Source of the DNA: a virus
DNA: 35,700 nt
Virus record (IMG/VR): IMGVR_UViG_3300044971_002607
Coordinates: 1-35,700 of that record
Reading direction: 5' to 3' (one strand)
Shown: piece after piece, positions 1 through 35,700 of the stretch
Layout: the number at the start of each line of letters is the position of its first letter
Numbering within the stretch: position 1 is the stretch's first letter
Notes under the pieces: generated by a model
The model's database searches: none
The model's input: the letters and a program-made list of their open reading frames with translations, nothing else
What the model was told of the DNA's origin: nothing
Position numbers and translations under genes: made by a program

Positions 1-127
1 GAAATTAAAAAATCTTCATCGCAACTATATGTATTATTGTTCTTCTCATCTGACAACAAAAGAGTATTGTTATTCTGCGAAAGATGAAGCTCTGCGAGCT
101 CAAACTCGCAGATTACCTCACCCTTTA
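1..127. repeat. Direct repeat, left copy (contig end overlap)
   Basis: Bases 1-127 are identical to 35574-35700. The repeat starts and stops inside one ORF that stays open across the join, and 127 is a common maximum k-mer length for short-read assemblers. I read it as the overlap of a circular contig, not a biological terminal repeat. The true unit would be 35573 bp, circular or circularly permuted. Confidence 0.9.
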
Positions 128-179
128 TATTGAATAAACTTAGAAAGCAATTACTTATTTGATAAGATACTGCGTTCAT
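1..179 (-). CDS. Virion-associated protein, N-terminal part (gene crosses the circular junction)
   Basis: This is the 5' part of a gene that continues at 35573 and ends at 35249 once the two copies of the 127-base end repeat are merged. Joined, it reads 504 nt, giving 167 aa in one open frame. ATG at 177-179 is the natural start: the capsid gene stop (TAA, 181-183) lies one base upstream, so the two genes are probably translationally coupled. The N-terminal half is mixed and rich in Leu and Asn. I recognise no domain. Its place directly after the major capsid gene suggests a head decoration or head-associated role, which is inference. Confidence 0.75.
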   Translation of the reverse strand, partial: MNAVSYQISNCFLSLFNIKGEVICEFELAELHLSQNNNTLLLSDEKNNNTYSCDEDFLI

Positions 180-180
180 A

Positions 181-1272
181 TTAGATACCTGATGTTAAAT
201 AGTTACAAGAACCATCTCCGCAACCGCTAACGAAAGCAAGTGCCGGATATTTATCTTCACAAACTACATCAGAAGGTAGATCTGCAACGTCTACAATTTT
301 CTGCAATCCAACTACCCATTTATTACAAGACCAAGTCATGTACATATCAAAGAACACTCCATTGATAAGAACCTTAGAGGCCTCTTGTTCGTAACCTACA
401 CCAAGTTCTCCGATTTCAACTGAGCCTTTTCTAATTCTGCCAAGTCCTTCAGTATTAAACCACTCGATTAGTTGAATAGAACCCGGAGCCCAAGTCAATA
501 GGTTAGTGTTTGAATTTGCGATTACACCATCCATTTGGAAGTCTGCAAACAATGGCGCAGTTATAGTAGCGTAGTTTACACCATTCGCACCTTGACCGAG
601 TTTACCTTGTGATTGGATAAGGCCTTCTACATGAGAGCCACCTACCATAATTGGATTAGAATAGCCTCTCTTTCTGTATGCTGCATTTACGGCTGAGATA
701 GCAATCATATTTGGCACTCCCTGAGAGTTAATAATATTTAAAGTGATAGGGTCTGTAATAGAACTATCTCCATTTTCGTAAGTGCTCATCAAAGAGTAAG
801 TTTTAGCAACAAGTTGAGCGTTCAAATCTTGCATGATTTTTTCAGCCGCTTGTGCCATCCATTGACCCAAGAAAATTTCTTTTCCGATACAAGCCGCTTT
901 CAAGTCAGCTACTGTCAATTCAGTAGATACTGGGCTTGAAACCAAGCCTACTTCATAGTCTGCATATTTTCTTGTTTGTGCGCTTCCAGTCAAAGAGCAT
1001 GGATTGATAACGCTTCCTGAACTACCATCGTAAGTAGTGCAATCAGGTGCGATATATTCCATTCTTACTTTTCTTGCACCTTGTCCAGGTCTTAAATCAC
1101 CTGCTGCAAGTTGAGTGAATTTAGTTCCGGCTATTGAGTTTACCGGTGAAGATAAAGCCTCATAAGTTCCTTTAGCATATGAAGGATTGGCAAGTGCGCC
1201 AAAATAATCTACAAGTTGCTCTTGTGCTAACTTACAGATTGATAGATTTGTTTTGTTGATTACTGCTGACAT
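181..1272 (-). CDS. Probable major capsid protein
   Basis: The 363-aa product is the likely coat protein of the head. Support is mainly by context and size: it follows portal, MuF-like and coiled-coil scaffold genes in standard head order and has a typical coat-protein length. The sequence mixes short helices with Gly- and Asn-rich beta-like stretches, as expected of an HK97-type fold, and has a late segment with scattered cysteines (residues about 325-355, ending with CGDGSC). I cannot show the HK97 fold directly. The start at 1270-1272 is the only early ATG. The 93-base gap upstream carries no clear promoter, so it is probably co-transcribed with the scaffold. An alternative is another abundant virion protein. 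Confidence 0.72.
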   Translation of the reverse strand: MSAVINKTNLSICKLAQEQLVDYFGALANPSYAKGTYEALSSPVNSIAGTKFTQLAAGDLRPGQGARKVRMEYIAPDCTTYDGSSGSVINPCSLTGSAQTRKYADYEVGLVSSPVSTELTVADLKAACIGKEIFLGQWMAQAAEKIMQDLNAQLVAKTYSLMSTYENGDSSITDPITLNIINSQGVPNMIAISAVNAAYRKRGYSNPIMVGGSHVEGLIQSQGKLGQGANGVNYATITAPLFADFQMDGVIANSNTNLLTWAPGSIQLIEWFNTEGLGRIRKGSVEIGELGVGYEQEASKVLINGVFFDMYMTWSCNKWVVGLQKIVDVADLPSDVVCEDKYPALAFVSGCGDGSCNYLTSGI

Positions 1273-1365
1273 TTAATTTTGTTTTAATGATTTAAAAATT
1301 TAATTCTCTACTTTTTTGAAGCATCACTATTTTAAAAAATCAGATAGTAACTGACAATATTTTTA

Positions 1366-2166
1366 TTACATATTATCCAAGTGAGCCAGCATAGCTTGCT
1401 GTTCCTTGGTTAAATTTTCTTTCTTTATCGGAGCATTGCCTCCAATTTGCCCCTCGTTTCCGTTATTCTTTTTTCTTATACTATCAAGTTCTATCTCAAC
1501 AAAAGAACTCAAAGAGTGAAAACCAACCGGTGCACCTTTCTCGTTTAATTTTTGCAATTTATTTCCATTTGCATCAAGTAACTCTATCTCATTTTCGCTT
1601 TTCTTTACTTGGATACCTTTTTTATTTAGTTTAGCATCCAACATTAAAAGAGCCTCATCAGTTGGCACTATAAATTCATACTTTGATATTAAATTACTTA
1701 AAGCACTATTAACATAAATAGAGTTTATTTTCCCTTCATATTCGTTCTTAACATTATTAATGTTATTAATTATCTCTTCCTCTTTTTCCTCTAATTGCTT
1801 ACCAAGTTTAGTTAATTGTTTCTTTAATGTAGTTACTTCACTATCTATTGTCGTTTGGGTTTGCTCTTTTACAAATTTAGCAAACTCCTCATCGCTCATA
1901 GAATCCAGCTGGTCATTTGTCAAAACCGCACTAAGTCCGAGTTCCGTTCTTATTGCCTTTCGGTTCTTACGCTTGCCCTCAATTATTGCACCCTTTTTAA
2001 TATCGTCTACATTTACATCTTTGCCTTTGTAAAGACTTCGTTGATTTTCAATAAATGATTGAGCAATTTCATCTAATTGCTCGTTTGTTGTTTCTTCTGT
2101 GATATTTTTTAAAGTGTCATCACTCACTCCAATTGCTTTCGCTAATGCGATTAACTTTTCAGTCAT
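1366..2166 (-). CDS. Probable capsid scaffolding protein
   Basis: A 266-aa, strongly charged, helix-rich protein with a long coiled-coil segment (about residues 110-150, rich in Lys, Glu and Leu) and a basic, polar C terminus. This is the usual look of a phage scaffold, and it lies immediately before the capsid gene as scaffolds do. The ATG at 2164-2166 (protein begins MTEKLIALAKAIG) is preferred: the frame stays open to 2217, but that part overlaps the 48-aa gene upstream and reads as low-complexity basic residues. No catalytic motif of a fused protease is visible. Confidence 0.7.
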   Translation of the reverse strand: MTEKLIALAKAIGVSDDTLKNITEETTNEQLDEIAQSFIENQRSLYKGKDVNVDDIKKGAIIEGKRKNRKAIRTELGLSAVLTNDQLDSMSDEEFAKFVKEQTQTTIDSEVTTLKKQLTKLGKQLEEKEEEIINNINNVKNEYEGKINSIYVNSALSNLISKYEFIVPTDEALLMLDAKLNKKGIQVKKSENEIELLDANGNKLQKLNEKGAPVGFHSLSSFVEIELDSIRKKNNGNEGQIGGNAPIKKENLTKEQQAMLAHLDNM

Positions 2167-2173
2167 GGTTTTT

Positions 2174-2320
2174 TTATTTAGTTTTTTTAGCCTTTTTCTT
2201 TGCCTCGGCAGCCACACTTAAAGCGATTGCAACCGCTTGTTTATAAGGCTTATCGTGCTTCATCTCTGTTTTAATATTCTTCGCAATACTTTTTTCAGAA
2301 TATCCTTTTTTTAATGGCAT
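2174..2320 (-). CDS. Small basic helical phage protein (48 aa)
   Basis: A short ORF of 48 codons starting MPLKKGYSEKSIAKNIKTEM and ending in a Lys/Ala-rich tail. It resembles a family of very small phage proteins with the pattern MPLKKG...IxxNIKxEM...QAVAIALxxA, often annotated as DUF6496-like and commonly next to structural genes. The motif KPYKQAVAIALSVA is clear. Function is unknown. A basic amphipathic helix could bind DNA or a virion partner. Its TAA lies 7 nt before the scaffold ATG, so the genes are in one operon. Confidence 0.8.
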   Translation of the reverse strand: MPLKKGYSEKSIAKNIKTEMKHDKPYKQAVAIALSVAAEAKKKAKKTK

Positions 2321-2329
2321 ATACCCTAT

Positions 2330-2641
2330 TTATACGTTTTCAGTTTTAGGTTTTCTGCCTCTTTTTGAAGGCTCAGAAGTTTCAACTTCTACATCTAACT
2401 TATTTTTATCTGCATAAAAAGCCAATTTCTCAGCCTCAAATGCTGCCTTCTCGGCTTCAAATTTATCGATTTGAGCAATTAGTTTTACTCTTTCAGCCTC
2501 AACCATCTCTGCACCTACAACCGCATCAACTGGAACTGCACCGGTAAAAACCGACCAAACACCATGCTTAGTAAGCACCTTGGCTTTGTTGGAATCAACT
2601 ATGATAACCTTCCCGCTTTTATTAACTAATTTAATTTCCAT
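2330..2641 (-). CDS. Hypothetical protein with coiled coil and basic tail
   Basis: The 103-aa product has a compact beta-rich N-terminal part (residues 1-45), then a heptad-like segment with repeated AEK/FEAEK units (about 55-85), then a very basic end (KRGRKPK). The family is not recognised. The ATG at 2639-2641 (MEIKLVNKSGK) is chosen because the upstream in-frame ATG at 2659 lies inside the palindrome at 2652-2675 that overlaps the promoter. It is the first gene after that promoter and leads into the 48-aa gene, scaffold and capsid. Confidence 0.65.
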   Translation of the reverse strand: MEIKLVNKSGKVIIVDSNKAKVLTKHGVWSVFTGAVPVDAVVGAEMVEAERVKLIAQIDKFEAEKAAFEAEKLAFYADKNKLDVEVETSEPSKRGRKPKTENV

Positions 2642-2651
2642 ATAAATAATT

Positions 2652-2675
2652 TTGCACAAATTTAACTTTGTGCAA
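2652..2675 (-). promoter_or_regulatory. Late-type promoter overlapped by a perfect palindrome
   Basis: On the minus strand TAAATTTG (2664-2657) matches the Bacteroidota -7 consensus TAnnTTTG, and AAAATAAAAACAT lies exactly 10 nt upstream, as at four other sites in this genome. A 9-bp perfect inverted repeat, TTGCACAAA and TTTGTGCAA with a 6-nt loop, covers the -7 element. It could be an operator or the base of an mRNA hairpin. A terminator is less likely because there is no clean T tract. Confidence 0.55.
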
Positions 2676-2689
2676 TGTTTTTATTTTAA

Positions 2690-3553
2690 TTATTTAATCC
2701 ATTGTACTCTGTGTCTACATTGATAGCCACCTCTTAACATCGAGAAATTATCTACATTCGTTCCCTCAATCATTCCACCTCCTTTTTTAACAGACCTCTT
2801 TACACTCTTACCTTTAGCATCAGTTGTTTCAATAGTTTCAGTTTTTTCGCTTGGTATTCCATTCGGGCAGTATTCCTTAAGTGCAACTTTTAGTTCATCA
2901 ATAGTCCACTCTTTCTTTTCTTTCATGTGTCTACAAAAAGGCCTACTCGTTTCTATTTCTGAACCTATATAATAAAATTTAGTTAAATTAAACTTCTCCT
3001 TTACTTGGTTATTCAGTTCTCCATCGTATTGGTTAAGCGCATCCGTAGCTATTTGCCCGGCATAGCGATTTATAAGTTCATTATCTACTACTAATGTTTG
3101 AAGATTCTGCTTTGCTGATTCATAAGTTGAGCCTAAAATAATATCCTTTCTTAATTGCTGAACAATAGGCTTAACTAAATTAACATCGATAGCCTCCTTA
3201 GAAAGCAAATTATCGAAAGTCTGTAGTTTAATTTCTTTGAGAATTTCACTATCCGCAATAACTCGGTCAATACGTAGTTTATTTTCTGCATACCATTCGG
3301 TATTTAGTTTGTCGATTAGGTCGTACTTGTCCAGGTATTTTTCTATATTCTTTTGGTACTTGCTCGAAGCGATTACTTTATCAACTTTGCTTTGTAAAGA
3401 TGCAAGTTTTTTCTTATCCAACTTTAAAACGCCCCCAGCCTCACGAAAATCTACAATAAAGTCTATACTTGCATTAAATAGTTCCTTTTGTAAATCTTTT
3501 AAGTCTTTTTGTAGTTCCTCATCGGCTTTGATTATTTCTCTTTCAATACTCAT
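2690..3553 (-). CDS. MuF-like minor head protein
   Basis: A 287-aa protein with a helical N-terminal region and a C-terminal phage Mu F/SPP1 gp7-like head morphogenesis region. The diagnostic parts are YYIGSEIETSRPFCRHM (about residues 194-210) and the closing RGGYQCRHRVQW, the spaced Cys/His pattern typical of this family. It overlaps the portal gene by 11 nt, the standard neighbour. Family members sit inside the head near the portal and help assembly or DNA ejection. There is no fused toxin domain. The start MSIEREI is the first ATG after the portal gene. Confidence 0.85.
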   Translation of the reverse strand: MSIEREIIKADEELQKDLKDLQKELFNASIDFIVDFREAGGVLKLDKKKLASLQSKVDKVIASSKYQKNIEKYLDKYDLIDKLNTEWYAENKLRIDRVIADSEILKEIKLQTFDNLLSKEAIDVNLVKPIVQQLRKDIILGSTYESAKQNLQTLVVDNELINRYAGQIATDALNQYDGELNNQVKEKFNLTKFYYIGSEIETSRPFCRHMKEKKEWTIDELKVALKEYCPNGIPSEKTETIETTDAKGKSVKRSVKKGGGMIEGTNVDNFSMLRGGYQCRHRVQWIK

Positions 3554-5210
3554 TTAGTATAGTATCAAATTGAACCTTTATTTTATCGTACTCGGTAGGT
3601 AAAATCTCCTCAAAACTTTGCTTATCTTTAAGTATATCCTCTAAGATATTCACTCCTATATCGTGTCTAATCATATCCACACGCTCAATAGTTCCAATTA
3701 TTGCAGTCTTATTCAATATCTCATCATCTGTCATGCCAAAAAACAAGTCATTTTTAATCAAAAAGTCTACGATAAACTCACTCTTTTTGCTTTTCCCATA
3801 CTCTTTTAGGAATATCTTTTTAATCAAGTTCTTTCTTAAGAATAATGGCGATTTGTTTGTGATTGCATCATTTAATTGGTCTCGAAGTTCATCTATTGAA
3901 TAAATATCATACTCGTTGGTTAAAGTAAATTTATACTCCAATTGACTATTAATATTCAAATACTCAAATATTACTTTGTTTAAGTGAACATAGACCTTTA
4001 AAATATCATCTAATATTACTTTTACCTTAGCTTCTTTCTCTTTTCTGTCAATCCTTTTAGCCTCGGCACTTTGATTTGTATAGTTTTGTTCAACAAAACC
4101 GAGTGTTTTTTCTAATTTGCTTACATACCAATCAATCAACTCCTTGTTAAAAGTCATCGGTGAAGTGTCCGGCGATACATAGCTAACTGGGTTAAGTATC
4201 GGTTGCCCTTGGTCAAATCCAGTTTTACTATCTATGTAAATAGTTCCAAATGGACTTTCTTGGACTATATACCCAACTCCATTACAAGTATTACAAGTAG
4301 TACAAGTATTATTGTCATTGCAAACTACGTGAGCACCTACCTCATTCATAGTTGCATGAATATTGGTACATGGGTTTCTGAGCATCGTTTTAATAGGGAA
4401 AACGTGCCTTGTACTCGTTACTTGTAAATCTGAGTGCTGACCATAGATAAGGTCTCCAATCATTGCAGAACCCCACAAATAAGGTACATTATAAATTTCT
4501 TCATCGTACCTAATTAAATTGTTTTTAACCGGTATTACTGGCGAAGTCTTTAAGTTATTTAAGTATAAATTAACACGAATATAGACTATATCTTTTCCTT
4601 CAAGTTTAGGTATTAATATATTAGTTGCCTCTTTTGATACCTCGTAAAAATAGTTCTCATATTGCGAGTTTTTTTCGCCTATTACTTCCCATTGTCCAGC
4701 TAAATAAATAACCTTATTAGAGTCTAAATAAGCAATTTTATCGCTATCAATCCACTTATATTCAATATCAATTTCTTTGTTTAATTGAATATCTACCACC
4801 ACACTTTCAGGACTTCCAATTGGTTTTATTTGCTTATAAATAGTAGGCTGAACTACTATAACAGCGTTTGGATCTTGTTCGCTTAACTTAAAAAAGTCAT
4901 TCGATATAAACTGAAAAGTATTTATTTGGTTTTGGATAAAATCGACCTTGTTCTCCTCCATAAAATCTAATGAATATAAAAATTCATTCACTTTATAGAT
5001 AACAGACTCAAAGTAATCTTTTAAAAATGGCCTAAAGTTCTCCTCCCTCCATTCTACAAAAGCCTTTTGGTTGCTTTCAAGTGGTCTCCTTTGCTTAAAT
5101 ATATGCTCAGGCGCACTACCGGCTATGTGCGTTTCCATAACCTCGACAACCTCCTCATATTTTTCTATGGGAGGTTGCCAACCAAAAATGTAAATACTTT
5201 TTTCTTTCAT
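3543..5210 (-). CDS. Portal protein with zinc-ribbon-like insertion
   Basis: A 555-aa protein in the portal position (after the tail tube-like gene, before MuF). Portals form the dodecameric DNA gate at one head vertex. The long alternating alpha/beta sequence, the size, and the helical C-terminal part with repeated Lys/Asp/Ile fit portal proteins. Around residues 295-312 it carries CNDNNTCTTCNTC followed by NGVGYI, a DnaJ-like Cys cluster that could bind zinc. The call rests on position, length and resemblance to portals of Bacteroidota phages rather than a single catalytic motif. Confidence 0.75.
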   Translation of the reverse strand: MKEKSIYIFGWQPPIEKYEEVVEVMETHIAGSAPEHIFKQRRPLESNQKAFVEWREENFRPFLKDYFESVIYKVNEFLYSLDFMEENKVDFIQNQINTFQFISNDFFKLSEQDPNAVIVVQPTIYKQIKPIGSPESVVVDIQLNKEIDIEYKWIDSDKIAYLDSNKVIYLAGQWEVIGEKNSQYENYFYEVSKEATNILIPKLEGKDIVYIRVNLYLNNLKTSPVIPVKNNLIRYDEEIYNVPYLWGSAMIGDLIYGQHSDLQVTSTRHVFPIKTMLRNPCTNIHATMNEVGAHVVCNDNNTCTTCNTCNGVGYIVQESPFGTIYIDSKTGFDQGQPILNPVSYVSPDTSPMTFNKELIDWYVSKLEKTLGFVEQNYTNQSAEAKRIDRKEKEAKVKVILDDILKVYVHLNKVIFEYLNINSQLEYKFTLTNEYDIYSIDELRDQLNDAITNKSPLFLRKNLIKKIFLKEYGKSKKSEFIVDFLIKNDLFFGMTDDEILNKTAIIGTIERVDMIRHDIGVNILEDILKDKQSFEEILPTEYDKIKVQFDTILNEY

Positions 5211-5213
5211 TTA

Positions 5214-5801
5214 TTATAGACCTATTGCAGTTTTCATTGCCGCAGTTAATGGCATTGATTGGAAATTGTCTGTGGAGAGGTTCAATTCAAAATCTACTTT
5301 CAAACTTTGATATTTATTCTCCTCAACAATATCTGCAAAGGCTTTATTCAATGAAAAACCAGCATTTGTACCGGCTACCCAGTTATATCGATAGTATAGT
5401 CTATCGTTGCAATCAACAAAGAATAAGACTTTATTAAGTCCAGCTTCGTTAATATCATTTACAAAATCATGATGCTTTGCCGCAGTTGGGTCAAGCAACT
5501 TGCTCATAAATTCGATTGGTTTAGTTATCTTGGTAACTACCATTCTATCGCAGTCAAGTTCTATTTCTTCTTTTGCAGATGCAGCAAATACCGCATTGCC
5601 TTTAGGGCTCAACTGGAATTTAGTATTTGTTTTTAAAGTTGTCCATTCAGTGGATGAAGTTACATCTGTAAATACAACATCGCAATCCATGAATATTAAT
5701 TGTCTAATACCGCCCTTTAAGAGCATTGAGCGGAGGTCGCATGATTCAGTCCATGTAGTAATGTTTACCGTTCCGCATGATGGGTTACAAGCTATCGCCA
5801 T
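5214..5801 (-). CDS. Probable virion protein, candidate major tail (tube) protein
   Basis: A 195-aa, beta-rich, cysteine-containing protein (MAIACNPSCG...). It is soluble in character with no membrane segment. Size and composition fit a siphophage tail tube protein, but it sits just upstream of the portal instead of next to the tape measure, so the call is tentative. ATG at 5799-5801 is preferred over the upstream in-frame ATG at 5849, which would overlap the preceding gene far more and adds a Lys/Asn-rich leader. It overlaps the preceding gene by 17 nt and ends 3 nt before the portal start. Confidence 0.55.
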   Translation of the reverse strand: MAIACNPSCGTVNITTWTESCDLRSMLLKGGIRQLIFMDCDVVFTDVTSSTEWTTLKTNTKFQLSPKGNAVFAASAKEEIELDCDRMVVTKITKPIEFMSKLLDPTAAKHHDFVNDINEAGLNKVLFFVDCNDRLYYRYNWVAGTNAGFSLNKAFADIVEENKYQSLKVDFELNLSTDNFQSMPLTAAMKTAIGL

Positions 5802-6075
5802 TGTTTTTAGATTTATGTTTTTTAGGTTTAATAATATTTTCTTCTTCAACCTCTGACGCTTCGCTTTCGCTTGCCTCGGTAGGTTCAGTTGGTGCGATTG
5901 GTTCGCCTCCGAGCATAATATAAACCTGCTCTAAGTCAATAGTTTTTTTGAATGCGTTTAAGAAATTATGAACATCTTGTTTACCTTCCTTAGTAAACTC
6001 TTGTTCTTCTTCGTTGATAACTAATTTAAAGGTATAGGTCTTATCCTCAATTAGTTGCATAATTTTGTCTATCAT
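5785..6075 (-). CDS. Hypothetical structural-operon protein, acidic then basic C terminus
   Basis: The 96-aa product has an ordered first half (residues 1-55) and a low-complexity Glu/Pro/Ser-rich stretch (EPTEASESEASEVEEE) followed by a Lys-rich end. The family is not recognised. It is the first gene of the head operon, directly behind the promoter at 6080-6110, with the -7 element ending 4 nt before the ATG, so its mRNA may be leaderless. A tail-assembly-chaperone-like or head-tail adaptor role is possible but unsupported. Confidence 0.6.
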   Translation of the reverse strand: MIDKIMQLIEDKTYTFKLVINEEEQEFTKEGKQDVHNFLNAFKKTIDLEQVYIMLGGEPIAPTEPTEASESEASEVEEENIIKPKKHKSKNNGDSL

Positions 6076-6079
6076 ACCG

Positions 6080-6110
6080 CAAATATAAAACCGCTCTATG
6101 TTTTTATTTT
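6080..6110 (-). promoter_or_regulatory. Late-type promoter of the head operon
   Basis: On the minus strand AAAATAAAAACAT, then 10 nt, then TATATTTG (6087-6080), a full match to TAnnTTTG. The start codon (6075) lies 4 nt after the element, so transcription would begin at or next to the ATG. This short region also separates the divergent rightward gene starting at 6118. Confidence 0.6.
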
Positions 6111-6117
6111 TATTAAT

Positions 6118-6492
6118 ATGGGAATTCTAAATAAAAAATTAATTAGTAAACATATCTACTATACTCCTTTCATTTATGGGAATATACCTAAACGTGAAGC
6201 GAATATATTGCCACTTATCGACTATCTAAACAAGATTAAATACTACGTTGAGAATTGGTCAGGTCGAAACTATAAAGACTATTACAGAGGCATAATAAAC
6301 CTTGGAGTTAAGCCTATTGTAGTGCATAAGTCTATCACTCCCGATAACTATAAGCATATTACTTTTAATTCGCGTGGTATAGTTATTAAATTAGGTCTTT
6401 ACGAAACGTACCGAGATGAGTTTAACGCTTGTATTATTAACGAAATAAACGCTCTACTAAATGAAATTAAAGAGGTGCAAAGGTATAAATAA
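6118..6492 (+). CDS. Hypothetical protein of the rightward island
   Basis: A 124-aa basic, Tyr- and Ile-rich protein (MGILNKKLISKHIYY...). No known domain is recognised. It is the first of three plus-strand genes in an otherwise minus-strand genome and overlaps ninG by 32 nt. The ATG at 6118 is chosen because the longer frame (from 6055) would start inside the divergent gene. The link with NinG suggests a role in phage DNA processing, which is inference. Confidence 0.6.
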   Translation: MGILNKKLISKHIYYTPFIYGNIPKREANILPLIDYLNKIKYYVENWSGRNYKDYYRGIINLGVKPIVVHKSITPDNYKHITFNSRGIVIKLGLYETYRDEFNACIINEINALLNEIKEVQRYK

Positions 6493-7036
6493 GGCATTTG
6501 GTTTTGGATGCGCTGAGGAGAAAATACCTTTTAAATATGGTCTTTGCAGTTCTTGCTATTCAAGTTGGCTATTCAATTCAGAAGCTGGTAAAAGTATCTT
6601 ATCAAAAACAATTATCAAGGCTAAATCTATCCGCAATAAAGAAAAAAAACAAAGCGATAAAAGAGAGTTATTCGAGTTGCTTCCATACGTACAAAGGATA
6701 AGAAAAGCACGTATAGTCTTTCAAAAATGGATAAGAGAAAGAGATATATATCAGCCTTGTATATCTTGCGGTAACGCATACGCGAATAAGTACGATGCCG
6801 GGCACTATAAAAAAGCCGAGATATACACGAATATAATCTTTGATGAATTAAACGTGAATAAGCAATGCGTTTATTGCAACCAGCACTTAAGCGGGAACGA
6901 ATTAGAGTATCGAAAAGGACTAATAAAAAAAATAGGAATAGAAAAGGTTGAGGCCTTAGAAAGCAAAGCAAGTAAAGGAGTTTATAGATATACAACGGAG
7001 GAACTAAAAAATATTATCAAAAAGTATGGTAACTAA
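6461..7036 (+). CDS. ninG: NinG/Rap-like recombination endonuclease
   Basis: A 191-aa protein of the lambda NinG (Rap) family. Rap is a Holliday-junction/D-loop endonuclease that helps phage recombination. Visible hallmarks are an N-terminal Cys cluster (C6, C17, C29, C32), CISCGNAYANKYDAGHYKK (residues 100-118), NKQCVYCNQHLSGN (133-146) and the GLIKKIGIEKVEALE tail. This spaced C..C, GHY and C..CN..LSGN pattern is characteristic of the family. The ATG at 6461 lies inside the previous gene, and the next gene overlaps by 11 nt, so the three are one operon. Confidence 0.9.
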   Translation: MKLKRCKGINKAFGFGCAEEKIPFKYGLCSSCYSSWLFNSEAGKSILSKTIIKAKSIRNKEKKQSDKRELFELLPYVQRIRKARIVFQKWIRERDIYQPCISCGNAYANKYDAGHYKKAEIYTNIIFDELNVNKQCVYCNQHLSGNELEYRKGLIKKIGIEKVEALESKASKGVYRYTTEELKNIIKKYGN

Positions 7037-7319
7037 GGTAGGTCATTATAGACAATACATTAACGATTACGGATGGATAGCGGTGCTTAAATTATGCCAT
7101 ATTTTCGAGCAAAAAGAAAAGTACGAAGAGTGCGCTAAAATAATGAAAGCTATTAAAGAGTATTCTCGATTAACCGGAGAAATGGTTCCTGATAGATTCT
7201 CCGAGGATATTATAGACTTGGCCTATGAGGTTTATAAATATGAAGGCTACGAAAAAGAAGGACTTATAAAGCTAATAAACCAAAATGTGAGATTGATGCT
7301 GAGTAAAATTAGTGCATGA
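7026..7319 (+). CDS. Hypothetical protein downstream of ninG
   Basis: A 97-aa, mostly helical, charged protein (MVTKVGHYRQYINDYGW...). The family is not recognised. It overlaps ninG by 11 nt and ends the rightward operon, converging on the minus-strand gene that ends at 7350. The 30 bases between the two stops hold no obvious terminator. Confidence 0.6.
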   Translation: MVTKVGHYRQYINDYGWIAVLKLCHIFEQKEKYEECAKIMKAIKEYSRLTGEMVPDRFSEDIIDLAYEVYKYEGYEKEGLIKLINQNVRLMLSKISA

Positions 7320-7349
7320 TATACTACTCATAAAGTACATTAAACGCAC

Positions 7350-7523
7350 TTATTGTATGAAAAATGATTCACAATAAAAGTATTGCTCATCGCTTTCACT
7401 CCCGAAGTCAAATTCTTTTTCAATTAGTATAAATTCTTTATCATTTGTGCTAAATGTTTCACAATGTTTACTCATCGGGCAATATGCGTTATTGCACCTT
7501 AATTCTTTTACTTCTTTATCCAT
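7350..7523 (-). CDS. Small Cys-rich protein (57 aa), end of the tail operon
   Basis: A short ORF read directly from the sequence: ATG at 7521-7523, TAA at 7350-7352. It has four cysteines (residues 10, 15, 21, 51) with RCNNAYCPMSKHC near the N terminus. The CP-x4-C core and a late fourth Cys also occur in the 54-aa product at 33609-33773, so the two may be related metal-binding proteins. The start is one base after the stop of the preceding gene, which suggests coupling. Function unknown. Confidence 0.7.
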   Translation of the reverse strand: MDKEVKELRCNNAYCPMSKHCETFSTNDKEFILIEKEFDFGSESDEQYFYCESFFIQ

Positions 7524-7524
7524 A

Positions 7525-8508
7525 TTAACAATTATAACTTATACCTTCGCTAAATTCATTATTTAAAATAGTAGCCTTACCTCTTACCGAAGAGTAGCAT
7601 CCATCAGCATAAGTAAATGCATATTCTTTATCTATTATTACGTTCATATTTGGCCCGAATATATTATCTACATTGAACTCTGAAAAGTCTTGCATATCTT
7701 TATTATATACCTTTGAAATAGGGCATCTTAAGGCCACATTTGCCGCTTTATGGTATTGATAATCGGATAAATAAACATCAAGTTGCCATGATTCTGTAAA
7801 CTGCTCATTTAACGCTATTCTTTCGCCATTACTTTTAATGTAGCTTTTACCATTTGGTGCTAATGTAGGCTTCCATACTTTGCCCCATACCCAAGATGAG
7901 TAATGGTTAGTGTAATTTGATGGAAAACCAAAGCCATTTGGTACATAGTAAAAACCTACAATACTACATTCATTCCTAACTGATTCAGTAAGTTTATAAC
8001 TTGTTGTACTCTTAGCTATTATAGCAAGATCAAGTAATTCTGTTTTATCGCCATTCCATTTTAACTCTATAATAAGATAACATAAGCACCCATATTGTTC
8101 TTCACTAATATCAATATCGTAATTTTGGTAAAATGTTATAGCGTTTGGAGATGCAGGTGCAAAATCATTATAGTTTACATATTGGTTATCGCCATAAAAA
8201 TGCAATAAATAGTCTTGCAACCATATATCAGTAGTGTACATAAATCCTAACCTTGATACTACCATAGCATAAAAAAAATAGTCATTAATAACACCTCCAC
8301 AACTCCACTTATCGCATGGATAAGGTATAGCCAAGTATTCATAAACTGCAGGCTCAGTCGGTATAGGTGCTACTATATTAACTGGAAAAACAGAAAAATA
8401 TCCATCCGGCATAGGCATTGGTCTATCGTATCTAGGTAGGCATTTATCATCGCAATCGTATGCGAATTTAACAAAGCTATTAGGGTAATTATATACTGGT
8501 GTTGGCAT
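7525..8508 (-). CDS. Tail-region structural protein
   Basis: A 327-aa, aromatic- and Asn-rich, beta-type protein without membrane segments or known motifs. Repeated Tyr/Trp/Asp patterns and scattered Cys look like an extracellular virion component. It is coupled to the 775-aa gene by a TAATG overlap (shared base at 8508) and follows the tape measure and fibre genes, so a tail-tip or receptor-related part is likely. This is an inference from position and composition. Confidence 0.6.
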   Translation of the reverse strand: MPTPVYNYPNSFVKFAYDCDDKCLPRYDRPMPMPDGYFSVFPVNIVAPIPTEPAVYEYLAIPYPCDKWSCGGVINDYFFYAMVVSRLGFMYTTDIWLQDYLLHFYGDNQYVNYNDFAPASPNAITFYQNYDIDISEEQYGCLCYLIIELKWNGDKTELLDLAIIAKSTTSYKLTESVRNECSIVGFYYVPNGFGFPSNYTNHYSSWVWGKVWKPTLAPNGKSYIKSNGERIALNEQFTESWQLDVYLSDYQYHKAANVALRCPISKVYNKDMQDFSEFNVDNIFGPNMNVIIDKEYAFTYADGCYSSVRGKATILNNEFSEGISYNC

Positions 8509-10835
8509 TATGGGTATGTTTTTTTAAGTGTTATTTCTGCAACCCCTTGTGTAGGGTTAAATTTAAGTTGCTGTATATATCCGTAACTATAATCAGGGTC
8601 ATTCGGGCAAATGTATGCTATTTTGCCATAAGGGTTAGTAAGTATATCCGCCCAATCTCCACAATTCATTGGGTATTTAAACGTTATCATTTCTGTCGAA
8701 TACATCGGCGAACCATAAAAAGCCTCATCAAATATTGATAATTCAACATTTGAATCTTCACTTATAAATTGCAATGTTTCTAAAACACAATTTTGATTGT
8801 TCATTTCTAAACCGGCGATATAATTACCTTTGCCATTTAAGAAAGTAAGCAAATAATTAAGCGAAGGTTTAACAAATTGCGCTAATGTAGGCACGTGCCT
8901 TAATAGATTTCTTAATGGAGTTATTCTTGCATTTTTTAACGTAAATGGGTCATCGATATTAAAGGATGTGTTTAAAATATCTGCCCCAGTTTCAACTTCG
9001 TATATTAATAAACCACGTTTAACACAAAGAATAAAAATATCGTTATCATACTTCCAATCTTTTTTGCTTACACCATAAAGCCTTCGTGTAACTTCAAGCG
9101 CAAAATCACTCGCTATTAAATCGCTTCTTAAATCTATTTCGTTATTTGCCCTTGCTAAGTTAGTTTGATACTCTCTATCAGCAAATATATCTTTTAGTCC
9201 TCCCTCCTCTATACTTTCCCATTTATTATAACCAATCATGATTTTAGAGAATATACTTTCTTGCTTTATTGTTTTTGTTACTTCTCCTGGGAAGTCGCAA
9301 AATTTTAAGATAGTATTTTGGTAAAAGTATTGAAATGGCTCAACCCTTATCCACTTATAATCACCTCCCCTAATTAAATCAGGCTCTAAACCATAGCCTA
9401 AATTGTGTATCTTATTAAGTCCGTTAAATATAGTATCAAATGAACTTTTTAATGGATATAAATTCAACGATTGGTCTGTTGCACCCCTTGCCTGCAATCC
9501 ACTTAATAAACACTCTAAAGACCCACATCCATCCTCTTCACTTGTATAAGGACTTGAATCATTCCTGCCAAAATAATCAGACTTTACTCTCATGCAGTCA
9601 TTAGTATAGGATTCAACTTGTCTGCTTAATACTTCATTCACCATACTCATTCTCGCCTCATTAGGACTACACTCTGACAAGTTAGTAAGTGAATAGTCAT
9701 ACTTTCTAATCGTTGCGGTCAAATCAAATGGTTGATTAAAAAACTTTCTTGCAACTGCTACATAAATAAAACCATAAAATAAAAAATATCCTTTTGGTAT
9801 AGTAAACGTTCGAGTGAAATTCTCTACAAAAGTATCAGTTCTTGTAAAAGAAGATGGAACTAAACCCCAATAAATACGAGTTCCGTTATATATATTTATA
9901 CCGCCTCCAACTGCAATCGTAGGGTTATACAAATAAGCAATAAATTGTACATAACCATAGTCAAATTCCTGAGTAAAATTAGCGGTGAACATAGTTAAAT
10001 CCACATCAATATCCATTGATAACGTATAAGTATTTTCACATTTTAACTTAGTGCTATCATCTAATAATAATTGTGGACTAAATAATTTTTGATTATGTAA
10101 ATATTGTAATGAGCCTTGTGAAAAATCTCCAACTTTTTTAGTTTGGTCTCCGTTTGCTAATTGCCCTGTATGTAATTGGTCTAATATCTCCTCATCAAGT
10201 ATCGTTTTATGCGGTAAAGTAACAAAAATGTTATCATATCCAAATTGCGCTAATCCATTTGGTCTTGACCCCTTAAAACTTGCTTGTGGAAAATTATAAG
10301 TAAAAGCGTTTGTTTCGTATGTATTTTTAAATTTTAGAGCCTTTGGAGTTAGTTCAATAGGTCTATTTAAGTTCGTGTAATTAGTCAAACCAGTTCCATC
10401 AAAACTCGTTAATTTTGACAAATCAACGCTTTTATTTTTTCTATTTGCAAACAAATAATAGCACCCATCTTGAACTATTCCGCACTTAGTTCTACATTCA
10501 AGTCCACATACAATCTCATAAGTATTAAATTTGAATAAGCCTTTATATACCAACTCCCATACATTTGAAGGCTTACCCCTCCATTCTATTTGTAGTTCTA
10601 CTTTTGCTTCAGTACCATATTGTTCATAAGCTGTATCAAGTATGCTTTTTGCAATTCCATAAAATTCAAAATCAATTCCATCAATATTAATTTTATTAAC
10701 AAACCCATGGGTATTTAACCTCTGTAACTCAAATTGAACTCCATCCCATCCTACCGGCTCATCAATTATTGTTGAATCGCCCAAAGGATTAGTAGTGTAG
10801 TCTATTATTGTAAACTGGAATAATTCGTTTGCCAT
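8508..10835 (-). CDS. Large tail-tip/baseplate-like structural protein
   Basis: A 775-aa protein with many short beta-rich stretches and several Cys pairs, e.g. CGLECRTKCG around residue 110. Its position after tape measure and fibre genes and its size fit a siphophage tail-hub or distal tail structural protein. It could combine distal-tail and tail-associated functions. I see no peptidase or muramidase motif. It starts at ATG 10835, 7 nt after the 50-aa gene stop. Confidence 0.6.
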   Translation of the reverse strand: MANELFQFTIIDYTTNPLGDSTIIDEPVGWDGVQFELQRLNTHGFVNKINIDGIDFEFYGIAKSILDTAYEQYGTEAKVELQIEWRGKPSNVWELVYKGLFKFNTYEIVCGLECRTKCGIVQDGCYYLFANRKNKSVDLSKLTSFDGTGLTNYTNLNRPIELTPKALKFKNTYETNAFTYNFPQASFKGSRPNGLAQFGYDNIFVTLPHKTILDEEILDQLHTGQLANGDQTKKVGDFSQGSLQYLHNQKLFSPQLLLDDSTKLKCENTYTLSMDIDVDLTMFTANFTQEFDYGYVQFIAYLYNPTIAVGGGINIYNGTRIYWGLVPSSFTRTDTFVENFTRTFTIPKGYFLFYGFIYVAVARKFFNQPFDLTATIRKYDYSLTNLSECSPNEARMSMVNEVLSRQVESYTNDCMRVKSDYFGRNDSSPYTSEEDGCGSLECLLSGLQARGATDQSLNLYPLKSSFDTIFNGLNKIHNLGYGLEPDLIRGGDYKWIRVEPFQYFYQNTILKFCDFPGEVTKTIKQESIFSKIMIGYNKWESIEEGGLKDIFADREYQTNLARANNEIDLRSDLIASDFALEVTRRLYGVSKKDWKYDNDIFILCVKRGLLIYEVETGADILNTSFNIDDPFTLKNARITPLRNLLRHVPTLAQFVKPSLNYLLTFLNGKGNYIAGLEMNNQNCVLETLQFISEDSNVELSIFDEAFYGSPMYSTEMITFKYPMNCGDWADILTNPYGKIAYICPNDPDYSYGYIQQLKFNPTQGVAEITLKKTYP

Positions 10836-10842
10836 TGTTTAT

Positions 10843-10995
10843 TTAGTTTTGTATCTCATCTTCAAAATATTCCTCATCGACCTCCTCCGTTCCTTTAAAT
10901 TCAAGTATCGCAACGCCTTTTTCATCAAATAAAATATTGCCTTGCTCATCTAATACCTGAGCCCAAATATCTTGTTTTATCGTTCTTATTGCCAT
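10843..10995 (-). CDS. Small acidic tail-operon protein (50 aa)
   Basis: A 50-codon ORF with ATG at 10993-10995 sharing one base with the TAA of the fibre gene (TAATG) and TAA at 10843-10845. The N terminus is compact (MAIRTIKQDIWAQVLDEQGN) and the C-terminal third is very acidic. It fills the gap between two large tail genes exactly, which supports it being real. Function not recognised. A small fibre chaperone or adaptor would fit its place. Confidence 0.65.
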   Translation of the reverse strand: MAIRTIKQDIWAQVLDEQGNILFDEKGVAILEFKGTEEVDEEYFEDEIQN

Positions 10996-12215
10996 TATAT
11001 TGTCCTTGTTATTTTAAAGTAATAAGCATCTATATCCATTAATTGACTACTTGAACCACTTACCTTATGCAATACAAACCACAATAACAAATAAGTAGTA
11101 GTAGGTATATTCGTTGTAATCGTTCCCTGACTAACATTGTTTATAAAAAATTCCACGCTTGTTCCCGCTGCATTTATTCGCCATTCTAATTTGTCCCAGT
11201 TCGTTGAAGTAGCTGGCGCAATAGTAGTATTTATTATCGTTTCTACGTTTGCATTTCTGCATACACACTCATATTTGCCACTATTTACGTTATCTGAATA
11301 CCTAAAAAATATACCCGAAGCTGGATTTGCATTGTAAGCCGCAGTTATTAGTCCAACTCTTATAATATATCTATTAGTCGAATCGCTTAACTGATTCATA
11401 TTGCACCTGCCTACAAAAGTAGCAGCATAAGTACTCGGTCTAAATCCACCTATTTGCTGAGGATTTGTTTGTAATGAAAGGCCGGTACTTGCAGTAGTTC
11501 CGCTTGTTAGCCTTACCACACCCACCGCATTTGTATAAGTATGCGATAATAATGCACCCGCTTGACCACTCCCTCCTTGCGTTCCAAATGTATAGTTAAA
11601 TGTACTACCTTGGCTTGTATCAAAAACAAAATCTTGAAAGAATATTTGCTCACTTAATGGATTATATCCACTTGTAGTTATATCTCCACTCCCTAATATT
11701 GAGTTCCCATTGATAGTCTTTATATTCGTTCCACTTACTAAAATAGCTTGATATAAAGTATTGAGAGTATTCTTTATGTTTAACCAACTTATTTTTTTAA
11801 GTATGTTTGAAGCGGCACTATCCATAAGTCCAAACATATCGGCATCTACCGGAGTTGTTTTTGCGGTTGCTGAATCAATCAACGCCCCCTCGCTAACCAA
11901 AGTATCTCCAGCACCTTCCGCTTTTAAATTGTCTGTTAAAAAAACAATTTTGCTACCAGTCAAAAAGTTTACATAGTTATTAGAGTTTGAACTATAAATA
12001 CAGTTTGCTCTTATAATAGTATTGTCAAAGTAAATACCTAAACCACACTCCCACTCAACTCCTAATAAATCAGAGATATAATAATAAATTGAACTTCCAT
12101 CCTCTGTTATACTGCCAAAAGATACATACCCGGATACTGCACCCAATAAAATTATATGGTCGTAACCATACGAAGAAGTGGTTTCTTGAACATTATCTTT
12201 AATTATTGGTATCAT
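10995..12215 (-). CDS. Tail fibre / receptor-binding protein candidate
   Basis: A 406-aa protein with modular fibre features. A short N-terminal attachment part is followed by a helical linker with the fibre-like segment SGTNIKTINGNSILGSGDIT (about residues 160-180), a phrase common to phage tail fibres. A Gly/Ser/Thr-rich beta domain of about 200 residues follows (GSTFNYTFGTQGGSGQAG and onward), resembling jelly-roll or concanavalin-like carbohydrate-binding heads. It lies right after the tape measure gene. The C-terminal domain is probably the host-recognition part. Confidence 0.75.
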   Translation of the reverse strand: MIPIIKDNVQETTSSYGYDHIILLGAVSGYVSFGSITEDGSSIYYYISDLLGVEWECGLGIYFDNTIIRANCIYSSNSNNYVNFLTGSKIVFLTDNLKAEGAGDTLVSEGALIDSATAKTTPVDADMFGLMDSAASNILKKISWLNIKNTLNTLYQAILVSGTNIKTINGNSILGSGDITTSGYNPLSEQIFFQDFVFDTSQGSTFNYTFGTQGGSGQAGALLSHTYTNAVGVVRLTSGTTASTGLSLQTNPQQIGGFRPSTYAATFVGRCNMNQLSDSTNRYIIRVGLITAAYNANPASGIFFRYSDNVNSGKYECVCRNANVETIINTTIAPATSTNWDKLEWRINAAGTSVEFFINNVSQGTITTNIPTTTYLLLWFVLHKVSGSSSQLMDIDAYYFKITRTI

Positions 12216-12261
12216 TAATAATTTTGCGCTAAATTAATACCTTTTATAGTCTTTTTTTTTA

Positions 12262-14736
12262 TTAAAAATCAACATAATTATTCATAATTTGAGTGCCTCC
12301 AATAGAGGTATTAACGCCTCTTTTATCGATACTTACTCTAAGCATAGGGTTTTCTTTCAATTTATCGCCTATAACCTCACCGAGTTTATTATAATTAATA
12401 GCAACCGCCCTTGATGGCTCTTTTGGTATGCTTAATTGTAAATTGTTCATTTGCTCCAGCATTGAAACTCCGTATTTTTTTACAGCTTCTTTTCTGAATA
12501 CAAACTCATTACCCTCTACCTCGATAACTTCACCTCCAGCACTATGAGGTTTACCATTTATTAGTCCTAATCGCTTCGCCACGCTTCCCCCTTTCTCAAA
12601 CTTTGGAGGCTTTTGGTTTTTTATTAACGTTACCTGTGCCGCTGTTTGAAGTAATACAGCACCAAGTAAAAATGGCCAAGCCGGAGGAACGCTATTTGCG
12701 AAAATATTAGTCGCTGCAAGTGCGCCGTTCATTATTGCCTGAGCCTCTTTTGCTGATTGCTCTGACTTCCATGCTTTTAATTTAGCTTCACCTTCTAATG
12801 CTTTATATTTATCGTTTATCGCCTTTTTATCCCTTTCAGTTAAATTTTCATTATTTAATTCATACTCCCTTTTAGTATTTATAGAATCTATTTCAGTTTG
12901 TAATTGATTGGCTATGTATTGAGCGTTTAGTTCAAATGCAGTTTTTTGTATCTCTGTGCTTAAATTCATTATCTCTTGACGAAAATTAGCACTTTCTTGC
13001 ATTTTTTGGTCAATTTTATCTAAATTATTTTTCTCTATCTCATACCTTAGGTCGGATTCTTTTTTGGTTAGTTCAGTATTTTTTTGCTCATATTGCTCTT
13101 TATTAATCGCCCCCTTTGTGAATAATTCAAATAATTTGTCTTGCTGTATTTGATTTAACTCCAAAGACCTTTCTAATACATCGCCCTCGTTATCTAATTT
13201 AGATTGTGCTTTATCACTTGCAAAAAGTTCCTCTTGTTTGTATAATTGTTTTAATTCCTCGATATACCTCTCATCCTCGGCAAGTAAACTATCGTATGCC
13301 TTTACTTCATCATCGTGAAATTTTTTATTTGCCTCCTCCTGCGCTTTTCTTTTTTGTTCATAAAACTTATATAGATTTTCCAGCCTTATCCTATCTTGCT
13401 CTCGTTCTTGGTTTTGTCTATTTGTGTTAATAGCATTTAACCTATTAAACTCCTCCTCTGCCTCTTTTAATCTTTTTTCCTTTGCCGCTTTGTTTATTTC
13501 AGTTCGTAGCTTTTCAATTTCAACTAACTTAGCATTATATTCCTCAGACCCTTTCTCCAATAACATCAACTCATCTTTCAATAATTTAAGCCTCATTGAG
13601 TTTACATCTTTGCCCTGCGCTTCTAATATAGCTATTTGTTGCTTTCTTTGTTCAATACTATTTTTTAACGTTTCCTCCTTTAAAGACTTATTGTAAGATT
13701 CAGTATATGCGTTTGATATTCTTTTACCGGCTTGACTATAATCTTTTTTTAGTTCATCCCAGTTCAAACTTAATACATCGTAAATTATTTCTCCAACTAC
13801 CTTAAATGATTCAATAGTTCCCGATATTGCACCCATTGCCTTTGACTTAAAATTGTCAAAAAATTTGCCAACGGATTCTAAAGCCGGAAAAGATTCTTTC
13901 ATCGCTTTTGTAAAAGAACTCCAATTCGCTACCAACGCGCCTAAGCCTATAACTAATAACCCTATACCGGTACTTGCAAGTGCTATTCTAAATAATTTCA
14001 ATGCCCCAGTGCTTTCGCCAACTACAAAGCCATAAGTAGCTTGAGAAGCAGAAGCTAATGCAGTTGATATGGCTGATTCTTTTTGCATTAAATTTTGAAT
14101 CTGTTGCAATCCATTTGCCAAAGCCATAATTCCGTTCAGCTTTATAAGTGTTTGCTCTAATTCTTTCGACTTCGTGCCAAATAAAGCCTGAGTTCCCGCG
14201 GCTATTTCTGTAACAGCAACTATACCTTGCACCCCTTGTATTGTTGCATCTATTCCCCTTGTATCACTACCTAAATTCTTAAATTTTGTATTTAAATCAC
14301 CCATTTGGTCTTTTAGTTCGCCTCCTTGTTTCTCTAATTCGCCAAGTTTAGCCTTTAAATTTTGATAGGTACTGGTATTCTTTAGGCCAGCCTTTTCAAG
14401 TTCATTCATTGTGTAGTTTACTCCATCAATAGCCTTTTTTGTGTCGGCAAATTGCTTTTTTAATGTATCGGTAGATTTATTAAGACTTTCTACTGAAAGT
14501 TCTGAGGCTTTTATTTCAGCATCTAATTCTTTATATGCTTTGCTTTCTTTATCTAATTGAGCGAGTTGAGCCTTTCTCGCATCCATAGCCTTATTATATT
14601 CCTTTACCGAGGTAGTGCCTGATTCGACTGCGTTGGTTAGTTCTTGCTGACTTTTGGCCGCATCTTGCAAGTCTTTTTTGAACTTATCTGCGCCCTCGGT
14701 CTCAACCTTGTATATGATATTCTCTACTACTGCCAT
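12262..14736 (-). CDS. Tail tape measure protein
   Basis: An 824-aa protein with very long heptad-rich coiled coils (residues 1-160 and about 335-620), a central hydrophobic stretch (about 247-270, IALASTGIGLLVIGLGALV) and a C-terminal globular part with KFEKGGSVAKRLG. This is the classic architecture of siphophage tape measures, which set tail length and help DNA cross the membrane. It is the first gene of the tail unit, behind its own promoter (14753-14783) and after a terminator. No lysozyme-like domain is seen. Confidence 0.88.
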   Translation of the reverse strand: MAVVENIIYKVETEGADKFKKDLQDAAKSQQELTNAVESGTTSVKEYNKAMDARKAQLAQLDKESKAYKELDAEIKASELSVESLNKSTDTLKKQFADTKKAIDGVNYTMNELEKAGLKNTSTYQNLKAKLGELEKQGGELKDQMGDLNTKFKNLGSDTRGIDATIQGVQGIVAVTEIAAGTQALFGTKSKELEQTLIKLNGIMALANGLQQIQNLMQKESAISTALASASQATYGFVVGESTGALKLFRIALASTGIGLLVIGLGALVANWSSFTKAMKESFPALESVGKFFDNFKSKAMGAISGTIESFKVVGEIIYDVLSLNWDELKKDYSQAGKRISNAYTESYNKSLKEETLKNSIEQRKQQIAILEAQGKDVNSMRLKLLKDELMLLEKGSEEYNAKLVEIEKLRTEINKAAKEKRLKEAEEEFNRLNAINTNRQNQEREQDRIRLENLYKFYEQKRKAQEEANKKFHDDEVKAYDSLLAEDERYIEELKQLYKQEELFASDKAQSKLDNEGDVLERSLELNQIQQDKLFELFTKGAINKEQYEQKNTELTKKESDLRYEIEKNNLDKIDQKMQESANFRQEIMNLSTEIQKTAFELNAQYIANQLQTEIDSINTKREYELNNENLTERDKKAINDKYKALEGEAKLKAWKSEQSAKEAQAIMNGALAATNIFANSVPPAWPFLLGAVLLQTAAQVTLIKNQKPPKFEKGGSVAKRLGLINGKPHSAGGEVIEVEGNEFVFRKEAVKKYGVSMLEQMNNLQLSIPKEPSRAVAINYNKLGEVIGDKLKENPMLRVSIDKRGVNTSIGGTQIMNNYVDF

Positions 14737-14752
14737 TATTGGATATTTTACA

Positions 14753-14783
14753 CAAAATTAAAGCATTGCAAAGTATTTATTTT
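14753..14783 (-). promoter_or_regulatory. Late-type promoter of the tail operon
   Basis: The minus strand has AAAATAAATACTT, exactly 10 nt, then TAATTTTG (14760-14753), a match to TAnnTTTG. It starts just after the terminator of the previous unit, so the tail operon has its own transcription start. The 16 nt between the -7 element and the ATG give a very short leader. Confidence 0.6.
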
Positions 14784-14785
14784 AA

Positions 14786-14818
14786 ATAAAAAAGCCTCCG
14801 TTATCACAACGAAGGCTT
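14786..14818 (-). terminator. Rho-independent terminator after the metallophosphoesterase gene
   Basis: An inverted repeat with arms 14792-14802 and 14808-14818 (10 of 11 pairs, one C/A mismatch) and a 5-nt loop is followed on the minus strand by a run of Ts. It lies 68 nt after the stop at 14886 and directly before the tail promoter, cleanly separating two units. Confidence 0.85.
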
Positions 14819-14885
14819 CTTAACAAACAAATATGATACAATCAAATCAAAAGTATTACTTTGAACTCCTTACTCAATTTTTCTT

Positions 14886-15881
14886 TTACACAATTTTATA
14901 ATCAATTATTCTTATGTTTTTAAGCTGATAGTTTCCATTTGACGATACTTGAACGTGAGCAAAGCCATGATTGTAATTGTTATAAGGCGCATATTCAGGC
15001 TCTAAACCGCATAAACATCCCATACTCCAAGTAGTAGTTACTTCACCGCTTAAACTTTTCTCTGTGTGCTCACTCGTTCTATGGTGATGCCCTACTATTG
15101 CGCTCTCTTTTGCTTTCATGTATAAGCCTCTTGCCGGGTTTACCGGAGGCGCAAATCCTCCATACCATTCGTGTCCATGCAAAATAGGAAGTTTACCAGC
15201 GTATGCTATTTGTTTATCCTCTATTAGATGCACTCCAAGTTCACCAAACCGAAGCAAATGAGCAAGTTTAAAGTCATCAACTCCAAGCAGTTCAGGTGCT
15301 CTTAACATCAAATAGTCCTCATAACGCTTTTCGTGGTTGCCTATCTTATAATATATAGGGCAATCAAATGTTTCTTTTAATAGCCTTAAAAACTCTCTTC
15401 CCATTTCAATTTCACCGGCAAAATCTCTAAGCCGCCTATCCTTTGTGAACCTACTGCATTGATAAAAGTCAAGTATATCTCCATTTAGATAGATAGTGTT
15501 TACTTTATTATCCAAACCATACTCAAGTGCTAATTGTAGCGCCTTGTTGTCCTGGTAAGGAAAATGAATATCCGACAAGATAAGTATATTATTCTGCCCC
15601 TTTGGTAGCGTAAAAGGCTCTATTTTAGTGTAATCGCTTTCGGGTAACTTCCGGGACATTGCAATCTTTCTTTGTTCTTCCGTTCGTTGCAATATTATAG
15701 TTCTTTGTGTACCATTCTTCTCGCCTCGGTATTCACGAACCATACTTCTTACATTTTCCAAAGAAGTGAAATCCAACTTATTCTCATTGAATATCATCCG
15801 AGCAAGTCCATTCGTAGTTGCGTTTGGAAAATTTTTAATATATTCAATTACAATATCAGAGTGGTATTGTTTATTCGCCAT
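14886..15881 (-). CDS. Phage calcineurin-like metallophosphoesterase
   Basis: A 331-aa protein with an N-terminal helical, HTH-like region (1-60) and a metallophosphoesterase domain with the full metal-ligand set: SDIHFP (103-108; D, H), NGDILD (133-138), GNHE (181-184), HGHE (235-238) and GHHH (264-267). This type is common in tailed phages of Bacteroidota. The substrate is unknown: nucleic acid ends, cyclic nucleotides or signalling nucleotides are possible, and removal of defence second messengers is only speculation. It has its own late-type promoter and a terminator behind it. Confidence 0.85.
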   Translation of the reverse strand: MANKQYHSDIVIEYIKNFPNATTNGLARMIFNENKLDFTSLENVRSMVREYRGEKNGTQRTIILQRTEEQRKIAMSRKLPESDYTKIEPFTLPKGQNNILILSDIHFPYQDNKALQLALEYGLDNKVNTIYLNGDILDFYQCSRFTKDRRLRDFAGEIEMGREFLRLLKETFDCPIYYKIGNHEKRYEDYLMLRAPELLGVDDFKLAHLLRFGELGVHLIEDKQIAYAGKLPILHGHEWYGGFAPPVNPARGLYMKAKESAIVGHHHRTSEHTEKSLSGEVTTTWSMGCLCGLEPEYAPYNNYNHGFAHVQVSSNGNYQLKNIRIIDYKIV

Positions 15882-15888
15882 CTTGATA

Positions 15889-15924
15889 CAAAAGTAAATT
15901 AGGCAAAAGTATTTATTTTTAGTG
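15889..15924 (-). promoter_or_regulatory. Late-type promoter with two TAnnTTTG elements
   Basis: On the minus strand AAAATAAATACTT is followed by 10 nt and then TACTTTTG (15896-15889). A second TACTTTTG lies at 15911-15904, overlapping the upstream element. The proximal one ends 7 nt before the ATG at 15881, giving an almost leaderless transcript. Confidence 0.55.
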
Positions 15925-16050
15925 CTTTTGTTGCCTCCTCCTTATGCTTTCCTCAATAAAACTATTCAAGTAACTCATATACTGGTCGATGCTTAATGCG
16001 TGTAATGTAGGTAGGCTTATATCGTATTCCTTACACAGCGATACCTCCAT
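15919..16050 (-). CDS. Short ORF or -1 frameshift extension of the 198-aa gene
   Basis: From ATG 16050 this reads as a 43-aa protein (MEVSLCKEYDISLPTLHALS...), 5 nt after the stop of the preceding gene. The same frame is open upstream through the preceding gene back to a T10 run (16189-16180), so a -1 shift there would fuse it to that protein, giving 244 aa. The segment with LCKEYDISLPTLHAL resembles the C-terminal extension of tail assembly chaperones. I cannot tell whether it is expressed alone, fused, or both. Confidence 0.6.
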   Translation of the reverse strand: MEVSLCKEYDISLPTLHALSIDQYMSYLNSFIEESIRRRQQKH

Positions 16051-16055
16051 GCTAT

Positions 16056-16652
16056 CTAAGTCTTTTGCGTATTCGTATATATTTTCATATTGTCCACTTG
16101 CTCCCTCATTTTCACTAAATACGTAGGTATATCTTGCTCGTAAGTACCCAACAAGTCCTCTAAACTTTTCTTGACTTTCAAAAAAAAAATTTCTCTCATC
16201 TCCGGCTCTTTCTCCAATAAAGCCAGCTTCTTTTTGTTATTCTCCTCCGAGTAGCCATATTTAGTTTCGCCCTCAACAAGATAAAAGCAACAAAACATTG
16301 AACTGATAAGGCTATCGTTTATAGTCTTTATACCTATTATCTTATTTTCCCAATAGTTAGCAAGTTGATTCATATTGGTAGCGAATTTAACGTAGTTCTT
16401 AAATTCTCCCACCTCCAAGGCTTCGAGGCTTCTCGCTTGTACTTCATGAATTGACCTCTCCCATTCTGCTTTCGTTTGCCCGAATATCTCTACATTTGCT
16501 AAGTGCGATTGGATAGCTGTATAATATCTCGAAGCTATATTGCCCCAGTCCTCAGTTCTGTAAGTATATAGTCGAGTGCCATCCCTGAAAGTGTGAACGT
16601 GGTCGAGTGTTAGTTCTTTCTTTTTAAATAAGTTCTTAATTCTGTTTAACAT
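16056..16652 (-). CDS. Terminase-linked protein with slippery site; candidate tail assembly chaperone
   Basis: A 198-aa, helical, charged protein. No enzyme motif is visible. Segments such as MFCCFYLVEGE (about 119-129) and the late run at residues 155-158 encoded by T10 stand out. The reading frame crosses TTT TTT TTG, a canonical -1 slippery arrangement, and the -1 frame continues to 15919. Programmed slippage of this kind is known for lambda G/GT tail chaperones. The gene overlaps the terminase by 17 nt and lies two genes before the tape measure, which is compatible with, but not proof of, that role. Confidence 0.65.
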   Translation of the reverse strand: MLNRIKNLFKKKELTLDHVHTFRDGTRLYTYRTEDWGNIASRYYTAIQSHLANVEIFGQTKAEWERSIHEVQARSLEALEVGEFKNYVKFATNMNQLANYWENKIIGIKTINDSLISSMFCCFYLVEGETKYGYSEENNKKKLALLEKEPEMREIFFLKVKKSLEDLLGTYEQDIPTYLVKMREQVDNMKIYTNTQKT

Positions 16653-18078
16653 TTGATTTTATTTTTATAAATTGTTTTATTTCTTTAATATCGCTTTTAA
16701 ACCCATGTAGCGGGATGCACCCAAACCAAAAGTCTATTAAATATCTAAAAGCATCTAATGTATGCAGTCCATATTCTTTTTTGGCCTCATCTAAACTAAT
16801 AGACCCGCTTTGCTTATAACTTATGTATGCTTGTTCTATTTCGCTCTTAAGTTCAGGCAATCCCGATATAAGTATTGACTTACATTGAAAAGCGTAGTTA
16901 ATCATATCACCACTAACTGCATGAGGCAAATTAGCCTTTCGGATAAATATTTGATTCTTGTTGATACCTAAATATAGCATTATAGAGGTATAAAAAGATT
17001 CATTTTCCTTTCTGTCGGCAGTTCCAGCACTACCTGAAGCATCACCAGTTATCCTTATTCTTTGCTTAATTACTTTACCGCTATCTATGTACTTCTTTTT
17101 AAATAACCTACATACCGCCTCCAATGGCGATATACCTTTAATAGTATTAGCGTCTGCAAGTATTAAATCAATAACTTTGTATTCGTTACCTATTATTAAC
17201 GTACATGGACTAATATTGAAGTCAAAAGATATATCCAAATAGCCACTTTTATACTCTAATTTACTTTCTATGTAGTTTTCGCTTTCATTAAACGAATAAA
17301 AAAATGGAGCGTCATTCTGAATTGTTCCCCACTCCCCTAATACGTTTACTTGGTAGCTTCTTGGGTCGCTTTTCTTTAACTCATCGTATTCTCGTATCAA
17401 ATTTTCATCTCTAAACCCATAATTCCCCATAGGACTACCAACGATCCAATAGTTATCAAGGTAGGTGGTTTTAATCAATACAGCACTCCCGCACTCGCTT
17501 ATTTTCACAAAACTATCTTCATCAGGCAAATTAAATTCACTTTCATTCCACTTGTACTTATCTACTAATTTCGTTTTTACCCAAGAAGTGTCCGATACCG
17601 GATTCCATGAGGCGAATATTTTTTGCCCTTCAATACCCCTAAGTGATAGTTTTATTTGTTCAAACTCCTCAAATTTAAAATGGTTTAATTCATCTAAATA
17701 AACATACTTATAGCTTTCAATTCCTTTTGCCTTTTCATCTTTATCAAGTCCTTTAAGAACTATCTCAGAACCATAAGCTCGGTAACTAAACTCTAATCTT
17801 TCAATATCTTCATTTAGGCTCATGCTTTCAAATGCGAGGTCAAAAGACTTTTTTAACGTGGTTTTTATTATCGCGGATTCCTTTCTGAAAGCTATACTAT
17901 TTGCGCACTCGGTAAATATAGCCTTACACAATAACTGACATATTGATATAGTCTTACTGCTTGATTTGCCACCATAAACAAGTATAGTCCTTATATTTTT
18001 ATCCTTTATTAGTTCATTAAGTATAAAAAATAAGTCATTATGGTTCGATTTTCTTATCCAAAAAGTAGGCACTCCCAA
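16636..18078 (-). CDS. terL: Terminase large subunit
   Basis: A 480-aa packaging motor with both domains. ATPase: Walker A GGKSSSKT (36-43), Walker B YVYLDE (125-130) and an SWNP coupling-type segment (158-161). Nuclease: SFDFN with D286, GDASGS (345-350) and a late acidic LDAF segment. It is closest in style to PBSX/Sf6-like terminases. The start is unusual: only TTG (18076-18078) or GTG (18070-18072) is available, because an in-frame TAG lies just upstream. It is preceded by a 56-aa gene and the putative small subunit. Confidence 0.92.
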   Translation of the reverse strand: MGVPTFWIRKSNHNDLFFILNELIKDKNIRTILVYGGKSSSKTISICQLLCKAIFTECANSIAFRKESAIIKTTLKKSFDLAFESMSLNEDIERLEFSYRAYGSEIVLKGLDKDEKAKGIESYKYVYLDELNHFKFEEFEQIKLSLRGIEGQKIFASWNPVSDTSWVKTKLVDKYKWNESEFNLPDEDSFVKISECGSAVLIKTTYLDNYWIVGSPMGNYGFRDENLIREYDELKKSDPRSYQVNVLGEWGTIQNDAPFFYSFNESENYIESKLEYKSGYLDISFDFNISPCTLIIGNEYKVIDLILADANTIKGISPLEAVCRLFKKKYIDSGKVIKQRIRITGDASGSAGTADRKENESFYTSIMLYLGINKNQIFIRKANLPHAVSGDMINYAFQCKSILISGLPELKSEIEQAYISYKQSGSISLDEAKKEYGLHTLDAFRYLIDFWFGCIPLHGFKSDIKEIKQFIKIKSNVKQN

Positions 18079-18173
18079 AGTAAACTATTTTTATTTTTGT
18101 CTTTTATCCCAGCGGTGGTCAATTAGCATTTCGCCCTACTGCCATAAGCATCTAAAAAGTAAACTATTTTTTG
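18077..18173. repeat. Short direct repeat upstream of terL
   Basis: AAAGTAAACTATTTTT occurs at 18077-18092 and again at 18156-18171, both followed within a few bases by TTTTTGTC or TTTTGTC. The spacing is 79 bp. The proximal copy overlaps the terL start. The spacer holds no ORF. It may be a recent short duplication, a regulatory pair, or a terminase (cos/pac) recognition feature. I cannot decide which. Confidence 0.55.
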
Positions 18174-18344
18174 TCAAAAAACCCCTCTCAAAGATTTTAA
18201 AGCCTTTTTATCCATGTATAAATAAGCAAAAGTATCTCCAATAGGTATCTTGACCTCAAAACTGCCCGGTTTAACACTTTTAGCAACCTTAACTTCGCAT
18301 ATCTCGCTCTTAGGGCTTATTTTTATTTCTTTTTGCAGCTTCAT
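18174..18344 (-). CDS. Small hypothetical protein (56 aa) between terminase genes
   Basis: An ORF with ATG at 18342-18344, sharing a base with the TAA of the preceding gene (TAATG), and TGA at 18174-18176. The 56-aa product is Lys-rich and beta-like (MKLQKEIKISPKSEICEVKV...). The tight coupling supports expression. The family is not recognised. It could assist packaging, judging by position only. Confidence 0.65.
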   Translation of the reverse strand: MKLQKEIKISPKSEICEVKVAKSVKPGSFEVKIPIGDTFAYLYMDKKALKSLRGVF

Positions 18345-18706
18345 TATTCTATAATTTGTTCCTCCATCGGTGAAGCACCGAAATCTGTTTTAACGTTTAT
18401 TGTTTTAGCTTGTAGCCAGTTCGGGAATATCTTAGTGCATATTTCAATGGCTTTATGCCTAACCATCGGGTTTTCGTGGTCTGTATCTTTTATAAGGTTT
18501 ATTAAAGCCTTAGTTTCGGCAGTCATCTCTAATTCTTGCCCATCAATATCAATTTCTTTATGTTTTATCTTTGTGGATATAAAGTCCAAAGCCTCTCTGA
18601 ATGTAGATAGTTTAACTTTACCAGCGCTTTTAGCTTCAGGACTTGGCTGGTATTCATTAGTAAACTTTTTACCGCCTTTACCCTTTAAATGTTCACCTTT
18701 TGGCAT
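18344..18706 (-). CDS. Putative terminase small subunit
   Basis: A 120-aa basic-to-neutral helical protein beginning MPKGEHLKGKGGKKFTNEYQ. The Lys/Gly-rich start and following helices resemble small-terminase-like or DUF5681-like proteins next to large terminases in Bacteroidota phages. It lies in the expected place, upstream of terL with only a 56-aa gene between. It would recognise the packaging site. The start at 18704-18706 has TAATTTTG at 18743-18736 upstream, a probable promoter. Confidence 0.6.
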   Translation of the reverse strand: MPKGEHLKGKGGKKFTNEYQPSPEAKSAGKVKLSTFREALDFISTKIKHKEIDIDGQELEMTAETKALINLIKDTDHENPMVRHKAIEICTKIFPNWLQAKTINVKTDFGASPMEEQIIE

Positions 18707-18735
18707 TTTTCGTTTATGTTTCGTTTTAATAATTA

Positions 18736-18743
18736 CAAAATTA
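18736..18743 (-). promoter_or_regulatory. Possible -7 promoter element of the terminase genes
   Basis: TAATTTTG on the minus strand matches TAnnTTTG, 29 nt before the ATG at 18706. The AAAATAAA-type upstream element of the late promoters is not clear here. Confidence 0.4.
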
Positions 18744-18781
18744 GCCTATTATTGAATAAGTTTTTTAATTCTTTTAAACAT

Positions 18782-18967
18782 TTACACGCTGAGTAATTCT
18801 CTCAACTTGTCTATTGTTTCTTGTTTGCTTATTAATGGGTATTCGGTATTCCTTAGTAGGTAGTTTTCGCACTCCTTTATTCCCCATTCAGGTTTAAAAT
18901 GATGCACCCATTGCCAAGGCTTCATAGTTTTAGCTTGTTCTATTGTTAGTTTATTTTTTGTTTTCAT
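18782..18967 (-). CDS. Small hypothetical protein (61 aa)
   Basis: ATG at 18965-18967 gives MKTKNKLTIEQAKTMKPWQW..., a 61-aa protein with conserved-looking WQWVHHFKPEWGIKECENYL. The frame is open to 19003, but that extension has no better start context. The family is not recognised. It resembles short phage proteins of unknown role with a Trp-rich core. Confidence 0.55.
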   Translation of the reverse strand: MKTKNKLTIEQAKTMKPWQWVHHFKPEWGIKECENYLLRNTEYPLISKQETIDKLRELLSV

Positions 18968-19027
18968 ATCAAATTTTAAGTTGTTAAATCCCTCCCATAG
19001 CAAAGATGCAAGAAGTTATAAGTAATA

Positions 19028-19153
19028 TTATATCGACAATAATAACATTAATAAGGCAACTAAAAATAAGACAATAAATATACAAATCCAATCTTTTGGT
19101 TTAGAATCATTTAAAAGCCATTGTATAGTCTTAATAAATTCATTTTCTTCCAT
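19028..19153 (-). CDS. Small single-span membrane protein (41 aa)
   Basis: ATG at 19151-19153, TAA at 19028-19030. A polar N-terminal 20 residues (MEENEFIKTIQWLLNDSKPK) is followed by a hydrophobic C-terminal span of about 19 residues rich in Leu, Ile and Val. It lies near the muramidase gene, so it could be a lysis accessory, but that is inference. Confidence 0.55.
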   Translation of the reverse strand: MEENEFIKTIQWLLNDSKPKDWICIFIVLFLVALLMLLLSI

Positions 19154-19192
19154 AATTTCTATTTTTTTAGAAGTTTTTACGCTTTAATTTCA

Positions 19193-19360
19193 TTATTGCA
19201 ATATCCTTGCTATTGTAAGTTCGTTATCGAGGCTGTCTATTTGGTAGTTTTTTATTTCTATTTGATCCTTTAAATAGTTTATTTCTTTAACAGATACATG
19301 AAGCCCGGATATTAACCCTATTGTCGCTCCCAAAATGAGTAGCATTATTGATTTTTCCAT
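19193..19360 (-). CDS. Small membrane-anchored coiled-coil protein (55 aa)
   Basis: ATG at 19358-19360 overlaps the TAA of the upstream gene (TAATG). TAA is at 19193-19195. The product has an N-terminal membrane segment (residues 5-22) and a charged helical tail. This is the shape of an Rz-like inner-membrane spanin or a small anchor protein. It is too short for a full spanin, so I leave the function open. Confidence 0.6.
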   Translation of the reverse strand: MEKSIMLLILGATIGLISGLHVSVKEINYLKDQIEIKNYQIDSLDNELTIARILQ

Positions 19361-19698
19361 TATTCGGCATTTATTTTGTTTAAAAAATTATAAATCTTAT
19401 CAAATAAATACATTGTCAAATAAGCCTCAAACTCATCGTTATTTAGGTCTAAATTTGCCCCTATTCCAAGGAGGATATAATTTTTAATGTGAACTATCTC
19501 GTGAGCGACAACCGATAAATCTTTTTCCCTGAAGGCTACAATAATATGCCTATGTTTTAGGTCATCCTCAAAAGTAAATGCACTATAATCGTAGTATAAT
19601 TTTAGTTTGTATTTTTTGGCAACGTTTTCGATATTTTTATTGTATATCATTGTCAGCCGGTACTGATATATCGGTATATAGATAGTTTTTTTGTGCAT
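19360..19698 (-). CDS. Zincin-like protein (HExxH)
   Basis: A 112-aa protein with VAHEIVHIKNYILLGIGANL (about residues 63-82), a classic HExxH zinc-binding helix, followed by NNDEFEAYL (residues 85-93), whose acidic residues could give the third ligand. Short phage proteins with HExxH and a following NDE-AYL segment are common in Bacteroidota phages. The substrate is unknown. It lies between the muramidase and small membrane genes. Confidence 0.65.
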   Translation of the reverse strand: MHKKTIYIPIYQYRLTMIYNKNIENVAKKYKLKLYYDYSAFTFEDDLKHRHIIVAFREKDLSVVAHEIVHIKNYILLGIGANLDLNNDEFEAYLTMYLFDKIYNFLNKINAE

Positions 19699-19710
19699 TA
19701 ATTTTAATTG

Positions 19711-20166
19711 TTAGTAATTCAATGTTTTTACATTATTATACCCATTATAAACCCCTCCATTCCACATCCTTAAATAAGTGTTTATTGTTGGTTCAATGCC
19801 TCGTTTGCGAATATAATCTTCCCTACCTAATTTAAGGTATAATTTAGCTATTTCTTTGGACTTTTTTTTATTAAATGCGTCTTTGTGCCGATACTTGGTT
19901 TTAAATCGCTTGTTTACGTCTTTTATTGCATTTTCCTGTATTTGGTAGCTTCCGTAACTTTTGCCTCCATCACCGATAAATTTTGCACTTGCACCCTCTT
20001 TTTCTAAAATTAGATTCAGGATAAGTTCCATTGTGTCGATTTCTGTCTTGACAATTTTTGTCAATTGTTTTGGCTGAGGCTTAATACTTCCGCTTATTAC
20101 TATTGCCATTGTTATCGTGATTCCGTAAAAGGATAGCCATGCGATTGATTGGTTAATTTTTTTCAT
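19711..20166 (-). CDS. Membrane-anchored transglycosylase/muramidase-like protein
   Basis: A 151-aa protein with an N-terminal signal-anchor (residues 8-28), a short linker, and a lysozyme-like catalytic region: LILEKEGA (52-59, candidate catalytic Glu), IGDGGKSYGSYQIQENAIKD (64-83, the SLT-like G-x-QI segment) and YLRMWNGGVYNGY near the end. It would cut peptidoglycan in the periplasm. Its start is one base after the methyltransferase stop. A second cell-wall candidate is encoded at 34257, so this one may act at entry or as a signal-arrest endolysin. Confidence 0.75.
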   Translation of the reverse strand: MKKINQSIAWLSFYGITITMAIVISGSIKPQPKQLTKIVKTEIDTMELILNLILEKEGASAKFIGDGGKSYGSYQIQENAIKDVNKRFKTKYRHKDAFNKKKSKEIAKLYLKLGREDYIRKRGIEPTINTYLRMWNGGVYNGYNNVKTLNY

Positions 20167-20167
20167 G

Positions 20168-21340
20168 TTATTTATTTATGTATGATAAAATATGTACAAT
20201 TACATCTATTGTCCAGCCATTGCCAAGCATTTTATATCTTTGAGTATCTGAAACGTGGTTTGTGTAGTTGTCTGCAACAGTCTGCAACCTTTCGCATTCA
20301 ATTGGAGTTAATCTGCGGATGCGTGAATCAGGGTTTATTATTGGCACATGACCTCCACCCATACCCATAGCTGCAACCATTGGAGTACTTTTGTTTATAT
20401 ATGTCGTTGCGTTTTTTTGTAGCCCTCCAATACACTTTATCTCAACCGCATTTGTATTGCCAGTATCTAAACAATAAGTTTTACCATCTGATCTGCTTAA
20501 ATGACCTGTTCCACCTTTGCCCGATGTTGATGAACGTGGCATTGTGTTGTGTACTATTAAATCATCTACACCACTTCCTCCTATTTTTATGCAATTAGAT
20601 TTTTGATTATCATTTGGTATTCTTGGAGTAAATGGATGGTTGTTTTTAATTCTATCAAAAATAAAAGATTTCTCACTCAAAAAATACTTCTCATCAACTT
20701 CACTTTCAAGTATATCTTTCAATAAAATGCCCTTGTCTTTTGGTTGCTCAATAATACTTTCTAAATCGCCAAAAAGTCCGCCCGGTTTCATTCCAATATT
20801 AGTCCAGTATATCCTTTTTCTGTTTTGCGCTGAAACCAAAGCTGAATTTATGTGAATACCATTAACTCCTATTGCTTTGCTTAATACCTTTTCCCACTTT
20901 TCGCCCATTTCCACGTTTTCAAGTAAAAAGTATTTAGGTTTACATTCATTAAGCAGTCGCATATATTCCCAAAACAAATAGCTTTGCCCTTCAAATTCAT
21001 AACCCTCTGCTTTTAATTCAAGGTAATGTTCAAGCGTTAGTATTTCAGTTTCGCATTTCGTTGACATACCCTTGCGCTTTCCGGCAAATGAAAATGATTG
21101 GCATGGACTTCCACCAATTAATAAATCAATTTTTGGTAAACTATACCCATCTACATTTACAACACTTCCAAGTTGAATAGTATTAGGATAATTAGCCATT
21201 GTTACTTTAATTGCATATTTATCAACTTCGGATGCAAAATAATTGTCTACTTTAATTCCTAATCTTTCAAGTGCTTGTTGTCCACAACTCATACCATCAA
21301 ATAAAGATAAAACATTTATGCCGTTATTATTTTTTTTCAT
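20168..21340 (-). CDS. C5-cytosine DNA methyltransferase
   Basis: A 390-aa enzyme that transfers methyl from SAM to cytosine C5. The motifs are complete: I LSLFDGMSCG (11-20), IV GGSPCQS (76-82, catalytic C80), VI ENVE (141-144), VIII QNRKRIYW (172-179), IX RRLTPIECERLQ and X RYKMLGNGW. The DGMSCG/PCQSFSFAG style resembles DNMT3-like phage enzymes. A stretch between VIII and IX is long and Gly/Ser-rich, the likely target recognition region. No restriction endonuclease gene is adjacent, so self-protection of phage DNA is the likely role. It follows hairpin array 1 directly. Confidence 0.93.
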   Translation of the reverse strand: MKKNNNGINVLSLFDGMSCGQQALERLGIKVDNYFASEVDKYAIKVTMANYPNTIQLGSVVNVDGYSLPKIDLLIGGSPCQSFSFAGKRKGMSTKCETEILTLEHYLELKAEGYEFEGQSYLFWEYMRLLNECKPKYFLLENVEMGEKWEKVLSKAIGVNGIHINSALVSAQNRKRIYWTNIGMKPGGLFGDLESIIEQPKDKGILLKDILESEVDEKYFLSEKSFIFDRIKNNHPFTPRIPNDNQKSNCIKIGGSGVDDLIVHNTMPRSSTSGKGGTGHLSRSDGKTYCLDTGNTNAVEIKCIGGLQKNATTYINKSTPMVAAMGMGGGHVPIINPDSRIRRLTPIECERLQTVADNYTNHVSDTQRYKMLGNGWTIDVIVHILSYINK

Positions 21341-21397
21341 GTTATAATATTAATATTGTTTGTTTTATGTGGAGGTGTTTATGATTCAATAAGTAAG

Positions 21398-21598
21398 TTA
21401 GTGGTCATGCAAGTCAACGTAACCACACTTTTCACACCTTCTATCAAGGTCATCATCCTCATAGGGTTTCAACCATACAAATTCATGGTTGCACGAAGCA
21501 CTAACATTAAATAAACGCAATAGCTCACTTAGTGCTTGTTGAACGGGCATCGTGCCTTCATCAACTTTTATCAATATATTTTCAATTTGTTTTTCCAT
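21398..21598 (-). CDS. Cassette ORF: leader plus zinc-ribbon-like body (66 aa)
   Basis: The 66-aa product has a leader of 31 residues (ending LLRLFN) encoded inside palindrome element 3 and a body starting VSASCNHEFVWL after the GTTAG core. The body carries C36, H38 and a late CEKCGYVDLHDH, a probable zinc-binding set. The leader is clearly related to the leader of the 113-aa ORF at 21906 (LLLGLFS then VSG). The stop TAA sits in the closing CACTAAC core. Confidence 0.7.
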   Translation of the reverse strand: MEKQIENILIKVDEGTMPVQQALSELLRLFNVSASCNHEFVWLKPYEDDDLDRRCEKCGYVDLHDH

Positions 21599-21633
21599 AT
21601 CGCTACTGCGTTTATTATTTTCCGTTATAAGCC
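21498..21633 (-). repeat. attC-like palindrome, element 3
   Basis: Opening core GGCTTATAAC (21633-21624), left arm 21616-21602, right arm 21524-21510 (14 of 15 positions complementary), closing core GTTAGTGC (21505-21498). The 77-nt loop holds the start codon (21598). The single mismatch is a G-T pair on the minus strand. Confidence 0.75.
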
Positions 21634-21849
21634 ATTTTGAATTATCGTATCTAATAAATCAGAAACGGTATCTCTGATAACTTCACGTTTTTTTACAGTC
21701 TTATAATATGGTCTTTTTTCGGTAATCATTTTTACCAATTTTTCTTCAAGCCTAAATCTTTCTTCAATAGAAAAACGGCTTATAACAGCACCTAAACAAG
21801 ATGGCTGGTTCAGTTCTTCGTTCATAGCTTTGTAATCTCTTTCATCCAT
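21625..21849 (-). CDS. Cassette ORF: hypothetical protein (74 aa)
   Basis: The 74-aa product has a 21-residue leader (MDERDYKAMNEELNQPSCLG...) encoded in palindrome element 2 and a body from VISRFSIEERFRLEEK onward, helical and charged. The body begins at GTTATAAGCC and ends at GGCTTATAAC, which contains its TAA stop. The family is not recognised. A small helical protein of this kind could be an inhibitor, antitoxin or regulator, but nothing shows which. Confidence 0.65.
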   Translation of the reverse strand: MDERDYKAMNEELNQPSCLGAVISRFSIEERFRLEEKLVKMITEKRPYYKTVKKREVIRDTVSDLLDTIIQNGL

Positions 21850-21913
21850 TGTTCTTCGTATTAAACTTCGAGGTATAATCAGCCACCTCGTTTAGCTGCA
21901 TCACGTTAGTGGC
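21778..21913 (-). repeat. attC-like palindrome, element 2
   Basis: Opening core GCCACTAAC (21913-21905), left arm 21895-21877, right arm 21810-21792 (16 of 19 complementary, two of three mismatches G-T on the minus strand), closing core GTTATAAGC (21786-21778). The 66-nt loop holds the start codon (21849) and a small internal hairpin. Confidence 0.75.
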
Positions 21914-22247
21914 AACTTAAAACATCAAACTCGGTAAAACTTATTCCGCTTATTTGATTTATTCTTGTTAATTTATTGTTGTCATCTCTTATTACTATGT
22001 GTGGTTCTTTTTTCCACAAATGAATGACATCAATCATTTCAATATTTATTATTTGGTACGTTTTCCCAACTGTGTATTTTTTTGATTGCGAATACACTTT
22101 TGTGCATTTTAAATAATCTCCTTTTTTAGCATTTGCCAATAAGCAGCCACTAACACTAAATAAACCCAATAAAAGGTTTCGTGCTGTTTCGGTGTCTATC
22201 GCTCCGTTTCGTAGGTCGTCTGCAATTTTGATAATTTCGTTTTTCAT
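21906..22247 (-). CDS. Cassette ORF: leader plus small beta domain (113 aa)
   Basis: The 113-aa product has a 31-residue leader (ends LLLGLFS) inside palindrome element 1 and a body from VSGCLLANAKKGDYLKCTKV. The body reads as a small SH3-like beta barrel (GKTYQIINIE...HIVIRDDNNKL). The TAA stop lies in the closing CCACTAAC core. The leader shows the same DxLxxGxxxxxxAxxLLxxLFxVS pattern as the 66-aa ORF. Function unknown. Confidence 0.7.
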   Translation of the reverse strand: MKNEIIKIADDLRNGAIDTETARNLLLGLFSVSGCLLANAKKGDYLKCTKVYSQSKKYTVGKTYQIINIEMIDVIHLWKKEPHIVIRDDNNKLTRINQISGISFTEFDVLSCH

Positions 22248-22282
22248 ATCTTTTACTGTGTTTATTTGTAAACGTTATACGC
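22146..22282 (-). repeat. attC-like palindrome, element 1
   Basis: Opening core GCGTATAAC (22282-22274), left arm 22267-22250, right arm 22175-22158 (16 of 18 complementary), closing core GTTAGTGGC (22154-22146). The 74-nt loop carries the start codon (22247). The opening core is not complementary to the closing core, and no matching body start (GTTATACGC) is seen upstream, so this is the array border. Confidence 0.75.
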
Positions 22283-22286
22283 AACC

Positions 22287-22550
22287 TTACAGAGACTGCA
22301 ACTCCGACTTGACATCGCCCCAAAATTTACCTGCATCAACTTTCTTTTGCGGCCAGTAATATTGAGCAGTTGAACCACAATCATCCCAATCAGTATCAGA
22401 TGGTTCTGTGGCTTCACAATGCAATATTTCTTCAACTGCCATCAAAGCACATTGTTTAGCTGTATCGAAGCACATTGGATAGTTACCCATAACATCATTA
22501 ACTTGATACATTTTGTTGAAGATTTCTTGTGCCTTTTCTTTTGCGTTCAT
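22287..22550 (-). CDS. Hypothetical phage protein (87 aa)
   Basis: An 87-aa protein (MNAKEKAQEIFNKMYQVNDV...) with AKQCALMAVEEILHC (residues 31-45), a helical pattern frequent in small proteins of Bacteroidota phages. The C-terminal part has Trp/Asp-rich segments. No function is known. It lies directly before array 1, and its stop is 5 nt before the first core. Confidence 0.6.
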   Translation of the reverse strand: MNAKEKAQEIFNKMYQVNDVMGNYPMCFDTAKQCALMAVEEILHCEATEPSDTDWDDCGSTAQYYWPQKKVDAGKFWGDVKSELQSL

Positions 22551-22565
22551 ATTTGTGTTTTTAAA

Positions 22566-22808
22566 TTAATAATATCTGCAATTTGTTTTTGTTGTAGTTA
22601 TAATTCTCTGCCCTGATACATAGCTTGTTTCATTTATTATCTTGCCATTAATCTCATATAATTGTTCTCCACAAGCCTCAAAAACATACGAATATTGCGT
22701 TTTAGGGTAAGAAGATATTATGATTGTTTGGGTACAAGTACCGCACTTTTCGCAACTAATTAATATTGATAGAATAAAAGCGATTAGTATAGTTTTAATA
22801 ATGTTCAT
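22566..22808 (-). CDS. Small lipoprotein (80 aa)
   Basis: The 80-aa product has a type II signal peptide: a hydrophobic stretch MNIIKTILIAFILSILIS followed by C19 (lipobox LISC), then CGTC and a beta-rich mature part with further Cys. It should be lipid-anchored in the cell envelope. Phage-coded lipoproteins of this size often block superinfection at the receptor or DNA-entry step, which is a possible role here but not shown. It starts 4 nt after the upstream gene. Confidence 0.7.
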   Translation of the reverse strand: MNIIKTILIAFILSILISCEKCGTCTQTIIISSYPKTQYSYVFEACGEQLYEINGKIINETSYVSGQRIITTTKTNCRYY

Positions 22809-22812
22809 ATTG

Positions 22813-23166
22813 TTATTTATTTAAGTCAGCCAGTCCCAAGTAATTGTAAGTTCTGTAATCAAATGTTTCAGCCTTTACCCCGCATAGTCCGCACTCGTTT
22901 ATTTTGCCTATTTTTATTATCTCTAAGTCCTCATTTAAAAAAGTCCACCCTCCATCTTGCTGAATCACAGAATTGAACTTTAACCCAGTTTCTCGACCTT
23001 TGTTGAACAATGTTAATTGCCTTGAATTTAGATACTTTGTTCCGCAGTCTATACAAATGTTATTGCTTGTTCTTTGCGCCGCTTTTTTTCGCTTCTCCGG
23101 GCATACATCGTTATACTCATACTCGTAAACCTTGTTGCCAATAATTTTTCTACTTATCATTCCCAT
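22813..23166 (-). CDS. Hypothetical protein with two Cys pairs (117 aa)
   Basis: The 117-aa product has CIDCG (38-42) and a later CGLCG, two CxxC pairs that could hold one zinc ion. The stretch between them is mixed alpha/beta. It may start at the first or second Met (23166 or 23160), and both overlap the upstream gene end (23150). The family is not recognised. Confidence 0.6.
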   Translation of the reverse strand: MGMISRKIIGNKVYEYEYNDVCPEKRKKAAQRTSNNICIDCGTKYLNSRQLTLFNKGRETGLKFNSVIQQDGGWTFLNEDLEIIKIGKINECGLCGVKAETFDYRTYNYLGLADLNK

Positions 23167-23497
23167 TTTTAGCCTCCATTTTTTGTTTTACTAAATTTTC
23201 TATATACGTTTCAATATCCTGAGTTTCACCTATCTCCATTCCCAGCATTAAGACCATTGTATTGTGAATTGCATTGACTTTGTCGGTGTTAAATTCATTA
23301 AATATCTCATCGAGATTCGCACCTCTTGCGGTCAATTCATCTCTAAAATTCTGCACCTCGGACATTATCTTTTTAAACTTTCGCTTGATATTGCCTCCGA
23401 GTGCTTTGTCATCCATTACGAACTTCATCTCTTGCTCAGCCATAAATAAGAGAAAGTTAGTAATATAAATGTAGTACGCTTGTTCTAATTTTTCCAT
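23150..23497 (-). CDS. Hypothetical helical protein (115 aa)
   Basis: A helical, acidic 115-aa protein (MEKLEQAYYIYITNFLLFMA...). The family is not recognised. A TACTTTTG element at 23509-23502 ends 4 nt before the ATG, so this gene may start a transcript with no leader. It leads the group reaching into array 1. Confidence 0.6.
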   Translation of the reverse strand: MEKLEQAYYIYITNFLLFMAEQEMKFVMDDKALGGNIKRKFKKIMSEVQNFRDELTARGANLDEIFNEFNTDKVNAIHNTMVLMLGMEIGETQDIETYIENLVKQKMEAKNGNDK

Positions 23498-23501
23498 AAT
23501 T

Positions 23502-23509
23502 CAAAAGTA
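23502..23509 (-). promoter_or_regulatory. Possible -7 promoter element
   Basis: TACTTTTG on the minus strand matches TAnnTTTG, preceded by a long A-rich region. It lies 4 nt before the ATG at 23497. There is an intergenic gap of 52 nt here, the largest in this part. Confidence 0.45.
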
Positions 23510-23549
23510 GTTTATTTTGTTTATTTCTTTTATTTTATTTTTACACAAT

Positions 23550-24218
23550 TTAGATATATTCTTTAATTATTTGTTCTGTCATCCATAGGCATTTAGCGTA
23601 GTTACTTATCTTACCCATTGAATTATCAACATATCGTTTCATTTCTTTCGGTATAGGGTAGTCATGCAAAGACTGGTATTCTTTTATTTTGTTTTGCCTC
23701 ACCAATTCTTTTACGTTTTCGAGATACTCAGCTTTTTGCTCATCGGTCATTTTATTGTCGAAAAACTTATAATAGTCAGTATGAATCCACTTTGTTGAAA
23801 TATCAAATATTGATTTTCCAGCTTTGTATTCTCTAATAACATTTTCCTTGGTTAGTTCAAAGGCTTTAATTAATGCCTCTTTTTCATATTCCTTAGACAT
23901 TGGTAATTCAGCTGGACTTTCATATGGTTTTATTTCTCTGTTTTTAGCTATTAAATACTTTTTGTAGCACATTATTACCTCACTAACGTAGTTTACAGAT
24001 ATTTTGCCATAAGTCTTAATATAGCTTTCTTTATTCAAAAACTGCTCATATTTGCCAATTCTATTAAAATAAAATGCCTCATCAAGGTTTTCTTCACTCA
24101 CATTTAAATCTTTGCATATTTGGCATATATGAGACAAAATTGCTTTGTCAAGTTCCCGATTAATATCGAGAGCATCTATCCCGGCAAATGCGCACTCTCT
24201 CATTAATGATTTTATCAT
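23550..24218 (-). CDS. Hypothetical protein downstream of the replication gene (222 aa)
   Basis: A 222-aa helical protein without recognised motif, overlapping the DUF1376-like gene by 4 nt (ATGA). In phages with a DUF1376-like initiator, the next gene is often a helicase loader, and length and helical content would permit that, but no ATPase motif is seen. Listed as unknown. Confidence 0.6.
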   Translation of the reverse strand: MIKSLMRECAFAGIDALDINRELDKAILSHICQICKDLNVSEENLDEAFYFNRIGKYEQFLNKESYIKTYGKISVNYVSEVIMCYKKYLIAKNREIKPYESPAELPMSKEYEKEALIKAFELTKENVIREYKAGKSIFDISTKWIHTDYYKFFDNKMTDEQKAEYLENVKELVRQNKIKEYQSLHDYPIPKEMKRYVDNSMGKISNYAKCLWMTEQIIKEYI

Positions 24219-24934
24219 AATTCTTTATTTAATTTCATTTGTTCGTAGATCTCTATGTTTCTTTGTGCTATTTCCAAAAATCTATCGGAGGCTTTTTCAT
24301 TTTTGCTTTTTTCTTGACTTTTAAATTCTTTTAATATCCATTCGGAATTAAACGCCTTCCAATCCTTTTCAACGCAAATCTGCAAAATTTCATCAATACA
24401 TTTACCGCTTTTATTTACCTCTCTTAAAAATCCTTTAAAAGCTGTTTCTGTATTTGAGGATTTCTTTTTTTCCCTTACTTTTAACCAATCTTTTACTAAA
24501 TTTTCATCATTTGAAAGTTTTAATAATTCACTTTTAAAATTAAATTTTTTTACTTCTTCTTTAATTATATTTTCATTTATATTTTCATTTTCATTTTCAT
24601 TTTCCATATGAGAGGTCATATGACCTTGTTTTTTTGTGTACTGATTAGTTCCATTAATGTTATTTCTTCTGCTTTCTGTAAAGGCTTTACGCAATTTTTG
24701 CTCATTTTCCAAACGTACATTATACCATAAACCTTTTTCATCTTGCGTGAATTTATCCTTAATTTTGTCCCAAAGTTGTCCTATAACTTGACCTATCATA
24801 TGACCGCTCATATGACCTCTATTAAATTGCATCATAAGGACTTCAATATACGCCCCTTTTTCTTCAAAAGTCATACCCATAGTACCACCAATCCAGTCAT
24901 TTGGATAAAATAAAAATGCAGGATCCTTAGCCAT
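24215..24934 (-). CDS. DUF1376-like replication protein
   Basis: The 239-aa product starts MAKDPAFLFYPNDWIGGTMG and continues MTFEEKGAYIEVLMMQFNRG, the typical N-terminal domain of DUF1376/phage replisome-organizer-like proteins. A low-complexity linker (ENENENINEN, about 111-120) leads to a helical C-terminal domain that may contact a helicase. ATG at 24932-24934 fits the family start better than the frame opening at 24952. The gene contains repeated TCATATGACC sites and an AT-rich tract, a possible replication origin as in lambda O. Confidence 0.7.
   Translation of the reverse strand: MAKDPAFLFYPNDWIGGTMGMTFEEKGAYIEVLMMQFNRGHMSGHMIGQVIGQLWDKIKDKFTQDEKGLWYNVRLENEQKLRKAFTESRRNNINGTNQYTKKQGHMTSHMENENENENINENIIKEEVKKFNFKSELLKLSNDENLVKDWLKVREKKKSSNTETAFKGFLREVNKSGKCIDEILQICVEKDWKAFNSEWILKEFKSQEKSKNEKASDRFLEIAQRNIEIYEQMKLNKEL
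24540..24818. other. Candidate replication origin: repeated TCATATGACC plus AT-rich tract
   Basis: Three exact copies of TCATATGACC (24616-24625, 24796-24805, 24808-24817; the last two 12 bp apart), plus a partial CATATGAG at 24605-24612, lie inside the replication gene. Next to them, 24540-24605 is nearly pure A/T with repeats of ATTTTC. Iterons beside an AT-rich tract inside the initiator gene is the lambda-type origin layout. The repeats also encode GHM-containing peptide repeats, so coding constraint is an alternative. Confidence 0.4.
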
Positions 24935-25157
24935 TTTGCACCTCCTTTTCATTTAGCAAAGCAATGGATCTTTTTAATTCTTTGCAAAATTTTATTGCTG
25001 TCTGCCTATCTAATGTTACAAACCTTGGATTAAATTCCAAATCAATGTCCGCAATTTTAATTGTAATTTCATCATTTTCGTTTGCATAAACTTCAATGGT
25101 TTCTCTTTCGCTACCTCCTTTACCGGTGCTAATAAATAGTAATTTTACATTTGACAT
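24927..25157 (-). CDS. Hypothetical protein (76 aa)
   Basis: The 76-aa product starts at ATG 25155-25157 (MSNVKLLFISTGKGGSERET). The longer frame to 25184 adds a poor leader. It is beta-rich with a helical end. It overlaps the replication gene by 8 nt. No family recognised. Confidence 0.6.
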   Translation of the reverse strand: MSNVKLLFISTGKGGSERETIEVYANENDEITIKIADIDLEFNPRFVTLDRQTAIKFCKELKRSIALLNEKEVQNG

Positions 25158-25202
25158 AATTTTTAATGGTTTTAAGGCAACCAATAACTTTAAATTTCCT
25201 AT

Positions 25203-25262
25203 GGGTTAGCGGTTTGAACAGACTAAATGCGGTGGTGAAACCTTCGACCGCAACACTAACCC
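25203..25262. other. Conserved-looking stem-loop in the replication module
   Basis: A 60-nt structure: GGGTTAG (25203-25209) pairs perfectly with CTAACCC (25256-25262), and inside TGCGGT (25228-25233) pairs with ACCGCA (25247-25252). It fills the 204-base gap between the stop-proximal end of the DnaA-like gene (25362) and the start at 25157. It could be an RNA regulator, an origin hairpin or a leader element. It is not a tRNA (too short, no T arm). The rest of the gap is AT-rich with no gene seen. Confidence 0.6.
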
Positions 25263-25361
25263 TTCGGATTATTTACAATAAATTTTTATTAATTGATTTG
25301 GTTTCATAAAAGATTGTCTTGTTCAAGGACAACGCAAATATAATAAATTTTATCTAATTTT

Positions 25362-25814
25362 TTAGAAATTACTTGAATTGTTGATATTTATTATCCTTCC
25401 AATATTGATTTCTCTGCATAAGCCTTTGCCATGCAAGTAGCTTATCAACTTTTCTACATTTTCCCGGTCGATTGAATCGGTGTAAACCATATCGCTTAGC
25501 TTATTCATTCCATTTATAACTGTGGAGTGGTCTCTACTGCTGAAATATCTTCCAGTTTCCTTAAGTGTAATGTTTTTTATTTCTCCGTTGTTTTTCTGCT
25601 TTTTTACTGACATAAAAATAAAAGCCTGAGCGCAATACCTCGGTATTAATACCTCTTTTTTTCGACATGATGAACGTATAGCCTCCGGGTCTTGATTAAA
25701 GTATTTTGCTACATTTTCCACAATTATTTTTTCGTTTATCTCGACCTCTTTAATCATTGAGGCCTTAACTAATAGGCTATTTGTGCTTTCAATTCTTTCT
25801 AATATTTCTCTCAT
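25362..25814 (-). CDS. Stand-alone DnaA domain IV-like DNA-binding protein
   Basis: A 150-aa protein whose middle matches the DNA-binding domain of DnaA: a helix with IPRYCAQAFIFMSV (57-70), then NITLKETGRYFSSRDHSTVI (81-100), the signature loop, and GMNKL. There is no AAA+ part. It could bind DnaA boxes in the phage origin or host oriC and so steer replication. It overlaps the exonuclease gene by 4 nt. Target boxes were not searched for systematically. Confidence 0.85.
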   Translation of the reverse strand: MREILERIESTNSLLVKASMIKEVEINEKIIVENVAKYFNQDPEAIRSSCRKKEVLIPRYCAQAFIFMSVKKQKNNGEIKNITLKETGRYFSSRDHSTVINGMNKLSDMVYTDSIDRENVEKLISYLHGKGLCREINIGRIININNSSNF

Positions 25815-26500
25815 AGTGTTAAGGTATTATAGTAGTTTCTTGCTTTTTCTACTTGGTTTTTTAACTTATCGATAAAATCTTGGTTTTGCTCAATCTCGAA
25901 TACTTTTATTCTTTTTTCAGCCGGAATAGCATCTATTAAGTTGTTGTTGTGCTCTAACTGGTCGCACATTGACTTATACATCGGATTGCTTTCATCGCAG
26001 TTAAAGCGATAATATAACTTCTTTTGCTCATTCAAAATATAATCGTTTGGAGTTTTTACAAGGCAATAAATAAGCCTTGCTTTTTGCTTACCAAGTAACC
26101 ACATATACCCTTGAAGTTGCGCCTCATAGTCCTTTGTTATTTCGGCATTAAAAAAAGTTCTTAAATTCCATGATGTTTTAGCATCCTCCACATAGTCCGA
26201 GGTAATTAAGTCAGGCTCGCCGATAATATATTCATTTGAATATCTTTTAAGGTTTTTTGCCCTAAATTCACCTTTTAAAACCTGCTGGATAAGGTCAAAA
26301 CTACTTTCTTCACACTCTATTCCCTTGCTCATTTCATCCGTTAAAACTCGCTCTTTGTAGCCAAAAGTATTTTCTAACCACATTTCTTCTACAAAGGTCT
26401 TTGCAGTTTCGGATATATTTCCGGCCTCTTTATCAGATTTTAGTTTTGGCTCTGTCATTAGCTTACCGAGTGCCGAGCATCTAAATAATATCTTATCCAT
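25811..26500 (-). CDS. YqaJ/lambda-exo-like recombination exonuclease
   Basis: A 229-aa PD-(D/E)xK-type nuclease. Candidate active-site parts: IECEE (61-65), GEPDLIT (94-100, D97), VEDAKTS (104-110, giving D-x-K) and YEAQLQGYMWL (125-135, the Gln/Tyr helix of the family). It should digest one strand of double-stranded ends and hand the single strand to the annealing protein encoded just upstream (8-nt overlap), a classic phage recombination pair. Confidence 0.8.
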   Translation of the reverse strand: MDKILFRCSALGKLMTEPKLKSDKEAGNISETAKTFVEEMWLENTFGYKERVLTDEMSKGIECEESSFDLIQQVLKGEFRAKNLKRYSNEYIIGEPDLITSDYVEDAKTSWNLRTFFNAEITKDYEAQLQGYMWLLGKQKARLIYCLVKTPNDYILNEQKKLYYRFNCDESNPMYKSMCDQLEHNNNLIDAIPAEKRIKVFEIEQNQDFIDKLKNQVEKARNYYNTLTL

Positions 26501-27140
26501 TTAATGCCTCCTTTTTTTCGTTGAATAAATCAATTAAATTATAATCAATAGCGAGGTCTTGCACCGATAATAAATGTTCTAAACTTTGGCAATCATTAAT
26601 ATAAGTTTTAAGTCTTGATATTGATTTTGAATCTATCTCCTTGCTGATTGAATTGTCTTGACTAAATGCCATCACATCCTTTCTATTAATATCCCTCCCG
26701 AATATCTTACCAATGTGCTCACACGCATCCTTTATAGCGTAACTTTTAGCCATAGGTAGTGCCATCATAACTGCATTATTATTGATGTTTTCAAGTTGCG
26801 CCGGACTGCTACCTTGTTTGGTCTGCAACTGAACCGCACCAACTCCATCATGGAATTGCCAAGTGTTATCAGTTCCATTCCAATAATGTAGCCTAATCGT
26901 TACATACACAGAATTAAACATAGTGCCCTCTCTTAGCACCTCAACTCGAAATCTTTTGAATATCTTTTGTAGTAATGTTTCAACTATTCCAATCGGTATA
27001 TAGTTAGAGTTATTTGCGTACTTGTTCTGCTTTATCCAGTCAGCTTTTGGAGGCTGGTTTAAAAGCAAATTAAATTGATCATTTTTGAAGGCTATCTCCA
27101 AGTTGTCGGAGTATAGTTCGCTGGTTGTTGGTAGTGTCAT
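26493..27140 (-). CDS. Rad52/Sak-like single-strand annealing protein
   Basis: A 215-aa protein in which residues 30-160 look like a Rad52-type annealing domain: an N-terminal helix, beta strands VEVLREGT...VYVTIRLHYW, and LPMAKSYAIKDACEHIGKIFG, the conserved helix of the fold. It pairs complementary single strands during phage recombination. ATG at 27138-27140 (MTLPTTSELY) is chosen over the frame opening at 27161. A TATTTTTG element lies 19 nt upstream. It sits between the SSB-like gene and the exonuclease gene. Confidence 0.75.
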   Translation of the reverse strand: MTLPTTSELYSDNLEIAFKNDQFNLLLNQPPKADWIKQNKYANNSNYIPIGIVETLLQKIFKRFRVEVLREGTMFNSVYVTIRLHYWNGTDNTWQFHDGVGAVQLQTKQGSSPAQLENINNNAVMMALPMAKSYAIKDACEHIGKIFGRDINRKDVMAFSQDNSISKEIDSKSISRLKTYINDCQSLEHLLSVQDLAIDYNLIDLFNEKKEALNG

Positions 27141-27158
27141 ATTTGTTTTAATTTTGTG

Positions 27159-27166
27159 CAAAAATA
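27159..27166 (-). promoter_or_regulatory. Possible -7 element before the recombination genes
   Basis: TATTTTTG on the minus strand, a full TAnnTTTG match, 18 nt before the ATG at 27140, in the 63-nt gap after the SSB-like gene. No clear upstream element. Confidence 0.45.
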
Positions 27167-27203
27167 TAAAATGTTAGTTAATTATTATAATTTTTTTAAC
27201 AAT

Positions 27204-27482
27204 TTAAAAAGGTAGGTCTGAATTGTCGCTAATATTATTTACCTGAGAAGGTTTGCTATTAGCAGAAAAAACTACTTTGCCATTGCCTAAATATACTTTT
27301 GATTTTTTAGCCTCTCTATCCTCTTTGGTTTGAGGCTCAATTATTTTAAAGTTATTGCCAAACTTATCCGATGTGTCCTCAACAAGTCCGGTAAATTGAT
27401 AAAACTTTTGTCCTTTCTCGGTTTCTTTGATTTTTGATTTGTCGATTTTAGCGAGGTCGATTGAAAAATTGATAATTTGCAT
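27204..27482 (-). CDS. SSB-like protein with acidic C-terminal tip (92 aa)
   Basis: A 92-aa protein with a small beta-type core (MQIINFSIDLAKIDKSKI...FYQFTGLVEDT) and the end SDNSDLPF, which looks like the acidic DxDxPF tip by which single-stranded DNA-binding proteins recruit partners. It is encoded next to the annealing protein and exonuclease, where an SSB is expected. It is shorter than bacterial SSB, and the OB fold cannot be shown here. Confidence 0.6.
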   Translation of the reverse strand: MQIINFSIDLAKIDKSKIKETEKGQKFYQFTGLVEDTSDKFGNNFKIIEPQTKEDREAKKSKVYLGNGKVVFSANSKPSQVNNISDNSDLPF

Positions 27483-27484
27483 GA

Positions 27485-27667
27485 TTAAAAAGGTTTAATT
27501 GTTATAATATAATTTTCAGTTAGTCCATAGCCCAAGGCTATTTCTTTTATTTTTTCGAATATTAGTTTAGGTAGGTATTTGTCTTTATGTACAAGTAGTT
27601 CTCCGGCTTGGATAAGTATATCGTGAGCCTCGATTTTATACTCTATTGTTTTGATTTTGTTAATCAT
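27485..27667 (-). CDS. Small hypothetical protein (60 aa)
   Basis: Starts at ATG 27665-27667, overlapping the TGA of the 28-aa membrane peptide gene (ATGA), which decides the start. The 60-aa product is helical with a hydrophobic-charged alternation. It ends 2 nt before the SSB-like gene. Family unknown. Confidence 0.6.
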   Translation of the reverse strand: MINKIKTIEYKIEAHDILIQAGELLVHKDKYLPKLIFEKIKEIALGYGLTENYIITIKPF

Positions 27668-27750
27668 AAGATAAAGCATATTAAAATCATTGCCGCCCAT
27701 AAAAGACCAATACCTATGCCAACTAAGAATTGTTTTGTTTGCTTATTCAT
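27664..27750 (-). CDS. Very small membrane peptide (28 aa)
   Basis: A 28-codon ORF beginning MNKQTKQFLVGIGIGLLWAA and ending in a hydrophobic tail: one membrane span after a basic head. It is coupled to the next gene by ATGA. The head resembles that of the 30-aa peptide at 30641-30733 (MSEQTKQ), so the two may be paralogs. Function unknown. Confidence 0.5.
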   Translation of the reverse strand: MNKQTKQFLVGIGIGLLWAAMILICFIL

Positions 27751-27832
27751 TTTTTATTTTTTTTCTTATATCCTCCCAATATTGGAAGATTGAGGAAGTT
27801 TTTATGCTCCAATCGACAAGTTAGCACCAATA

Positions 27833-28492
27833 CTACCATCCTGCACATTTGAGAATATGTAGTCCTAATTTTGGTTCAACACAATTATTTAATAATGTTC
27901 TTTTATCTCCTTTGTAATTGTGCCAATCTTTTATGTCATATCCTTTTGCATCCATTTTTATTTTTAGCGTAATACCTTTATTGTTGCCAGTATCATTGGT
28001 TTTAATTTCAATTTTAGGTATTTCAAAGTTTGTCCAAAATGAATGCCTGCCAATATATTGAGGATTTATAAGTGGCTCGTACCAACTTTTTACATTTTCT
28101 ACTACAAATTTTATTTCTTTTCCTTTTGTATATTGTTGCAAAAACAATATTTCTTCATACAATTTCATATCTGGGAATAATGCTTTACCCTTACCATTGC
28201 AATATGCTTTAAATCTCATTCTGCTGTGTGTTGGACAAGGTGGAGAAGTCCAAATAAAATCATAATTCATAAAATTATCTTGTAAATATTGGTGTGCGTC
28301 AGTAACAATTACTTTATCGTTTGGGTAAAAGTCTTGATATATTTTCGCAATACTCTCATTATATTCAACAGCAGTTACTTCTACATTTTCCCAATGTTTG
28401 CGGTTTCCTCCAATTCCTGCGTATAGGTTTAAAACCCGTACTGGTGCTAACATCGGTTTGGCAAAATTGCCGTTCTGTGCTTCGATTGACAT
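27833..28492 (-). CDS. Cassette ORF: small C5-type DNA methyltransferase
   Basis: A 219-aa protein with cytosine-methyltransferase motifs: I NLYAGIGGN (22-30), IV TSPPCPTHS (82-90, catalytic C86) and VI VENVK (131-135). It is short and lacks a clear large target recognition domain, so its specificity or activity is uncertain. The first 14 residues (MSIEAQNGNFAKPM) come from palindrome element 7. The enzyme proper begins near VRVLNLYAG. TAG stops it 5 nt before the closing GTGCTAAC core. It probably protects phage DNA from host restriction. Confidence 0.85.
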   Translation of the reverse strand: MSIEAQNGNFAKPMLAPVRVLNLYAGIGGNRKHWENVEVTAVEYNESIAKIYQDFYPNDKVIVTDAHQYLQDNFMNYDFIWTSPPCPTHSRMRFKAYCNGKGKALFPDMKLYEEILFLQQYTKGKEIKFVVENVKSWYEPLINPQYIGRHSFWTNFEIPKIEIKTNDTGNNKGITLKIKMDAKGYDIKDWHNYKGDKRTLLNNCVEPKLGLHILKCAGW

Positions 28493-28572
28493 TTTATCTT
28501 AATTTAAACATTTGTACTACTAATGAAGTTCTGTGTTCGGCAACTTCGCCAAGCCGAGAACCGTTAGCGGTC
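28443..28572 (-). repeat. attC-like palindrome, element 7
   Basis: Opening core GACCGCTAAC (28572-28563), left arm 28557-28538, right arm 28472-28453 (17 of 20 complementary), closing core GTTAGCACC (28451-28443). The 65-nt loop has AGTACAAATGTTTAAAT and the ATG at 28492. The left arm is nearly identical to that of element 4. Confidence 0.8.
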
Positions 28573-29025
28573 ATTCCAAGACAACTCTTCGTGAACAAGT
28601 GAGTAATAAAGATTTTGAAGTTCGTGAACATATTTAATTCCACAAGAGATGAAATCAAACTTATTATTGTCTTCGTCTTTATTTGCATCAGTGTATGAGT
28701 GATAAAAGCCCCAATCGTCTCTAAATGGTGCATAAGCAAAAGAGTATTTATAATCCATTATCCAAATGCTGTAATAATTTCCGTGATTGTGTGATGGTGA
28801 TTTTTCTTCATTTTTAAATCCAAATCGAAACAACCATTCTTCTGTAATAGGTATTGGCTCGTAACCTAATTTATTAATTCCTTCATCATTCCATATATCG
28901 AAAATTGACCTCGCATCAATTGTTACAACTATGCCATTTCTTTTAATAAAGTTTCCGACAGATAAGGAACGAACCGCTAACAGTGGTTTTGCGTCATTGG
29001 GGGCTTTAGTGCTATCTATAATCAT
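28564..29025 (-). CDS. Cassette ORF: Bacteroidota phage-type hypothetical protein (153 aa)
   Basis: The 153-aa product starts at ATG 29023-29025, inside palindrome element 6. The leader MIIDSTKAPNDAKPL precedes the GTTAG junction, then the body LAVRSLSVGNF. It includes YEPIPITEEWLFRFGF (around 53-68) and KYVHELQNLYYSLVHEEL near the end, phrases typical of a widespread uncharacterised family in Bacteroidota and their phages. The TAA lies in the closing CCGCTAAC core. Function unknown. The 29055 start is less likely (non-ATG). Confidence 0.75.
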   Translation of the reverse strand: MIIDSTKAPNDAKPLLAVRSLSVGNFIKRNGIVVTIDARSIFDIWNDEGINKLGYEPIPITEEWLFRFGFKNEEKSPSHNHGNYYSIWIMDYKYSFAYAPFRDDWGFYHSYTDANKDEDNNKFDFISCGIKYVHELQNLYYSLVHEELSWNDR

Positions 29026-29111
29026 TTGTGCTATATTTAAAATTTGTACTATCAATCGGCTTTAGTGCTGGAAATACCCAACGAACGCAAAGCCACAAAA
29101 CGTTAGTAGCT
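28973..29111 (-). repeat. attC-like palindrome, element 6
   Basis: Opening core AGCTACTAAC (29111-29102), left arm 29096-29077, right arm 29001-28983 (17 of 19 positions with one unpaired base in the left arm, as in real attC stems), closing core GTTAGCGGT (28981-28973). The 75-nt loop has AGTACAAATTTTAAAT and the start codon. Confidence 0.8.
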
Positions 29112-29358
29112 ATTGTTTGCCTATTACCCTCTCCGCTATGAAGTCAAGGTAATCCCAATTTTGGTCTGCAAACTCCGATTTAATTTCTGCGATAAAGGCA
29201 AACAACAGTTCGCTTCGCCTACTAACATCATGTAGGCGTAATGCTTCGTTTACGGTTTCAACAAAGCAATTTTCATCCATTCCTTGTACCACATCATCTG
29301 TGTCTACATAGCAGTTACTTCTATTCTTAAATAACTGTCTTAATTTTTGTTCTTCCAT
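29110..29358 (-). CDS. Cassette ORF: hypothetical protein (82 aa)
   Basis: The 82-aa product has a long leader (43 residues, ending EALRLHD) inside element 5 and a body from VSRRSELLFAFIAEI. It is helical and acidic. TAG is at 29110-29112, just before the closing ACTAAC core. No family recognised. The long leader makes this the exception among the seven (loop 141 nt). Confidence 0.65.
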   Translation of the reverse strand: MEEQKLRQLFKNRSNCYVDTDDVVQGMDENCFVETVNEALRLHDVSRRSELLFAFIAEIKSEFADQNWDYLDFIAERVIGKQ

Positions 29359-29416
29359 TCTATTAAAATTTATCGTTAATAATTCGCACTACGCCTACAT
29401 GAGTGCCGTTAGCGGT
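29219..29416 (-). repeat. attC-like palindrome, element 5
   Basis: Opening core ACCGCTAAC (29416-29408), left arm 29402-29386, right arm 29244-29228 (16 of 17 complementary, mismatch a G-T pair), closing core GTTAGTAG (29226-29219). The loop is 141 nt and holds the start codon at 29358. Confidence 0.75.
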
Positions 29417-29657
29417 AATGTTTGATAGTCCATTCTAAGAAACATTTGTCAATTGTTTGACCACTTACCCAATTGTTGTAAACGAATTTAGAAAAATCAA
29501 GCATATCTTTTTTCTCAAAGACATCTTTTTGACTGCCAGTTAGTACCTTACAACCAATTAAAAAGTCATCAAATTCTTCTGACTTAATCGTGAAAGTATC
29601 TCCGTTTTTATTAACTAATTCGTTTTTTTCGTTTATTGCTAATTCTATTTTTTTCAT
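29409..29657 (-). CDS. Cassette ORF: second gene of the two-gene cassette (82 aa)
   Basis: The 82-aa product starts at ATG 29655-29657 (MKKIELAINEKNELVNK), one base after the stop of the preceding ORF. It is helical, with acidic Phe-rich patches. The TAA lies in the closing CCGCTAAC core. The paired arrangement within one cassette resembles toxin-antitoxin or immunity pairs, but neither protein has a recognised motif. The frame opening at 29711 is less likely. Confidence 0.65.
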   Translation of the reverse strand: MKKIELAINEKNELVNKNGDTFTIKSEEFDDFLIGCKVLTGSQKDVFEKKDMLDFSKFVYNNWVSGQTIDKCFLEWTIKHYR

Positions 29658-29658
29658 A

Positions 29659-29886
29659 TTATGATACGCTAAAAGTTTTTCCATTTGATGTTTCACAATA
29701 ATATCTACCAATCAGACCTTGTCTGTAATGAAAATCATTTGCTACTGAAATAGCGTGATGGTCTGATATTGCCTTTAATTGAAATTCAATTTGCTTTATT
29801 CCTCCGATAACTTTGAACATTACGAAAGAAACACTACCGCTAACATCGGCTTGGCAAGATTGGGGGTTCTGTGGTAAATTGTCCAT
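29659..29886 (-). CDS. Cassette ORF: first gene of the two-gene cassette (75 aa)
   Basis: The 75-aa product has leader MDNLPQNPQSCQAD encoded in element 4 and body VSGSVSFVMFKVIGG, a small alpha/beta protein (QIEFQLKAISDHHAISVAND...). The body starts at GTTAGCGGTAGTG. It ends with TAA one base before the next ATG. Function not recognised. Confidence 0.65.
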   Translation of the reverse strand: MDNLPQNPQSCQADVSGSVSFVMFKVIGGIKQIEFQLKAISDHHAISVANDFHYRQGLIGRYYCETSNGKTFSVS

Positions 29887-29968
29887 TTGTATTTCTATTT
29901 AAAATTTGTACTAAAATTAAGCGATTGTGCTTCTAAGTCCCCAACCTCGCCAAGCCGAGAACCGTTAT
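29836..29968 (-). repeat. attC-like palindrome, element 4
   Basis: Opening core ATAAC (29968-29964, degenerate, contains the stop of the upstream gene), left arm 29958-29939, right arm 29865-29846 (18 of 20 complementary, both mismatches G-T on the minus strand), closing core GTTAGCGGT (29844-29836). The 73-nt loop has AGTACAAATTTTAAAT and the ATG at 29886. Confidence 0.8.
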
Positions 29969-30243
29969 TTTTTTAATTTATAAACCGAAAAACCATCTTT
30001 ATAATGCGATAATTCTATCTTGCCTTGCATCTTCAATTCGCTGAATCGACCGCTTATTTTGTGAATTTCTTTGCCTAAAATAGTAGCTATCTCCTTAGTG
30101 CTTTTATTGCCATCAATAAGGCTTAAAATTAAAGATCTGCCTTGCTCTTTATTTACTTTTGAGTTCGCTACCTTACTCATCTCATTATGCCTTCCCTTTG
30201 AAATATCAAAATAAGAGTATAAAGTCTTAAATATATCTTCCAT
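29965..30243 (-). CDS. Winged-helix/HTH-like small protein (92 aa)
   Basis: ATG at 30241-30243 follows the preceding stop (30248) closely, so the frame opening at 30303 is not needed. In the 92-aa product, residues 30-75 read as a winged helix: LILSLIDGNKSTKEIATILG, KEIHKISGRFSELKMQGKI, then basic beta-like residues. It is a possible DNA-binding regulator at the head of the early genes. TAA overlaps the first core of array 2. Confidence 0.65.
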   Translation of the reverse strand: MEDIFKTLYSYFDISKGRHNEMSKVANSKVNKEQGRSLILSLIDGNKSTKEIATILGKEIHKISGRFSELKMQGKIELSHYKDGFSVYKLKK

Positions 30244-30247
30244 AGTC

Positions 30248-30613
30248 TTAAATTTCGGGCTCAATAGTTGTATTCTCATCAATATATTGTTGGTATTCTT
30301 CAATGGCCTCTTTGACGCTTTTTACCTCCCACATACAAGCCTCATTACATATCTCCCAAAATGAGAAGTATATTTTGCCTATTTTATCGCCACCAAATAT
30401 CTCCCATCCACTACGAGTAAGTACCTCGCAATCGCCAGTTTCCATATCCGGGTCGTTCACGTGAGTAATATGCGACCAATTTACTTTCACCGAGTTTTCA
30501 AATATCTCAATCCAAAATTTAAAATCTTTTTCAATTACAAAACTGGCAACGTCATCTTCAAATGCTAATATGCACCCAGTTAGTAAACCCTCATAAAATT
30601 CTTTAGTTTTCAT
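30248..30613 (-). CDS. Hypothetical protein (121 aa)
   Basis: A 121-aa acidic protein with many aromatic residues (FKFWIEIFENSVKVNWSHI) and a C-terminal helix. Family not recognised. It is in the early-gene group before array 2. Confidence 0.6.
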   Translation of the reverse strand: MKTKEFYEGLLTGCILAFEDDVASFVIEKDFKFWIEIFENSVKVNWSHITHVNDPDMETGDCEVLTRSGWEIFGGDKIGKIYFSFWEICNEACMWEVKSVKEAIEEYQQYIDENTTIEPEI

Positions 30614-30640
30614 TTTTTTGTATTTTAATTGTGAATAATA

Positions 30641-30733
30641 TTAGCCAATTAGTATCATAGCAAGGCTCATCATACCGCCTAAGATAATACAGATAATAAA
30701 TGTGATAATGTTTTGTTTTGTTTGCTCGCTCAT
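30641..30733 (-). CDS. Very small membrane peptide (30 aa)
   Basis: A 30-codon ORF: MSEQTKQNIITFIICIILGG and a hydrophobic remainder with Met and Leu, a single membrane span. ATG at 30731-30733, TAA at 30641-30643. It shares head pattern and layout with the 28-aa peptide at 27664. Function unknown. Confidence 0.5.
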   Translation of the reverse strand: MSEQTKQNIITFIICIILGGMMSLAMILIG

Positions 30734-30738
30734 GATTT

Positions 30739-31032
30739 TTAGTTTAAAATTAGTGATTTTGTTTGCTTTGAAAGTCCGTTAATAAATAAATAATACTCAG
30801 CCTTAGCTTTTTGAACTTGTACCCATCTTTGAAACGAATACCCAAATTTACTTAATTTTTCTTTAGCTTCTTTTAATTTATCCTCCTTAACAATTAGCTT
30901 AATAGCTTTGGCCAGCAAAGAGTGATTTTTGGCCTTTTCTGCCTTTTCCTTGGCAAATTGCCACGCCTCTCGACTTGTGTATAGGATACCCTCAAAAAGA
31001 TAGCCTACAATGGTTAATTTGATTGGTTTCAT
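30739..31032 (-). CDS. Hypothetical basic helical protein (97 aa), first early gene
   Basis: A 97-aa, Lys- and Ala-rich helical protein (MKPIKLTIVGYLFEGILYTS...). It is the first gene after the promoter region 31033-31235. Family unknown. A basic early protein may act on host functions, without evidence here. Confidence 0.6.
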   Translation of the reverse strand: MKPIKLTIVGYLFEGILYTSREAWQFAKEKAEKAKNHSLLAKAIKLIVKEDKLKEAKEKLSKFGYSFQRWVQVQKAKAEYYLFINGLSKQTKSLILN

Positions 31033-31068
31033 ATTTGTTTGTTTAATTGATCATTAATAATTACGTAG

Positions 31069-31076
31069 CAAAAATA
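31069..31076 (-). promoter_or_regulatory. Probable early promoter -7 element
   Basis: TATTTTTG on the minus strand matches TAnnTTTG, 36 nt before the ATG at 31032. It lacks the AAAATAAAAAC upstream element of the late promoters, so it may be used early. A palindrome (31093-31122) lies just upstream and could be an operator. Confidence 0.5.
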
Positions 31077-31092
31077 AGCACTTTTTTCTAAT

Positions 31093-31122
31093 TGTGTATA
31101 TCTTTTTTTTAAAAAATACACA
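31093..31122. promoter_or_regulatory. Palindrome upstream of the early promoter
   Basis: TGTGTAT (31093-31099) pairs with ATACACA (31116-31122), with T8/A6 runs in between and a 3-nt bulge. It sits about 17-46 nt upstream of the -7 element, a fitting place for an operator, or it could be a hairpin of the read-through transcript. The region 31033-31235 otherwise holds no gene. Confidence 0.35.
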
Positions 31123-31170
31123 TAAAAAACGCAAAAATTTGATTTTCAACAAGTTAGCATTGAAAATATT

Positions 31171-31200
31171 TTTAAAAAAAGTGCAATCTTAGGCACTTTT
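31171..31200 (-). terminator. Rho-independent terminator ending the structural unit
   Basis: AAAAGTGC (31177-31184) and GCACTTTT (31193-31200) form an 8-bp stem with an 8-nt loop, followed on the minus strand by T7. It lies 36 nt after the last gene of the structural unit (31236) and before the early promoter. Confidence 0.8.
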
Positions 31201-31235
31201 ATACATAAAAATAACAAAATAATAGAAAAAAAAGA

Positions 31236-31544
31236 CTAATCGGGCAATGTTACATCTACTTGATAAGTGATATTTATTGCCAAGCAATCAAACTCAACCA
31301 ACCCTATCGTGAATACAACTAAATCGTTATTGTCATCGTAAACCTTAAGTGTTACCGCCCTACTCTCTGATAAGTATGAAGTAGGTATTACAAGTTCACC
31401 GCCAGTTATTGTTACATAAAAGGCTATATCGGTTTCGTAGTTAGCGACAATTTTATAAATACCATCTGCAATACTTAAGCCGGTATAAATATCTGAGCAA
31501 TTATTAGCACATCCGAGGTTAATAGTATTATTACAACAAGTCAT
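31236..31544 (-). CDS. Small structural-operon protein (102 aa)
   Basis: A 102-aa, beta-rich protein with Cys near the N terminus (MTCCNNTINLGCANNC) and a single-domain look. It overlaps the upstream gene by 4 nt and is the last gene before the terminator. It could be a head-tail connector, neck or decoration protein. Not recognised. Confidence 0.6.
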   Translation of the reverse strand: MTCCNNTINLGCANNCSDIYTGLSIADGIYKIVANYETDIAFYVTITGGELVIPTSYLSESRAVTLKVYDDNNDLVVFTIGLVEFDCLAINITYQVDVTLPD

Positions 31545-31801
31545 ATTTTTTGAATTAAATAGTTAGATATTCCAATCATTCCAATAAAAACCACTACTTC
31601 GACTGGCGCAAAAAAACAAATAAAAGAAATCCAAATATTAAAACAAATCAAACATCTGCCTAAAGGCTTTTTATACCAGTATTCGCCTTCATTAAGCCAT
31701 TTGCCAAACTTTTCAAATATATGGCCTTCAGCTATAAGAGTACCCCATAGATAAGTAATAAATGGAGCGAATAATATATTAACAACCGCAAACCACATCA
31801 T
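31541..31801 (-). CDS. Membrane protein with CxxC (86 aa)
   Basis: An 86-aa product with hydrophobic segments at about residues 2-23, 50-66 and 66-83, a loop WYKKPLGRCLICFNIW (42-57), and Cys pairs. It resembles small phage membrane proteins of Bacteroidota with conserved PLG-C-x2-C. Its role may lie in lysis or in host membrane change. The start overlaps the upstream gene by 23 nt. Confidence 0.6.
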   Translation of the reverse strand: MMWFAVVNILFAPFITYLWGTLIAEGHIFEKFGKWLNEGEYWYKKPLGRCLICFNIWISFICFFAPVEVVVFIGMIGISNYLIQKI

Positions 31802-32204
31802 CGCAAGTATTTAAAATAGTTGAAAATTCAAATGTAAACTTAAAAGATGCTTGGAAGCCCTCCTCTCTTTCAATAGTTGTGCAATTATTTGTATAGCTTA
31901 GTAGCTTCACATCTACATTTGAGCGTAAAGTATTAGCAATATAAGCAAGAAAATCGCCTTGATATTCGCCCCAAACTACAAGTGCATAGTTTGTTGTAGC
32001 CTTTGTTAAAGATTGACAAGACGTTATCTCAATATCCTCAAACTTAGTAGTGTTATCAATCATTCTAATATAAGCATCGTAACCATCAATAGCGGATATA
32101 CACTCATCTCCTGCAATAGTAAATCGCTTTCTATCTTTCTCGATTAGCCTACCTACAACCGGATAAACTTTTAGCTTATGTAAAGACTGAATTATTGAGT
32201 TCAT
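31779..32204 (-). CDS. Head-tail connection / tail terminator-like protein
   Basis: A 141-aa protein with mixed beta/alpha character and an ending CDDVVCGC. Neither family nor motif is recognised. Position after the gp10-like gene makes a tail terminator or neck role plausible. It overlaps the preceding gene by 29 nt. Confidence 0.5.
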   Translation of the reverse strand: MNSIIQSLHKLKVYPVVGRLIEKDRKRFTIAGDECISAIDGYDAYIRMIDNTTKFEDIEITSCQSLTKATTNYALVVWGEYQGDFLAYIANTLRSNVDVKLLSYTNNCTTIEREEGFQASFKFTFEFSTILNTCDDVVCGC

Positions 32205-32592
32205 CTAAATATTGTAATGATTTTTTTAATAGTTCTTTATGTTCCGAATCGCTTATTTTAAATGTTTCTCCGTATCTTTTATCCTGATACCTTCCTATCT
32301 TTTTTTGCTCATCATTGTTAAAAAAAAGTTGATACCCATCGTCTGTTTTTCCTACCACTATACTCTTTAGCAAGTTACCTTCTAATTGCAAATCTACGCT
32401 GCTCGTTTGCCTCCCTCGCTTCTTTCTATACTCAATATAAGATTGACTGGTATATTTACCAAAGGATATTCCTTTTGCGTTTTTATTCTCCTCAAAAACT
32501 CGATTTAATAGCATCGACTTAGCTTGTTCAATGTGAAATTCTGCCACATTATCAATTACTTTATCAATGCTATTAATTATCTTATCAATCAT
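32176..32592 (-). CDS. HK97 gp10-like head-tail connector
   Basis: A 138-aa protein with an N-terminal helix and a core typical of gp10-like connectors: SYIEYRKKRGRQTSSVDLQL (about 50-69) and GNLLKSIVVGKTDDGYQLFF (72-91), with YGETFKISDSE following. Such proteins close the neck between head and tail. ATG at 32590-32592 overlaps the TGA of the upstream ORF (ATGA). Confidence 0.65.
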   Translation of the reverse strand: MIDKIINSIDKVIDNVAEFHIEQAKSMLLNRVFEENKNAKGISFGKYTSQSYIEYRKKRGRQTSSVDLQLEGNLLKSIVVGKTDDGYQLFFNNDEQKKIGRYQDKRYGETFKISDSEHKELLKKSLQYLDELNNSVFT

Positions 32593-32696
32593 TTCTGAAT
32601 AACAATATCCTTAATCGTTGCTGGTTTTATTTTAACAGTACTTACTTTTACTACCGGTGTGTTTTTTACGCCACCTCCACATGATGAACAAGCCAT
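32589..32696 (-). CDS. Small Cys-containing protein (35 aa)
   Basis: A 35-codon ORF: MACSSCGGGVKNTPVV then a basic beta-like tail. ATG at 32694-32696, TGA at 32589-32591 overlapping the next start. The CSSCGGG head suggests a small metal site. Its position fills a gap in a dense operon, which supports it. Confidence 0.6.
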   Translation of the reverse strand: MACSSCGGGVKNTPVVKVSTVKIKPATIKDIVIQK

Positions 32697-32707
32697 AGTT
32701 TATATAT

Positions 32708-33622
32708 TTAAGGTAAATTAAGTTCGTGAATATAGTTCTTATCTTTGCACTCCTCACAGCAACAAGAGCACTCTAATGGAGGCAATTTCAACTTGTTTAA
32801 TTCAGTTTGATACATTCCATTCTCAGGGTTAAATTCAGCTTCGTATTGCCTTAAATTGTATGTACTATCAAGCATAGCCATCTGAATAAACAAATCGGCT
32901 TTGTCTTTGCAAATGATAAATTCGTTTAGATTATTTGTTAAATTAATCTCATTCAATAACATAGCAGCCGCCTTGTATCTCGCTACATTTGCAATCAAAT
33001 CAGCAAATTTACATACGTGCTTTTCAATAGAGCATCTTAACTGAAAATCAATATTCAAACCATACGTTTGCCCTTGGCTTGCTGTAACATATCCCATATT
33101 AGGCAATCCCGAAGTATAGGTCTTAAGTCCACCGCCTCCGATTATTTCAATAGCAAAATCGCCATATTCTTTATTCAAGTATAGTTCAACATCCTCTGTC
33201 GGAGTTCCGGTATAAATAGTTGTAGTGGTATTGTTTTCTTTTAAATTAATAGTAAGTGAGCCAGTTTGCGCCACTTGGAATTTGACTAAACCAATATAAA
33301 ACTTTGAGTATTTGCAGTTCTTAGATTTAAATGAGTGTGTTATTGTACCATTATATGTATAAGATACCGGGTTAAAGAAATTATCGATTGAAATATCATC
33401 AATAATAGGCCGAGTTATTTTGCTTCCAAAAGCAAGGTCGCTAATCGTTATATTTATAGCTTCATTTATCTTACTCTCAATAAGTTTTTGACCTGAGTAA
33501 TTAAACTTTTCATCGCTTAACTTTGATGCTGTATGTAATGAAATTCCAAGGTCATCTAAATTGTATCGGTATGTTTTATTGCACAAACCTTTTATTCCAA
33601 TTAAGCCGTCAAAGCATTTCAT
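32708..33622 (-). CDS. Structural protein, Cys-rich end (304 aa)
   Basis: A 304-aa protein with beta-rich middle segments and a C-terminal CSCCCEEC cluster (about 286-293). No motif is recognised. It lies between the lysis genes and the connector genes and is likely a virion component (head-tail connection or tail). Its ATG overlaps the end of the 54-aa gene. Confidence 0.6.
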   Translation of the reverse strand: MKCFDGLIGIKGLCNKTYRYNLDDLGISLHTASKLSDEKFNYSGQKLIESKINEAINITISDLAFGSKITRPIIDDISIDNFFNPVSYTYNGTITHSFKSKNCKYSKFYIGLVKFQVAQTGSLTINLKENNTTTTIYTGTPTEDVELYLNKEYGDFAIEIIGGGGLKTYTSGLPNMGYVTASQGQTYGLNIDFQLRCSIEKHVCKFADLIANVARYKAAAMLLNEINLTNNLNEFIICKDKADLFIQMAMLDSTYNLRQYEAEFNPENGMYQTELNKLKLPPLECSCCCEECKDKNYIHELNLP

Positions 33623-33773
33623 AGTTTATACATTTATTTCGACCTTGGTAGTTTTTCTCCACTCCGGGCTCTTGTTTTAATATTTTACGCATTATCCAAT
33701 TATCGTACAAAGCGCAAGTCATACGCTCAGGACAAGATTTTTTGAAAGTTTTTTCGCCTTTGCAAAATTTCAT
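33609..33773 (-). CDS. Small Cys-rich protein (54 aa)
   Basis: A 54-codon ORF: ATG at 33771-33773, TGA at 33609-33611, overlapping the start of the 304-aa gene. Four cysteines (4, 14, 20, 48) with CPERMTC, the same CP-x4-C core as the 57-aa protein at 7350, followed by a basic segment. It probably binds a metal. Promoter element TATTTTTG (33785-33778) ends 4 nt before the ATG. Confidence 0.7.
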   Translation of the reverse strand: MKFCKGEKTFKKSCPERMTCALYDNWIMRKILKQEPGVEKNYQGRNKCINYEML

Positions 33774-33777
33774 TTAA

Positions 33778-33808
33778 CAAAAATAAACGCTAATTATGTT
33801 TTTATTTT
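33778..33808 (-). promoter_or_regulatory. Late-type promoter after the lysis genes
   Basis: On the minus strand AAAATAAAAACAT, exactly 10 nt, TATTTTTG (33785-33778). The element ends 4 nt before the ATG at 33773, so the transcript may be leaderless. It drives the small Cys protein and connector genes. Confidence 0.6.
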
Positions 33809-33810
33809 AA

Positions 33811-34260
33811 TTATTTGAACCGAGAGTAAAAAGCAAAGCTGAGAGCCGAGCCTATTAATATCCAGCCCCAAAAAGGCATACGATATTCTACTATATTATT
33901 TATAGTTGTTTTCTCTTTTTTTTCAAGCCTATAAGACCTTACAAGGCTATCCAAGTATTTATTTACTATATGCAAAGAATCGCAAATAAACGTATTAGTG
34001 AGCGTATTATTTACAAGTTTCGTTTTTACTTCGCTACGTTTCCCTTTGGCTATTTTATTATCTACTATTTGTACTTTGCCCGCACTATCGCACTCCAACT
34101 GAATTACCTGAGTGAGCGTGTCCATTTCAATTATTGTATCAAATACTTTAACTTTTGTTTCAATAGTAGTAGTATCGTGAATAGTATTAGTTTCGGTAAT
34201 AGTTTGAGTAATTTTAGGACAGCAAGAGCCTAAAAAAATTAGTATAAAAATGTATCTCAT
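33811..34260 (-). CDS. Unimolecular spanin candidate
   Basis: The 149-aa product has a lipoprotein signal (MRYIFILIFLGSCC, lipobox LGSC with C13), a long helical/beta periplasmic part, and a C-terminal membrane span (about 129-146, MPFWGWILIGSALSFAF). A lipid-anchored outer-membrane end and an inner-membrane span in one protein is the definition of a u-spanin, which joins the membranes at lysis. It follows the endolysin candidate with a 4-nt overlap, the expected order. Confidence 0.75.
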   Translation of the reverse strand: MRYIFILIFLGSCCPKITQTITETNTIHDTTTIETKVKVFDTIIEMDTLTQVIQLECDSAGKVQIVDNKIAKGKRSEVKTKLVNNTLTNTFICDSLHIVNKYLDSLVRSYRLEKKEKTTINNIVEYRMPFWGWILIGSALSFAFYSRFK

Positions 34261-34649
34261 ATAATATCGATAAATATTTTCTCTTTTTTTAATGTTTGTT
34301 TAAGCAATGTAAGCAACTTAGTATATGCAGTTCTCGAATTGCCTATCATGTTCACCCCTTTGGTAGTTCCAACTAAAATACATCCATCTGTATCTTTTGA
34401 ATAATTGCCCCAGTGTATTCTCACCCCCTCAAAATTGGGTACATTTAAAAGCAATGGCATTAATTGCTGAAACCTATTTGAAAAAGTTATAGCAACCTCA
34501 TATTTACCCTTGGGTATAGCAGTTATTGATTTTATTTTTACATCTCTCACCTTATCCTCTAAAGTAAAGCAATGAAAAGCACCATTAACATATAATTTAC
34601 CGATTGTGCTATCTTCGGTAAATGTTTCTCTAATCAATTTTAGTTCCAT
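34257..34649 (-). CDS. DUF5675-type endolysin candidate
   Basis: A 130-aa protein with the DUF5675-like pattern VRIHWGNYSKDTDGCILVG (77-95): His79, then GN, a D and the GC with Cys90, a H...GC arrangement reminiscent of L,D-transpeptidase-type sites. The family is often seen in phage lysis regions. It probably acts on peptidoglycan. It lies between a membrane protein gene and the spanin. Confidence 0.7.
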   Translation of the reverse strand: MELKLIRETFTEDSTIGKLYVNGAFHCFTLEDKVRDVKIKSITAIPKGKYEVAITFSNRFQQLMPLLLNVPNFEGVRIHWGNYSKDTDGCILVGTTKGVNMIGNSRTAYTKLLTLLKQTLKKEKIFIDII

Positions 34650-34995
34650 TATTAGCCTCTTTTTTTTCTTTTAATGTATGCGTTTTTATCTTGTGGTCCA
34701 GTATCGCTAATTTAATTCTAAATAGTACCCATACAAGTGAAGCTACGCCACCAAAATAAAAAAATATCGCCTCAAAGATACCATGTATATTCACTCCGCT
34801 ATTCATCAATTTACTATACGTTATAAAACTAAAAAAACTACCGCTAAAAAAGTCCATTATACTATCAAAGTGCGTTTCATGAAGCCAATCGTTTAAATCC
34901 TTTAAATCGCCTTTAATAAGCGTACAATAAAGCAAAAAAGGCACTATAAAAACTACCTTAAAAACAAGTATAGCTATTCTCGATAAAATATCCAT
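34630..34995 (-). CDS. Membrane protein, possible holin partner (121 aa)
   Basis: A 121-aa product with hydrophobic segments at about 5-26 and 74-95, and polar basic C terminus. It overlaps the endolysin candidate by 20 nt and the holin-like gene by one base. It could be a second holin, an antiholin, or an endolysin escort protein. Confidence 0.6.
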   Translation of the reverse strand: MDILSRIAILVFKVVFIVPFLLYCTLIKGDLKDLNDWLHETHFDSIMDFFSGSFFSFITYSKLMNSGVNIHGIFEAIFFYFGGVASLVWVLFRIKLAILDHKIKTHTLKEKKEANNGTKID

Positions 34996-35249
34996 TATTC
35001 TTTAGTTTTATCGTCATTCAAGACATCGTGTTTTAGTTTGATTATTTGTTCAATAGTTACTATTCCAAGGCAAAGCAATGCAAAAGAAAGCCATACCATA
35101 AGCACCTCGGTAAGATATTCTACTTTGATATATTGATACGTTATTGCACCGCATAATATAACTGAAAAAAAGGCGGATAGCTTTCTACCGCTGAATCCGC
35201 CCTCTCCTACTTTCAATGATAATAAAATGTTTTTAAGTAGTTCTTTCAT
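34995..35249 (-). CDS. Holin-like protein (84 aa)
   Basis: An 84-aa product with two membrane segments (about 25-42 and 48-66), a Gly-rich amphipathic head KVGEGGFSGRKLSAFFSVIL and a charged tail. The size and layout of a small two-span holin, first in the lysis group. It is coupled to the preceding gene (TAATG, shared base 35249). Confidence 0.7.
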   Translation of the reverse strand: MKELLKNILLSLKVGEGGFSGRKLSAFFSVILCGAITYQYIKVEYLTEVLMVWLSFALLCLGIVTIEQIIKLKHDVLNDDKTKE

Positions 35250-35700
35250 TAATAAAATGCGTAAACTGATAAATCAGATGCACTACCATCTACCTCTATT
35301 TCAGGTAAACTATAGTATGTACTACCTATCAATGTTCCAGTAAAAGTAATATTTGTTCCCTTGTCAATTTTACAATTATCAATAATAGCTTGATGGCTAC
35401 CTACATTCGCAATAACTACTAATTTTGCGCCACTTGCTATACTATATAGACCAGTAACTGTTACATTTGTATAGCTATAAGGTTGAAAGTTAATAGTTGG
35501 AGTTCCAGATGCTATACAAGCCGCTCTTGCATTTACTATAATAGTAATAAAATCATTTAAAGTCAAACCGATAGAAATTAAAAAATCTTCATCGCAACTA
35601 TATGTATTATTGTTCTTCTCATCTGACAACAAAAGAGTATTGTTATTCTGCGAAAGATGAAGCTCTGCGAGCTCAAACTCGCAGATTACCTCACCCTTTA
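35249..35700 (-). CDS. Virion-associated protein, C-terminal part (gene crosses the circular junction)
   Basis: The continuation of the gene that begins at 179. In the window the frame opens at the right edge, and after merging the 127-base repeat it is one 167-aa ORF ending TAA at 35249. The C-terminal half has beta-rich repeats with Gly/Thr/Val (GTPTINFQPYSYTNVTVTG...). It may be a head decoration protein. The 35574-35700 part duplicates bases 1-127. Confidence 0.75.
   Translation of the reverse strand, partial: KGEVICEFELAELHLSQNNNTLLLSDEKNNNTYSCDEDFLISIGLTLNDFITIIVNARAACIASGTPTINFQPYSYTNVTVTGLYSIASGAKLVVIANVGSHQAIIDNCKIDKGTNITFTGTLIGSTYYSLPEIEVDGSASDLSVYAFY
35574..35700. repeat. Direct repeat, right copy (contig end overlap)
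   Basis: Identical to bases 1-127. Most likely the assembler overlap of a circular contig. Confidence 0.9.

Follow-up and report, generated by a model that had tools for sequence, protein, structure and literature searches.

Cassette arrays with attC-like sites in a probable Bacteroidota phage and their likely origin in an integron-like system with a non-IntI recombinase

The window analyzed here, meaning the whole stretch of DNA under study, is a 35,700-base IMG/VR virus record with 33% GC, probably from a Bacteroidota phage. Most of its genes lie on the minus strand, and its gene content includes a terminase and a methyltransferase cassette akin to Flavobacterium phage genes. A scan for TAAC...GTTA elements with complementary arms revealed seven attC-like hairpin sites on the minus strand, arranged in two arrays at 28448-29967 (array B) and 21502-22277 (array A), and no other match at that score; the same arm scan on 60 Markov shuffles gave a mean of 0.1 sites per window, compared to the seven observed. 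All seven sites open with TAACG, close with TGTTA, and share an A at -11. There was no match to the window in Rfam at the gathering threshold.

In array B, site B1 (29841-29967), which reads TAACG...TGTTAGCGG, folds with a z-score of -4.26 on the minus strand. The body of cassette B1 (29408-29840) runs from GTTAGCGGTA to ATTACCGCTAAC, with its own start and its own end matching at 6/6 positions; the ORF list places two frames on the minus strand, one at 29659-29886 that starts inside site B1, followed by one at 29409-29711. Site B2 (29223-29411) contains the start of an ORF of 82 aa and unknown function (29110-29358) that reads through the GTTA. Site B3 (28978-29105) encodes the N-terminus of the 163-aa product of cassette B3 (28564-29055; phrog_10066, unknown). 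Site B4 (28448-28566, fold z -2.94) contains the start of a 219-aa DNA cytosine methyltransferase-like ORF (27833-28492; PF00145, E 5e-9), and this cassette closes with an end core, GTATTGGTGCTAAC, at 27820-27833. A sequence-only reading of this DNA had described four attC-like palindromes here; all four held, with slightly tighter coordinates and on the minus strand, and the arm complementarities of 18/20 and 16/17 were reproduced.

The sites extend further than that reading had noted, with three more in array A, also on the minus strand. Site A1 (22151-22277) contains the start of a 113-aa ORF (21906-22247) with homologues in four other contigs (L024-L027). Cassette A2, with site A2 (21783-21908), carries a 74-aa ORF (21625-21849) and runs GTTATAAGC...GCTTATAAC, and site A3 (21502-21627) contains the start of a 66-aa ORF (21398-21598). 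The array ends in a TAAC at 21397-21400. Immediately 3' of array A (20168-21340) is another, full-length C5 cytosine methyltransferase, which the core rule described below places outside any cassette. No tyrosine recombinase was found in the window, either by PF00589 or by a profile of the phage recombinases described below, and a search for a clear attI at the ends of either array also found none. CALINs are defined by at least two attC sites, called with the HattCI/IntegronFinder models, in the absence of intI; the window has seven sites, by our own arm scan, and no integrase. We infer that it is a recombinase-less, CALIN-like form that would depend on a recombinase supplied in trans.

The unit between sites starts with GTTA-N6 and carries the inverse, N6-TAAC, at its own end, as in GTTATAAGC...GCTTATAAC and GTTAGCACCA...TGGTGCTAAC. 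The claim, made in the earlier reading, that each cassette begins with the inverted copy of its own end thus held: over the 6 nt beyond GTTA/TAAC in the seven window cassettes, there are 35/42 matches between a start and its own end, the best of 5,040 pairings (mean 19.6). This is a slight under-count, as the last cassette scored 3/6 with its end placed 2 nt off. Across 145 unique cassettes from related loci, own start and end agree at 4.43/7 positions compared to 2.18 when pairings are random; agreement between the two cores of a single site, at 2.19/7, is no better than this random level. The match between a cassette's own start and end, together with the mismatch between cores within a site, places the unit boundary at GTTA, as in integron cassettes. 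The complementarity continues to about 14 nt, interrupted by a constant mismatch at +6 (G at the start, T at the end). Because the site finder itself demands complementary arms, we repeated the test blind to the arms; in 140 cassettes defined from cores alone, hairpin arms were present at the next core in 62%, compared to 0% with the arms swapped.

The sites have the palindromic R'' L'' L' R' layout of attC, and 227/236 unique sites from the related loci point the same way, the unpaired bases numbering 5 on one side and 1-2 on the opposite side. They do not meet the GTTRRRY consensus for R'; only 11-15 of 227 cores fit (5-7%), upholding the earlier observation that the cores differ from it. 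That reading had also proposed folding the sites as single-stranded DNA. All five window sites that we folded are more stable on the minus strand, which in integron usage is the bottom strand; folding is clearly significant in B1, B4, and A2 but not in A1 and B3, and the differences in stability between top and bottom strands are modest. That a single strand is the recombination substrate, and which strand is chosen, are inferences. The arm scanner is tuned to this site type and says nothing about canonical attC sites: it gave no site in a classical Bacteroidia IntI locus (L185).

A recombinase does adjoin arrays of this kind in related contigs. One contig (L006) shares the single-strand-annealing-region gene with the window and carries seven sites with a 276-aa tyrosine recombinase just past the array. 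Searching IMG/VR with this recombinase and one relative yielded 80 loci; many of the related records are fragments, and the prevalence figures are lower bounds. The recombinases are 240-290 aa long, with the array directly upstream: site density is 0.50/kb upstream of the gene compared to 0.02/kb downstream (25x), and of the 68 loci where 600 nt or more of upstream sequence is available, 63 have one or more sites there. The last cassette closes with its own TAAC, directly against a conserved TAAC-TAYTATATRTA, which lies at a near-fixed distance from the recombinase gene in 48/64 loci. When pairs of loci are aligned, identity is 85-100% after this junction and 17-57% before it in 32/39 pairs; the other seven are near-copies. 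From sequence alone, we infer that the junction is attI-like, and in these related loci, though not in the window, an attI lies beside an integrase that diverges from the array. Searched on its own, the junction pattern occurs in 60 places, 22 of them with a recombinase gene 42-57 or 446 nt downstream; many of the 60 have neither recombinase nor sites and are probably chance matches. In two contigs (L235 and L239), the recombinase match begins 446 nt downstream of the pattern rather than about 52. Five contigs from large phages (L201, L207, L214, L217, and L229) carry attC-like arrays and the attI-like junction with no recombinase adjoining. The distant recombinases of Polaribacter phage Leef and Cellulophaga phage Ingeline have no array of the window type near them.

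The catalytic residues R, K, H, R, H, and Y are invariant in 61 full-length phage recombinases. By both sequence and fold, their nearest relative is XerA (5hxy, Z 23.9), followed by IntI4 (Z 22.0), and they match NF040815. An additional domain around patch III is a defining feature of integron integrases (PMC9668308). Where IntI4 has about 63 residues, the phage proteins have 18-21, so that the IntI-specific insertion is absent from them. The IntI-domain criterion is thus not met, the window having no recombinase and the related phage recombinases no insertion. In a tree that took in only three IntI proteins, the phage recombinases form one clade (100/100) beside longer Bacteroidia homologues and apart from IntI and XerC/D. 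The regions fetched around 19 Bacteroidia homologues, about 10 kb for most, contained no attC-like site. One Bacteroidia genome held a recombinase of the phage clade with a site beside it, and IntI scored above the cut-off in only 1/247 Bacteroidia genomes. XerA-like homologues are common on Bacteroidia chromosomes (L152-L170), where they are mostly 360-420 aa long with an N-terminal extension and have no attC-like sites beside them. Catalysis of cassette exchange by the phage recombinase remains an inference, as no experiment has been done on it.

The orientation of the cassette genes departs from the integron norm, in which genes mostly run away from attI and are driven by Pc. In 148/155 cassettes, the longest ORF is on the same strand as the recombinase gene and reads toward attI, and the site is therefore the 5' region of its gene. 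In about a third of these (52/148), the gene begins within the site; 51 continue through GTTA, and a hairpin arm thereby encodes the N-terminus. That the site supplies the ribosome-binding region is inferred. The cargo has a median length of 97 aa and is mostly of unknown function; DNA methyltransferases are the commonest recognizable group, alongside RNA ligases, a TET-associated glycosyltransferase, GNAT proteins, and PAPS-reductase-like proteins. Cargo function is inferred: part of the cargo, with its many DNA methyltransferases, may well be anti-restriction, allowing escape from host restriction.

Comparison with other contigs shows cassettes in new surroundings. A copy of cassette B4 with 92% DNA identity is present in L010, a phage that is otherwise unrelated, with homology ending exactly at 27819/27820; more distant copies with the same end point occur in six further contigs (L012-L016 and L021). 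Site B3 is found at 95% identity in L022 and L023, followed there by different methyltransferase cassettes, and homology stops at GTTA. Plasmids gave no match to the B4 methyltransferase, and 84,980 species genomes gave just one, which lies in a phage-like contig; blastn of site B3 against INPHARED gave no match. In a phage-looking contig from a Lake Baikal MAG (L028:4663-7206), a DnaB helicase with an apparent intein is directly followed by a copy of cassette B4.

Cultured Flavobacterium phages give stronger evidence of mobility than the contigs. Arrays of the window type occur in phages hemulen, stinky, mumin, filifjonk, and tooticki, where each consensus feature is shared by 26-27 of the 27 sites checked. 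Between mumin6-2 and mumin6-3, one 506-bp unit differs; between hemulen6-1 and stinky9-1, 1.18 kb differs; filifjonk9-1 exceeds mumin9-1 by one unit at the array end and by about 1.6 kb inside; and tooticki6-1 has a different end cassette from mumin6-3. In these pairs, the breakpoints fall on GTTA and the flanks are 99.3-100% identical. These data show recent gain and loss of whole cassettes with exact breakpoints. The sequence-only reading would have been refuted had related phages never broken at GTTAG; instead, GTTA breakpoints recur in contigs and cultured phages alike. No recognizable recombinase of the phage family was found in the eight cultured Flavobacterium phages with cassette turnover, so an unidentified enzyme must act in trans. 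The paper describing these phages (PMC7077304) reports 26 core genes of 142 and finds poor plating on LMO6 by LMO9 phages that lack one methyltransferase; neither integrons nor cassettes are mentioned in it.

Polaribacter phage Freya is a cultured system with its own, distant recombinase, and whole units distinguish its isolates from the same host. Relative to Freya_9, Freya_10 carries an extra 307 bp, and Freya_7 an extra 472 bp relative to Freya_5; the extra units (isolates L256, L258, L259, and L260) sit directly before the same stretch of about 49-54 nt upstream of the phage's own XerA-like integrase. The Freya sites did not match the TAAC/GTTA scan, and the kinship of Freya is therefore only a lead.

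How do these arrays compare with known systems? Like integrons (IntI, attI, and attC), they consist of one-gene cassettes built as GTTA-body-TAAC-hairpin units that are gained and lost whole, with attI next to a recombinase that is transcribed away from the array; the integron criterion of a cassette start complementary to its own end with crossover at the core is met. Unlike integrons, they are carried by phages, their recombinase lacks the IntI-specific insertion and belongs to a separate clade, the core is GTTA-K-N-N with complementarity to about 14 nt and a fixed G/T mismatch at +6, the spacers are 5 and 1-2 nt, the attI sequence is different, and the genes run toward attI. The system thus works like an integron but falls outside the IntI integrons by the IntI-domain and GTTRRRY criteria. 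Clusters of attC sites without an integrase have been described in virulent phages, including Polaribacter phage P12002L with methyltransferases, and for one P12002L site, attC2, recombination of the bottom strand by IntI1 has been shown (Qi et al, 2023; PMC9892861). The P12002L sites have the same asymmetry as those of the window type, and these phage CALINs resemble our arrays in their attC-like sites, methyltransferase cassettes, and lack of integrase. Unlike the present analysis, that study assigns the sites to ordinary integrons, tested with IntI1; absent from it are a phage recombinase of this clade, its attI, the reversed gene direction, and natural cassette turnover. Phage CALINs were therefore already known. 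In the literature searched, we found no account of the phage recombinase clade, its attI, the departure of the core from the usual consensus, the reversed gene direction, or natural turnover, nor any description of a phage-encoded recombinase with such arrays. A paper on epsilon crAss phages proved unrelated. Archaeal XerA, XerC/D, and the 360-420-aa Bacteroidia homologues are closest in fold and sequence; unlike the phage recombinases, the 19 Bacteroidia homologues have no attC-like site in the regions fetched.

The two arrays are likely to be clusters of cassettes from an integron-like system that is carried by phages and uses a recombinase other than IntI. The sites, the cassette rule, the exact breakpoints, the association with recombinase and attI, and recent gain and loss are all shown by the sequences. 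In the proposed mechanism, the complete form, as in the related contigs, would comprise a gene for a XerA-like recombinase of 240-290 aa, the attI-like TAAC-TAYTATATRTA, and a row of cassettes. A cassette circle would have the form GTTA-body-TAAC-hairpin arms, and the recombinase, acting at the GTTA core, would link a folded attC-like site either to attI or to a second site, each such event inserting or removing one whole cassette. Outward from attI, the predicted geometry is that of classical integrons in that transcription of the recombinase leads away from the array, but the cassette genes point to attI; each site would form the 5' end of its gene, supplying the start codon in about a third of cassettes. 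Against this explanation stand the lack of a recombinase in the window and in the eight cultured Flavobacterium phages and the lack of a clear attI bordering either window array, as well as the modest strand differences in fold stability and the non-significant folds of A1 and B3. Since IntI1 recombines a P12002L attC of the same asymmetric type, a classical IntI acting in trans is not excluded. A bolder reading, to which we lean with reservations, is that phages own an integron platform that arose independently, around a XerA-like recombinase lacking the IntI domain considered essential for single-stranded attC, and that in this platform the site is also the translation start region of the gene. 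The earlier reading had offered either an integron-type cluster or a separate system resembling one: its cassette logic and hairpin sites held, as did the exact breakpoints at G/TTA, and the second alternative is the better one in view of a recombinase other than IntI, a different core consensus, and reversed gene orientation.

Several rival explanations deserve weighing. The arrays could be ordinary CALINs, cassettes of bacterial IntI integrons picked up by phages and moved by a host IntI. Published clusters of attC sites without IntI in virulent phages, the recombination of a P12002L attC by IntI1 (PMC9892861), and the absence of a recombinase from the window all favor this idea. We consider it unlikely: IntI scores above the cut-off in only 1/247 Bacteroidia genomes, GTTRRRY fits only 11-15/227 cores, the arrays adjoin a distinct recombinase clade and its own attI, and the genes are reversed in 148/155 cassettes.

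Less likely still is the view that the palindromes are expression or packaging elements (terminators or 5' UTR hairpins) exchanged by homologous recombination between similar palindromes. The sites do lie at gene 5' ends, with start codons in 52/148, and phages recombine readily; but the breakpoints fall exactly at GTTA between dissimilar sites, and neither the start/end rule, with its mismatch of cores within a site, nor the association with recombinase and attI fits this view. It is comparably improbable that host XerC/XerD moves the cassettes at dif-like cores, like the pdif modules of Acinetobacter plasmids, which lie between 28-bp XerC/XerD half-sites, or the integration of CTX-phi. Turnover in cultured phages without any recombinase and the Xer-like relatives of the recombinase speak for it. 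Against it, the arm sequence is free to vary from site to site, as fits recognition by fold and not by sequence (a point with no dif search behind it), and the arrays are tightly linked to the phage recombinase clade.

Integron function is attributed to a single integrase family with an extra domain that reads the folded, single-stranded attC, and XerCD is said to lack adaptation to such a substrate (PMC4792948). If a separate clade does the job of an integron, the integron principle arose or persists without the IntI domain, and the phage system would offer a direct comparison for testing integron evolution. For the phages themselves, the arrays are one source of mosaicism, in which small accessory genes, many of them encoding DNA methyltransferases, are traded as units.
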